A stretch of 42,443 bases of DNA from a virus: IMG/VR virus record IMGVR_UViG_3300031774_000046, positions 1 through 42,443 of that record, one strand, 5' to 3'. A program made the translations under genes and the position numbers. Of this stretch, positions 1 to 42,443 are shown piece by piece. Below the pieces are notes generated by a model that was not told where the DNA came from, did not search any database, and worked only from the letters and a program-made list of their open reading frames with translations. Position 1 is the first letter of the stretch, and every line of letters starts with the position of its first letter.

Positions 1-238
1 CTGAATATGTATCTACCAAAACTCTAGTAGTTTCAGCAACATCAGATTCAAATAGGTCTGGATTATCTTTTGAGAATTTGTAAATCTTTGTTAGGTTATC
101 TCCATAGATAGAACGATATTCACCCCTATCAGCTTTTTCATACGCATATCTTGTGTAGGGGAAAGTTCTATATCCTAATTTGTCATCCCACAAGTGTATG
201 AGATTCTTTTCTCTTTGGTAGTAAATGTTTTGGTACAA
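1..238 (-). CDS. 43: DNA polymerase family B (gp43-type), N-terminal part only
   Basis: An open frame runs from base 238 to the left window edge with no stop, so only about 79 N-terminal residues are present. It reads YQNIYYQREKNLIHLWDD, then RTFPYTRYAYEKA, a YRSIYGD segment and FESDVAETTRVLVDTYS. I recognise this as the N-terminus of the replicative DNA polymerase of marine T4-like phages, where the FESDV...TR.L.D.Y block comes just before the first exonuclease motif. There is no in-frame ATG. A TTG at 238-236 would give a product starting (M)YQNI, which matches my memory of homologues, so I place the start there. The stop of the upstream HNH gene (244-242) is in the same frame, one codon away. 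Family identification is fairly firm; the start codon is inferred. Confidence 0.75.
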   Translation of the reverse strand, partial: MYQNIYYQREKNLIHLWDDKLGYRTFPYTRYAYEKADRGEYRSIYGDNLTKIYKFSKDNPDLFESDVAETTRVLVDTYS

Positions 239-241
239 ATA

Positions 242-1570
242 TTATTTTTTTAAAGTTTCCATATAATCATGGAGATTCATAGTTCCCATATCTCTATTGT
301 GTTTCTTCAACACCATTACAAAATTATCGTAAGTAGATTTACCTCCATTATCATATGCGGTAATGTGGGCAGCCTCACAATCTTTGTAATCAACATCTTG
401 ACCAGTTATGTAACATTTATAATCCTGGTCAATCAATTTGTTTATTTTTTCTTGTTTAGTATAACTTCTCTTATTATCCAACTCAATAAAGATATCATCA
501 ATATCAAGTTCTTCTAATAACCAAATAAGTGTTTGTTTTACTTTATCATCTGATTTATCAGTATAACCACCAGGATAATTCATATATGCCTGGCCAATTG
601 TTCTACCTTCATCAAAATCTAAATCTATCAATTCTTCTTTCCTCTGAACCCTTAAATCGGCCTCTTGGAATAGTTTCATCAAGTTTTGATAATCATTGTT
701 CTTAACCTTAAACTTTTTACAATTATCCATCATATGAAACCAAAGGAAAGAAAGTACTTTAAAATATCTTTGGGATAAACCAGTGGTACTTTTCTTTTTG
801 AAAGCAACACTACAATTTAAAAGGAATGATAATAACTCATCAAGTTCACTTTTTAGTTTATCTATTTGTTCTTTAGTAAAATCGTTTTCATAAAACTTAG
901 TAAGTTCACTCTGAGAACCAGAACCAACTTTCTCATCTTGAAACAATCTATAAGTAAAATAAGTTACATATTGTTCTTGTCTCAATCTGTTGTTGTTAAA
1001 TCCTAAGTATCTGAAATGTTTACCACTTGATTCAAATAATTGGTGAGGTATGTTATTGATACCAACCACATTCCTTACTTGGAATCTAATCAAGTTGGCA
1101 ATATCAATATCACCAAATGAATTTCTATGTTCTTGGTGATTTACATCAGTTGTTAGATTCATGTTTCTAAATACAAATCCCTTTTCAAAAACTGAAAGAG
1201 GACCGTAAATACATAAAACCATCTGATAGTTTTTGAATAACTTTTTATCTTCATCAGAAAGTTGTGAAAAATACTTTCCTCTGACAGGAAATTTATTCTC
1301 CATATAACCTTTGATGTATCTTTTTCTGTGACCACCATCAATTGATTCGTATTTGTACAATTTGTTTTTAGGTGATTCACCAATAGTAATCATTCCTATA
1401 TCTTGTCCATCTAATATAGAACCAATGATTCCTTCTTTTTTACCAACTACTTCGGTATCCAACCTCTGTCCGATTGGTTGACAATCAGTATCTAAAAGAT
1501 ACCCACTCCTAAATTCATCAAGAGTTAGTAACTCATGTTTGAACCCATAACTTAATTTTCTATATTCCAT
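242..1570 (-). CDS. DUF262-like protein with C-terminal HNH nuclease domain
   Basis: A 442-residue protein resembling DUF262/GmrSD-type nucleases. The N-terminal half carries DGGHRKRYI at about residues 78-86, corresponding to the DGQQR-type ParB-like motif of DUF262. The last ~60 residues form an HNH domain: CYITG, then EAAHI (first His), a GG-S-TYDNF segment (Asn) and KKHNRD (final His). The first zinc-site CxxC appears only as CxxTG. GmrSD enzymes cut modified DNA and other DUF262-HNH proteins act in defence, so an anti-competitor or homing role is possible. It lies between a DNA methyltransferase gene and the DNA polymerase start, and has its own promoter (1612-1643). The product ends one codon before the polymerase. 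The HNH domain is clear; the biological role is inference. Confidence 0.7.
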   Translation of the reverse strand: MEYRKLSYGFKHELLTLDEFRSGYLLDTDCQPIGQRLDTEVVGKKEGIIGSILDGQDIGMITIGESPKNKLYKYESIDGGHRKRYIKGYMENKFPVRGKYFSQLSDEDKKLFKNYQMVLCIYGPLSVFEKGFVFRNMNLTTDVNHQEHRNSFGDIDIANLIRFQVRNVVGINNIPHQLFESSGKHFRYLGFNNNRLRQEQYVTYFTYRLFQDEKVGSGSQSELTKFYENDFTKEQIDKLKSELDELLSFLLNCSVAFKKKSTTGLSQRYFKVLSFLWFHMMDNCKKFKVKNNDYQNLMKLFQEADLRVQRKEELIDLDFDEGRTIGQAYMNYPGGYTDKSDDKVKQTLIWLLEELDIDDIFIELDNKRSYTKQEKINKLIDQDYKCYITGQDVDYKDCEAAHITAYDNGGKSTYDNFVMVLKKHNRDMGTMNLHDYMETLKK

Positions 1571-1596
1571 TTTTTAGTTTTAGTAGAGGATAAACC

Positions 1597-1661
1597 CTCA
1601 ATCTTACAAAGCTAATATACGAAAAATATATTAAAGCTCCAAGGCATTTTTGAATTATTTT
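1597..1661. repeat. 65-bp promoter repeat, copy 1 (partner 22084-22148)
   Basis: By eye about 61 of 65 positions match 22084-22148. The shared block contains the whole early promoter and the end of the gene upstream of it. Differences cluster in the 20-nt spacer. It looks like a duplicated promoter cassette. Confidence 0.85.
1612..1643 (-). promoter_or_regulatory. Early promoter, Bacteroidetes type (CTTG-N20-TATATTAG)
   Basis: On the minus strand CTTG (1643-1640) is followed after exactly 20 nt by TATATTAG (1619-1612), about 40 nt before the DUF262/HNH start codon. The same arrangement recurs at four other sites in the window. It resembles the Bacteroidetes sigma-A consensus TTTG...TAnnTTTG. 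Confidence 0.7.
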
Positions 1662-2898
1662 TCAAAAATCCAAATTGGTTCTGCGAAAGTTTTGTCTTTA
1701 GTTTCTTCGGATAGTTTCAATACCTCTTCAGAGTATTGTTTTTCATTTGATTCGGTACTTTTTACTGTACCTGCTCCACCACTATTAGGTCTCTTGGCCA
1801 TTTCCATTCCTATTGCTCCTCTGTATTTTAACCCTTTAGATGTTAGAAAATCTCCCATTGGATTGGTAATCTCTTTCCATGTTTTACCACCTTTACCTGC
1901 AGTATAAACATCTGATATGTTTATTGCAATCAATCCACCCTTCTTAACTGTTGGAATAATTTTATCTAATGCTTTATGTAAGAAGTTTTTATTCCACCCA
2001 TCTATATCTTTATATCTTATCCAACTTTGAGTATCATCATGTGAGTATCTCTCTACGTTAAAATAAGGAGGTGATGTGAATACTAAATCAAAATAATCAT
2101 TATACTCACTATAATCAAAATCTTCTGCAGGTGATTCATAAAATGTTGTTTTGGTTGGGTTCTCAAAGAAAGATGTATGTTTAGTATAGAAATCTCTTTG
2201 TTCTTCATATATAGGATGATTCTCTTTTCTAGGGTCTAAACCTACATAGTGTTCAATAGTTTCTGAAGCAAAGGCTCCACTTAACCTATCGCCCCAGCCC
2301 ATACTGAAGTCAAGTATTTTCTTACTACCAAAATACTCTGTTATAGATTTAGTAATGTTTGGTTTATGCTGGGAGGCTATATACTTACGAAGTGAAATCA
2401 TTAACCTTAATTCCTTTTTACCAATCTGGTCTAGTTTTAACGAATAGGCTGCACCCATAAGAGATTTCATAAACGCAGGTGTTTCCCAAGTCCTTTTTGG
2501 ACCTGGATAACCACTAGAACATATAGACCATCTATTTGCCTCTTGGTGTTTGTTACTAGATAAATTACCTACATTATACCTCTTGAAATATAGAGGAGTA
2601 CCATCAAAGGTAAGGGGATACTTTGTCTCTGTTGCCTGTCTCATGAACCATTCACCTTCTTTCAACATTTCATTCCAGCGTATTCCCTTTAATTTGCCGT
2701 AATCCTTCACAACATCTGACCATTCATATTTATCTGTTGCATAAGGTAGAGGCCAAGTAGCAGCAAGTTCAGCAAGAGATTCTTTAACTACATCTTGTTC
2801 GTACTTACCCTTGATTAGTTCCCACTCTTTATTTTCTATGAGAAAGTAATCACAGTTAGGATTATTACTCTTTGTATATTTTTCTAATTCTTTTATCA

Positions 2899-2899
<1 letters not shown>
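1655..2899 (-). CDS. DNA methyltransferase with SPPY motif
   Basis: A 414-residue SAM-dependent methyltransferase. The SAM-binding motif I is ILDFSMGWGDRLSG at about 195-208, followed by the acidic loop YVGLDPR. The catalytic motif IV is TSPPYF at about 275-280, the signature of amino-methyltransferases that modify N4-cytosine or N6-adenine in DNA. Motif I precedes motif IV, and about 190 residues of unassigned N-terminal sequence lie in front. The start codon overlaps the groEL stop as TAATG, which implies translational coupling. It is the last gene of a six-gene operon that includes possible nucleotide-modification enzymes and is followed by a DUF262/HNH nuclease gene. DNA is the likely substrate, but target base and site cannot be read from sequence. 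Confidence 0.75.
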
Positions 2900-4527
<1,628 letters not shown>

Positions 4528-5370
4528 TTATTTTAAATTTAATGATTTTTTGTATGAACCACCGATGTTCCAAAATAATATTTTACCATCTAGTGATTCA
4601 ATGTTTTGTTCTAACCAATACCACATCTTTTTATCCCAAAATTCGTTACAATCAAATGGAACTGAATAATCTTCCATAAAATCATTGAACTCAAATGGTG
4701 ATTTATAGATATTGATATTGTTTAAATCTCCTGCCTTGTTTTCATTAAGAATCTTTTGAGTAGATTCCAATGATGACATTGTGATAGTGTGAACTTTTCT
4801 TTTGTTGTTAAGTAAATCTTTCCAATCTTTATATTGTAAGAATTCTTTAATCAAACCAGAAGCAGTTACACCACTACCGATAGATACAACAAGATGGTCA
4901 AAATCTTGTTCTTCTAATACTTGTTTCATTCTATCCCTCATATGGTTTACATATGCTGGATGATTGAATGCATATGGTAATTGTTGCCAACCATTCTTTT
5001 TTGCGATACCACCTAATTTATTTTCAAGCAGTTTCATCATATTTGGTTTCATTGGATTTAAAGTTGCACCATTACCTTTGATGATTTCTAATATCTCTGG
5101 TGGATATGATTTAGAATCAGGATAAGATGAGATAAACTCAATACCATAATCTTTACACATCTTAGATAACGTCCAACCTGTCCAACTTCCATATACTGAA
5201 AGATGTGTAAGTGGTTTTGATTTATCAATATAATCAGATTCTATAATCTTTCTTATACCTTCAATTTTAGCCCATCGTGGATAGTTTACACCATCCCCAA
5301 CTAAATCATCTCTCTTGACATGAACTGTCTTTCCTTTTACTTTATATTCTTCTATTGGTGTTAGAACCAT
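4528..5370 (-). CDS. PLP-dependent enzyme, fold type II (TrpB/ACC-deaminase-like)
   Basis: A 280-residue protein with the outline of tryptophan-synthase-beta-fold PLP enzymes. The N-terminus reads TPIEEY, then VHVKRDDL, then PRWAKIEGIRK, where Lys35 is the candidate Schiff-base lysine. A glycine-rich phosphate-binding loop SIGSGVTASG lies at about 163-172. The pattern KRDDL...K.EG.RK recalls ACC deaminase and D-cysteine desulfhydrase, and phage PLP enzymes of similar build. The start overlaps the end of the PP-loop gene by 10 nt. In hypermodifying phages PLP enzymes rework amino acids attached to 5-hydroxymethyl pyrimidines, which would fit the neighbours, but those are not shown to be orthologous and the substrate is unknown. 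Confidence 0.7.
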   Translation of the reverse strand: MVLTPIEEYKVKGKTVHVKRDDLVGDGVNYPRWAKIEGIRKIIESDYIDKSKPLTHLSVYGSWTGWTLSKMCKDYGIEFISSYPDSKSYPPEILEIIKGNGATLNPMKPNMMKLLENKLGGIAKKNGWQQLPYAFNHPAYVNHMRDRMKQVLEEQDFDHLVVSIGSGVTASGLIKEFLQYKDWKDLLNNKRKVHTITMSSLESTQKILNENKAGDLNNINIYKSPFEFNDFMEDYSVPFDCNEFWDKKMWYWLEQNIESLDGKILFWNIGGSYKKSLNLK

Positions 5371-6287
5371 TCGTGTTTTATTTCTTTTTTTATTTTATTG
5401 TACTCAGATATAAGTTGTTTCTTTTCAACTCCAAATATTTCACAATGAAGTGTATTTATATCTCCCTTTTCTTTTTTGGTATGAAAGTTAGATTTGTTTT
5501 TTGCATTACCAAATCTCTCAAACTCGTCTTTAAATAATACATCAGTTACAAACCACTTTTTCTTTTCTTTCATTTTATCATCTTCAAATTTGAAATTAGT
5601 TTGTTCATAATTTACATTCTGAAAATGTTTGTAGATACTTTCTGTTTGTAATGGTGTATCTAAAGTAACTCCATATGAGTTGATGTATTTTCTAATTGAT
5701 ACATGATTGTGAACATTACCATTAAAGTTTTTATCTTCATAACACATTCTACGATGGTCGTTATAGTGTTTATCAAAATCTTCTCTCGTAACAACACCCT
5801 TTAACATATCTCTGTATTTTATACTAAGTTTTGCGTTTGTTTCATATATAACATCTTCATATAATCCAGCAACCAAATGTTTAGTTGAGATATGTTGTAA
5901 CATATACCAATATGCATAACAACATTGAATATCTATTTTTCTTGATATTCCAATCCTATCGATACCATCTTTTATTATTTCAGAAGCTTCTTTCTTACCT
6001 ATCTTAGGTATGTTTACAATTTCTAATGGAATACCATAACCCTTTGCAATCTTACGAGAGTAAATTAAATCATTTGTATCGTAATCTTCTACTTGAAATG
6101 TAAGTAACTGAGATGGTTTCTTTCCTAATTCCATCAAACCATACAATAACATAGATGAATCTATACCAGCAGAAAATGATAACGAGTAATCTTCTGGTAT
6201 CTCTGATAATCTATCTAATAAAAGTTTTTTAAAATCCCATGCCCATTTTGGGTTATCATCGAATTTGAATGATTCGTGTACTTTCAT
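5361..6287 (-). CDS. PP-loop ATP pyrophosphatase (asparagine synthetase C-domain-like)
   Basis: A 308-residue protein with the PP-loop motif SLSFSAGIDSS at about 35-45, equivalent to the SGGxDS AMP-forming site of asparagine synthetase, QueC and TilS families. Nearby LTFQVEDYDTNDLIYSRKIA and the later HLVAGLYEDVIYETN segment match the asparagine-synthetase C-domain layout, but the usual GxGxDE is replaced by AGLYED. There is no N-terminal glutaminase domain, so it would need free ammonia or another amine donor. The reaction is presumably adenylation of a carboxyl or carbonyl followed by amine attack. The gene overlaps its neighbours on both sides (4 nt with the TS-like gene, 10 nt with the PLP gene), which indicates joint function. 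Substrate unknown; a role in base modification is inferred from context. Confidence 0.7.
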   Translation of the reverse strand: MKVHESFKFDDNPKWAWDFKKLLLDRLSEIPEDYSLSFSAGIDSSMLLYGLMELGKKPSQLLTFQVEDYDTNDLIYSRKIAKGYGIPLEIVNIPKIGKKEASEIIKDGIDRIGISRKIDIQCCYAYWYMLQHISTKHLVAGLYEDVIYETNAKLSIKYRDMLKGVVTREDFDKHYNDHRRMCYEDKNFNGNVHNHVSIRKYINSYGVTLDTPLQTESIYKHFQNVNYEQTNFKFEDDKMKEKKKWFVTDVLFKDEFERFGNAKNKSNFHTKKEKGDINTLHCEIFGVEKKQLISEYNKIKKEIKHEWF

Positions 6288-6994
6288 TTACCTAATACTT
6301 CTAATAACTTGATTGTTTTCTTTTTTTCATTATCCATATCACCGATATGACATGAACATGCAAGTGTAGTTACTTTTCCTAATTCTAATCCACTTTGTTT
6401 TGCAAGGAAGTGTCCCATCTCTGTTAGTGCAGTGTAATCTGCGTAACCACTTTTAGATACTCTATTTGAACGAAGAATTGATGTAAGGTATAATTTACCA
6501 TTTCTTGGTTTTAAATCAATCATACACATACAAGGTTGTGAATATGGATTCCTTGCATCTTTCGTAGGGTCAAAGATAATTAGTTCACATCTTTTTACTG
6601 CCTGTCCTCTACTTAGAATCTTGATTACATTTTCAACTTGGTTGAATTCTCCTTTCCAAGATACCATTCTACCCCAATAGGATTGATGCCAATGGTCTTT
6701 AATGTATTTATAATCCAATCCCTCTTCTTCTTCAAAGAATGGATTATCTGATTTCTTTTCTTGTGGTTCTAAGAAGGTAACTGTTTTGGCAAAATCAATT
6801 CTATCATCACCCATCACTTCTCTGAAGTGTCCATCAAACCAATCATCTGATTTAAATTCTGTGATTTCAGTTACTACATTGAGTTCTTCTGTAAGATTAC
6901 CAACCTTAACACCATGTTCTAATAAATGTTTTGATACTTTCACCCAGGCATCTCCTGGCGATGTTGCTTCTATAACTGTCATATATGTGTCCAA
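6284..6994 (-). CDS. Thymidylate synthase / pyrimidine hydroxymethylase family protein
   Basis: A 236-residue divergent member of the thymidylate synthase superfamily. It has YWGRMVSW followed by NQVENVIKIL (the YGxxW and DQ-ENVI region of ThyA), QPCMCMIDL with candidate nucleophile Cys155, NGKLYLTSILRSNR with the phosphate-binding Arg-Ser at about 175-176, and GLELGKVTTLACSCHIGD corresponding to the ThyA SxxxHxY region. The stretch after RS is about three residues shorter than ThyA RSxDxxLGxPFN, and the substrate-specifying Asn is not evident. It might make dTMP, or a 5-hydroxymethyl-dUMP or -dCMP precursor. Its stop overlaps the PP-loop start (ATGA-type overlap), which links the two functions. 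Fold assignment is good; reaction uncertain. Confidence 0.7.
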   Translation of the reverse strand: MDTYMTVIEATSPGDAWVKVSKHLLEHGVKVGNLTEELNVVTEITEFKSDDWFDGHFREVMGDDRIDFAKTVTFLEPQEKKSDNPFFEEEEGLDYKYIKDHWHQSYWGRMVSWKGEFNQVENVIKILSRGQAVKRCELIIFDPTKDARNPYSQPCMCMIDLKPRNGKLYLTSILRSNRVSKSGYADYTALTEMGHFLAKQSGLELGKVTTLACSCHIGDMDNEKKKTIKLLEVLGK

Positions 6995-7179
6995 GTTTTT
7001 CGTTTAACAATTTCTTCCACATTCCAAGTGGAAACTTTGAAATTACGAGCTATGATATTAGTAGAGAAACCCTTAGAATAGAGTTCTCTTATTTGTCTCA
7101 CTTGTTGAGATGTGAGTTTTGCTCTTGGATGAGATTCACCTCGTAACCTATTAGAGAAAAACCATAAGCTTTTCACCAT
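6979..7179 (-). CDS. Small helix-turn-helix protein, homing-endonuclease tail type
   Basis: A 66-residue basic protein. From about residue 13 it reads RGESHPRAKLTSQQVRQIRE, then GFSTNIIARNFKVS and VEEIVKRKTW. This is the helix-turn-helix that commonly forms the C-terminal DNA-binding tail of phage HNH homing endonucleases (ENxxxKLT..V..IR...G.S...IA..F.VS...I..I..G..W). No nuclease domain precedes it, so it may be a remnant or a stand-alone DNA-binding regulator. It is the first gene after the promoter at 7197-7228 and overlaps the TS-like gene by 16 nt. Its position at the head of the operon would suit a regulator, but this is inference. Confidence 0.6.
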   Translation of the reverse strand: MVKSLWFFSNRLRGESHPRAKLTSQQVRQIRELYSKGFSTNIIARNFKVSTWNVEEIVKRKTWTHI

Positions 7180-7196
7180 ATTTTTTAAATTTTAAG

Positions 7197-7228
7197 CTAA
7201 TATAAGAATAATATTCGAGAATTCCAAA
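7197..7228 (-). promoter_or_regulatory. Early promoter (TTTG-N20-TATATTAG)
   Basis: Minus-strand TTTG (7228-7225), exactly 20 nt, then TATATTAG (7204-7197), about 18 nt before the HTH gene. It should drive the HTH, TS-like, PP-loop, PLP, groEL and methyltransferase operon. Confidence 0.75.
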
Positions 7229-7235
7229 TAAATTC

Positions 7236-7496
7236 CTATAAATTTTCATTAATTGTATTTGAGTAGGCCATTTCTGATTGTACACCTACTAATCTATTTA
7301 CCTCAACTCCATCCTTTTCAACAATTACTGTTGGTACTGAACGTACATGATATTGTTGTGCAATTTGATATTGTGAATCAATATCAACATTTTCGAATGT
7401 TACTTGTCCAAATTTTGTTCGTACTTGTTCCATAATTGGAGTTAGAACTTTACATGGTCCGCACCATTCTGCGTAGAATTTTTTTACTGTTATCAT
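7236..7496 (-). CDS. trxA: Thioredoxin
   Basis: An 86-residue thioredoxin-fold protein with the active site EWCGPCK at about 10-16 and the cis-proline segment RSVPTVIV, both canonical. It is a short, minimal form compared with the ~105-residue bacterial protein. It follows nrdA after an 18-nt gap and has a clear Shine-Dalgarno AAGGAG ahead of the ATG. The obvious partner is the phage ribonucleotide reductase, whose C-terminal Cys pair it would re-reduce in the cytoplasm. Confidence 0.95.
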   Translation of the reverse strand: MITVKKFYAEWCGPCKVLTPIMEQVRTKFGQVTFENVDIDSQYQIAQQYHVRSVPTVIVEKDGVEVNRLVGVQSEMAYSNTINENL

Positions 7497-7514
7497 AGTT
7501 TCTCCTTAAATTAT

Positions 7515-9296
7515 TTAACCATCACATGCAACACAATCAGGGTCAACCGCTCTTGTTGCGATATCACCTCTAAGAACTGATTCAGTTCTCATATAATATA
7601 GAGTTTTGATTCCTTGTTTCCAAGCCTCCATAGTAACTTGATTAATCCACTTCGGTGATGCAATCGAAGGGAAAGCCAAATTTAACGAAACAGATTGGTC
7701 AATGTACTGTTGTCTTATACCAGCTTGTTTAACCAAATCCATTTGATTGATTTCTTTGAATGTTCTAAAGACATCCTTGACAGGGTAGATTTTTTCTCTA
7801 TCACCATTCTCTATTTCATTACAGAGAACCATTTTACCATCTAAGTAACACCACTTATCTAGTTCTTTAATATCTTGTACTGAACCACCATCTTCTAAAA
7901 TCTTATCCCAAGTATCTTTATTATTAACACCGGCTTTTCTTAGAACTTTTACTAATTCGTTGTTCTTTCTAATAAAAGTTCCTTTAGAAGTTTGTTCAGT
8001 AAATACGTTTGCAGCCCATGGTTCAATACCAGCTGATACATTACCAGCTAATTTTGAATTGGATACTGTTGGTGCAACCGCTCTAAGGTGTGTGTTTCTG
8101 AATCCACTTTCTTTACACCATAGTGGTTCACCATATTCTGTTGCCAAATCTCTTGATGCTCTTTCTGATTCAATCTTTAACTGAGAAAAAATCTTACGAG
8201 TTTCAAATTGAGCCTCCATACCTTCAAATGGAATACCATTTTGTTGTAGGTAAGTGTGCCATCCTAAAACTCCTAACCCTAATGCTCTACCCTTTTCAGC
8301 AGATGCAACAGAATGTTCGAATCCTTTCATGTTTTTAGCTTTTTGAATGAACTCAGAAAGTACTCCATCTAAGAACCAAGTTGCTGTATAAACTAAATCA
8401 GTATCTTTCCACTCATTATATCTAGCTAAGTTTACTGATGATAAACAACAAACAAATGAATGGTTCTCATCTGTATGTAAAGTGATTTCAGAACAGATGT
8501 TTGTCATGAATACTTTTAATCCATTTTTCTTATACATCTCAGGATTATTTTTATTAACATTCCCTTTGTACATGATATATGGTTCACCTGTTGCTTTTCT
8601 CTTTTGAAGTAATTTTCCCCACTTTCTTCTAGCAGTTGGTTCAGCATCTTGAAGTTTTCTCATAAACTTATCACCAACAATTGCACATTGATGTAAGTTA
8701 AGTGATTGTCTATTCACATCACCTTTTGGTTCTCTGATTTCTAACCACTCTTCGAAATCATCATGTTCTATATTGAGGTTAACTGAAGCAGCACCTCTTC
8801 TTACTGAACCTTGATTTGTAGCAAGGATTGTAGAATCGTAAATTTTAGCAAATGGTACAACACCATCACTCGTTCCATTTCCTGCAATTACAGAACCTGC
8901 TGGTCTGATTTGGTTGATTCCAATACCAACTCCACCACCATGTTTTGCAAGTAACATTAGTTCTAAGTTTTTAGAACCAATATCATAAATCGAATCGGCA
9001 ACATCAATACCAAAACAAGAAATAGGTAATCCCCTATCAGTGCCAGTATTTGAAAGAACTGGTGTTGCTAAATTCAACCAACCTTTCCAAATATAGTCAA
9101 AAAACTTAGTTGCCATTTGTGGTTTACCCAATCTTTGAGCAACTCTTGTTGCAACTCTCCAATAGGCATCTTTAGGTTTTTCACCAGGTAATAGATATCC
9201 TTTAGATATTGTTTTTACATATATTTCAGTATTACCCCATGAAGGAAAATCAACATCGATTTCCCAACCTAAATCTTCTCCGTAGTTTTTTGCCAT
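7515..9296 (-). CDS. nrdA: Ribonucleoside-diphosphate reductase alpha subunit, class Ia
   Basis: A 593-residue NrdA that reduces ribonucleotides to deoxyribonucleotides. It carries the active-site cysteines in LPISCFG and FVCCLSSVNL, the catalytic N-x-C-x-E as NICSEI, the radical-transfer tyrosine pair in KTLYYMRTES, and a C-terminal redox pair DPDCVACDG. The protein starts directly in the catalytic region; the ATP-cone activity-control domain is absent, as is common in phage enzymes, so feedback inhibition by dATP is probably lost. The stop of the SET-domain gene lies just before the start. Works with NrdB (10299-11294) and the thioredoxin encoded downstream. Confidence 0.96.
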   Translation of the reverse strand: MAKNYGEDLGWEIDVDFPSWGNTEIYVKTISKGYLLPGEKPKDAYWRVATRVAQRLGKPQMATKFFDYIWKGWLNLATPVLSNTGTDRGLPISCFGIDVADSIYDIGSKNLELMLLAKHGGGVGIGINQIRPAGSVIAGNGTSDGVVPFAKIYDSTILATNQGSVRRGAASVNLNIEHDDFEEWLEIREPKGDVNRQSLNLHQCAIVGDKFMRKLQDAEPTARRKWGKLLQKRKATGEPYIMYKGNVNKNNPEMYKKNGLKVFMTNICSEITLHTDENHSFVCCLSSVNLARYNEWKDTDLVYTATWFLDGVLSEFIQKAKNMKGFEHSVASAEKGRALGLGVLGWHTYLQQNGIPFEGMEAQFETRKIFSQLKIESERASRDLATEYGEPLWCKESGFRNTHLRAVAPTVSNSKLAGNVSAGIEPWAANVFTEQTSKGTFIRKNNELVKVLRKAGVNNKDTWDKILEDGGSVQDIKELDKWCYLDGKMVLCNEIENGDREKIYPVKDVFRTFKEINQMDLVKQAGIRQQYIDQSVSLNLAFPSIASPKWINQVTMEAWKQGIKTLYYMRTESVLRGDIATRAVDPDCVACDG

Positions 9297-9297
9297 T

Positions 9298-9717
9298 TTA
9301 TATTAATTTTATTTGTGAAGAGTTTCCATAGTTACCGAAAATTTCTTCATCTTTATTTATTTCTTTTATTGCTATACCCGTTTTACTATCAACGTTTCCT
9401 TCTTCAAATTGTGTATTTATTAAACACAATGGCTCTGAAAATAAAAAATTACAATCCTTCGTTAATTTGAATCTAAGTTCAGAATTATCGTTAACTATAT
9501 TATTTCCATAAGAACGAAGTATGTATGATAATACTTCTTTAGGTAACTGTTTGGATTCTCCAAACTTTATTTTATACCAACCAGTTTCTCCTTTCCATAT
9601 TGGAAAAACTTGTTCTCCTTTTTTTATATCAACCAATGCAAATAATCCAACTCCATGAACTTTGCTGGTTCTTTGATAACTTTTAACTGAAGTATTTAAA
9701 TAATCAAATGGGTTCAT
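9298..9717 (-). CDS. SET-domain protein (putative lysine methyltransferase)
   Basis: A 139-residue protein with SET-domain landmarks in the right order: KVHGVGLFALVDIKKGEQVF at about 19-38 (GxG SAM-binding segment), LINTQFEEGNV at about 99-109 in the place of the usual NHSxxPN, and EINKDEEIFGNYG at about 119-131, the GEEi..dYG terminal motif. The catalytic tyrosine would be that of GNYG. The usual NH pair is degraded, so activity is uncertain. It overlaps the methyltransferase gene by 14 nt and is one base from nrdA. SET proteins methylate lysines. In chlamydiae one acts on the H1-like Hc1; an H1-like gene lies in this same operon (11311-11481). The substrate here is inference. Confidence 0.7.
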   Translation of the reverse strand: MNPFDYLNTSVKSYQRTSKVHGVGLFALVDIKKGEQVFPIWKGETGWYKIKFGESKQLPKEVLSYILRSYGNNIVNDNSELRFKLTKDCNFLFSEPLCLINTQFEEGNVDSKTGIAIKEINKDEEIFGNYGNSSQIKLI

Positions 9718-10294
9718 GTATTACATTTTTTTGAAATACACCATCTATAAAATAACTCCAATTACAATTATGTGTTTGTTCAATTACTTTTGGATAGTGT
9801 TCTCTATGAGGAGAATCTATCTTGAATTGAAAAGAATGTAAATCATTAGTATCTCTTAATACAAAGTAACTAAAAATTGATAATACACAATTTTCATTTG
9901 AGATTAATTTTGCGTAATCTTCAAACTTAGAATAGTTAGAGTCATCATAAGTATCCATAAAGATACCATCAAACTTAACATCTAAAGATGGGATTACATC
10001 TATCCAATCTCCAAAATATAAATGAACATCATCTTTACCTTCAGCCCATTTCTGTGCCTCCTTAAAGATTTGTGGATTTGATTCTATACAATGATAATTA
10101 CCAACCTTATTATAGATTGCATTAGCACTATATCCTAATCCGAATCCAATATCTAATACTTTTCCACCATTTTGTGTAACTATATTAGAATACAATTCCA
10201 TCAATTCTTTGGATACTACATCCATAACAATTTTAGAATCATCATCCGAATACGATATCCTCGTATCTGTTATTGTAACCTTTTTGTTTTTCAA
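9704..10294 (-). CDS. Class I methyltransferase, guanidinoacetate/RMT2-like
   Basis: A SAM-dependent methyltransferase of about 196 residues. It has KVLDIGFGLGYSANAIY (motif I), then HCIESNPQIFKEAQKWA, GDWIDVIPSL and FDGIFMDTYDD. The combination GFG...E.N...GdW.DV.p.l...fDGI..DTy is the pattern of guanidinoacetate N-methyltransferase and the arginine methyltransferase RMT2. I choose TTG at 10294, four bases after the nrdB stop. ATG codons at 10363 and 10330 would force 65- or 32-nt overlaps into nrdB and add residues not seen in the family. It overlaps the SET gene by 14 nt. The substrate may be a guanidino group on a small molecule or protein; unknown. Confidence 0.7.
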   Translation of the reverse strand: MKNKKVTITDTRISYSDDDSKIVMDVVSKELMELYSNIVTQNGGKVLDIGFGLGYSANAIYNKVGNYHCIESNPQIFKEAQKWAEGKDDVHLYFGDWIDVIPSLDVKFDGIFMDTYDDSNYSKFEDYAKLISNENCVLSIFSYFVLRDTNDLHSFQFKIDSPHREHYPKVIEQTHNCNWSYFIDGVFQKNVIHEPI

Positions 10295-10298
10295 ATTT

Positions 10299-11294
10299 TT
10301 AAAATAAATCGTCCCAATCCTCACCCTCATTTGCTTTAGAATAATCAGTAGGTCTAATAGCAAAGAAATCTGTGTGAGTATGTCCGCCTGTAAGGTGATA
10401 GAACCATTCTAGTTTCTGTGATTTCTTTTTATCATATTCATGAATACCATCATATCCAAGTTCAACTAGTTTTGTATTGGTTCTTTCTTTAATAAATTCT
10501 TTTAAATCATCTGCTTCAAGATTTTCTAAATCACCCATCTCAAACATCTTATCGATGAATCGAGATTCTAATTCAATAATCAATTTAGATGCTTCTTCAA
10601 TTGATTCTCTACATTGTTCTAGTAATTCAGGATATTCTTCACACATATGTCTAAAGAGTTGACAACCCATACGAGAATGAAGAGATTCATCTCTTACACT
10701 CCACTTCATTTGTTGTCCTATTCCTTTGAGTTTATTTCTCATTTGGAATGAATAAAGAACAGCAAAGGAAGAGTAAAGTGAAACACCTTCAGCAAATGCT
10801 GAAAATATTGCTAAACTTCTACCTACTTCCTGTCTTGCTTTCTCATTTGTTTGTAAATCAGTATGTTTCCATTCTGCTGAAGTTTGTGTAAGTAATTCGA
10901 ACTTCTCTGCAACTGCAGGTTCGTGTAGAAACGCTGAGAAATCATCCAACCCTAAAGTTTCATTTAAATATGAATATGCTGTTGCATGAATAGTTTCTTG
11001 TGAACCAAACATCATAGCCATCTGTCTTATCTCATGTTTAGGAAACCAATCAGTAACCATATTAGTCCAATAATCAGAAACTGCACATTCAGTTTGTGCA
11101 AATCCTAATAGGATGTTACCAACTAAATTTTTCTCTGCAGGAGTTAAAGTTTCATTCCAATCTTTAACATCCATTTGCATTGGTATCTCAGTATGTAACC
11201 AAAATGCTTGTGCTTGTTTTAACCAACCTTCGTTATAATATATTGGGTACTCGAACGGCTTGAAAGGGATTCTTTCGGTGAATAATTTGCTCAT
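10299..11294 (-). CDS. nrdB: Ribonucleoside-diphosphate reductase beta subunit, class Ia
   Basis: A 331-residue R2 protein that houses the di-iron tyrosyl radical. Metal-ligand segments are visible: QTECAVSDYW, then SQETIHATAYS (E-x-x-H-x-x-x-Y, where the Tyr fits the radical site Y122 of E. coli), AFAEGVSLYS, and VRDESLHSRMG (E-x-x-H). The C-terminus ends in acidic residues and Phe (EDWDDLF), typical of the tail that docks onto NrdA. The gene lies 16 nt after the H1-like gene. Two methyltransferase-like genes separate it from nrdA, an uncommon arrangement. Confidence 0.95.
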   Translation of the reverse strand: MSKLFTERIPFKPFEYPIYYNEGWLKQAQAFWLHTEIPMQMDVKDWNETLTPAEKNLVGNILLGFAQTECAVSDYWTNMVTDWFPKHEIRQMAMMFGSQETIHATAYSYLNETLGLDDFSAFLHEPAVAEKFELLTQTSAEWKHTDLQTNEKARQEVGRSLAIFSAFAEGVSLYSSFAVLYSFQMRNKLKGIGQQMKWSVRDESLHSRMGCQLFRHMCEEYPELLEQCRESIEEASKLIIELESRFIDKMFEMGDLENLEADDLKEFIKERTNTKLVELGYDGIHEYDKKKSQKLEWFYHLTGGHTHTDFFAIRPTDYSKANEGEDWDDLF

Positions 11295-11310
11295 GTTCTA
11301 TAACTTTGAA

Positions 11311-11481
11311 TTACTTAGTTTCTTCAACAGAAGCTTTTCTATAATCTGTTACTAATTTCTTGATTTCTCCTATTGCCTTACGTGCTCTTGATTTAGAAGC
11401 CTTTGAAGTTCCATTGTGTTCATCTTCAAATTGTACGAATAGTTCTTTGATTTGTTCGAAAAGTTCTTGTGAATTTGCCAT
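11311..11481 (-). CDS. Histone H1-like (Hc1-type) small DNA-binding protein
   Basis: A 56-residue protein, MANSQELFEQIKELFV at the start, with a central SKASKSRARKAIGEIKK and a C-terminal DYRKASVEETK. The Lys/Arg-rich KA.K.RARKA..EI.KL pattern matches the short histone H1-like proteins of Bacteroidetes and the N-terminal part of chlamydial Hc1. It probably binds DNA and may compact the genome or alter host nucleoid structure. It is the first gene of the RNR operon, 16 nt upstream of nrdB, and has an A/T-only leader without Shine-Dalgarno site. The family match is from memory of short proteins, so moderate confidence. Confidence 0.65.
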   Translation of the reverse strand: MANSQELFEQIKELFVQFEDEHNGTSKASKSRARKAIGEIKKLVTDYRKASVEETK

Positions 11482-11576
11482 AATTTTTATTTTTTGTTTT
11501 AATGTGTTCGTGAATATAACTATTGTATATATCCAAAACCGAATAGGAATTTTTGAAATATTTTTTTTATTCTACA

Positions 11577-12935
11577 CTATCCGAAATTTTCTACATACTT
11601 TTTGTGGAGTAATTGTCTCCTTTCCTTTTGACCAGAGGCTGATTCTTTGGTTGATAAGATACCTTCAGAAGAAGTTCCTTCATAAACTTCTATAAAACCT
11701 GTATTAGTATCCATCTTACATGGGAACGTAATTCCATCTGGTCCGAATCTGTTTTTCATGATATGTGCTCGGGCAGTATTATTGAGTTTATCTTTACTCT
11801 TTCTACTCCAACTCATAATGAAATCAGCATTCATTACTTTTGCATATGAATCTGCTATTTTATCTGCTTCGATAACTTCAGAATCTATTGCCGAACGATT
11901 GGTTTGAGATGCAGTCCAAACAGGTATTCCCATTTCACCACTCAATCCTCTCAAATCTATATAAACTCCTCCTTGTTCTGCATAAGTAGAATCGGATTTG
12001 TTTGAATGAGAGAGAAGTAAATCTGCATAATCTACAATGATAACATCGGGCTTGTTATCTGTAGCAATCATCTTATCAATGTGTTGTTGAATCTTTTTAA
12101 CACTAACCCCCTTTGGTGGAAAGTATTTGATTAACAATTTACCTTGTAAGCCTGATATTTTGTTTTTTACTTCTTCTTTTTTATCTTTCAAATCTGCTGA
12201 AGGGATATGTGTAAATACAGTATCATATCTTTGTCCAACATAATGTTCAGATAATTCCATAGTGTAATGAACAACACTCAAACCTTGACGTACGGCTGAT
12301 GCTCCTAAGGCTGTTAGTATCCAAGTTTTACCTACACCAGAAGGTGCAACTACAACTCCAAGTTCTCCAGGTCCTAATCCTCCATCCATCAAATCATTGA
12401 TAGGTTTCCAATCAGAAGGAACTGTATCCCTTTTAACTTCATCAGCTCTAGAATCAAAATCATCTAAATAGTTGTGTCCTAAATCAGTTTCAGTACCAAC
12501 CTTCATGGCTTTATCTACCAAATCTTTGATTCTATCAAAGTTACCCGCCTTTAGTAAATCAACTGATGCAAGGATTACTCCTTTTAAATTTTGGTTTCTA
12601 CAAAAAGATGTGAATTCTTTTTTGATGTAATCTAAATCAACGTTACCTACTTGTGTAAATACGTGTCTTAGTTGTTCAACAATAGTAGTTTTTAATACTT
12701 CATTATCAACCTTTGATAATTGTCCCTTAAATACATCTAGTGTTGGGGGTTTTCTAAATTCTTCGTGATAATCTAATATCTCTCCTATTATCCATTTGTT
12801 TGCATCTGATTCAAAGAATTTGGGTGTAGTGATTTCACTAAGCATATCCAAAAACTTTTCATCGGTTAATAGTGCAGATACAACTTTACTTTGAAATGAT
12901 TGCCCGAATTTCGATAAGTTGTCTATTTCTGTCAT
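11577..12935 (-). CDS. 41: Replicative DNA helicase (gp41/DnaB type)
   Basis: A 452-residue RecA-fold hexameric helicase. Walker A is APSGVGKT at about 197-204, Walker B is DVIIVDYADLLL, and WTASQTNRS fits the DnaB-family motif H3 glutamine sensor. MELSEHYVGQRYD matches motif H1a, with the Glu. The ~170-residue N-terminal part is the primase-interaction region. The start overlaps the nuclease gene stop as TAATG. With gp43, gp32 and UvsX it forms the replication/recombination set of a T4-like phage. A primase gene is not in the window. Confidence 0.93.
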   Translation of the reverse strand: MTEIDNLSKFGQSFQSKVVSALLTDEKFLDMLSEITTPKFFESDANKWIIGEILDYHEEFRKPPTLDVFKGQLSKVDNEVLKTTIVEQLRHVFTQVGNVDLDYIKKEFTSFCRNQNLKGVILASVDLLKAGNFDRIKDLVDKAMKVGTETDLGHNYLDDFDSRADEVKRDTVPSDWKPINDLMDGGLGPGELGVVVAPSGVGKTWILTALGASAVRQGLSVVHYTMELSEHYVGQRYDTVFTHIPSADLKDKKEEVKNKISGLQGKLLIKYFPPKGVSVKKIQQHIDKMIATDNKPDVIIVDYADLLLSHSNKSDSTYAEQGGVYIDLRGLSGEMGIPVWTASQTNRSAIDSEVIEADKIADSYAKVMNADFIMSWSRKSKDKLNNTARAHIMKNRFGPDGITFPCKMDTNTGFIEVYEGTSSEGILSTKESASGQKERRQLLHKKYVENFG

Positions 12936-13978
12936 TAATCTGTTACGATGTTACCAAAAGTTGTTTTTAACCAATCGTTTATATTACCCATGTTATTAAC
13001 AACTTTATATTTTAATAAAACTTTCATAAAATCCATTTTGTTTAATGGTTTTATTTCTTCATTGAATCTATCTAAGATTTTCATCTTAATTTGTCCACTA
13101 ATATCAACTTCTTTAAGTTGCATTAGTTTTTCGTTCATAATGATTTGTTCTCTTGATTCAAGAATATCATCATATAATTTGATTTTACCCTTCTTTTCTT
13201 CTGCCAATCGTAGTAGTTCATCTACTGTAATAATTCGTTCATCAGTCAACTCTGGAAACCTTTTTAGAAGTGTTTTAATACCACATCCTCTAACTCCAGG
13301 TATGTTATCTGAAGAATCACCATCTAAAACTCTATAAATTAACATATTGTTGGGGTGTAAACCAAATTCTTCTTGTACTACTTTTTGATTATAAATCTTC
13401 TTTTTAGTAGGAGACCATATAATAGTTTTTTCATCTACTAATTGTAAGAAATCTTTATCAGTAGACATCAAAACTGCCTGTTCATCTTCTTTTAGAATCT
13501 GTTCTGAGATATAAGCCATAACATCATCTGCTTCAACACCATCATACATCATAAATGATACTGGTAAGTAATCGAGAATATCTGCTAACCAAACGTATTG
13601 TCTTTTCATAGATTCTCTCTCTTCCTCATCATTCATCATATCATTGTATGCACGATTAATTCTGAGTTTACTCTTTGAACGATTTGCCTTATAACCTTCA
13701 AATAACTTCTTTCTACGATGCGAACCTCCTTGCCCATCAAATGTAACAACAACTCGTGATGGTTGAGTTTGTCTGATTGCATATCCGATTGAACGTAATA
13801 CACCAGTTACTCCACCAACGTGGTCACCATTATCATTTAATGTAGGAATGGAAGTCCAACATCGTATAAAGGTATTTAATCCATCGATAATCAGTACACG
13901 AGAATTTTTGTGTCTATCCTTGTTTTTTTCTCTATCGATTTCTACTGATTCTAAGATGTTTTTATATAGTTCTCTCAT
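12935..13978 (-). CDS. 5'-3' exonuclease / RNase H (FEN family)
   Basis: A 347-residue flap-nuclease-family protein that would remove RNA primers from lagging strands, as T4 RNase H does. Acidic metal-binding motifs are visible in order: VLIIDGLNTFIR at about 28-39, VVTFDGQGG followed by the basic arch HRRKKLFEGYKANR, DGVEADDVMAY, MSTDKDFLQL, and DGDSSDNIPGVRGCGIKTLL, the helix-three-turn DNA-binding motif. All catalytic aspartates appear present. It shares an ATGA overlap with the upstream 74-residue gene and a TAATG overlap with the helicase gene. Confidence 0.92.
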   Translation of the reverse strand: MRELYKNILESVEIDREKNKDRHKNSRVLIIDGLNTFIRCWTSIPTLNDNGDHVGGVTGVLRSIGYAIRQTQPSRVVVTFDGQGGSHRRKKLFEGYKANRSKSKLRINRAYNDMMNDEEERESMKRQYVWLADILDYLPVSFMMYDGVEADDVMAYISEQILKEDEQAVLMSTDKDFLQLVDEKTIIWSPTKKKIYNQKVVQEEFGLHPNNMLIYRVLDGDSSDNIPGVRGCGIKTLLKRFPELTDERIITVDELLRLAEEKKGKIKLYDDILESREQIIMNEKLMQLKEVDISGQIKMKILDRFNEEIKPLNKMDFMKVLLKYKVVNNMGNINDWLKTTFGNIVTD

Positions 13979-14199
13979 ACAACTTGTTTAGTTGGTTTGA
14001 AGTATTTTTCTAGTGTAGACAATCTATCATCGGAATCTACTAACATAACGAGTGCTTCCTCGGCGTTTTTGTAGAAATCCTCAGTAGAATGGTCACCAAT
14101 ACCAACCGCTTTGTTACCAAGAAGATTTAGAGATAGTAGTGCTTTTGATTTATCAGCCTCAGCACTACTTTTTAACATTTGATATAATTTACTATCCAT
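13975..14199 (-). CDS. Conserved hypothetical protein in recombination operon
   Basis: A 74-residue acidic protein that I cannot assign. It opens MDSKLYQMLKSSAEADKSKA and contains LSLNLLGNKAVGIGDHS and LVMLVDSDDRLSTLEKYF. It looks helical with no cysteines or membrane segment. It lies six bases after uvsX and overlaps the 5' nuclease gene by ATGA, so it is almost certainly translated. A small accessory factor of recombination or of the nuclease is possible by position only. Confidence 0.75.
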   Translation of the reverse strand: MDSKLYQMLKSSAEADKSKALLSLNLLGNKAVGIGDHSTEDFYKNAEEALVMLVDSDDRLSTLEKYFKPTKQVV

Positions 14200-14205
14200 A
14201 ACCTT

Positions 14206-15330
14206 TTAATTGTTTTCACCAGGTCCTTCGGTATCTACTGAATGATTGTCAATATCTAATGTATCTGATTTGTATTGTAGGATTGTTGCCTCACAAATTC
14301 TTTTATAAATCTGTTCTCTCAATTCTTCCTTTTCACCCATCATAGGAATAAAATCCTTTGATTGGAATTTAAATACTTCACCAGTATCAGTATCAACATA
14401 CTCATACCAAGCACCTGCTTGTTTTACTAATTTATTTTCTTTCATTACTCCCAACCATGAACCATAGTTGTCAATTCCTCTTTCGAAGAATATATCGAAA
14501 TCAGCCGCTCTCAATGGTGGCCCCATTCGATTCTTTACAATCTGTGCCCTTACTTTGATACCAATTGTTCTATCTTTACCATTTACTTTGGTTTTAATCT
14601 GACCCATATTCTTGAGTCTGATTCTAACAGAACTATGGAAAGCTAGAGCCTTACCACCACTTGTTGTCCATGGGTCACCAAACATTACACCCATTTTTTG
14701 TCTGAGTTGGTTAGTAAACACAAGAGAAATCTTTTGTCTACCAATCATGTTTGTAATTTTTCTCATGGCCTTAGAGATAATAATTGCCTTATCAGTTGCA
14801 TATCCATCTTTCTTGTAATCAGATGCCAACTCATTTGTAGTTGATGCGGCTGCAACCGAATCTACTACAATAGTAACAATTTTATCCTTTGAGGCAGTTC
14901 GTACTTTTTCAATAATCGTTTCACAATAGTCAAAAATCTGTTCAACTGAATCAGCAGAAACATAAAGTAGTTTAGAAACATTAACACCAATGGCTTCTAA
15001 AAACTCTCTACTTACTGCAGTTTCAGTATCAATAAGAACTGCAACACCACCTTTCTTTTGTGTTTCAGCAAGGAGGTGTGCAGCTAGTAATGATTTTCCA
15101 CTTTGTTCTAAACCTGTTATTTCGGTAATTCTACCAATAGGTAAACCCCCATAGGGACGATTTGAAACGGCAACATCCAACATAGCAGTTCCAGTTGAAA
15201 TCCAACCCTCTACGTTTGTAGGGGCTTCATCAGAATCCAAGAAGAATGCTACTTTCTGGTCTTTTGATTGTTTGTTTAGCTCACCCGCTAGGATATCGGC
15301 TAATTCCAATTCTTTTTTCTTTTTTGCCAT
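14206..15330 (-). CDS. uvsX: RecA-like recombinase UvsX
   Basis: A 374-residue strand-exchange recombinase. Walker A is GLEQSGKS at about 73-80, the Walker B region is KIVTIVVDSVAAAS, the catalytic glutamate equivalent lies in LIDTETA, and SLVFTNQLRQKMGVMFGDP matches the RecA L2 region with TSGGKALAFHSSVRIRL after it. The sequence is closer to bacterial RecA than T4 UvsX is, but its position between SSB and the helicase block fits UvsX. The acidic C-terminus (DTEGPGENN) recalls RecA tails. It follows the SSB gene by 11 nt. Confidence 0.93.
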   Translation of the reverse strand: MAKKKKELELADILAGELNKQSKDQKVAFFLDSDEAPTNVEGWISTGTAMLDVAVSNRPYGGLPIGRITEITGLEQSGKSLLAAHLLAETQKKGGVAVLIDTETAVSREFLEAIGVNVSKLLYVSADSVEQIFDYCETIIEKVRTASKDKIVTIVVDSVAAASTTNELASDYKKDGYATDKAIIISKAMRKITNMIGRQKISLVFTNQLRQKMGVMFGDPWTTSGGKALAFHSSVRIRLKNMGQIKTKVNGKDRTIGIKVRAQIVKNRMGPPLRAADFDIFFERGIDNYGSWLGVMKENKLVKQAGAWYEYVDTDTGEVFKFQSKDFIPMMGEKEELREQIYKRICEATILQYKSDTLDIDNHSVDTEGPGENN

Positions 15331-15341
15331 TTAGTGGATTT

Positions 15342-16157
15342 TTAGTTGTTAAACAAGTCATCGAATGCAGAAGCAACATCATCAGTTTTCTTTGATGGAG
15401 TTGGTTTTGATTCATCAACATCGAATGGTAAATCATTCTTTACCTCTTTTTTAGTTTCAGATAATGTTGTACTTTCAGAAGCTGGTTCATTAGTAGATTC
15501 AGCAGTTGGGTTCAACCACCCTTCAAGTACATCTTTCAATTCATCGTAAGATAACTCTGAATATAAATCAGTAATTTCAGTTTGGTTTTCTAAAAGTGAA
15601 GCAACTGTATCTGAATTATCAGATAGAGGTGTTTGACTTGGTTTAACTCTAATAGTGGTAGTTGGATAAGTTGTTCCAGCCTCTTCAGCTGTTTTGTATT
15701 CGATTGTTAAATCTCTACCACTCGTTGGGTCTGTGATGTCTCCATAATCAGGATCTGCAATGTATCCAAGAATTTCTTGATATACAGTTTTACCGAATCC
15801 CCAAAATCTTACACCTTCACCCTCTTCACCTCTAACAATAACAGGTACAAAAGTTCTTAGTTTAGGCTCCATTTGTTTTGCAGCCTTCCAATCTTCTTTA
15901 TCACCCATTCTCTTTAGTTTATCCGCAAACTCTACAATAGGGTCTGGTCTACCAAATGATTGTGGAGATAAGTAAGTTTTGTTGTTAATGTTGTAGTGAA
16001 AATAAAGTTCTATGAAAGGATTATCTTTGTTGAACTTGTAGGGAGCAATTCTAACTTGTGTTTTACCAGGTGTTGGTTTCCAAAGTGAATCACTCTTTTT
16101 TTGGGTATTCTGAAGTTTGTTCAATCTACCCTTAATTGCGTTAATGTCAATTCCCAT
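15342..16157 (-). CDS. 32: Single-stranded DNA-binding protein (gp32 type)
   Basis: A 271-residue gp32-like protein. The N-terminus has the basic IKGRLNKLQNTQKKSDSLWKP segment (cooperativity region) followed by the OB-fold core with TQVRIAPYKF, FHYNINNKTYLSPQSFG and FWGFGKTVYQEIL, typical of marine T4-like SSBs. The last 70 residues are Ser/Thr/Glu-rich and end in an acidic tail DDVASAFDDLFNN that should recruit replication partners. The T4 zinc-binding Cys/His set is not visible. The leader is unusual: a promoter motif at 16233-16240, a compact pseudoknot at 16195-16224, then 37 nt of nearly pure A/T before the ATG. This resembles the T4 gene 32 translational operator and suggests autoregulation. 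Confidence 0.85.
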   Translation of the reverse strand: MGIDINAIKGRLNKLQNTQKKSDSLWKPTPGKTQVRIAPYKFNKDNPFIELYFHYNINNKTYLSPQSFGRPDPIVEFADKLKRMGDKEDWKAAKQMEPKLRTFVPVIVRGEEGEGVRFWGFGKTVYQEILGYIADPDYGDITDPTSGRDLTIEYKTAEEAGTTYPTTTIRVKPSQTPLSDNSDTVASLLENQTEITDLYSELSYDELKDVLEGWLNPTAESTNEPASESTTLSETKKEVKNDLPFDVDESKPTPSKKTDDVASAFDDLFNN

Positions 16158-16194
16158 AATAATAATTAATTTTAAATTTAAATGTTTAAGTTTT

Positions 16195-16224
16195 ACAGTT
16201 TATTTTAAGTGTACTGTCACACTT
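16195..16224 (-). promoter_or_regulatory. Predicted H-type pseudoknot in the gp32 mRNA leader
   Basis: On the minus strand AAGTGT (16224-16219) pairs with ACACTT (16212-16207) around loop GACAGT. The loop bases ACAGT pair with ACTGT at 16199-16195. This gives stems of 6 and 5 bp with crossing loops of 1 and 7 nt and no gap at the junction. It begins 67 nt upstream of the start codon and is followed by A/T-rich single-stranded leader with TTAAA repeats. T2/T4 gene 32 mRNA carries a pseudoknot with 1- and 7-nt loops in a similar place, which nucleates gp32 binding and represses translation. Confidence 0.65.
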
Positions 16225-16232
16225 GGTGTATA

Positions 16233-16240
16233 TATAAATA
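16233..16240 (-). promoter_or_regulatory. Late-type promoter motif TATTTATA ahead of gp32
   Basis: Minus-strand CATATTTATATATACACC. Transcription starting shortly downstream would place the gp32 pseudoknot right at the mRNA 5' end. The same TATTTATA core occurs before several virion genes. Confidence 0.5.
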
Positions 16241-16241
16241 T

Positions 16242-16275
16242 GGCCATTTTACGAAAACGTAAGGTCTATTTGGCC
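16242..16275 (-). terminator. Nested hairpin after the Nmad1-like gene, possible terminator
   Basis: TTACG/CGTAA with an AAAA loop (16249-16262) lies inside an outer GGCCA/TGGCC pair (16242-16246 with 16271-16275). The gene's stop codon is in the outer stem region. There is no T-run after it on the minus strand, so termination is uncertain. It separates the Nmad1-like gene from the gp32 promoter. Confidence 0.4.
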
Positions 16276-16613
16276 CATTTTTTTCTTTGTACAATTTGTG
16301 ATATTACACCATATACAGACAAATCTTCGTAGGTATCTTGGATGTTCTCCCCTACCTCATCTGGTTGTCCTTTTACCACTAATTGTAATAATCTTTGAAT
16401 TTTATCATTCTTCCTAAACCAAAGACCTGTAAGTGCCACTTTGATATCATCTTCAGTTTCTAAAGATGTACCAACTGAGATATTACCAGGTCCATAATTC
16501 CTCTGTTTTTTACAGAAGGTTTCATACATTTCATCGAGAATGTTTCTGAATTCTTGTGTTGTTTGTGGGTACGTTTCTTCGCAGTACTCCACTGCAGTCT
16601 GTTCTTTGTTCAT
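16266..16613 (-). CDS. DUF1599 / nucleotide modification associated domain 1 protein
   Basis: A 115-residue helical protein. MYETFCKKQRNYGPGNIS at about 29-46, LWFRKNDKIQRLLQL and GENIQDTYEDLSVYGVISQ follow the pattern of DUF1599 (Nmad1): a K..dYG..n segment, a [RK]..DKi.Rl segment and an E.i.DT..DL.nY segment. The carboxylates resemble those of MazG-like nucleotide pyrophosphohydrolases. Nmad1 is known mainly by association with phage nucleotide-modification genes, which fits the possible modification operon at 4528-6994. It has its own early promoter (16634-16665). The biochemical role is unproven. Confidence 0.65.
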   Translation of the reverse strand: MNKEQTAVEYCEETYPQTTQEFRNILDEMYETFCKKQRNYGPGNISVGTSLETEDDIKVALTGLWFRKNDKIQRLLQLVVKGQPDEVGENIQDTYEDLSVYGVISQIVQRKKWAK

Positions 16614-16633
16614 ATAACTAATTTAATCTGAAG

Positions 16634-16665
16634 CTAATATAGTAAATATTTTGGAAAGCTCCAAA
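16634..16665 (-). promoter_or_regulatory. Early promoter (TTTG-N20-TATATTAG)
   Basis: Minus-strand TTTG (16665-16662), exactly 20 nt, then TATATTAG (16641-16634), 20 nt before the Nmad1-like start codon. Confidence 0.75.
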
Positions 16666-16672
16666 TGTTTTA

Positions 16673-17077
16673 CTAATTATTTTTGCTAAAATCTATAATT
16701 TCGAATACTCTTGTAGATATTTTCTTCGTTCCTTCAACATTAGTAACGATAATTGAGTTTTTAAACTTGTTCCAATCTATGGAAAATGTTTTGTCTAGTA
16801 CTCCATTATTTTCTTCTTTTACTAATTCGTTCAAGGCGTTAATTGTATATAGGGTGTTACTCTGTTTTTTTCTGTGAACTAAAATTGTATTCTCCAAAGG
16901 TTTATCAGGTTGATATTGTGTATCGATATTATACGTTACAAATAACTCATTCAAATTCCCTTTATTCTGCAGAACATAGATATAGTTATACACGATTCTA
17001 TATTTAGTTCGTATTTCTTGAAGTGATGTTTGAAGCTCTTCCTTTGTAGTAAAGGTACATAATAACTGTGTTTTCAT
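16673..17077 (-). CDS. Conserved phage protein of unknown function
   Basis: A 134-residue protein without a recognised domain. It begins MKTQLLCTFTTKEELQ, contains YNYIYVLQNKGNLNELFVTY, and has a distinctive HRKKQSNTLYTINALNELV followed by TFSIDWNKFKNSIIV. I recall similar proteins of this length in marine T4-like phages, where they are also unassigned. The alternating hydrophobic/charged strands suggest a small alpha/beta domain. It lies between a terminator (17140-17167) and the Nmad1-like gene, with a weak promoter candidate near 17100-17133. Confidence 0.75.
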   Translation of the reverse strand: MKTQLLCTFTTKEELQTSLQEIRTKYRIVYNYIYVLQNKGNLNELFVTYNIDTQYQPDKPLENTILVHRKKQSNTLYTINALNELVKEENNGVLDKTFSIDWNKFKNSIIVTNVEGTKKISTRVFEIIDFSKNN

Positions 17078-17139
17078 AAAGATTTTCTATCCTATATAAT
17101 TAGTCTACCTATAAGTATAGAATTATTTTCGGAAAATCT

Positions 17140-17167
17140 AAAAAATGGTAGTACATTATTCTACCAT
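17140..17167 (-). terminator. Rho-independent terminator after the HNH gene
   Basis: Minus-strand stem ATGGTAG/CTACCAT (17167-17161 with 17151-17145), 9-nt loop, then a T-run (17145-17140). It directly follows the 516-residue gene. GTACAT (17176-17171) can instead pair with ATGTAC (17156-17151), an alternative fold that would enclose the first stem arm. Confidence 0.75.
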
Positions 17168-17177
17168 GTTATGTACG

Positions 17178-18728
17178 TTATTCTTGTCTTTTAATTTGAT
17201 TTAAAACTTCTTCAAGTGAGGTATCTAAACCTTTCACTTCATCTGCAGATAATACTTGTTCTTTTCTATTAAGTTGTTCTAAAAAGTTTTTCTTTAAATC
17301 ACCACGAGATAGTGCAACACCTCTTCCACCACCTCTTGAACCACCAACTTGAGCTTTATATGTATTCACATAAAATTCAGATGTTTTTGGATATTGTTCA
17401 TTCCATCCTCTAATAATGTTTTTCATTTGTGGTACTGTCATTCCATCTAAATCCGCTTCTGTTAATCCACCATTACCACCTTTGGAAAATCTTTCTGACC
17501 AGTGTTTTTTATATGCTGCTTTTGTTAGTTTAGTTATTTGTTGTTTAAGTTTCTTTTGTTGAACTTCTTCTGGACTCTTTGATAATTCCTTATTCACTCT
17601 TTGAATTAACTCCTCATCACTCAAGGCACTTTTCATCATGTTTAGATTAGTTTCCATCCAAATCCAATTTTCTGGTTCATCTTTACCACCATTATCCAAT
17701 GATAATCTATGGTCAACATTACTACCACCAATTGATACCTTTCTACCAGTCACTGCACTTATACCACCACAAGCAAGATATGATTTCAATATCTTATCTC
17801 TTCTTCCCCAACCAGGGCCAGGATTTTCTTTAGTACCTACTCTTACTGAATCTGGGTCTGCCGCTCCTTTGTTCTGTAACATTCCTCTTACTTGTCCAAA
17901 AGTAATACCCTGCATTGATTTTGTTTTATCTTCTAATATTTGATATGCCAAACTCAAATCCTCATCGGCTACTTCATACTGAGGAACTTCTGGTCCTTTA
18001 CCTTCTGCAAAAGATTTTAAAGCTTCTAAATCTTCCTTCTCAACACCATAGGCTCCAGCACCTCTTTCTTGTTGAATTTGTGCCAACATAGCATCTAGTG
18101 TTTTAGAAATAAATTCTTTCTTTATTCTTTCTTTCTTCGCAACCTTCTCAATCATGGTATCATTCATACCACCAGTATCGATACCTAAATCTTGAAGTGT
18201 TTGTTTATCTTTTGCTTGTTTTTGTTTTTCAATATCACTTGCGTTGGTTTGAGTAGATGCGGGGTCATCAGCTGGTAATTGATTCTTGTAATTAGCTCCA
18301 GCCTTTCCTTTAAGAGCACCACCTTGAGGTTTTTCTTCGGCACCACCTTCACCCTCACCACCTTGTGGTTGATTTTGTGAAGAAGATGAAGCAGATTTTT
18401 CACCAGCATCACCTTGTTTAGATTTTATATCTTGATATTGTTTATCTGATAATGGTTTGAATGCACCACTATCATCTTTTCTATATTTTTTAGCATCTTC
18501 TCTATCCTCATCACCTTTCTTTACATAAACTCCTGCTCCTAAATGTGAGTAATCAGAATCATCAGCTTCATATAAAACCTCCATTATAGCTTCTTTGAAT
18601 AGAGGGTCATCCATTTCATTTAAGATATCTGATATTTCGTATCTTTGATTTTTATCGAAAATATTGACAATACCAACTCTTGAGGATAACTCTAAAAGTA
18701 ATTCATCTATTTTTTTACTATAATTCAT
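17178..18728 (-). CDS. Large protein with C-terminal HNH nuclease domain
   Basis: A 516-residue protein. Residues about 1-55 are acidic and helical, about 65-190 are low-complexity Ser/Gln/Gly/Lys linker, and about 195-290 are charged helices. An HNH domain follows, with SAVTGRKVSIGGSNVDHRLS at about 324-343 (His340 the metal/base His), GGKDEPENWIW (Asn354) and LNMMKSALS. The CxxC zinc pairs of some HNH enzymes are missing. Another ~130 basic residues follow the domain. It is far larger than a homing endonuclease and the linker recalls virion or scaffold-like proteins, so it might be packaged or processed. It ends at a strong terminator (17140-17167). Function not assignable beyond nuclease. 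Confidence 0.7.
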   Translation of the reverse strand: MNYSKKIDELLLELSSRVGIVNIFDKNQRYEISDILNEMDDPLFKEAIMEVLYEADDSDYSHLGAGVYVKKGDEDREDAKKYRKDDSGAFKPLSDKQYQDIKSKQGDAGEKSASSSSQNQPQGGEGEGGAEEKPQGGALKGKAGANYKNQLPADDPASTQTNASDIEKQKQAKDKQTLQDLGIDTGGMNDTMIEKVAKKERIKKEFISKTLDAMLAQIQQERGAGAYGVEKEDLEALKSFAEGKGPEVPQYEVADEDLSLAYQILEDKTKSMQGITFGQVRGMLQNKGAADPDSVRVGTKENPGPGWGRRDKILKSYLACGGISAVTGRKVSIGGSNVDHRLSLDNGGKDEPENWIWMETNLNMMKSALSDEELIQRVNKELSKSPEEVQQKKLKQQITKLTKAAYKKHWSERFSKGGNGGLTEADLDGMTVPQMKNIIRGWNEQYPKTSEFYVNTYKAQVGGSRGGGRGVALSRGDLKKNFLEQLNRKEQVLSADEVKGLDTSLEEVLNQIKRQE

Positions 18729-18740
18729 CTTATATAAGTA

Positions 18741-19382
18741 TTATATGATTGTTTTAGCACGTGATGTTTTGTTGCTTTCACATGGTACTTCATACTCTTC
18801 CCACCCTTGAGTTGGTTTTTCGTTTGGAAATACAAACTTTCTACAAGTTCCATCATCATCAAAGTAAATTGTTTTACTCATATGACTTGGAATATGACCA
18901 CCTGTCGGTAGAATTTGGTATCCATCTTCCCATATTAGTTCAACTGTAATTGTGAGATTTTGTTCATCATCCCAAACTCTTTCTTCTTGTTCTAACAATC
19001 TCCACTCACCTCTATTTAGGTTTTGTTCTTGTAGTGCACAATTTAAATAAGAAAATGTTGTGTAAAGATTATTATAAGAATCCGAGTATGTTGCAGCAGG
19101 TGCAAGATGTCCTTTATCCCATATGTTAGCGTAATAATCATGTTTATCTGAGGTGTGTACTCCATTCTCTTTGTGGAAATCCATACTACCTCTATCTACA
19201 TTCTTTGGTCTATCTGTTGATGTGTATATCAATTTCACTGGTTGTTCCAATACTTCACTATACCACACCTTAAATACTGCGTTCTCAATTATGACTTCGT
19301 TTCTTAGTTCTTGAGATACGATTTCTTCCGCGGTACAACCTACTAAGAAGGCTGTAAGGAAGAATAACTTTAATAATTTCAT
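18741..19382 (-). CDS. Lipoprotein DNA/RNA non-specific endonuclease
   Basis: A 213-residue secreted nuclease. The start I choose (19382) gives MKLLKLFFLTAFLVGC, a classical lipoprotein signal with lipobox LVGC and lipidated Cys16. An upstream ATG at 19409 would add nine residues, sit almost on the promoter motif and spoil the signal. The nuclease core has DKGHLAPAATYS (the DRGH motif with catalytic His) and FSYLNCALQEQNLNRGEW with the metal-binding Asn, followed by RLLEQEERVW. This is the EndA/NucA beta-beta-alpha-metal family, which cuts DNA and RNA without sequence preference. It would be anchored to the membrane facing the periplasm or the exterior. Degrading incoming DNA of rival phages, or scavenging nucleotides, are possible roles. 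Confidence 0.85.
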   Translation of the reverse strand: MKLLKLFFLTAFLVGCTAEEIVSQELRNEVIIENAVFKVWYSEVLEQPVKLIYTSTDRPKNVDRGSMDFHKENGVHTSDKHDYYANIWDKGHLAPAATYSDSYNNLYTTFSYLNCALQEQNLNRGEWRLLEQEERVWDDEQNLTITVELIWEDGYQILPTGGHIPSHMSKTIYFDDDGTCRKFVFPNEKPTQGWEEYEVPCESNKTSRAKTII

Positions 19383-19411
19383 AATATTATCTAATGTTTT
19401 GTTCATCAATA

Positions 19412-19419
19412 TATAAATA
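19412..19419 (-). promoter_or_regulatory. Late-type promoter motif TATTTATA
   Basis: Minus-strand TTCTATATTTATATATTG, 29 nt before the lipoprotein nuclease start at 19382, and just after the polymerase stop codon. Confidence 0.45.
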
Positions 19420-19426
19420 TAGAACT

Positions 19427-20674
19427 TTAAACTTCTGAGTAATTATTACCCACATCCATTCGGACTGGAAATCCATAAGATTCGAGAACGGCCTTAATCC
19501 CCTCCACTTGATTCTTATCACTCAGCTCAAACAAAAATGAATCGTATGTGTACAGAATCGGTATAGTGTCGTTCTCAACTAATTTTTTTAATACTTCTAT
19601 ATTGAATTCGGTTTCGGTTGCTTGTAAGATGTAGTTGAAGAACTTCTGTGCGTTGGGTTGTTCAATCCACTCCAAAGGTATTTTTCTACCTTTAGGTGTC
19701 GTTACAAACCCATTTCTCACTGCTTCTTCATTCATCTTGTGAATAAACTTATCAACCTTGTCGAAGAAAGGAATCTTTCTATCTTCATCCGATACTCCCC
19801 CATACAAGATTCTAAATGTTCTTCCTTTACTCTCATCATACGAACAACCATATTGGTCTGCTAACCATTGGTGAACCGATGTATCGGGTAAATCATATCC
19901 AATCAACTTGCTAATAATCCTAACATGATATGCATCGTAATCAAATTGTACAAACTTGTTACCTTCTTTGGGAACGAATATCTCCCTACTACCATCTCGT
20001 TTATTTAATGCACCATAATTGATACCTAAATGTCTATTGGATGGTCTACTTGTTATTGTATATGGATTGTATTCGGTGAATGTTCTATTTCCTTTAAGTG
20101 ATTTGTGATTACTTGGCCATCTATCAAAAAATTTTCCCCTATCGACCTCTAAACCGAAACGTTCAATCTGAGATAAGGTCGGAATCATCGTATCATCTAC
20201 CCAAGAATTAGTAGAGTTTAGTTCCCATTCATCAACAATATCTCGTAGCACTTCACCCCATCTCATTATAGAGATACTTTTACCCAAACTATCTTTTATA
20301 TTCAAACGAGTATAAAAGTTCGTTAGAGTCTCTAATTTATATGTTATTGGATATATTGTGTTTTGTTCAAAGAATAATGAGGTTTGTACATCTTTTAGAT
20401 TTTTTATTCCTAAATCACATTGTAGTAAACCTTTTTTGTTCCAACACCATTTATTTTGATTCGAGGTTGTCAAATCTATTTCTAATCTTTCACAATCATT
20501 ATGATTAAATGGAAGTATAAAATCATCCGATTCAAATCTAACATATATAAATGATAACTCATTGTTCATTGGATGACACTCTAAATCACCCCATATAGGG
20601 ATGAGTTTACACTCTTGAGTATTCCAATATTCAAGAAATTGTGCTATCTCTTTATTAGATTCAACTATAACCAT
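19427..20674 (-). CDS. Divergent family A DNA polymerase
   Basis: A 415-residue protein with the three PolA palm/fingers motifs in order. Motif A is KFVQFDYDAYHVRIISKL (catalytic Asp; the usual Glu of DYSxxE is His). Motif B is ESKGRTFRILYGG (Lys, Phe and YG). Motif C is PILYTYDSFLFEL, where D-S replaces HDE. The N-terminal ~100 residues contain IWGDLECHP followed by LSFIYVRF, which could be a degenerate DnaQ-like exonuclease DxE. The protein is shorter than Pol I, so it may be a repair or primer-processing polymerase. A phage with a family B replicase would not need it for replication. Its promoter (20680-20711) lies so close that the mRNA may be nearly leaderless. Confidence 0.75.
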   Translation of the reverse strand: MVIVESNKEIAQFLEYWNTQECKLIPIWGDLECHPMNNELSFIYVRFESDDFILPFNHNDCERLEIDLTTSNQNKWCWNKKGLLQCDLGIKNLKDVQTSLFFEQNTIYPITYKLETLTNFYTRLNIKDSLGKSISIMRWGEVLRDIVDEWELNSTNSWVDDTMIPTLSQIERFGLEVDRGKFFDRWPSNHKSLKGNRTFTEYNPYTITSRPSNRHLGINYGALNKRDGSREIFVPKEGNKFVQFDYDAYHVRIISKLIGYDLPDTSVHQWLADQYGCSYDESKGRTFRILYGGVSDEDRKIPFFDKVDKFIHKMNEEAVRNGFVTTPKGRKIPLEWIEQPNAQKFFNYILQATETEFNIEVLKKLVENDTIPILYTYDSFLFELSDKNQVEGIKAVLESYGFPVRMDVGNNYSEV

Positions 20675-20679
20675 ATTTG

Positions 20680-20711
20680 CTAATATACGAAATTATTTTG
20701 AATTATCCAAA
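20680..20711 (-). promoter_or_regulatory. Early promoter (TTTG-N20-TATATTAG), possibly leaderless
   Basis: Minus-strand TTTG (20711-20708), exactly 20 nt, then TATATTAG (20687-20680). Only five bases separate the element from the polymerase ATG at 20674. The promoter overlaps the 3' end of the preceding small gene. Confidence 0.7.
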
Positions 20712-20872
20712 TTATTTTCACAATTTTTTTTGTGTGAAAACCAACCTCCACATTTACATTTTATATAATGTACAGTTGTTGCTATGATTGGTAAGGATGC
20801 CATAGTATTCCAAATGTTTGGATGAAAGTGTTCACCACAGATTCCAAATATGTGTCTAAAAAATTCTATCAT
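20693..20872 (-). CDS. Small Cys/His-containing protein of unknown function
   Basis: A 59-residue protein starting MIEFFRHIFGICGEHFHPN, with a hydrophobic middle (MASLPIIATTVHY) and then IKCKCGGWFSHKK. The Cys/His residues (CGEHFH and CKCGG) could bind a metal and the middle may be a membrane segment. I choose the ATG at 20872, which overlaps the upstream gene by 17 nt. The longer form from 20923 would overlap it by 68 nt. Its last codons contain the promoter of the family A polymerase. No family assigned. Confidence 0.55.
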   Translation of the reverse strand: MIEFFRHIFGICGEHFHPNIWNTMASLPIIATTVHYIKCKCGGWFSHKKNCENNLDNSK

Positions 20873-21110
20873 CTGTAATGTTATAATTGTATAAAGTTCC
20901 ACAATCATCATCTTCATCAACAATGTTTTCAGTAACCTTACAATAATGTGGTAGTATTTCTTGTAATCCTTCGAAATCTACTTTTTGCCAATATCCAAAT
21001 CTGAGTGTTATTCCTTTACCTTTAGTAAAGTAAGAGTCATATCCGATTTCAAAATCAGATGAACCATACCACTTTTTAATTTCTTTAAATTTTTTATATC
21101 CTATTCTCAT
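20856..21110 (-). CDS. Hypothetical protein
   Basis: An 84-residue protein, MRIGYKKFKEIKKWYGSSD at the start, then an aromatic ITLRFGYWQKVDFEGLQEI and an acidic VDEDDDCGTLYNYN end. I do not recognise it. It follows the 106-residue gene by one base and overlaps the next small gene, so it belongs to a run of small accessory genes expressed together from the promoter at 22099-22130. Confidence 0.6.
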   Translation of the reverse strand: MRIGYKKFKEIKKWYGSSDFEIGYDSYFTKGKGITLRFGYWQKVDFEGLQEILPHYCKVTENIVDEDDDCGTLYNYNITDDRIF

Positions 21111-21111
21111 A

Positions 21112-21432
21112 TTAATAACCTATAAAGTTATAAGGAACTGATTCAACCAATCCTTGTTTAACTGCGTATGGATATTCTTCGTTTAACCAATAGTTTTGAA
21201 CATTTACAACTTCACAGAAAACATCTTTGTAAAGTTCATCAATACTATATCCATCACCATATTTGATACCACCACAAAGAACCATTAGTTCATTTAGTTT
21301 ATCGAAATTATTTTTATATTTTCTAATTGATTTTTGAATCTCACGAATCATCATAGTAGCTACCTTATCATTGTAATCATACATTTCTTGAGACCAAGGT
21401 TTTGTTACTTGTGGTTTTATTAGTACTTTCAT
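21112..21432 (-). CDS. Hypothetical protein
   Basis: A 106-residue protein with no recognised domain. It begins MKVLIKPQVTKPWSQEMYDY, has a basic helix MMIREIQKSIRKYKNNFDKL, and contains VLCGGIKYGDGYSIDELYKD. It lies 10 nt after the LPD29-like gene and 1 nt before the 84-residue gene. The conserved-looking length and tight packing support translation. Confidence 0.65.
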   Translation of the reverse strand: MKVLIKPQVTKPWSQEMYDYNDKVATMMIREIQKSIRKYKNNFDKLNELMVLCGGIKYGDGYSIDELYKDVFCEVVNVQNYWLNEEYPYAVKQGLVESVPYNFIGY

Positions 21433-21442
21433 ATTTTATATT

Positions 21443-22060
21443 TTAGATACAACCCATGATAGAGTCGATGTTTTTAAGAACTGTTTTACTCATGAATTGT
21501 TTGTTATATCCTAACCAACCGCCGTATTTCGTAACTACATTATCAATCCACTCTTTTTCGTTATCGGTAGGAGTATAATCTAAATCGGTAATTTCTATCC
21601 ACTTGTTCCACTCGTTCATCCAATAGTGTTTAGTTCCCCAATTCGGTTTGTTCTCTATAAAGATGTAAGAAGGGAAGTACTTCATTGGAGTTCCATTGTC
21701 AGTAGAAGGAGAATCTTCTCTCATTTCGTACATATCAATCATACCATTGAAAGAACCACCTTTCAGCATGTATTCCCATTGTTTAATATCTTGGTAGATA
21801 GTAGAATCAACAGATGAACCATCTCCATTACACACATTCACTCTTACTGAAGAACCACCACTATAAACATCAGAGGTAGAACTCACAACTAATGAAGGGT
21901 AATTTTTCTTAACATATTGTTTGATTATCGAAGCAACAACTTTAGCCCTCATATAAACATAAGGTTCGTTGTTGTTATAGGTATCATAACCTATGGATTC
22001 TGAAGGGATTAGGAAGTCATTTCCATTAATCGAAATTTTTACTTTTTTTAATTTACTCAT
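21443..22060 (-). CDS. LPD29-like domain protein
   Basis: A 205-residue protein. The segment from AKVVASIIKQYVKKNYPSL through SSTSDVYSGGSSVRVNV and GGSFNGMIDMYEMR, then MKYFPSYIFIEN, resembles the large polyvalent protein associated domain 29, usually found in phage and plasmid polyvalent proteins (alternation of RK-rich helix, YSGGSS strand, DG turn and FdGmiD.Y). Here it is a small stand-alone protein. It is the first gene after promoter 22099-22130, whose sequence nearly duplicates the one in front of the DUF262/HNH gene. LPD domains are thought to help mobile elements just after entry; no activity is known. Recognition is from pattern memory. Confidence 0.5.
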   Translation of the reverse strand: MSKLKKVKISINGNDFLIPSESIGYDTYNNNEPYVYMRAKVVASIIKQYVKKNYPSLVVSSTSDVYSGGSSVRVNVCNGDGSSVDSTIYQDIKQWEYMLKGGSFNGMIDMYEMREDSPSTDNGTPMKYFPSYIFIENKPNWGTKHYWMNEWNKWIEITDLDYTPTDNEKEWIDNVVTKYGGWLGYNKQFMSKTVLKNIDSIMGCI

Positions 22061-22083
22061 TTAACTATGTTTTAGGTTTTAAA

Positions 22084-22148
22084 CTCAATCTTACATAGCT
22101 AATATACGAAAAATAGCTCAAAGCTCCAAGGCATTTTTGAATTATTTT
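22084..22148. repeat. 65-bp promoter repeat, copy 2 (partner 1597-1661)
   Basis: Near-identical to 1597-1661 over the leader, promoter and upstream flank, with mismatches mainly inside the spacer. Both copies also sit at the 3' end of an unrelated upstream gene. Confidence 0.85.
22099..22130 (-). promoter_or_regulatory. Early promoter (CTTG-N20-TATATTAG)
   Basis: Minus-strand CTTG (22130-22127), exactly 20 nt, then TATATTAG (22106-22099), about 38 nt before the LPD29-like gene. Confidence 0.7.
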
Positions 22149-22149
22149 G

Positions 22150-22902
22150 CTAAATTTTTGCAGAACCTACATCGATTGGTTCTCTCTTCATATGGTTACC
22201 TGATGCAAAGTTTGCACCTTGTTTAATATAACCAGTTAAGAATGCCCTTCTGAATCGTTTTGATGTATTTGGTTCAGAACCATGAATAACATTAGAATGT
22301 AGTAAGGCAACCTGTCCTTTTCTTAGATACCCATCAATGTGTGGAAAATTATGGTCCTCTGGTAATACACAAGGTTTACCCCTTTCGTTTTTCCAATTCT
22401 TAGGATTTGAACCTACCCTTTCTTCATCTACTTCGATAGGTAATTTTCCTAATCTATGTGAACCTTCTAAGTACCATACAGAACCATTATTGGGGTCATG
22501 ATTATCAAATGCAATCGAAACGTTGATTATTTCATTTGATTTACATTGTGTATAAAATATATTTTGATGTTGGTCTCTTCCTAATTGACCTGGTGGTTTA
22601 AAGTATGCCCAAGTTTGTACACCAAATATTTTAGAATCCATAAGAAACTCACATGCCTCAATGATTTTAGGATGTTTCATTAAATTAGTAAGTTGTTCTG
22701 ATTCTTTATGTGGATACATATACGGGTCATACTCACCCCATTGTCCTTCTGTATCTTTTTCTTGTCTTTGAATTCTGATTCGTTCTAACTCCTCAGCGTA
22801 AGAATCTACTTCACTGTCTGTTAGTAGATTTAATATAGATACTCCCTTGTATCTCCAGTCAAATTGTAATTGTTGTTTTTCTTCCTGTGATAAGTAACTC
22901 AT
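22150..22902 (-). CDS. PhyH-family 2-oxoglutarate/Fe(II) dioxygenase
   Basis: A 250-residue phytanoyl-CoA dioxygenase-like protein. The iron-site segment is GRDQHQNIFYT; the family normally has H-x-D, and Asn stands in the Asp position here. Then come NVSIAFDNHDPNNGSVWYLE with GSHRLG, and LLHSNVIHGSEPNTSKRFRR, providing the distal His and the 2-oxoglutarate-binding Arg. These enzymes hydroxylate small molecules or peptides and occur in many marine phages with unknown substrates. A motif TATAAATA on the minus strand at 22928-22921, in the T4 orientation, lies 18 nt upstream of the start. It precedes the block of small genes and follows the SGNH gene by 30 nt. Confidence 0.8.
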   Translation of the reverse strand: MSYLSQEEKQQLQFDWRYKGVSILNLLTDSEVDSYAEELERIRIQRQEKDTEGQWGEYDPYMYPHKESEQLTNLMKHPKIIEACEFLMDSKIFGVQTWAYFKPPGQLGRDQHQNIFYTQCKSNEIINVSIAFDNHDPNNGSVWYLEGSHRLGKLPIEVDEERVGSNPKNWKNERGKPCVLPEDHNFPHIDGYLRKGQVALLHSNVIHGSEPNTSKRFRRAFLTGYIKQGANFASGNHMKREPIDVGSAKI

Positions 22903-22932
22903 ATAACTAATTTAGTTGTATATTTATATATA

Positions 22933-23808
22933 TTAAAAATTTAAATAATAATTAATATACCGATATATCTCTTCTGAAAGTTTTTGATGTCCTAATAGAT
23001 TTGGATGACCATCATCTATACCATTTTCTTTATTACCTATTCTACCTTCTATGTAATCATTGTAAAAAACTATCATATTTGTAGTCCAATACTCATAATC
23101 ATTTGTATAATCGGATTTATCATGATAAAGTAAACTACATCCATGCCAATCTTTTTCTACCTTAAATTTTACAAGATTTAAATCTATTTTTTTAATTTCT
23201 TCAGATAGTAATTTCATTGCTTCTGGTTCTTCTTTACCTTCTTTACCATCTGGTCTCAATTCTTCTAATTGTTCTGTTGGTATTATTAAAAACTTACATC
23301 CTAGTTCTCTTAACCAAGAACATAAAAATATAGTTCTTTTTATTTCTTTTTCGAAGTTGATTCCACCATCTTCAAATGAACCATACCAATTCATTATTGC
23401 ATTTTCTTCGTGATGAGTATATGGTTCTCCCCAACCAACATTACCAGTTACTTTTTTATATCGTTGTTCATTTATAGACCATACATCATGTCTAACAGAA
23501 TTAGGCATTTCTAAAATATAAAGTACTTCTTGTGGATTTTTGTGTTTCAAGATGAAATCACTTGTCATTCTTAATACTCTTTCCCAAGAACCACCATAAT
23601 CTGCTTCATTGGTTACTGGTAAGTTTATTTTGTTTTGTAATAGTGTTGGCCAATTGTTATCAATACGAAACTTTACTCTTTCTTCTTCGGATGCATCCCA
23701 TTTTGGATACTCTGATTCGTATTTATTTAATTCCTTTAAAAAGGATGGGAGGTCTAAACCATAACCATAAGTAAATGAAGAACCATTTACATATATTTGT
23801 TTTATCAT
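22933..23808 (-). CDS. SGNH/GDSL-type hydrolase-like protein
   Basis: A 291-residue protein. Block I is IYVNGSSFTYGYGLD at about 5-19 (the GDSxxxG nucleophile Ser as GSSFTYG), an early ADYGGSWERV segment may be block II/III, and block V is DDGHPNLLGHQKLSEEIYRY near the C-terminus with the Asp-x-x-His catalytic pair. SGNH proteins remove acyl groups from sugars and lipids. The gene overlaps the preceding structural gene by 4 nt and so belongs to the tail operon, which suggests a role in host-surface polysaccharide de-acetylation, or simply accessory gene cargo. No signal peptide. Confidence 0.7.
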   Translation of the reverse strand: MIKQIYVNGSSFTYGYGLDLPSFLKELNKYESEYPKWDASEEERVKFRIDNNWPTLLQNKINLPVTNEADYGGSWERVLRMTSDFILKHKNPQEVLYILEMPNSVRHDVWSINEQRYKKVTGNVGWGEPYTHHEENAIMNWYGSFEDGGINFEKEIKRTIFLCSWLRELGCKFLIIPTEQLEELRPDGKEGKEEPEAMKLLSEEIKKIDLNLVKFKVEKDWHGCSLLYHDKSDYTNDYEYWTTNMIVFYNDYIEGRIGNKENGIDDGHPNLLGHQKLSEEIYRYINYYLNF

Positions 23809-24290
23809 CTTTCTTTTTTATAATATTGTAACAAGTTTGGTAAATACATATTAAGATTTGGTATTACATCTGAAACTGATGCTATACTCAATGCATTCTG
23901 GTCTTTGGGTGTTAGTGGTTGTGTTATATCATCTGTAATTTTATAAGTATCTCCACCAAATATTACCCAATTAATAATTGCTAAATTATATCTAGTACTT
24001 TTTGTATATTTTGAACTTTCTCTTCTACTTACTTCGTATATAGGTGAGTTTCTATCATTAGATTTCTGTATAAAGTAGCGTTTAATTACACCAGTTTCAT
24101 AATCTTTATCAGTTAATTCTGGTTTATGTTGTACTATTTTTATACTTTTGAACTGTTCATCAGATTTATTCAATATTTTTTTGTAAGAAGTAACCATTTT
24201 ATCTTCTGATGCATCACCCTTTACTAACTTACCATTCGGTAATCTAGTCCATCCATTAGGTATATAGTTATTTTTATCTGTTAAACTCAT
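23805..24290 (-). CDS. Putative baseplate-associated structural protein
   Basis: A 161-residue protein with 4-nt overlaps on both sides (hub gene and SGNH gene). It starts with NYIPNGWTRLPNGKLVKGD and has a strand-rich centre, YEVSRRESSKYTKSTRYNLA, and IINWVIFGGDTYKITDDITQ. The RRESSKYTKSTRYN pattern with the following IINWVIFGG recalls small virion proteins of marine myophages. No domain assignable; structural role is by context between baseplate genes. Confidence 0.6.
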   Translation of the reverse strand: MSLTDKNNYIPNGWTRLPNGKLVKGDASEDKMVTSYKKILNKSDEQFKSIKIVQHKPELTDKDYETGVIKRYFIQKSNDRNSPIYEVSRRESSKYTKSTRYNLAIINWVIFGGDTYKITDDITQPLTPKDQNALSIASVSDVIPNLNMYLPNLLQYYKKER

Positions 24291-26572
24291 GATGATACGT
24301 TTCTAAATTGTCCTTCTATATTTGTTTTCCAATTCATACCTTCAATCTGTTGATTGATTTGTGTAACTTGGAAAAATCCATTGTCGTATTGTGGAGGTAA
24401 TCCTAATACTTTAAATTTATCTCCTCGTTTCCATCCACTTAATCCATGTATTGTAAATGAAAACTTAATAGGTAGTAATGCTTGTCCTATTTGATGTTCT
24501 GGTGTACCACTCTGAACTCCATCTTCTCTTCTAATTAAATTTAGTAATGATGGGTCATCATAAATTGCCATCAATAATTTATTATACGAACCACGAGAAT
24601 CTAAATCATCTGCACTATTGTTAATACTATTTGGATATACTCCAGCTTTATCTTGAAATACAGAATACATTGATGCTATTTTTTCTTCTTTACTCGGTTC
24701 TTTTGATGATTCCGGTGGTTTTGCTTGTAAGTTCTGTTGATTTACTGTTGCAGATATCCAATCTACTTCATCTGTAAATAATCCTCTACCAGTTGTAGGT
24801 GCAGTTGTACTTCCATCTGGATTAACTTGTATTCTACCTTTAGTTGCCTTTTTCATGGTAATAGTACCCATCATAGCTCCAGGTATATCTGATTGTAGTG
24901 ATGCATCTAAAAATATAGATTGTTCCCCACCTAATACTAATTGCATAGCTTCAGCTTTTGGTGATGGACAAGACATTGCTTTATCAACGATTACTAGTTG
25001 TTGGAATATTTGACCAGTTTTTTTACCATATAAATCATATTGGTCACAAACTTGTTGTTCTATTTCAAACTGCCACATATTATTACATGCAGCTGATAAT
25101 CCATTCAAGATTTGAATAACCATATCATATGTAGTATTTGTTTTAGAATCAAAAACTCCTTTTGCAAAATCATAATTTACATATAAATCTTCTAAATATC
25201 CCCAATTACCTGCACGTAAATCAGTTAATTCATCAAAAATACCAGCATCTTTTGGGTCATATCTATTTTCGGATGGAAAACTTATTGCTTCACCCTCTGG
25301 ACTGTAACTCATGTCAACAGTTCCTGCACTTTCAGCTGGTGCTGGTTCATCTCCTTTTAGTATTGACCATAATCCAAAGTTAGGCATTGTATTGTTTGGA
25401 ATTAATAGTTTACTCTTATCTGTACTAAATATTCTTCTATGTGAACGTATTGGTATTTTATGAAATCTTAGTGGTGCCTCTACTATATTTCCTTTATCAT
25501 CTGTTACAATTGGTATTGGATTTACAAGTGTTATCAGCGAAAGTAATACATCTAACTTTACAAATCTTTCATTTCCAATTAATGGGGTGTTACCAGGTAT
25601 AGCAACTTTACCTCCTTCAGGATGTCTGATATTTGTATCAACAGTTTCATCTCCCATATCTTCTCTAAGTTCTTCATCAAAGTTTATAAAGTTATAGGAT
25701 TTTGTAAAATATTCATTATCAACTAATGCCTTTACATCATCAGTTCTATTGTATGCAGGTAAATCATTAAACATATATTGGAACTGTCTTTTTTTATCAT
25801 TAATAGTTCCACCTGTCCACCAAAATGATTTACCACCTAAGTTTGTTTTATTTTCAGTATCACTTGGTGGTTTTTGACCTTGAAGATATGCTGCTAAATC
25901 ACCAACACCTGTTATCTTTGTTGTTACTATATATTTTTCACCACCTTCAATTGAAATTCCTCCACCAGTAATTCTACCCAAGAAGTTATCATATTGACCA
26001 GCAGCTTTTTCTCTAACTGCTTTGATTGAATCTAAGTTTCTCATGGATACAACTTGTGCAATATCTCGTACATCAACTATACCCTCTACTCCTTTAGCAG
26101 TATTCCAACCAAATTCAAGAAAAACAGAGTGTGCCGGTTCTCCAAATTTTTGTTGAATCTCTAACATCTGTGCTAATGAAAAACAAGTTATCTGTAATTC
26201 ACATTTTTTTGATAATCCATTATTTCCTTCACTTATATCAATACCACTAATAATTGGTCTTGGTCTACCCCATCTATTATCTTTAAAATCAATTTCATTA
26301 CCTTGTAAATCAGTTAATTTCGTATTACCTTCTTCATCCTCTGTTGTAACTGTTCTAGCTCCACCAGATTCTGCACCAATACCACCATAGATAGCATTTG
26401 CAGCATAAAATAAAGGTAAGTTTGGGTTTGATGTTATAATCATTCCAGCACCAACACCAGAAGTAACACGAATCCAAGCATTGAGTTTACTTGCGTATAG
26501 GATATTTCCTTTACGTTTATCTACTTCTGATTTTATATATCCTTCTGGACTTGAAAAGTAACTAAATGACAT
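24287..26572 (-). CDS. Baseplate hub-type structural protein
   Basis: A 761-residue protein. N-terminal GAGMIITSNPNLPLFYAANA is followed by RPRPIISGIDISEGNNGLSK and CELQITCFSLAQMLEIQQKF, an early domain like phage hub beta-barrels. The C-terminal 100 residues, with IKFSFTIHGLSGWKRGDKFK, FFQVTQINQQIEGMNWKTNI and EGQFRNV, resemble the 'late control D / gp44' barrel that closes baseplate hubs. Its place after tape measure, tube-cap and LysM genes supports hub function at the tail tip. No lysozyme domain motif is evident in it. Confidence 0.65.
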   Translation of the reverse strand: MSFSYFSSPEGYIKSEVDKRKGNILYASKLNAWIRVTSGVGAGMIITSNPNLPLFYAANAIYGGIGAESGGARTVTTEDEEGNTKLTDLQGNEIDFKDNRWGRPRPIISGIDISEGNNGLSKKCELQITCFSLAQMLEIQQKFGEPAHSVFLEFGWNTAKGVEGIVDVRDIAQVVSMRNLDSIKAVREKAAGQYDNFLGRITGGGISIEGGEKYIVTTKITGVGDLAAYLQGQKPPSDTENKTNLGGKSFWWTGGTINDKKRQFQYMFNDLPAYNRTDDVKALVDNEYFTKSYNFINFDEELREDMGDETVDTNIRHPEGGKVAIPGNTPLIGNERFVKLDVLLSLITLVNPIPIVTDDKGNIVEAPLRFHKIPIRSHRRIFSTDKSKLLIPNNTMPNFGLWSILKGDEPAPAESAGTVDMSYSPEGEAISFPSENRYDPKDAGIFDELTDLRAGNWGYLEDLYVNYDFAKGVFDSKTNTTYDMVIQILNGLSAACNNMWQFEIEQQVCDQYDLYGKKTGQIFQQLVIVDKAMSCPSPKAEAMQLVLGGEQSIFLDASLQSDIPGAMMGTITMKKATKGRIQVNPDGSTTAPTTGRGLFTDEVDWISATVNQQNLQAKPPESSKEPSKEEKIASMYSVFQDKAGVYPNSINNSADDLDSRGSYNKLLMAIYDDPSLLNLIRREDGVQSGTPEHQIGQALLPIKFSFTIHGLSGWKRGDKFKVLGLPPQYDNGFFQVTQINQQIEGMNWKTNIEGQFRNVSS

Positions 26573-26577
26573 ATCAC

Positions 26578-26865
26578 TTATTTGTTAAAGTTATTCTTAA
26601 TCTCTATGTAATTTTGTGGAATTCTTAGAACTGTTCCATCTTCACATGCAACAGATGCATTATGTATTTTGTTAGCAGCTGCAATAATCCACCATAAACT
26701 AGAATCATTATAATATTGATTTGCAAGTGTATCTAATCTATCACCAGTCTGAGTTACTACATAGATATCATCATCTCTTAGAGGGATTTGTGGATATATT
26801 TTACTTCTATATACCACTCTACCATCACCAAGTTTTTTCGTTTCGTTATTATCGTATCTACTCAT
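26578..26865 (-). CDS. 53: LysM-like baseplate wedge protein (gp53 type)
   Basis: A 95-residue protein. After a short basic start it contains DDIYVVTQTGDRLDTLANQY and SSLWWIIAAANKIHNAS, ending with GTVLRIPQNY. This is the compact LysM-like domain (ITxGDxLdxLAxxyYgdssLWWiIa.aN...G..LriP) of T4 gp53 and similar baseplate proteins. In T4 gp53 joins baseplate wedges around the hub. The length equals the minimal domain. It is flanked by hub and tube-cap genes, consistent with baseplate assembly. Confidence 0.8.
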   Translation of the reverse strand: MSRYDNNETKKLGDGRVVYRSKIYPQIPLRDDDIYVVTQTGDRLDTLANQYYNDSSLWWIIAAANKIHNASVACEDGTVLRIPQNYIEIKNNFNK

Positions 26866-26866
26866 C

Positions 26867-28630
26867 TTATGTTATTGATTTAAAACTATACATTTTACTT
26901 AAACCAGTCGTACTTCTTTGTTCAACAAATTTAATTGTTATTGATACATCTATAAATTTAGGTAATTTATAACCTTTTAAATCGTTTACTGTTAGTTCTT
27001 TAGTATTAAACTTATTTACAAACTCATTATCAACCACTGCATTACCTTGTCCTGTTTCCCATACACCACTATCTGGTATCGTATAAGATAAACTTTCAAT
27101 AAATCCATCTTTTTGATTGTACATATCACCTAATGTAAATTTTATAAATGGTGGTATTACATATCCTATACTTTCACTTTGATAACCAGTTGGATAACAT
27201 AAGTAAGTTAAGAATTTTAATTTTTCCCAATTATTAACTAATTCATTTGCATTTAGTGCAAACAACTGTAAGTTAAAGTTTACACTTCTTTCTACACCGC
27301 TGTAAGTGTATAGGTTGAATGGATTTCCTAAAAACTTAGAACTATCCCATGAAGGTGAAGTCGTTTCTGTAAGTCCATTTATAGAACATCTGAAGTGTGC
27401 TCTCTTTCCACTATAAGTATTTTTAATTACAAGAGGTATTAAATCAAAATCTTCTAATGGAGTTCCTCCATCAACTAAGATATCTTCATCTGATACTGGT
27501 GATTGATTTATAATATCTTTTTTATTTGTCATACCCCTTACACCTTCTAATGTTCTTCCAATAACATCATCATTTGTTGAGTACTTGTTTTCTAAATCTC
27601 TTTGTTTATCAAAATCATCTCCATCAAAATTATCACTTGGTTTAAATCTAAATCCATATTTTCCACCAAATGTTTTTCCTTCACCTCTTGTTGGTGTATA
27701 TGATACTTTATCTATATTGATTGTTAAATCTTGTGAATCATCTATTACTAAATCTTCTGATGCTTTAGTATAAAGATTTGGTTTTTTACCTGAACGAGTT
27801 TCATCATCATTAAATTTATTTTCAGATATTTGAATATTTTTAGCAATTGTTAATGGAGGTGTACCAAAAATACCTTTTTCATACAATGATTTCACATATT
27901 CAAGTTTGGTTGACATATCGTTTCTATCTTCGATTGCCTCTGCAGATATATCAACAGTAGATGAATATGTAAATCCACCTTCTTTTTGTGGTTTCTTTTC
28001 TTGTATATCTTGTCTATTTGCTATTACATTACCATAATCAGGTATTAGGTTTTTATATTCACCTTGTGCAGGTTCATCAGGTCCTCTTTTACCAAATAAT
28101 GCTCCTCTGATTTCTCCTTTTACTAAATCAATTCCTTTACCGATTGCTTGTTTTGCAATTGCAGATGGATTTCCACCACCAGTTGATTTTAAAAATTTAC
28201 CAAGACCAGTTCCAGCACCACCTAATCTAATCTCTTCTAAGGTGATTGAAGTGTTGACGGGGTTCTTACCTACTAAACCTTTAGCAACATCAGTAGGAAT
28301 CAAATTAACGGGTATTCCAAGTGTACTATTTACTTTATCTCTAGCCTCTGATATAGAATTTACCTTTCCACCAGTTAATTTACCCAATCCTTTACCAATT
28401 AATCCACCATCAGCAGGTGCTGAACTATTTGCAGTTCTTTGTTTTTCAACCGCTTCAGTAGTTCTATTTACGATACGAATAGATTCGTTACCATATAAGA
28501 TAGGATTGTTTAATTCAACTAAGGATTTAACTCTGATACCACTAGTTTCTTGTTCTACTAGAGTTTCGTTATCCGCCTTAACTGAATCTTTTAATCCACT
28601 ACTTTGAAATAATTCTAATATTGTTGGCAT
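26867..28630 (-). CDS. Baseplate/tail-tube connector protein (gp48/54 or tube-initiator-like)
   Basis: A 587-residue structural protein. The first ~330 residues are Gly/Lys-rich and variable (GGLIGKGLGKLTGGKV). The C-terminal ~190 residues begin PLVIKNTYSGKRAHFRCSIN and contain RSVNFNLQLFALNANELVNN, LCYPTGYQSESIGYVIPPF and IKFTLGDMYNQKDGFIESLS plus TIPDSGVWETG. This repeated-strand module with tLGdmy...G.i.SLsytI is shared with tube-initiator baseplate proteins of myophages and siphophages. It would sit between hub and tail tube. Start gap to tape measure is 3 nt. Assignment is by pattern and gene order. Confidence 0.6.
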   Translation of the reverse strand: MPTILELFQSSGLKDSVKADNETLVEQETSGIRVKSLVELNNPILYGNESIRIVNRTTEAVEKQRTANSSAPADGGLIGKGLGKLTGGKVNSISEARDKVNSTLGIPVNLIPTDVAKGLVGKNPVNTSITLEEIRLGGAGTGLGKFLKSTGGGNPSAIAKQAIGKGIDLVKGEIRGALFGKRGPDEPAQGEYKNLIPDYGNVIANRQDIQEKKPQKEGGFTYSSTVDISAEAIEDRNDMSTKLEYVKSLYEKGIFGTPPLTIAKNIQISENKFNDDETRSGKKPNLYTKASEDLVIDDSQDLTINIDKVSYTPTRGEGKTFGGKYGFRFKPSDNFDGDDFDKQRDLENKYSTNDDVIGRTLEGVRGMTNKKDIINQSPVSDEDILVDGGTPLEDFDLIPLVIKNTYSGKRAHFRCSINGLTETTSPSWDSSKFLGNPFNLYTYSGVERSVNFNLQLFALNANELVNNWEKLKFLTYLCYPTGYQSESIGYVIPPFIKFTLGDMYNQKDGFIESLSYTIPDSGVWETGQGNAVVDNEFVNKFNTKELTVNDLKGYKLPKFIDVSITIKFVEQRSTTGLSKMYSFKSIT

Positions 28631-28633
28631 ATC

Positions 28634-31144
28634 TTATAATCCATATGAGTTAACTTTTGTTCCATTAACTACGTTTTTAATTCCACTCGAAACCTTTGTT
28701 CCATCCATGTAAACTGCAACTTTACCAGCATTTAAATCTGCTCTTAATCCTTGAATCTCTGTGAGTAAGGCTTCCATTGAATCACCTCCACCTTCACTTT
28801 CACCACCACCGAACAATCCACCTAAGGCCATACTAATACCACCTACCATTGATAAGGCCATCAGACCAGGTAAAGCAGCAATTCCAGCTATTCCTAATAA
28901 TGAAAGTGAACCAGCCAATGCGGTGATTCCTGCTGCAAGTGATATTATTCCACTCGTTAGTGGTACTATATTAGTAAGTGTATCTTTTACTAAGTTTAAG
29001 GTTTCAAATGGTATCATTCGTAATCCTATACCAAATGCAGTTAAACCAATACCTAGTGTAGTTAATGCCGCCGATGCAAAGAATATTGGAAGAGCCATTA
29101 ATCCAAGAGGTACAACTGCCAATCCAAATGCCAATAACTGAGTACCAAGTGTTGCGAAATCAACACCAGCTCCTTTTGCTATTTCTTGTATTGCTTTTCC
29201 GAGAACAAACATAGCCCCAGCAACAATCAACATAGCGGCTGCACCTGCAAGAATTGCAACTGCTCCAACTCCACTACTCATAATAGCACCTAATAAAGCA
29301 ACTGAACCAACTAGAGCCAACATAGATACTACCGCCATTCCAACCGCACTCCAACTAACTTTCATAAATTCTTGAACTGCTTTACCAAACACGAATACTG
29401 CAGCTGCAACTATTAATAAAGCCGCTGCTCCTTTTAGTACCGCACTCATGTTTATTTTACCAAGTGATTGTGTTATACTTCCTTTTCCACCGATTGCATC
29501 TCCACCACCTTTTGGAACTTTTGGGGTTTTTGCAACAGATGGTGTTTTACCAGAAGCAGGTGCTCCACCACCAAATAGTGAACCTACTTTTTCAAATACC
29601 TTATTTTTAAGTTGTTTGGCAGTTCCGGCAACATTGAATCCCATTTGACCAGCCGCAACTGCAGCTGAACCTAATCCTTTTACCATATTACCTAATGGTC
29701 CTTTGGCAATTGCAGATAATGATTCTTTCATCATATCAAACTGAGATTGTTGTATAGAACCATCAGCGTTTAACTTATCCATATTGGATGTCATCTTCTG
29801 AAGTTCTTCTACTGAAACACCTAAGGCCTTTGCAGCTTCTCTCTTCTGATAGATATCCATTTTGTTAAATTCTTCAACACCACCTAATTGTTCTATTGCT
29901 GATTTAACTGCTGAACCTATCTCTCCTTCATATGCTAATCTTCTTGCTGCTTCGAAGTTAATATTTTTACCTAACATTGCTCCTAATTCGAGCTCTGATG
30001 TTAGGGAGTTTTCTATATCTAATAATCCATCAGTAACGTTTGTTAATGATGACATTTCTAAACCGAGTTTCTTAGCCGCAATTGCAGCTTCAACCATATT
30101 CTTTCCACCATCTTTACCATACTCAGCAAACTTTTCAGTATTTGCTGCTAAATCTCCCGCAACTGCAGCAGGAATTACACCATTTGCAATCGATGCAGAT
30201 TTAACAAGTGATAACATATCAGCACCTGCGGCTGCTGTTCCATCACCTAATCTAGCAAATGTTCCAACTAATTTTGCTGCTTCACCACCACCTATTCCTA
30301 AGTTGGTTGCTAGTAAATTTGTTTTAAGTTGAGCACCAAATGTTGCATTTTCAACACCACCCATTTCATTTGCCAATCCTTTGGCAACTTCCAATGCATC
30401 TTCAAATACAAGTCCTAATACTGTTGCGGACATTGTAGATTCTGTAAAGAATGTTCCTAGTTGTTTAGCAGATTTTCCTAATGCCTCAATTGCAAATCCA
30501 GCTCCAATAAGACCAGTACCTAACATACCCAATGGGCCTGATGTAAGTGTACTGAATACATCCAATACTCCACTTATACTACCCTTTATACCTTCTAATA
30601 CCTTATGGGTATTTTCCATTTGTGATTTTTGGAAATCGGTGAGGTTAGAATAATCTTCTGCTAATGAATTTTGGTCTTTAAGAGTTTGTAAGATTTTAGT
30701 ATTACCATGAATACCTTCACCAATCTTAGCCATTTCTTCATCACGCATACTCAACAATGCTGCTTTTTGATGAATATCATCTCTTCCTAATTGAGATATT
30801 TGTTGATTGTAATCTTGAACTTTTTGTAGTGATTGTAATTTTTTACCAGTAAACCTATCATCACCTGCTGCTAAATCTAATGCTGCTTTTTGATTATCTC
30901 TAAGTTTACCATACGCACCTGATATAGAACCTATACTTTGTTCCATACTAGAATATTCGTTAAGAGTATCTTGATTAGCTTTCTTTAACTCTTTTGCCAG
31001 GGCAACTATTTTTGCCTTCTGTTCATCAATGTATTTATTTATTTTTATTTGGCTTAAGACAGTAGAATCTTTTGCACGTTTGATTCGTGCCTCTGCGTTC
31101 TCTATTTGTTTTAGGAACTCTAATCTACTTCTTTCGTCAGCCAT
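28634..31144 (-). CDS. Tape measure protein
   Basis: An 836-residue protein. The N-terminal ~180 residues are coiled coil, with long Lys/Glu/Gln helices. The middle is Ala/Gly-rich with helical LTSGPLGMLGTGLIGAGFAI and NLGIGGGEAAKLVGTFARLG. From about 560 to 770 there are several hydrophobic stretches such as AALLIVAAAVFVFG and SMLALVGSVALLGAIM that would form membrane-inserting segments. This is the usual build of a tail tape measure, which sets tail length and helps open the inner membrane. A Shine-Dalgarno AAGGAG precedes the ATG. It is short for a long-tailed phage. The pattern AGADMLSLVKSAS is shared with phage tape-measure cores. Confidence 0.85.
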   Translation of the reverse strand: MADERSRLEFLKQIENAEARIKRAKDSTVLSQIKINKYIDEQKAKIVALAKELKKANQDTLNEYSSMEQSIGSISGAYGKLRDNQKAALDLAAGDDRFTGKKLQSLQKVQDYNQQISQLGRDDIHQKAALLSMRDEEMAKIGEGIHGNTKILQTLKDQNSLAEDYSNLTDFQKSQMENTHKVLEGIKGSISGVLDVFSTLTSGPLGMLGTGLIGAGFAIEALGKSAKQLGTFFTESTMSATVLGLVFEDALEVAKGLANEMGGVENATFGAQLKTNLLATNLGIGGGEAAKLVGTFARLGDGTAAAGADMLSLVKSASIANGVIPAAVAGDLAANTEKFAEYGKDGGKNMVEAAIAAKKLGLEMSSLTNVTDGLLDIENSLTSELELGAMLGKNINFEAARRLAYEGEIGSAVKSAIEQLGGVEEFNKMDIYQKREAAKALGVSVEELQKMTSNMDKLNADGSIQQSQFDMMKESLSAIAKGPLGNMVKGLGSAAVAAGQMGFNVAGTAKQLKNKVFEKVGSLFGGGAPASGKTPSVAKTPKVPKGGGDAIGGKGSITQSLGKINMSAVLKGAAALLIVAAAVFVFGKAVQEFMKVSWSAVGMAVVSMLALVGSVALLGAIMSSGVGAVAILAGAAAMLIVAGAMFVLGKAIQEIAKGAGVDFATLGTQLLAFGLAVVPLGLMALPIFFASAALTTLGIGLTAFGIGLRMIPFETLNLVKDTLTNIVPLTSGIISLAAGITALAGSLSLLGIAGIAALPGLMALSMVGGISMALGGLFGGGESEGGGDSMEALLTEIQGLRADLNAGKVAVYMDGTKVSSGIKNVVNGTKVNSYGL

Positions 31145-31153
31145 TTATACTCC

Positions 31154-31363
31154 TTATTTAGAATATTTTTTGATAAGTGCATCGAGTTCAGCTTTTTCTT
31201 TTCTGATTTTCTCCATTTTATCAGTTAATACTTTTGGAGTACCAGCTTTTCTAGCCCTCTGAATAAACTTATCATGGGTGTTTTTTTGTAATCCATTAAA
31301 GAATGAATCACTAAACTTTTTGGCAGTACCAAATAATCCTTCGTTTGTTTTTTCTTTTGACAT
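31154..31363 (-). CDS. Small conserved protein upstream of tape measure
   Basis: A 69-residue basic helical protein: MSKEKTNEGLFGTAKKFSDS, then FNGLQKNTHDKFIQRARKAG and a C-terminal coiled-coil stretch ending IKKYSK. A strong AGGAG Shine-Dalgarno site and a TATTTATA motif (31390-31397) precede it, so it and the tape measure gene likely start a transcript after the terminator at 31406-31435. It might be a small virion or assembly factor. I do not recognise a family. Confidence 0.75.
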   Translation of the reverse strand: MSKEKTNEGLFGTAKKFSDSFFNGLQKNTHDKFIQRARKAGTPKVLTDKMEKIRKEKAELDALIKKYSK

Positions 31364-31389
31364 ATGTTTCTCCTATGTAATTCTTCTTA

Positions 31390-31397
31390 TATAAATA
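31390..31397 (-). promoter_or_regulatory. Late-type promoter motif TATTTATA
   Basis: Minus-strand GCTCTATATTTATATAAG, 26 nt before the start at 31363, right after a terminator. Confidence 0.55.
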
Positions 31398-31405
31398 TAG
31401 AGCAT

Positions 31406-31435
31406 AAAAAAAGTGAGGAAATTTACTTCCTCACT
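31406..31435 (-). terminator. Rho-independent terminator at end of tail chaperone extension
   Basis: Minus-strand AGTGAGGAA/TTCCTCACT, a 9-bp perfect stem (31435-31427 with 31420-31412), loop GTAAAT, then T7 (31412-31406). The stop codon of the upstream ORF lies in the loop, so the stem also encodes its last residues. Confidence 0.85.
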
Positions 31436-31683
31436 CTTACATTTGGTCCTCTTGATTTCTTAGAGGATTTTTCGTATTCTTCTTTTTCCTTTTTCTTGGC
31501 ATCTACTAATTTCTTGAAGTAGAACCTTCTCCAATGGATAGGCATGAAGTAAACATCATTCCAAGTAAACCCATTACCATAGTTAACCATCTCCCATATT
31601 TGACCATGGAGCTGGATACTATAGTCATTCGGAAGGGTAAAAAAACGATACCCCAAAGGGGATATCGAGAGCCTCCTCTTCAC
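31423..31683 (-). CDS. Tail assembly chaperone C-terminal extension (frameshift product)
   Basis: An ORF of 86 codons in the +1 frame relative to the gp26-like gene. It overlaps that gene's last 59 nt and has only a GTG at its own start, with no Shine-Dalgarno site. After the overlap it reads DYSIQLHGQIWEMVNYGNGF, then TWNDVYFMPIHWRRFYFKKL and a Lys/Glu-rich end. The Y.MPi..RrFY.kkL...K pattern is what I expect from the C-terminal extension of tail assembly chaperones. A T7 run (31645-31639) in the overlap is a plausible slip site. The fused protein would be about 322 residues. It lies just upstream of the tape measure gene, where G/GT-type pairs sit. Confidence 0.65.
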   Translation of the reverse strand: MKRRLSISPLGYRFFTLPNDYSIQLHGQIWEMVNYGNGFTWNDVYFMPIHWRRFYFKKLVDAKKKEKEEYEKSSKKSRGPNVRVRK

Positions 31684-32392
31684 CCGTGATGTTCGATACG
31701 AAATTGAACTTCATGTCCATATCTGGACTTAATTGTTTAACATAAGCTCGTAATGCCCTTGTATCCAAAGCCAATAAGCCATTTAGTACAAATGTATTGA
31801 TGAATCCTCTATCTTGATTCCCATCAACCTCTTGTATCATATATTTTAATCTAGTTGTAACATCATTACTTACGTCTGATTTTCCTTTTTGTAATCTTTG
31901 TAATGCAGCAATTTCTGCATTGATATCAGTTTCATCTTTATGTGTAAGTAATTTAAACTTAATTTTCTTTTTTGCTTTTGGTAACTCGAATTCGTACAAA
32001 TTACTTGAAGTTAGTATTGATTCATCTACTTCTTTTGTTTGAATTTTAGATAAATCTATTGTAGTTGGTTGTTGTTCGCCTGTAAATGGGTCAGTAATTT
32101 CTACTTTATATTCAGCACCATATCCAAGAATACGAGTAGCGAGAAGAATTGCATTCTTATCACCTACTACAATATCATTAATATCAATATCCTTATCAAC
32201 AACTACTGATTCAAACAACTTATCGAGCACCACCCCCTTTCTTATCAAATTTTGTGAAGCAAGTATATCCTCCTCTTTAGCAGTCATATACTTGATTTCT
32301 ACTCTACCCTTTGATAATGGGTTGTCTTGAGGATAAACTTTCCCTTTAGATGGGAGTTCAATAACCTCTGTTGGAAATTCGTATTTTGCCAT
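31625..32392 (-). CDS. T4 baseplate protein gp26-like / tail assembly chaperone
   Basis: A 255-residue protein. It begins AKYEFPTEVIELPSKGKVYP, then VEIKYMTAKEEDILASQNLI, IKFKLLTHKDETDINAEIAA, and ends with MKFNFVSNITGEEEALDIPF. This is the pattern of the T4-like 'base plate protein' family (gp26-like) of marine myophages: elPSkG..Y...g.veikymTAkeEdiLt.....k....dkLl. Its C-terminus overlaps a second ORF in the +1 frame, with TTT TTT TAC as the overlap's slippery-looking site. A short form and a frameshifted long form acting as chaperones for the tape measure protein are plausible. A TATTTATA promoter motif lies at 32415-32422. Confidence 0.75.
   Translation of the reverse strand: MAKYEFPTEVIELPSKGKVYPQDNPLSKGRVEIKYMTAKEEDILASQNLIRKGVVLDKLFESVVVDKDIDINDIVVGDKNAILLATRILGYGAEYKVEITDPFTGEQQPTTIDLSKIQTKEVDESILTSSNLYEFELPKAKKKIKFKLLTHKDETDINAEIAALQRLQKGKSDVSNDVTTRLKYMIQEVDGNQDRGFINTFVLNGLLALDTRALRAYVKQLSPDMDMKFNFVSNITGEEEALDIPFGVSFFYPSE
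31639..31645 (-). other. Candidate programmed frameshift site (T7 run)
   Basis: The mRNA reads TCG TTT TTT TAC CCT TCC GAA TGA in the gp26-like frame. Skipping one T (+1) or slipping back two (-2) on the seven T residues continues as ACC CTT CCG AAT GAC into the 86-codon ORF. The zero-frame stop is only five codons after the run. Confidence 0.55.
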
Positions 32393-32414
32393 AACGTTAA
32401 TTTATTTGTTTGTA

Positions 32415-32422
32415 TATAAATA
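32415..32422 (-). promoter_or_regulatory. Late-type promoter motif TATTTATA
   Basis: Minus-strand TATATATTTATATACAAAC, 22 nt before the gp26-like start codon and just after the tube-gene terminator. Confidence 0.55.
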
Positions 32423-32453
32423 TATAAAAATTAAAAAGTTAGAAATTGGACAT

Positions 32454-32481
32454 AAAAAAAGGTTCTCACTAAGAGAACCTT
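32454..32481 (-). terminator. Rho-independent terminator after tail tube gene
   Basis: Minus-strand AAGGTTCTC/GAGAACCTT perfect 9-bp stem (32481-32473 with 32467-32459), 5-nt loop TTAGT, then T7 (32460-32454). Strong intrinsic terminator 24 nt after the tube stop codon. Confidence 0.9.
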
Positions 32482-32504
32482 CTTCCTTCAATATATTATT
32501 AGTA

Positions 32505-32993
32505 TTAGAATTCTAGGATTGCGTAATCATAAGATAGTGTTAGTGAGATTTCAGCCGGGTCATTTGAACTCCAGTCAACATCATTAAACACTGCGTTGTT
32601 GATAAATGCACCTTTTAGAGTCCATTGTTCAATCTTATCACCAACAGGTCCTAACATATAAAAGTTGATATCTTTTTTGTAGAAATCAGCATATCCATCT
32701 CTACCTGTTAGGGATTCGTGAGATGTTCTTACCCATTCCATTACAGATTGTGCACCACTTGGTACAATTGGGTCATATAATGTTATTTCTACATCTTGCC
32801 ACTCACCTTTTCCTTTAAGTTTTCTCTTAACGTTAATGTGGTCAAGAGTTACAACCTCAAACTGAATTGAAGGTCTGTTAGCTGTTTTGATAAGATATGA
32901 AGGGATACCATCGATTTCCATGATGAATCTATTTTTCATCTTCGGTTCGAAGTTGGTATAAAACATATCGTTAAATTCTAATACTTCTGCCAT
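32505..32993 (-). CDS. 19: Tail tube protein (gp19 type)
   Basis: A 162-residue major tail tube protein. It has PKMKNRFIMEIDGIPSYLIK, then VVTLDHINVKRKLKGKGEW and VEITLYDPIVPSGAQSVMEW, ending with DPAEISLTLSYDYAIL. The W..i.itlyDPi.psgaq.v..Wir...e..tGr.GYa..Yk segment is characteristic of T4-like tube proteins, which polymerise into the inner tail tube. A good Shine-Dalgarno (AGGAG) and a TATTTATA motif (33017-33024) precede it, and a strong terminator follows, so it can be expressed as a single high-level unit. Confidence 0.93.
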   Translation of the reverse strand: MAEVLEFNDMFYTNFEPKMKNRFIMEIDGIPSYLIKTANRPSIQFEVVTLDHINVKRKLKGKGEWQDVEITLYDPIVPSGAQSVMEWVRTSHESLTGRDGYADFYKKDINFYMLGPVGDKIEQWTLKGAFINNAVFNDVDWSSNDPAEISLTLSYDYAILEF

Positions 32994-33016
32994 TTTTGTT
33001 TATCTCCTATTACTAA

Positions 33017-33024
33017 TATAAATA
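33017..33024 (-). promoter_or_regulatory. Late-type promoter motif TATTTATA
   Basis: Minus-strand ACTATATATTTATATTAG, 23 nt before the tube gene start, followed by an AGGAG ribosome site. Confidence 0.6.
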
Positions 33025-33048
33025 TATAGTTTCTATTTTTTCATTTAA

Positions 33049-35361
33049 TTAAGCTGAGAATGATGCCCCAGTCGGTAGAATGTTGAAATCAATTACAATG
33101 AATTCAGCCGTTTTTGTAGGTTGTAAAAATATTTGACCTGCTAAAACGTTTCTATCGATTACATCTGGAGTGTTGTTAGTTTCATCCATTACAACTCTAA
33201 ATGCATATAACCCTTGTCTTTGTTGTACTCCTTCTAAATAAGGTTGTACTGTGTTAATAAATCTACTTCTTGTTTGTGCCGTATTTTGTTCGAATACTAA
33301 GTATCTCGAAGTACTTGCAACAAACTTCTTAACTTTGATTAACAATCTTCTTACGTTGATTCTATCTAAAGCTGATGCCTTATCTTGTAAAGTTTTTTGT
33401 CCGAAAGCAACAATTCCTTCGCCTGGGAACTGAGCAATTGGGTTAACTTTTCCTTCATATAAAGTATCTCTCTCAGCATGTGTTAATCTGTTTAGTACAG
33501 AAACAGCACCTACGATACCACCTCTGTTTAAACCAGCTGGTGCAAACCACTCAGCAGCAACTCTATCATTTGCAGCATAAATACCAGGTAGTAATGTTGA
33601 TGGGGGAACTGCCGTTAATTTGTTAGTATTTCCATCAATTGTTTTGACCCACGGGTAATATGTACCTACATAATTAGAATCGATTGCCTCAGCTTGTGTT
33701 ACTACCTGTCCTATACTATCATCTTGGGCAGTTACATCACCGATAAAGAATGCATCTTGTCTAGCTTCTACCATATCTACAATCTTATCAAATACATAAG
33801 AGTGTAATCTTCTTACAACACCAGGTGCAGATACCAAGTTGATATCGAAATCATCTGGATTAGATACTGCGTTGATTGCTTTTACATAAGCAACTGAACC
33901 ACTTGCAGTTGAACTAGATAAGTTAAATCCTTGAGAGTTACCAGCAGATATCGTTCCTCCTAAGTAAGGAGATATTGTTGGTGCACATCCATCAAACCCA
34001 CCTTGAAATGCTACTGAGAATTGTCTCTTAGCAACATCGATTGCCTTAGCACTAGAATCAGTTGAACCAGTCAGTTCATATGATAATGTACTATCAAATG
34101 CAAATACAGCATTTGAACCTTCACCAGCGTTTGTTGGTAGAGGAGCAAGATAATTAAGGTTATCTTTCTTTACTACTGCAGTTTCTAAATCGATACCTGA
34201 GTAGTTTAGTTTGTTAGATGAATTGTTAGAGTCAGAGTTAGTTTTAAACTTAACTGCAGATAATTCTGTTTCAGTTGTAAGTTTAATTGGATTAGTGTAT
34301 GCACCATGACCAAACGGTCCAGCAGTGACAGGGAATCCACTATTTACGTCTACTCTAATATATTTTGAGTTATTTCTATAATCACCACTATCAGTTTGTT
34401 TTCCATTAGCATCGATTGATACGTTTCTATCTCCGATTACTTTTGAAATATACTGAGGTGAAGCAGGGTCTAGGTTTACATTGTTAAATGTTTCTAGTAC
34501 TGATTTTCTTTTATCAGTATCACCAAATTTTCTAACTGCAATTGAGAATGTAGCATAATCAGTAGCATTAGAAGAACCAGCTTCTTTTACATTGAATATA
34601 GAAATTAATACTTGTTGATTCGTGTATGTACCATCACCTAAAGTATGGAATCTAAACAAGTTATGTCTTTCTCCAGAAATCAATTGAGAAACGATATATG
34701 GAGTAGTAGCATGTTGTACATCGTTTGTAAACAATTGAGCCGGTAGTTGTTCTGCAATTACTTGAGAACCACTATCAGAGATATATGTTCTTTGGTCATA
34801 TGAAGCTGATTGGAACCAGTTATATGAATAAGCTGTTTTTGAACCATATGGTGATTCTCCAAATACATCAGCGATATCATTTCCTGCAGTGTACAATACT
34901 GAAGAAGATATTTCTCCAAATGAACCACTTAATGAAAATGCCGATGCAGATTGTTGTGAATCAATTGAAGCTGAACCATTTAGGTTAAACCCAACTGAAG
35001 CATCTGAACCACTTGAATTGAATAGTGTTCCAGCTACAACGATTCCTCCATCAGAACCACTAATTTTAAGGGCAATACCATTAGTTTGAGTATAACCACC
35101 TAAGTGACCAACTCTTACTACTGTTACTGTTCCTGCTTCTCTTAAATAATTTTGTACGGTATATCCTGTATAGTTTGACCCATCAGGTGTACCGAAGATT
35201 TCATTGAAATCTGATTGTGTGTTTATTACAGTAGGTACAAACGCAGGTCCTTTATGTGTTGGTCCTATGATTGCTGCTCCTATTTCTCCAATTCCTTGTG
35301 AAAGGAAAGATAGGTCATTTTCTCTTGTAAATACACCAGGTGATACTATTTTTTCTGCCAT
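33049..35361 (-). CDS. 18: Contractile tail sheath protein (gp18 type)
   Basis: A 770-residue sheath protein. The N-terminus SPGVFTRENDLSFLSQGIGE, then GAAIIGPTHKGPAFVPTVIN and FNEIFGTPD...Y.VQNYLREAG are hallmarks of T4-like sheath proteins. The C-terminal third has GVVRRLHSYVFDKIVDMVEA, FPGEGIVAFGQKTLQDKASA, LDRINVRRLLIKVKKFVAST and an attachment arm ending PTKTAEFIVIDFNILPTGAS. The central part is long and Ser/Gly/Asn-rich, probably an exposed insertion domain. Shine-Dalgarno AGGAG is present. It contracts to drive the tube through the envelope. Confidence 0.96.
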   Translation of the reverse strand: MAEKIVSPGVFTRENDLSFLSQGIGEIGAAIIGPTHKGPAFVPTVINTQSDFNEIFGTPDGSNYTGYTVQNYLREAGTVTVVRVGHLGGYTQTNGIALKISGSDGGIVVAGTLFNSSGSDASVGFNLNGSASIDSQQSASAFSLSGSFGEISSSVLYTAGNDIADVFGESPYGSKTAYSYNWFQSASYDQRTYISDSGSQVIAEQLPAQLFTNDVQHATTPYIVSQLISGERHNLFRFHTLGDGTYTNQQVLISIFNVKEAGSSNATDYATFSIAVRKFGDTDKRKSVLETFNNVNLDPASPQYISKVIGDRNVSIDANGKQTDSGDYRNNSKYIRVDVNSGFPVTAGPFGHGAYTNPIKLTTETELSAVKFKTNSDSNNSSNKLNYSGIDLETAVVKKDNLNYLAPLPTNAGEGSNAVFAFDSTLSYELTGSTDSSAKAIDVAKRQFSVAFQGGFDGCAPTISPYLGGTISAGNSQGFNLSSSTASGSVAYVKAINAVSNPDDFDINLVSAPGVVRRLHSYVFDKIVDMVEARQDAFFIGDVTAQDDSIGQVVTQAEAIDSNYVGTYYPWVKTIDGNTNKLTAVPPSTLLPGIYAANDRVAAEWFAPAGLNRGGIVGAVSVLNRLTHAERDTLYEGKVNPIAQFPGEGIVAFGQKTLQDKASALDRINVRRLLIKVKKFVASTSRYLVFEQNTAQTRSRFINTVQPYLEGVQQRQGLYAFRVVMDETNNTPDVIDRNVLAGQIFLQPTKTAEFIVIDFNILPTGASFSA

Positions 35362-35386
35362 TTTATTTTACTCCTATTATCAAGTT

Positions 35387-35402
35387 TGTGTAATGATACA
35401 CA
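35387..35402 (-). other. Small hairpin in the sheath leader
   Basis: TGTGTA/TACACA, 6-bp stem with 4-nt loop, about 25 nt before the sheath start codon. The sequence just upstream (CTTATATGTGTA) looks like a degenerate version of the TATTTATA promoter motif. Role unknown. Confidence 0.4.
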
Positions 35403-35437
35403 TATAAGTATTATTAAATAATTCTAAAACACAAAAA

Positions 35438-35734
35438 TTACTTCTCGCTTTCTACGAGTTCAGTAGTTTTTTCTTCAGATGGTGTAAATACACCCGTTTG
35501 GGGGTCAAAATTACCATCTCCGTATTTTTTATTTAGTGTTGTGAATAATTCTTGTTCATCTACCACTAATTTGTTATAATTGGCTTCTACCAATCCTAAC
35601 TCTGTTTCAACCTCTTGTACTCTTCTCTTCTTTTCTAAATGAAGTTGTCCTAATTGTGCAAAAGATTGACCAATTTGTTGTCTAAGGTTATTAATTTTCC
35701 CTAGTTCTTCTTCTGTAAACTTTATTTCAGCCAT
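35438..35734 (-). CDS. Coiled-coil protein upstream of tail sheath
   Basis: A 98-residue acidic helical protein: EIKFTEEELGKINNLRQQIG, FAQLGQLHLEKKRRVQEVET, then NYNKLVVDEQELFTTLNKKY and a flexible GDGNFDPQTGVFTPSEEKTT end. Heptads are obvious from about residue 6 to 70. Similar ~100-residue coiled-coil proteins occur near virion genes of marine T4-like phages but I know no function. Preceded by a TATTTATA motif (35769-35776). Confidence 0.75.
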   Translation of the reverse strand: MAEIKFTEEELGKINNLRQQIGQSFAQLGQLHLEKKRRVQEVETELGLVEANYNKLVVDEQELFTTLNKKYGDGNFDPQTGVFTPSEEKTTELVESEK

Positions 35735-35768
35735 TTTGATATATAATTTAAAATGTTTATTGTGTATA

Positions 35769-35776
35769 TATAAATA
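35769..35776 (-). promoter_or_regulatory. Late-type promoter motif TATTTATA
   Basis: Minus-strand AACTTATATTTATATATACA, 34 nt before the coiled-coil gene start. Confidence 0.55.
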
Positions 35777-35801
35777 TAAGTTTTTTTCTCAAACGCTAAT
35801 T

Positions 35802-37100
35802 TTAAGCTGTAAATGTTAAAGTACTTGAATAAGCCCCTGCCAATCCACTTTTTATAGCTCTAACCCTAGCATAGTATGTATTACCAGCAACCAAACTATA
35901 TCCTTGTTGCAATTCAGCTGAGTTTTGATTCCATTCTGTTTCATTTGCCTCAGTACTACTAAAGTTACTTGCGGTAGATACTTGGAAATCATAAGCAGTT
36001 GCACCACTATAAGCTGTCCAACTAAGTGTTGGACTATTATAAGCCAACCCAGTCACTGCACTTGGTGCGGCTATATCTGTATGTGAATTACCACCTTTGT
36101 TGTGAGTTACATATCCATTTACTAAATAGGTATCTACTTCTTCTACATTTATTGATACGATTTCTACACTTTCCTTTACTATTTCAATTTTATCTACATT
36201 TACCTCAACTAAACCATCTTTTATTCCACCTGCTGCTTTAATCAATCTATCTCCTACTTGTAATCTAAACATTTCTTTGAATCTATAAATTGAATCAGCT
36301 TTATCCCAAACTAACATTGGGTGTTCAGATGTTGCAGTTATTTCACCATCATTAATATTATAATATGATGATGCGAATGAATAAATAATATCTTTTACCT
36401 TTACTTTTTCGAATTCACCTAGTACATCTCTTGCATTCCATTCAAAGAAATCTTCATCTGAATCTAGGTTTAGGTTATTTGGATTATATCCTACTAACTC
36501 ATCTCCTTCTTCTAAATCCCCAACTTCTACAATACTACCATCCCATTTTGTGATTGGTGAATCAGCAGTTAAACATAAAGCAGATGCGTTGTTATCATAT
36601 GAATCAACAGAATAAACAGTTTTATCTCTATTAGAACCAAAGTTACTCATATGACCGTTGAAGGTATCATCAAATACAACCCTTACTGTGTGTGTTGCAA
36701 CTGTTTGTAATTCAGTTTGTGTTCCCGCGTTTGACATTTCACTAGCAGCAAATACTGCAGTTTCACCAGCGTTTTCACTTACACTCAAGTTACTTCCAGC
36801 AGGTACACTCCATTTAAAGTTGGTGGGTTGGTCTGCTATTCCATCTGTAAATCTTGAACCAGTACCACTAAAGTTTAATCTATATGTTTCTGATGTATTT
36901 TCTACTACATATGTAAAACCAGAGATACCATCAACAGAATCTCCAGCAAAATCTGAAAGTTGTCTTGTTACACCATCTAATGTTGCATCAATACTTGTTT
37001 GAATGGCATTTAATGAAACACCACTACCAGTTGATGTTGTTCTAACTGCTGTTCCTAATTGTTTTAAACTTAAAGTATCTCCTGATGATAATGATGGCAT
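35802..37100 (-). CDS. Structural protein with Hint (intein/BIL-like) and FN3 domains
   Basis: A 432-residue protein with three parts. Residues 1-175 are strand-rich, beginning SSGDTLSLKQLGTAVRT, as in phage tail-fibre or neck proteins. Residues about 176-334 are a Hint domain: Cys176 in ALCLTADSPI (block A), EITATSEHPMLVW (block B, T-x-x-H), EVDTYLVNGYVTHN (blocks F/G) with terminal His333-Asn334. The residue after Asn is Lys, not Cys/Ser/Thr, so normal splicing is not expected; this is typical of bacterial-intein-like domains that cleave instead. Residues about 344-432 are a fibronectin type III domain (APSAVTGLAYNSPTLSWTAY...YYARVRAI). No homing endonuclease insert. A virion surface protein processed by self-cleavage is likely. 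Confidence 0.8.
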   Translation of the reverse strand: MPSLSSGDTLSLKQLGTAVRTTSTGSGVSLNAIQTSIDATLDGVTRQLSDFAGDSVDGISGFTYVVENTSETYRLNFSGTGSRFTDGIADQPTNFKWSVPAGSNLSVSENAGETAVFAASEMSNAGTQTELQTVATHTVRVVFDDTFNGHMSNFGSNRDKTVYSVDSYDNNASALCLTADSPITKWDGSIVEVGDLEEGDELVGYNPNNLNLDSDEDFFEWNARDVLGEFEKVKVKDIIYSFASSYYNINDGEITATSEHPMLVWDKADSIYRFKEMFRLQVGDRLIKAAGGIKDGLVEVNVDKIEIVKESVEIVSINVEEVDTYLVNGYVTHNKGGNSHTDIAAPSAVTGLAYNSPTLSWTAYSGATAYDFQVSTASNFSSTEANETEWNQNSAELQQGYSLVAGNTYYARVRAIKSGLAGAYSSTLTFTA

Positions 37101-37109
37101 AATGTTTTC

Positions 37110-38111
37110 CTATATATTATAAATATCAACTAACGATGATATCCATTTATTTTTATCAGAATAGTTTTCTATCATATATGATTTTAGTTTCCTAAACCAC
37201 TCTAATTTCGTTTTATATGGTGTTTCACATATCTTGTTATAAATATCATTAAAATCGTTTTTAAACGATGCACGATAAGGATAATCAAAATCTTTACACC
37301 AAGTTTCATGTAAAATTGGAAGTTTTCCATAATCTACTGCTTCAAATATACCATATCCAAATGGTTCATATAAGAAACATGAATGAGATACTCCCCAATC
37401 TTTTTTATAAAATGTATCTTTAAACTCAGAATTGTAATGATATATTTTGGATTTACTCAAATCTAGTTTTTGTCCACCTTTCCAAAAATACATTGTTTCT
37501 AATGCCTCTGTAAACATAAATGATTTTAACCCATCTAAAAAATGTACATTCTTTCTTCCTTCTGGTCTTGCACAGAATCCTATTGTATTCGATTCTGATA
37601 ACTCCCAATTCCTTTTAAACTCATAGTGATTGGTAATTGTTTTATCAGATATGGGAATATCAAATAATCCAACCCATATATTATGTTTACTATATTCAAC
37701 AACTTCCTTTTCCCATGTAGAATCCATATATGGTGCATGAACAACTCTTGAATCTGTTCCCATTGTTGATTTTAGTATATGGTCTACTGAATTATGTAGT
37801 ATGTTTGAATGTATCTTATCTTTATTATCTATAATACATTTCATTGGTGTATAATGTCCATGAAGTATATTGATTCTTCTGGCACCATTACAAAGTTCTT
37901 CAAACTTTTCTATATCATCTCCATGCCAATAAGTTTCGATTGGAAATTGATATCCAATTTCATCAAAATTATTTGGTTTATTTCTATGAATAAGAAGTAT
38001 GGGTTTTACTTTTAAGTTTGGTACAATTAATTCTAACCAATCATTTACCCATTTATCAGAACCTGCGTTGGTATAAGGACCACCGCCAGTTGTGTAATAA
38101 ATATCGTACAT
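37110..38111 (-). CDS. Glycosyltransferase, GT-B fold (GT4-like)
   Basis: A 333-residue glycosyltransferase-like protein. The N-terminal domain has YDIYYTTGGGPYTNAGSDKW, resembling the acceptor-side G-rich loop, and RRINILHGHYTPM. The C-terminal domain has SNTIGFCARPEGRKNVHFLD and the donor-site FLYEPFGYGIFEAVDYGKLP, an E-x7-E motif typical of GT4 enzymes. It lies 9 nt from the Hint-protein gene and 0 nt from the fibre gene, inside the tail-fibre operon, so it may glycosylate tail fibres or another virion protein. The sugar donor is unknown. Promoter motif of the Hint gene lies in its 3' end. Confidence 0.75.
   Translation of the reverse strand: MYDIYYTTGGGPYTNAGSDKWVNDWLELIVPNLKVKPILLIHRNKPNNFDEIGYQFPIETYWHGDDIEKFEELCNGARRINILHGHYTPMKCIIDNKDKIHSNILHNSVDHILKSTMGTDSRVVHAPYMDSTWEKEVVEYSKHNIWVGLFDIPISDKTITNHYEFKRNWELSESNTIGFCARPEGRKNVHFLDGLKSFMFTEALETMYFWKGGQKLDLSKSKIYHYNSEFKDTFYKKDWGVSHSCFLYEPFGYGIFEAVDYGKLPILHETWCKDFDYPYRASFKNDFNDIYNKICETPYKTKLEWFRKLKSYMIENYSDKNKWISSLVDIYNI
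37118..37125 (-). promoter_or_regulatory. Late-type promoter motif TATTTATA
   Basis: Minus-strand TTGATATTTATAATATATAG, 17 nt before the Hint-protein start and inside the end of the glycosyltransferase gene. An AGGA ribosome site follows. Confidence 0.5.
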
Positions 38112-39062
38112 TTATTTGATTTTTGATTCTAACTCTTCTACTCTTTTAAGAAGTTCTTTGTTTGATTCAATGAGTAGGGCTACTATCTTTTCGTATTTTA
38201 CCGCTTTATATCCACTTTCTCTTGTTTCTACAATCTCTGGTAATACTTTTTCTATTTCTTGTGCAATTACACCAACATCGTGTTGGCCTTTGAATACTTC
38301 GTGTTTATTATTCCAATCAAAAGTATATCCACCGATTTGTTTTAGTTTTTCGTTTGGATTTTCGATTGGTGTAACATTATCTTTATATCTTTCATCTGAA
38401 GAAGCGTATGCAACAACATCTTCACCAACATTAAGTGTTTTTACTATACCAACACCACCATCTACAACTAATGCCCCAGTCGTTTTACTTGTTGATTGAG
38501 TTGTATTATCTACATCTAATCTACCTGCAAGTGTATTAGCACCTGTACCAGTTTGAGTAATCTTACCACCAAAATCGATATCATCTGTGAATGTTGCTGA
38601 ACCTCCATTAGACATATCTAAGGTAAGGGCATCTATGGTTACAGTATTATCAACTCCTCTGAATATAATATCTTTATCATTCGTTGATGATTTAATTATG
38701 AAATTTGAGTTATCTCTTTTAAATCTACCATATTCAATACCATTATCTTTAAGAAGTACATCTGCATCATCGGCATCTAATGTAATATCTCCACCTACAT
38801 CTAAAATAAAATCACCAGCATCTGAAATTGTAGAACCATCAATAGTAATATCATCTACTGTTAAATTTCCTATAATAGAAATTGAACCAGTTGTAATGGA
38901 ATCGGTAGTTACTATATGTTGTATGGTAGCAGAACCATCGTTCTTTTCAAAGAATATTCTACCATCGTATGTGTTTATTGCTATTTCGCCTAAGGCAAGT
39001 TGTGAAGTAGAGGGTACTTTACCTTCGGTTGAAGAACGTTTTAATTTTATTGTCTGTGCCAT
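38112..39062 (-). CDS. Tail fibre protein with C-terminal S74 chaperone domain
   Basis: A 316-residue fibre. The N-terminus, AQTIKLKRSSTEGKVPSTSQ then LALGEIAINTYDGRIFFEK, is the short N-terminal module used by many fibres of marine phages. Strand-rich repeats follow (GNLTVDDITIDGSTISDAGD). From about 221, SSDERYKDNVTPIENP starts a Peptidase_S74 intramolecular chaperone, with GGYTFDWN and DVGVIAQEIEKVLPEIV, ending in a coiled coil. S74 domains fold fibre trimers and then cut themselves off, using the Ser/Lys of SSDERYK. It shares the S74 type with the adjacent 1,100-residue fibre. Confidence 0.9.
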   Translation of the reverse strand: MAQTIKLKRSSTEGKVPSTSQLALGEIAINTYDGRIFFEKNDGSATIQHIVTTDSITTGSISIIGNLTVDDITIDGSTISDAGDFILDVGGDITLDADDADVLLKDNGIEYGRFKRDNSNFIIKSSTNDKDIIFRGVDNTVTIDALTLDMSNGGSATFTDDIDFGGKITQTGTGANTLAGRLDVDNTTQSTSKTTGALVVDGGVGIVKTLNVGEDVVAYASSDERYKDNVTPIENPNEKLKQIGGYTFDWNNKHEVFKGQHDVGVIAQEIEKVLPEIVETRESGYKAVKYEKIVALLIESNKELLKRVEELESKIK

Positions 39063-39074
39063 TTAACTAAAATT

Positions 39075-42000
39075 CTATTTAGATTTTAGTTCCTCGATTT
39101 CTTTTTTCAATTCTTTAATTGATTCAATCAGTAAAGGAACAATTTTGTCATATTTTACTGCAAGGTAACCATTATCCCTTGTATCTACAAGTTCTGGCAT
39201 TACTTCTTGAATTTCTTGAGCAATTACCCCATAATCCTTACCTTTATAAATATTCTGTTTCTCTTCATTCCAATCAAAAGTGTTACCACTTATTTGAGAA
39301 ACTTTATCTAAAGCCCCTTCGATTGGTTGAATGTTATCTTTTAATCTTTTATCAGATGAGATGTATGCAACAATATCTCCCGTTGCCCCAACATCACCCG
39401 TTACTTTTAATTCGTATGTTGCATCACTTGCTCCACCTACACCAACTTTAGCAAATTGTACATTATCACTTGTTGCAATTCCTTGATTAGATGAACCTAA
39501 GTAACCCCATTGAGTATTTGATATTGTTACTGAATTTATATTTGCCAATTGAGATGCTTCAGCATTACTAATAGCAACTCCATTTATAGCAATTACATTA
39601 ATATCATTAGCACTACCAGTTGCATCTCCACCGATAGTTATTTGTGATGAACCACTTACTACTCCACCAATTAGTTCAGCAGAGAGAGTATCTCCAGTTA
39701 ATATCATATTAACTTCATTAGTATCAGAAACTGCTAAATTTGTATCAGATGAAATATCAACAGAAGTTAAATATGAGGATGTTGCAGCTGCAAGTTGGTT
39801 TAATCTAGTATCTTGTAAAGCTTGTTCAGTAGTAATTGAACCTGTTTCTGTGGATAATTGATTTAATCTATCTGTTTGTGTGTTATTAGTTGTATCATTA
39901 GAAGATGTGTAGGTGTTTAATGAACTTAAAATACCTAATACTTGTGATGAACCACTAACTACTGTTTCTGCATCTAACTTAGTTTTTACTCTTGCATCTG
40001 TATAATACTTATTTGTTGCTTCAGAAACATCATCAGTATCTATTGCTGAAATATCGATTCCATCTACTGTTCCACTTAGTGTTATATTACCAACAACATG
40101 CAAATCATCTGAGAATGAGAATCTTGAATCTGAATGAACCCATGTTAAAGTTTCATTGGCACCACCAATTGTAATACCAGCACCATCAGCTGCTGCTGAA
40201 TCAGCTGCCCCACTTGCTATTAGAATATTTTTATCTGCAACATTAAGGTTAGTTACATCAAGTTCAGTTGTTGAACCTTGAACTGTTAAGTTACCAAGAA
40301 TTGTTACATTACTTGAATCTAATGCAATTGCAGTTTCAACAGATGATGTAAATGATTCTAAGTTTGTAATATCAACATTATTAGATGCAGTATATGAATT
40401 TAATGATGTATTATAAACCTCATCATCTAAATATGTTTTGTCAATTACTGTACCTTGCCAAGTACCAGTTCCAATAGTACCAACAGTTGTGATAGAACTA
40501 GCACCTGTAAATCCTGTCTTATCTGCACTTTGTAGTACTACTTGACCAGAACCACTTATTACGGTTTCAGCAGTTAATTTAGTTTTTACTCTTGCATCTG
40601 TATAATATAGATTAGAACCTTCTGATAAGTTAGAAGTACTTGAACTTGATTCATCTATAAGTTTTATCCAATTACCTCCATGTGCAAAATATCCTTTACC
40701 AGTTCCATGAACATGAGCGAACATACCATGATAAGTTGATGCGTTTGGTAAATCTCCTTCAGTAGAATAAACATTCCCAAAGAGAACTTTATTACCACCC
40801 ATATCTAAATCAGAAGCTACAACAAAATCGATTACCTGTTGTGAACCAGAGATTATACCTTGTCCTAATTTTTTAGTAAACAATGTATCTGATTCTGTTT
40901 CTGTATAATATCTTCCATCTAAATCAACAGTTGTTGCAGTTGAACTAGTTACATGACCATTAGAATCTAATGTAATTGTTAAATCTTGTATTACAGTACC
41001 ATTAGAATTATCTTGTGATATATTTGAACCTGCACTTATACTTGGATGTGAAGTTAAGTATGAACCAGTTGCTGCTGCTAGTTGATTCAATCTTGTATCT
41101 TGACCTGAATTTGTTGTATCGTTTGATGCAGTATATGAATTCAATGAAGAAATATCGGTAGCACCTGCATTGGCAGTAACTGCATTTATAAAGTGTGATG
41201 AACCAGTATTTAACGCTAAAGTTAAATCACCACTTACACCACCTCCACTTAAACCTAAACCTGCACCAACCGATGTAACATCACCACCACCAGAAGATAC
41301 GATTGCATCGTTTACTGCAGCTGCAGTTGGTACAACAGTTGTATCGTTGAAAATAGAACTTGTTACGTTGAAGAACGCAGCAGTTCCAACTGAACCAGTG
41401 AATGTTGTTAATTGGTCTACTCTACTTACAAGTGAAGAAGTTGTAGTTTCTACGTTATCTAATCTACTATCTAAAGATTGAGTTGTTAGATGTATATTTG
41501 TAAATTTATTATCTTGTGAACCTGTAAATGTTTCTACTTGGTCTAATCTACTATCAAATGATGCGGTTATTGTATCAATACCATCTATTCTAGTATCAAT
41601 TGAAGCAGTTTCTAATTGTAATCTACCTAATCTTTGGTCAAATGAAGATGTAATAGTTTCAACATTATCCAATCTACTATCCAAAGATGATGTAGTTGAT
41701 TCTAAATTAGTTAATCTACCACTAAATGAGGATGTAGTACTTTCTACATTATCTAATCTTGAATCAAGTGAAGAAGTTACACCTTCAAGTGTTGTACTTT
41801 TTGCTTCTTCAATGTCTAACCTAGAATCTAGTGAAGAAGTTACACCTTCAAGTGTTGTACTTTTCGATTCCTCACGAGTTAATCTAGTATCTAATGAAGA
41901 AGTTGTAGATTCTACATTATCCAATCTACCATCCAATGATGAAGTTGTAGATTCTATATTTGTTAATCTACCATCAAAAGATGAAGTTACTGTTTCAATA

Positions 42001-42443
42001 GTTGTACTTTTACCTTCTTCTACATCTAATCTACTATCTAAAGATGCAGTAGTTGTTTCTAAGTTACTTAATCTAATATCTGCAGATGCAGTATATAAGT
42101 GTAATCTATCTAAATCCGAACCACTTATAAATCCGAAATCAGTTATTTGTTTTGAACCACTTAATAAAGTTGGTTTACTTGTTATACTATTAAATGCAAC
42201 TGAATTTGCAGTTACACCCGTCAATCCACTACCATCTCCAACAAATCCAACTGATGAACTTACTCTTGCATCAAATAAGAAGTTTGAATCATCATGGTCC
42301 CAAATTAAAGATTTATTGGCACCATCAATTGTAATACCTGCACCATTAGCTGCCGCTGAATCAGCTGCCCCACTTGCTATTAATAGGTTTTTATCTTCAA
42401 TATTTAAGGTCTGAGTATTAAGTTGTGTTTGTGAACCTTGAAC
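39075..42443 (-). CDS. Large tail fibre with coiled-coil repeats and S74 domain, 5' end missing
   Basis: The frame is open from base 42443 to the stop at 39075 (1,122 residues), and the residues at the right edge (VQGSQTQLNTQTLNIEDKN) are mid-protein, so the N-terminus lies outside the window. From about 42100 to 41400 it has many copies of a TSSLDSRLDNVE-type unit, a trimeric coiled coil. Strand-rich modules follow, including two copies of DKN[LI]LIASGAADSAAA[ND]GAGITI 720 codons apart. The last ~100 residues are an S74 chaperone: SSDKRLKDNIQPIEG, NTFDWNEE, DYGVIAQEIQEVMPELV. This is likely the receptor-binding fibre or its distal half. A TTG at 42224 is an internal codon, not a start. Confidence 0.9.
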   Translation of the reverse strand, partial: VQGSQTQLNTQTLNIEDKNLLIASGAADSAAANGAGITIDGANKSLIWDHDDSNFLFDARVSSSVGFVGDGSGLTGVTANSVAFNSITSKPTLLSGSKQITDFGFISGSDLDRLHLYTASADIRLSNLETTTASLDSRLDVEEGKSTTIETVTSSFDGRLTNIESTTSSLDGRLDNVESTTSSLDTRLTREESKSTTLEGVTSSLDSRLDIEEAKSTTLEGVTSSLDSRLDNVESTTSSFSGRLTNLESTTSSLDSRLDNVETITSSFDQRLGRLQLETASIDTRIDGIDTITASFDSRLDQVETFTGSQDNKFTNIHLTTQSLDSRLDNVETTTSSLVSRVDQLTTFTGSVGTAAFFNVTSSIFNDTTVVPTAAAVNDAIVSSGGGDVTSVGAGLGLSGGGVSGDLTLALNTGSSHFINAVTANAGATDISSLNSYTASNDTTNSGQDTRLNQLAAATGSYLTSHPSISAGSNISQDNSNGTVIQDLTITLDSNGHVTSSTATTVDLDGRYYTETESDTLFTKKLGQGIISGSQQVIDFVVASDLDMGGNKVLFGNVYSTEGDLPNASTYHGMFAHVHGTGKGYFAHGGNWIKLIDESSSSTSNLSEGSNLYYTDARVKTKLTAETVISGSGQVVLQSADKTGFTGASSITTVGTIGTGTWQGTVIDKTYLDDEVYNTSLNSYTASNNVDITNLESFTSSVETAIALDSSNVTILGNLTVQGSTTELDVTNLNVADKNILIASGAADSAAADGAGITIGGANETLTWVHSDSRFSFSDDLHVVGNITLSGTVDGIDISAIDTDDVSEATNKYYTDARVKTKLDAETVVSGSSQVLGILSSLNTYTSSNDTTNNTQTDRLNQLSTETGSITTEQALQDTRLNQLAAATSSYLTSVDISSDTNLAVSDTNEVNMILTGDTLSAELIGGVVSGSSQITIGGDATGSANDINVIAINGVAISNAEASQLANINSVTISNTQWGYLGSSNQGIATSDNVQFAKVGVGGASDATYELKVTGDVGATGDIVAYISSDKRLKDNIQPIEGALDKVSQISGNTFDWNEEKQNIYKGKDYGVIAQEIQEVMPELVDTRDNGYLAVKYDKIVPLLIESIKELKKEIEELKSK
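40158..40238. repeat. Internal fibre module repeat, copy 1
   Basis: About 80 bases closely matching 42318-42398, offset by exactly 2160 bases. It encodes the ASGAADSAAADGAGITIGG module of the large tail fibre. Suggests module duplication or recombination within the fibre gene. Confidence 0.8.
41767..41864. repeat. 63-bp tandem repeat in fibre coiled-coil region
   Basis: A 33-34 base block beginning at 41768 recurs unchanged at 41831, an offset of 63 bases (21 codons). It encodes the TTLEGVTSS-type coiled-coil unit. The surrounding 41400-42100 carries many diverged copies. Confidence 0.75.
42318..42398. repeat. Internal fibre module repeat, copy 2
   Basis: Partner of 40158-40238; it encodes ASGAADSAAANGAGITIDG near the right edge of the window. 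Confidence 0.8.

Follow-up and report, generated by a model that had tools for sequence, protein, structure and literature searches.

A candidate cytosine-directed DNA hypermodification cassette with a thymidylate synthase-fold enzyme in uncultivated phages

The described systems closest to the locus presented here are the CmoA-CmoX-CmoY system of Synechococcus phage S-B43, in which the ligase CmoY joins glycine to 5-carboxymethylcytosine in DNA (PMC12783734), and the thymidine system of Pseudomonas phage M6 (gp49-gp58); M6-like cassettes contain a PLP-dependent enzyme (PMC9476957). Moreover, 5-hydroxy-dCMP (5-hodCMP) synthase is an enzyme of the thymidylate synthase (TS) superfamily that serves DNA modification (PMC13390438).

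Locus and comparison with described systems

The analysed DNA (the window, the whole stretch of 42,443 nucleotides of the IMG/VR record IMGVR_UViG_3300031774_000046) is 42 kb of the genome of a contractile, T4-like phage. Among isolates, the Flavobacterium phages vB_FspM_immuto are close to it in NrdA (59%) and in the tail sheath (~50% over the pieces that align). A preliminary description of the window had reported three overlapping genes for a TS-like, a PP-loop and a PLP protein, and the ORF positions and family matches confirmed this trio as three minus-strand ORFs with overlaps of 4 nt and 10 nt (Table 1). The ORF of the TS-like gene was first listed as 6284-6994, and the upstream TTG at 6994 would give a protein of 236 aa. 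Thioredoxin and NrdA beside the trio (7236..9296) form a DNA-precursor neighbourhood.

Table 1. Features of the cassette and its surroundings in the window
Feature	Position	Strand	Length (aa)	Remark
TS-fold enzyme	6284..6982	-	232	likely start ATG 6982, as in relatives
PP-loop amide ligase, AsnB superfamily, CmoY-type	5361..6287	-	308	synthetase domain only, no GATase
Fold-type II PLP enzyme	4528..5370	-	280	M6 gp52 family (phrog_7093)
SPPYF N4/N6-type DNA methyltransferase-like protein (MT)	1655..2899	-	414	homologues near TS in relatives
GroEL homologue	2899..4521	-		between PLP gene and MT gene
Thioredoxin	7236-7496	-		context
Ribonucleotide reductase NrdA	7515-9296	-		context
DUF1599/Nmad1-like small protein	16266..16613	-		PF07659 match below cut-off

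Several other minus-strand features were recorded in the window. A ParB-like/HNH-type protein lies at the window end (242-1570), its final motif being HNH nuclease-like by eye. Between nrdA and nrdB (9298-10363), a SET-domain protein (PF00856, 1.7e-5) overlaps a class I methyltransferase, in close relatives only. A PhyH-type 2-oxoglutarate dioxygenase (22150-22902; PF05721, 2.3e-21) is situated away from the cassette. By eye, the tail-region protein at 35802-37100 has an internal Hint/intein-like stretch from CLTADSPI to GYVTHNKG, and the two fibre proteins at 38112-39062 and 39075-42224 have similar S74-chaperone-like C-termini (SDERYKDNVTPIE and SDKRLKDNIQPIE).

The known toolkits were searched for in 13 large relatives (113-376 kb; records possibly incomplete). 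The 5-hmdU DNA kinase (HMUDK, PF18723) was not found in these relatives, with the M6 control positive and the window and its relatives being fragments or of uncertain completeness. Likewise, the amino acid:DNA transferase (ADDT, PF18724) was not found in the 13 relatives, again with a positive M6 control, which agrees with the earlier remark that the known DNA kinase and transferase are missing. The C5-carboxymethyltransferase CmoX (PF00145) had no match in the 13 relatives and was found in the control genomes, and the Cx-SAM synthase CmoA was found neither in the window nor in the 13 relatives, with the S-B43 positive control scoring. T4-type dNMP kinase (DNMK) and dCTPase, signs of nucleotide-pool replacement, were not found in the relatives' records, so a modified dNTP pool is unsupported.

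The cassette resembles CmoA-CmoX-CmoY in its homologous ligase (phrog_26038; hhalign 3e-13) and in the choice between a GATase-less and a GATase-bearing ligase, which occurs in both systems. It differs in that its large relatives, as searched, lack CmoX and CmoA and carry a TS-fold enzyme instead, with PLP/radical-SAM tailoring in addition. With M6 it shares a gp52 homologue aligning end to end, as well as TS-fold, radical-SAM and PLP enzymes; unlike M6, it has no recognised 5-hmdU kinase or amino acid:DNA transferase, and its TS-like site is of the cytosine-reading type and lacks the folate Asp. Each part of the cassette has a known relative, and each of the two known hypermodification systems has a defining feature that the cassette does not show. 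The combination was not found in the literature searched, which omits several key papers.

Conservation of the cassette among relatives

IMG/VR was scanned with the three window proteins, and then with growing alignments, as queries, reaching homologues down to ~43% identity for TS and 52% for AsnB. HMM-annotated neighbourhoods were counted once per distinct TS sequence if the flanks reached 1.5 kb or more upstream and 3.5 kb or more downstream, which gave 44 loci. An AsnB-superfamily ligase lies beside TS in 43 of them (34 with the glutaminase domain and nine without), and all 44 contain a PLP and/or a radical-SAM enzyme (PLP in 39, radical-SAM in six). The SPPYF MT is present in 35/44 loci, at most 4.5 kb from TS and often overlapping the TS start. 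One locus (L117) has no ligase nearby, which counts against the explanation preferred below. With the gene set retained in 43-44 of the 44 distinct flanked loci, the trio is not a chance neighbourhood, and the survey of its co-occurrence proposed in the preliminary description revealed a recurrent, co-inherited cassette.

The gene orders seen were MT-TS-AsnB-PLP, TS-CmoY-like-PLP-MT and MT-TS-CmoY-like-rSAM, together with AsnB-rSAM-TS in L112 and TS-AsnB-rSAM-PLP in L156. On the TS tree, the ligase type (GATase + AsnB form vs short form) switches at least four times, always inside the AsnB superfamily, and the tailoring type changes at least five times. In most distant loci, neither nrd nor DNA polymerase genes were recognised in the flanks, and the cassette therefore looks like a unit rather than simple synteny.

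The scan of 84,980 prokaryotic species genomes returned a single TS homologue, located in a copy of the cassette on a MAG contig (Ignavibacteria, L202:2342-7972), where MT, TS, ligase and radical-SAM genes stand in a row with a ParB-like protein in front (by eye). The TS family is essentially phage-only. A ParB-domain protein is frequent beside CmoX in the literature.

In L049 (8001-10115), TS and AsnB form a single 710-aa frame without the GATase Cys, either a fusion or an assembly error. The apparent TS fusion in L116 was rejected: a GIY-YIG endonuclease reading frame lies in front, and there is no functional domain fusion.

Family assignments of the cassette proteins

The TS-like protein matches the Pfam family Thymidylat_synt above the cut-off (7e-7) and the methanogen-type TS model TIGR03283 at 8e-22, under the cut-off of that model; this supports its earlier description as a divergent member of the thymidylate synthase family. 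Residues C151, R171, S172, D182 and H212, as well as Lys177, are invariant in 58/58 distinct TS-like sequences, Cys151 occupying the nucleophile position. Asp182 occupies the alignment column of the thymidylate synthase Asn and of the cytosine-reading Asp of T4 gp42 and MilA, and the base-reading residue is Asp, not the dUMP-type Asn, in all 58 sequences. The pterin-binding Asp of the RSxD motif is retained in T4 gp42, M6 gp58, nattely, Montesquieu and ThyA; it is Arg174 in the window protein and Arg or Ala in the family, among the loci printed. The neighbouring folate-contact positions, which we take to be those of E. coli thymidylate synthase, are also altered, the Tyr of HxY is lost, and the proteins share the family-specific motif SK[SA]GYAD.

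Several relatives have a canonical ThyA in addition, encoded separately, so the TS-like protein is not the thymidylate synthase of the phage; it has neither the Asn at the base-reading position nor the folate Asp by which ThyA is recognised. In the TS tree with AfhB, T4 gp42, M6 gp58 and ThyA, the cassette family stayed largely together and the outside rows had no firm placement; the ThyA rows L192 and L193 of this tree and alignment are wrong reading frames and are to be disregarded. The 276-kb relative L192 (G001) also has, by eye, an S-adenosylmethionine synthetase-like frame beside its canonical ThyA, which could feed methyltransferases.

The best solved relative of the TS-like protein is AfhB from phage HY126, a 5-hydroxy-dCMP synthase (hmmsearch 3.3e-9; Z 20.6 over 196 residues at 2.5 A), and the CMP hydroxymethylase MilA is the second-best, tied with it (Z 20.3, E 2.1e-7). 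According to their PDB titles, the AfhB entries (9iqu, 9iqc) are a dCMP hydroxylase and, with FAD, a riboflavin-dependent monooxygenase, 9iqc being the homologous entry solved with FAD. The two proteins have in common the TS fold, the catalytic Cys and the cytosine-type Asp, and both have lost the pterin Asp (AfhB has RSQN at that motif) and the tyrosine of His-x-Tyr. AfhB differs in having neither the SK[SA]GYAD motif nor the adjoining amide ligase and PLP/radical-SAM enzymes, and its identity of ~19%, with the folate-using MilA within 1 Z unit, weighs against fixing the cofactor. MilA and T4 gp42 also have the TS fold and the cytosine-reading Asp, but have not lost the folate Asp (RAND, RSND). 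The comparison with dUMP/dCMP hydroxymethylases suggested earlier thus held for the fold, the Cys and the cytosine-type Asp, and failed for the folate Asp and the dUMP-type Asn; the 5-hydroxymethyl-dU proposed in the preliminary description is not supported, given the cytosine-type Asp in 58/58 sequences and the lost folate-contact residues.

The cytosine-type Asp, the lost pterin Asp and the likeness to AfhB suggest that C5 of cytosine is functionalised without folate. The TS-fold enzyme probably works without methylene-tetrahydrofolate, and by analogy with AfhB our best guess for its reaction is 5-hydroxylation. There is a real chance that the first step is a new TS-fold chemistry.

The Pfam and NCBIfam matches of the window PP-loop protein are weak. 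The phrog_26038 profile matches it at 1e-15 and the proven amide ligase CmoY at 2e-30, S-B43 CmoY aligns with it in tblastn at 2e-4, and the short ligase form gave hhalign values of 3e-13 against CmoY and 2e-10 against the AsnB form. By sequence, the window ligase groups with CmoY. Its PP-loop motif is SAGIDSS (SGGIDSS in L008), and the best folds for its predicted model (pLDDT 90) are carbapenam synthetase and asparagine synthetase, so that the asparagine-synthetase-like PP-loop protein noticed earlier can be placed in the AsnB superfamily, CmoY-type, with a fold supported by the model. The N-terminal Ntn glutaminase with Cys2 is absent from the window ligase and present in most relatives, which have the GATase + PP-loop architecture of asparagine synthetase B; this GATase form scores as a true asparagine synthetase by the NCBIfam cut-off and matches E. 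coli AsnB at 8e-39. The window ligase differs from asparagine synthetase B in lacking the GATase and in belonging to the CmoY group.

Phage relatives of both ligase forms occupy base-modification clusters, in which the only proven chemistry is an amide on a base-borne carboxylate. Staphylococcus phage F1 gp67, a short-form relative, is flanked by a methyltransferase and a C5 methyltransferase; TurkishDelight gp124, which among isolate phages is the closest to the GATase form, has a CmoX homologue (37%) on one side and a CmoA homologue on the other; and Achromobacter phage Motura has an AsnB-form relative inside a 7-deazaguanine cluster. Ligases of the AsnB/CmoY type use a carboxylate to form an amide, which argues against the adenylate-activated amination of a modified pyrimidine put forward in the preliminary description. 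Its view that the PP-loop enzyme replaces the kinase and transferase survives in part: these are missing, but the ligase, given its carboxylate chemistry, is no simple stand-in.

Two apparent cassettes in isolates are annotated only generically: ParB-ParB-CmoX-AsnB-CmoA in Streptomyces phage TurkishDelight (gp121-125, L199:6127-11155) and CmoA-CmoY-CmoX in Staphylococcus phage vB-SscS-F1 (gp66-68, L003:7305-9823).

The window PLP enzyme, correctly called as such from the beginning, matches phrog_7093 at 4.7e-23 and PALP below the cut-off (3.7e-5). The hhalign of its profile with M6 gp52 runs end to end (3.6e-28) and includes the C-terminal W-rich motif PFxCNxFxDxKxWxWL...FWNIG, common to the window family and gp52. 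Lys35 is the presumed Schiff-base lysine, and the corresponding motif occurs in 61/61 distinct PLP sequences. The 63 INPHARED matches, mostly M6/YuA-like, comprise 51 Pseudomonas phages, the rest being phages of Bordetella, Rhizobium, Sphaerotilus and Stenotrophomonas. M6 gp52 is reported, in work of Lee et al. from 2022, to decarboxylate an amino acid that is linked to the base; a gp52-like decarboxylase would remove, not supply, the carboxylate needed by the ligase, which counts against our preferred explanation. The radical-SAM protein of L112, considered as a homologue of M6 gp53, was rejected, as it showed no BLASTP similarity. PDB sequence searches with MT and with the PLP profile gave no match.

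In the window, MT is parted from the trio by groEL. This full GroEL homologue has counterparts close to the cassette in a part of the relatives only and is missing from that position in most, and we therefore do not regard it as a cassette member. PADLOC defence models gave only generic type II MTase matches, for MT. The Nmad1-like gene, previously cited as support, no longer serves as such: its PF07659 match (E 0.01) is under the cut-off, and the gene lies ~10 kb from the cassette and is present in 7/13 large relatives.

Proposed pathway and alternatives

The earlier idea of DNA modification is strengthened by the co-inheritance of the cassette and by its nearest characterised relatives, which are nucleotide- or DNA-modification enzymes; a role in DNA-base modification of some kind is very likely. 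The reading that we prefer, and consider reasonably probable, is a cytosine-directed DNA hypermodification cassette that forms a C5 handle, amidates a carboxylate and tailors the arm. What the computation shows is which genes make up the set and how well it is kept, to which families they belong, which residues have changed and that the known toolkits are absent; from this we infer the substrate, the cofactor and four steps, although any particular order of these steps is doubtful.

In step 1, Cys151 would activate C6 and Asp182 would read the amino group of cytosine, so that the TS-fold enzyme installs a C5 handle on dCMP or on cytosine in DNA, possibly by flavin-type C5 hydroxylation, as the closest solved relative suggests. 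In step 2, the handle would gain a carboxylate, for which the candidates are the TS-fold enzyme, with basic residues now in the former folate pocket; the SPPYF MT, which may use SAM or a SAM-derived arm; and the PLP enzyme, which may attach an amino acid, or the radical-SAM enzyme. In step 3, as judged from CmoY, the AsnB/CmoY-type ligase would adenylate the carboxylate and form an amide, the amine being ammonia derived from glutamine in relatives with a GATase and perhaps an amino acid such as glycine for the short form of the window. In step 4, as the M6 system suggests, the PLP enzyme of the M6 gp52 type would reshape the amino-acid-like arm, a task that would fall to a radical-SAM enzyme in other relatives.

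The standard hydroxymethyl route, in which a folate-dependent dCMP (or dUMP) hydroxymethylase supplies a hydroxyl that the ligase and PLP enzyme elaborate, would suit the rank of MilA among the solved relatives and the cytosine-type Asp as in T4 gp42. However, the Asp that binds pterin in T4 gp42, M6 gp58, nattely and ThyA is Arg/Ala here, the adjacent folate contacts are altered, and an AsnB-family ligase requires a carboxylate, not a hydroxyl, and we consider this route improbable. A variant of the M6/ViI thymidine (5-hmdU) pathway, with the ligase in place of kinase and transferase, draws on the M6-gp52-type PLP enzyme and the alternating radical-SAM enzymes; it is opposed by the cytosine-type Asp182 in 58/58 sequences, by HMUDK and ADDT not being found in the 13 large relatives where M6 scores, and by the lack of similarity between the L112 radical-SAM protein and gp53, which makes it highly unlikely.

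The preliminary description had also considered a free-metabolite pathway, i.e., that the ligase is asparagine synthetase-like and that the product of the trio in infection is a small molecule or an amino acid. The strong asparagine synthetase matches of the GATase form speak for it, but the ligase slot is repeatedly taken by the GATase-less CmoY-type, the PLP enzyme belongs to an M6 DNA-modification family, AsnB relatives in phages are located within DNA-modification clusters and the TS family is essentially phage-only; the one homologue in 84,980 species genomes, sitting in the same cassette, weakens this pathway further, and we regard it as very improbable.

For the cytosine-directed reading, a more specific and tentative version is that a folate-independent TS-fold enzyme puts a carboxylate-bearing C5 arm on cytosine, directly or indirectly, and that the ligase and the PLP/radical-SAM enzymes would turn it into new hypermodified cytosines, making a third modular toolkit beside those of 5-hmdU kinase/transferase and of carboxymethylcytosine. 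The carboxylate-arm role has so far been filled only by CmoA and CmoX. The cassette brings together modules of two phage DNA chemistries that were discovered separately, amide ligation as in CmoY and PLP tailoring as in M6, and adds them to a third starting enzyme, of TS fold and without the folate contacts; it offers a concrete, testable case of a TS-fold cofactor switch. If this is true, DNA hypermodification would be combinatorial across chemistries, and widespread uncultivated phages related to the Flavobacterium phage immuto would have cytosine derivatives that are not yet known, which would matter for restriction, type IV defence and sequencing.
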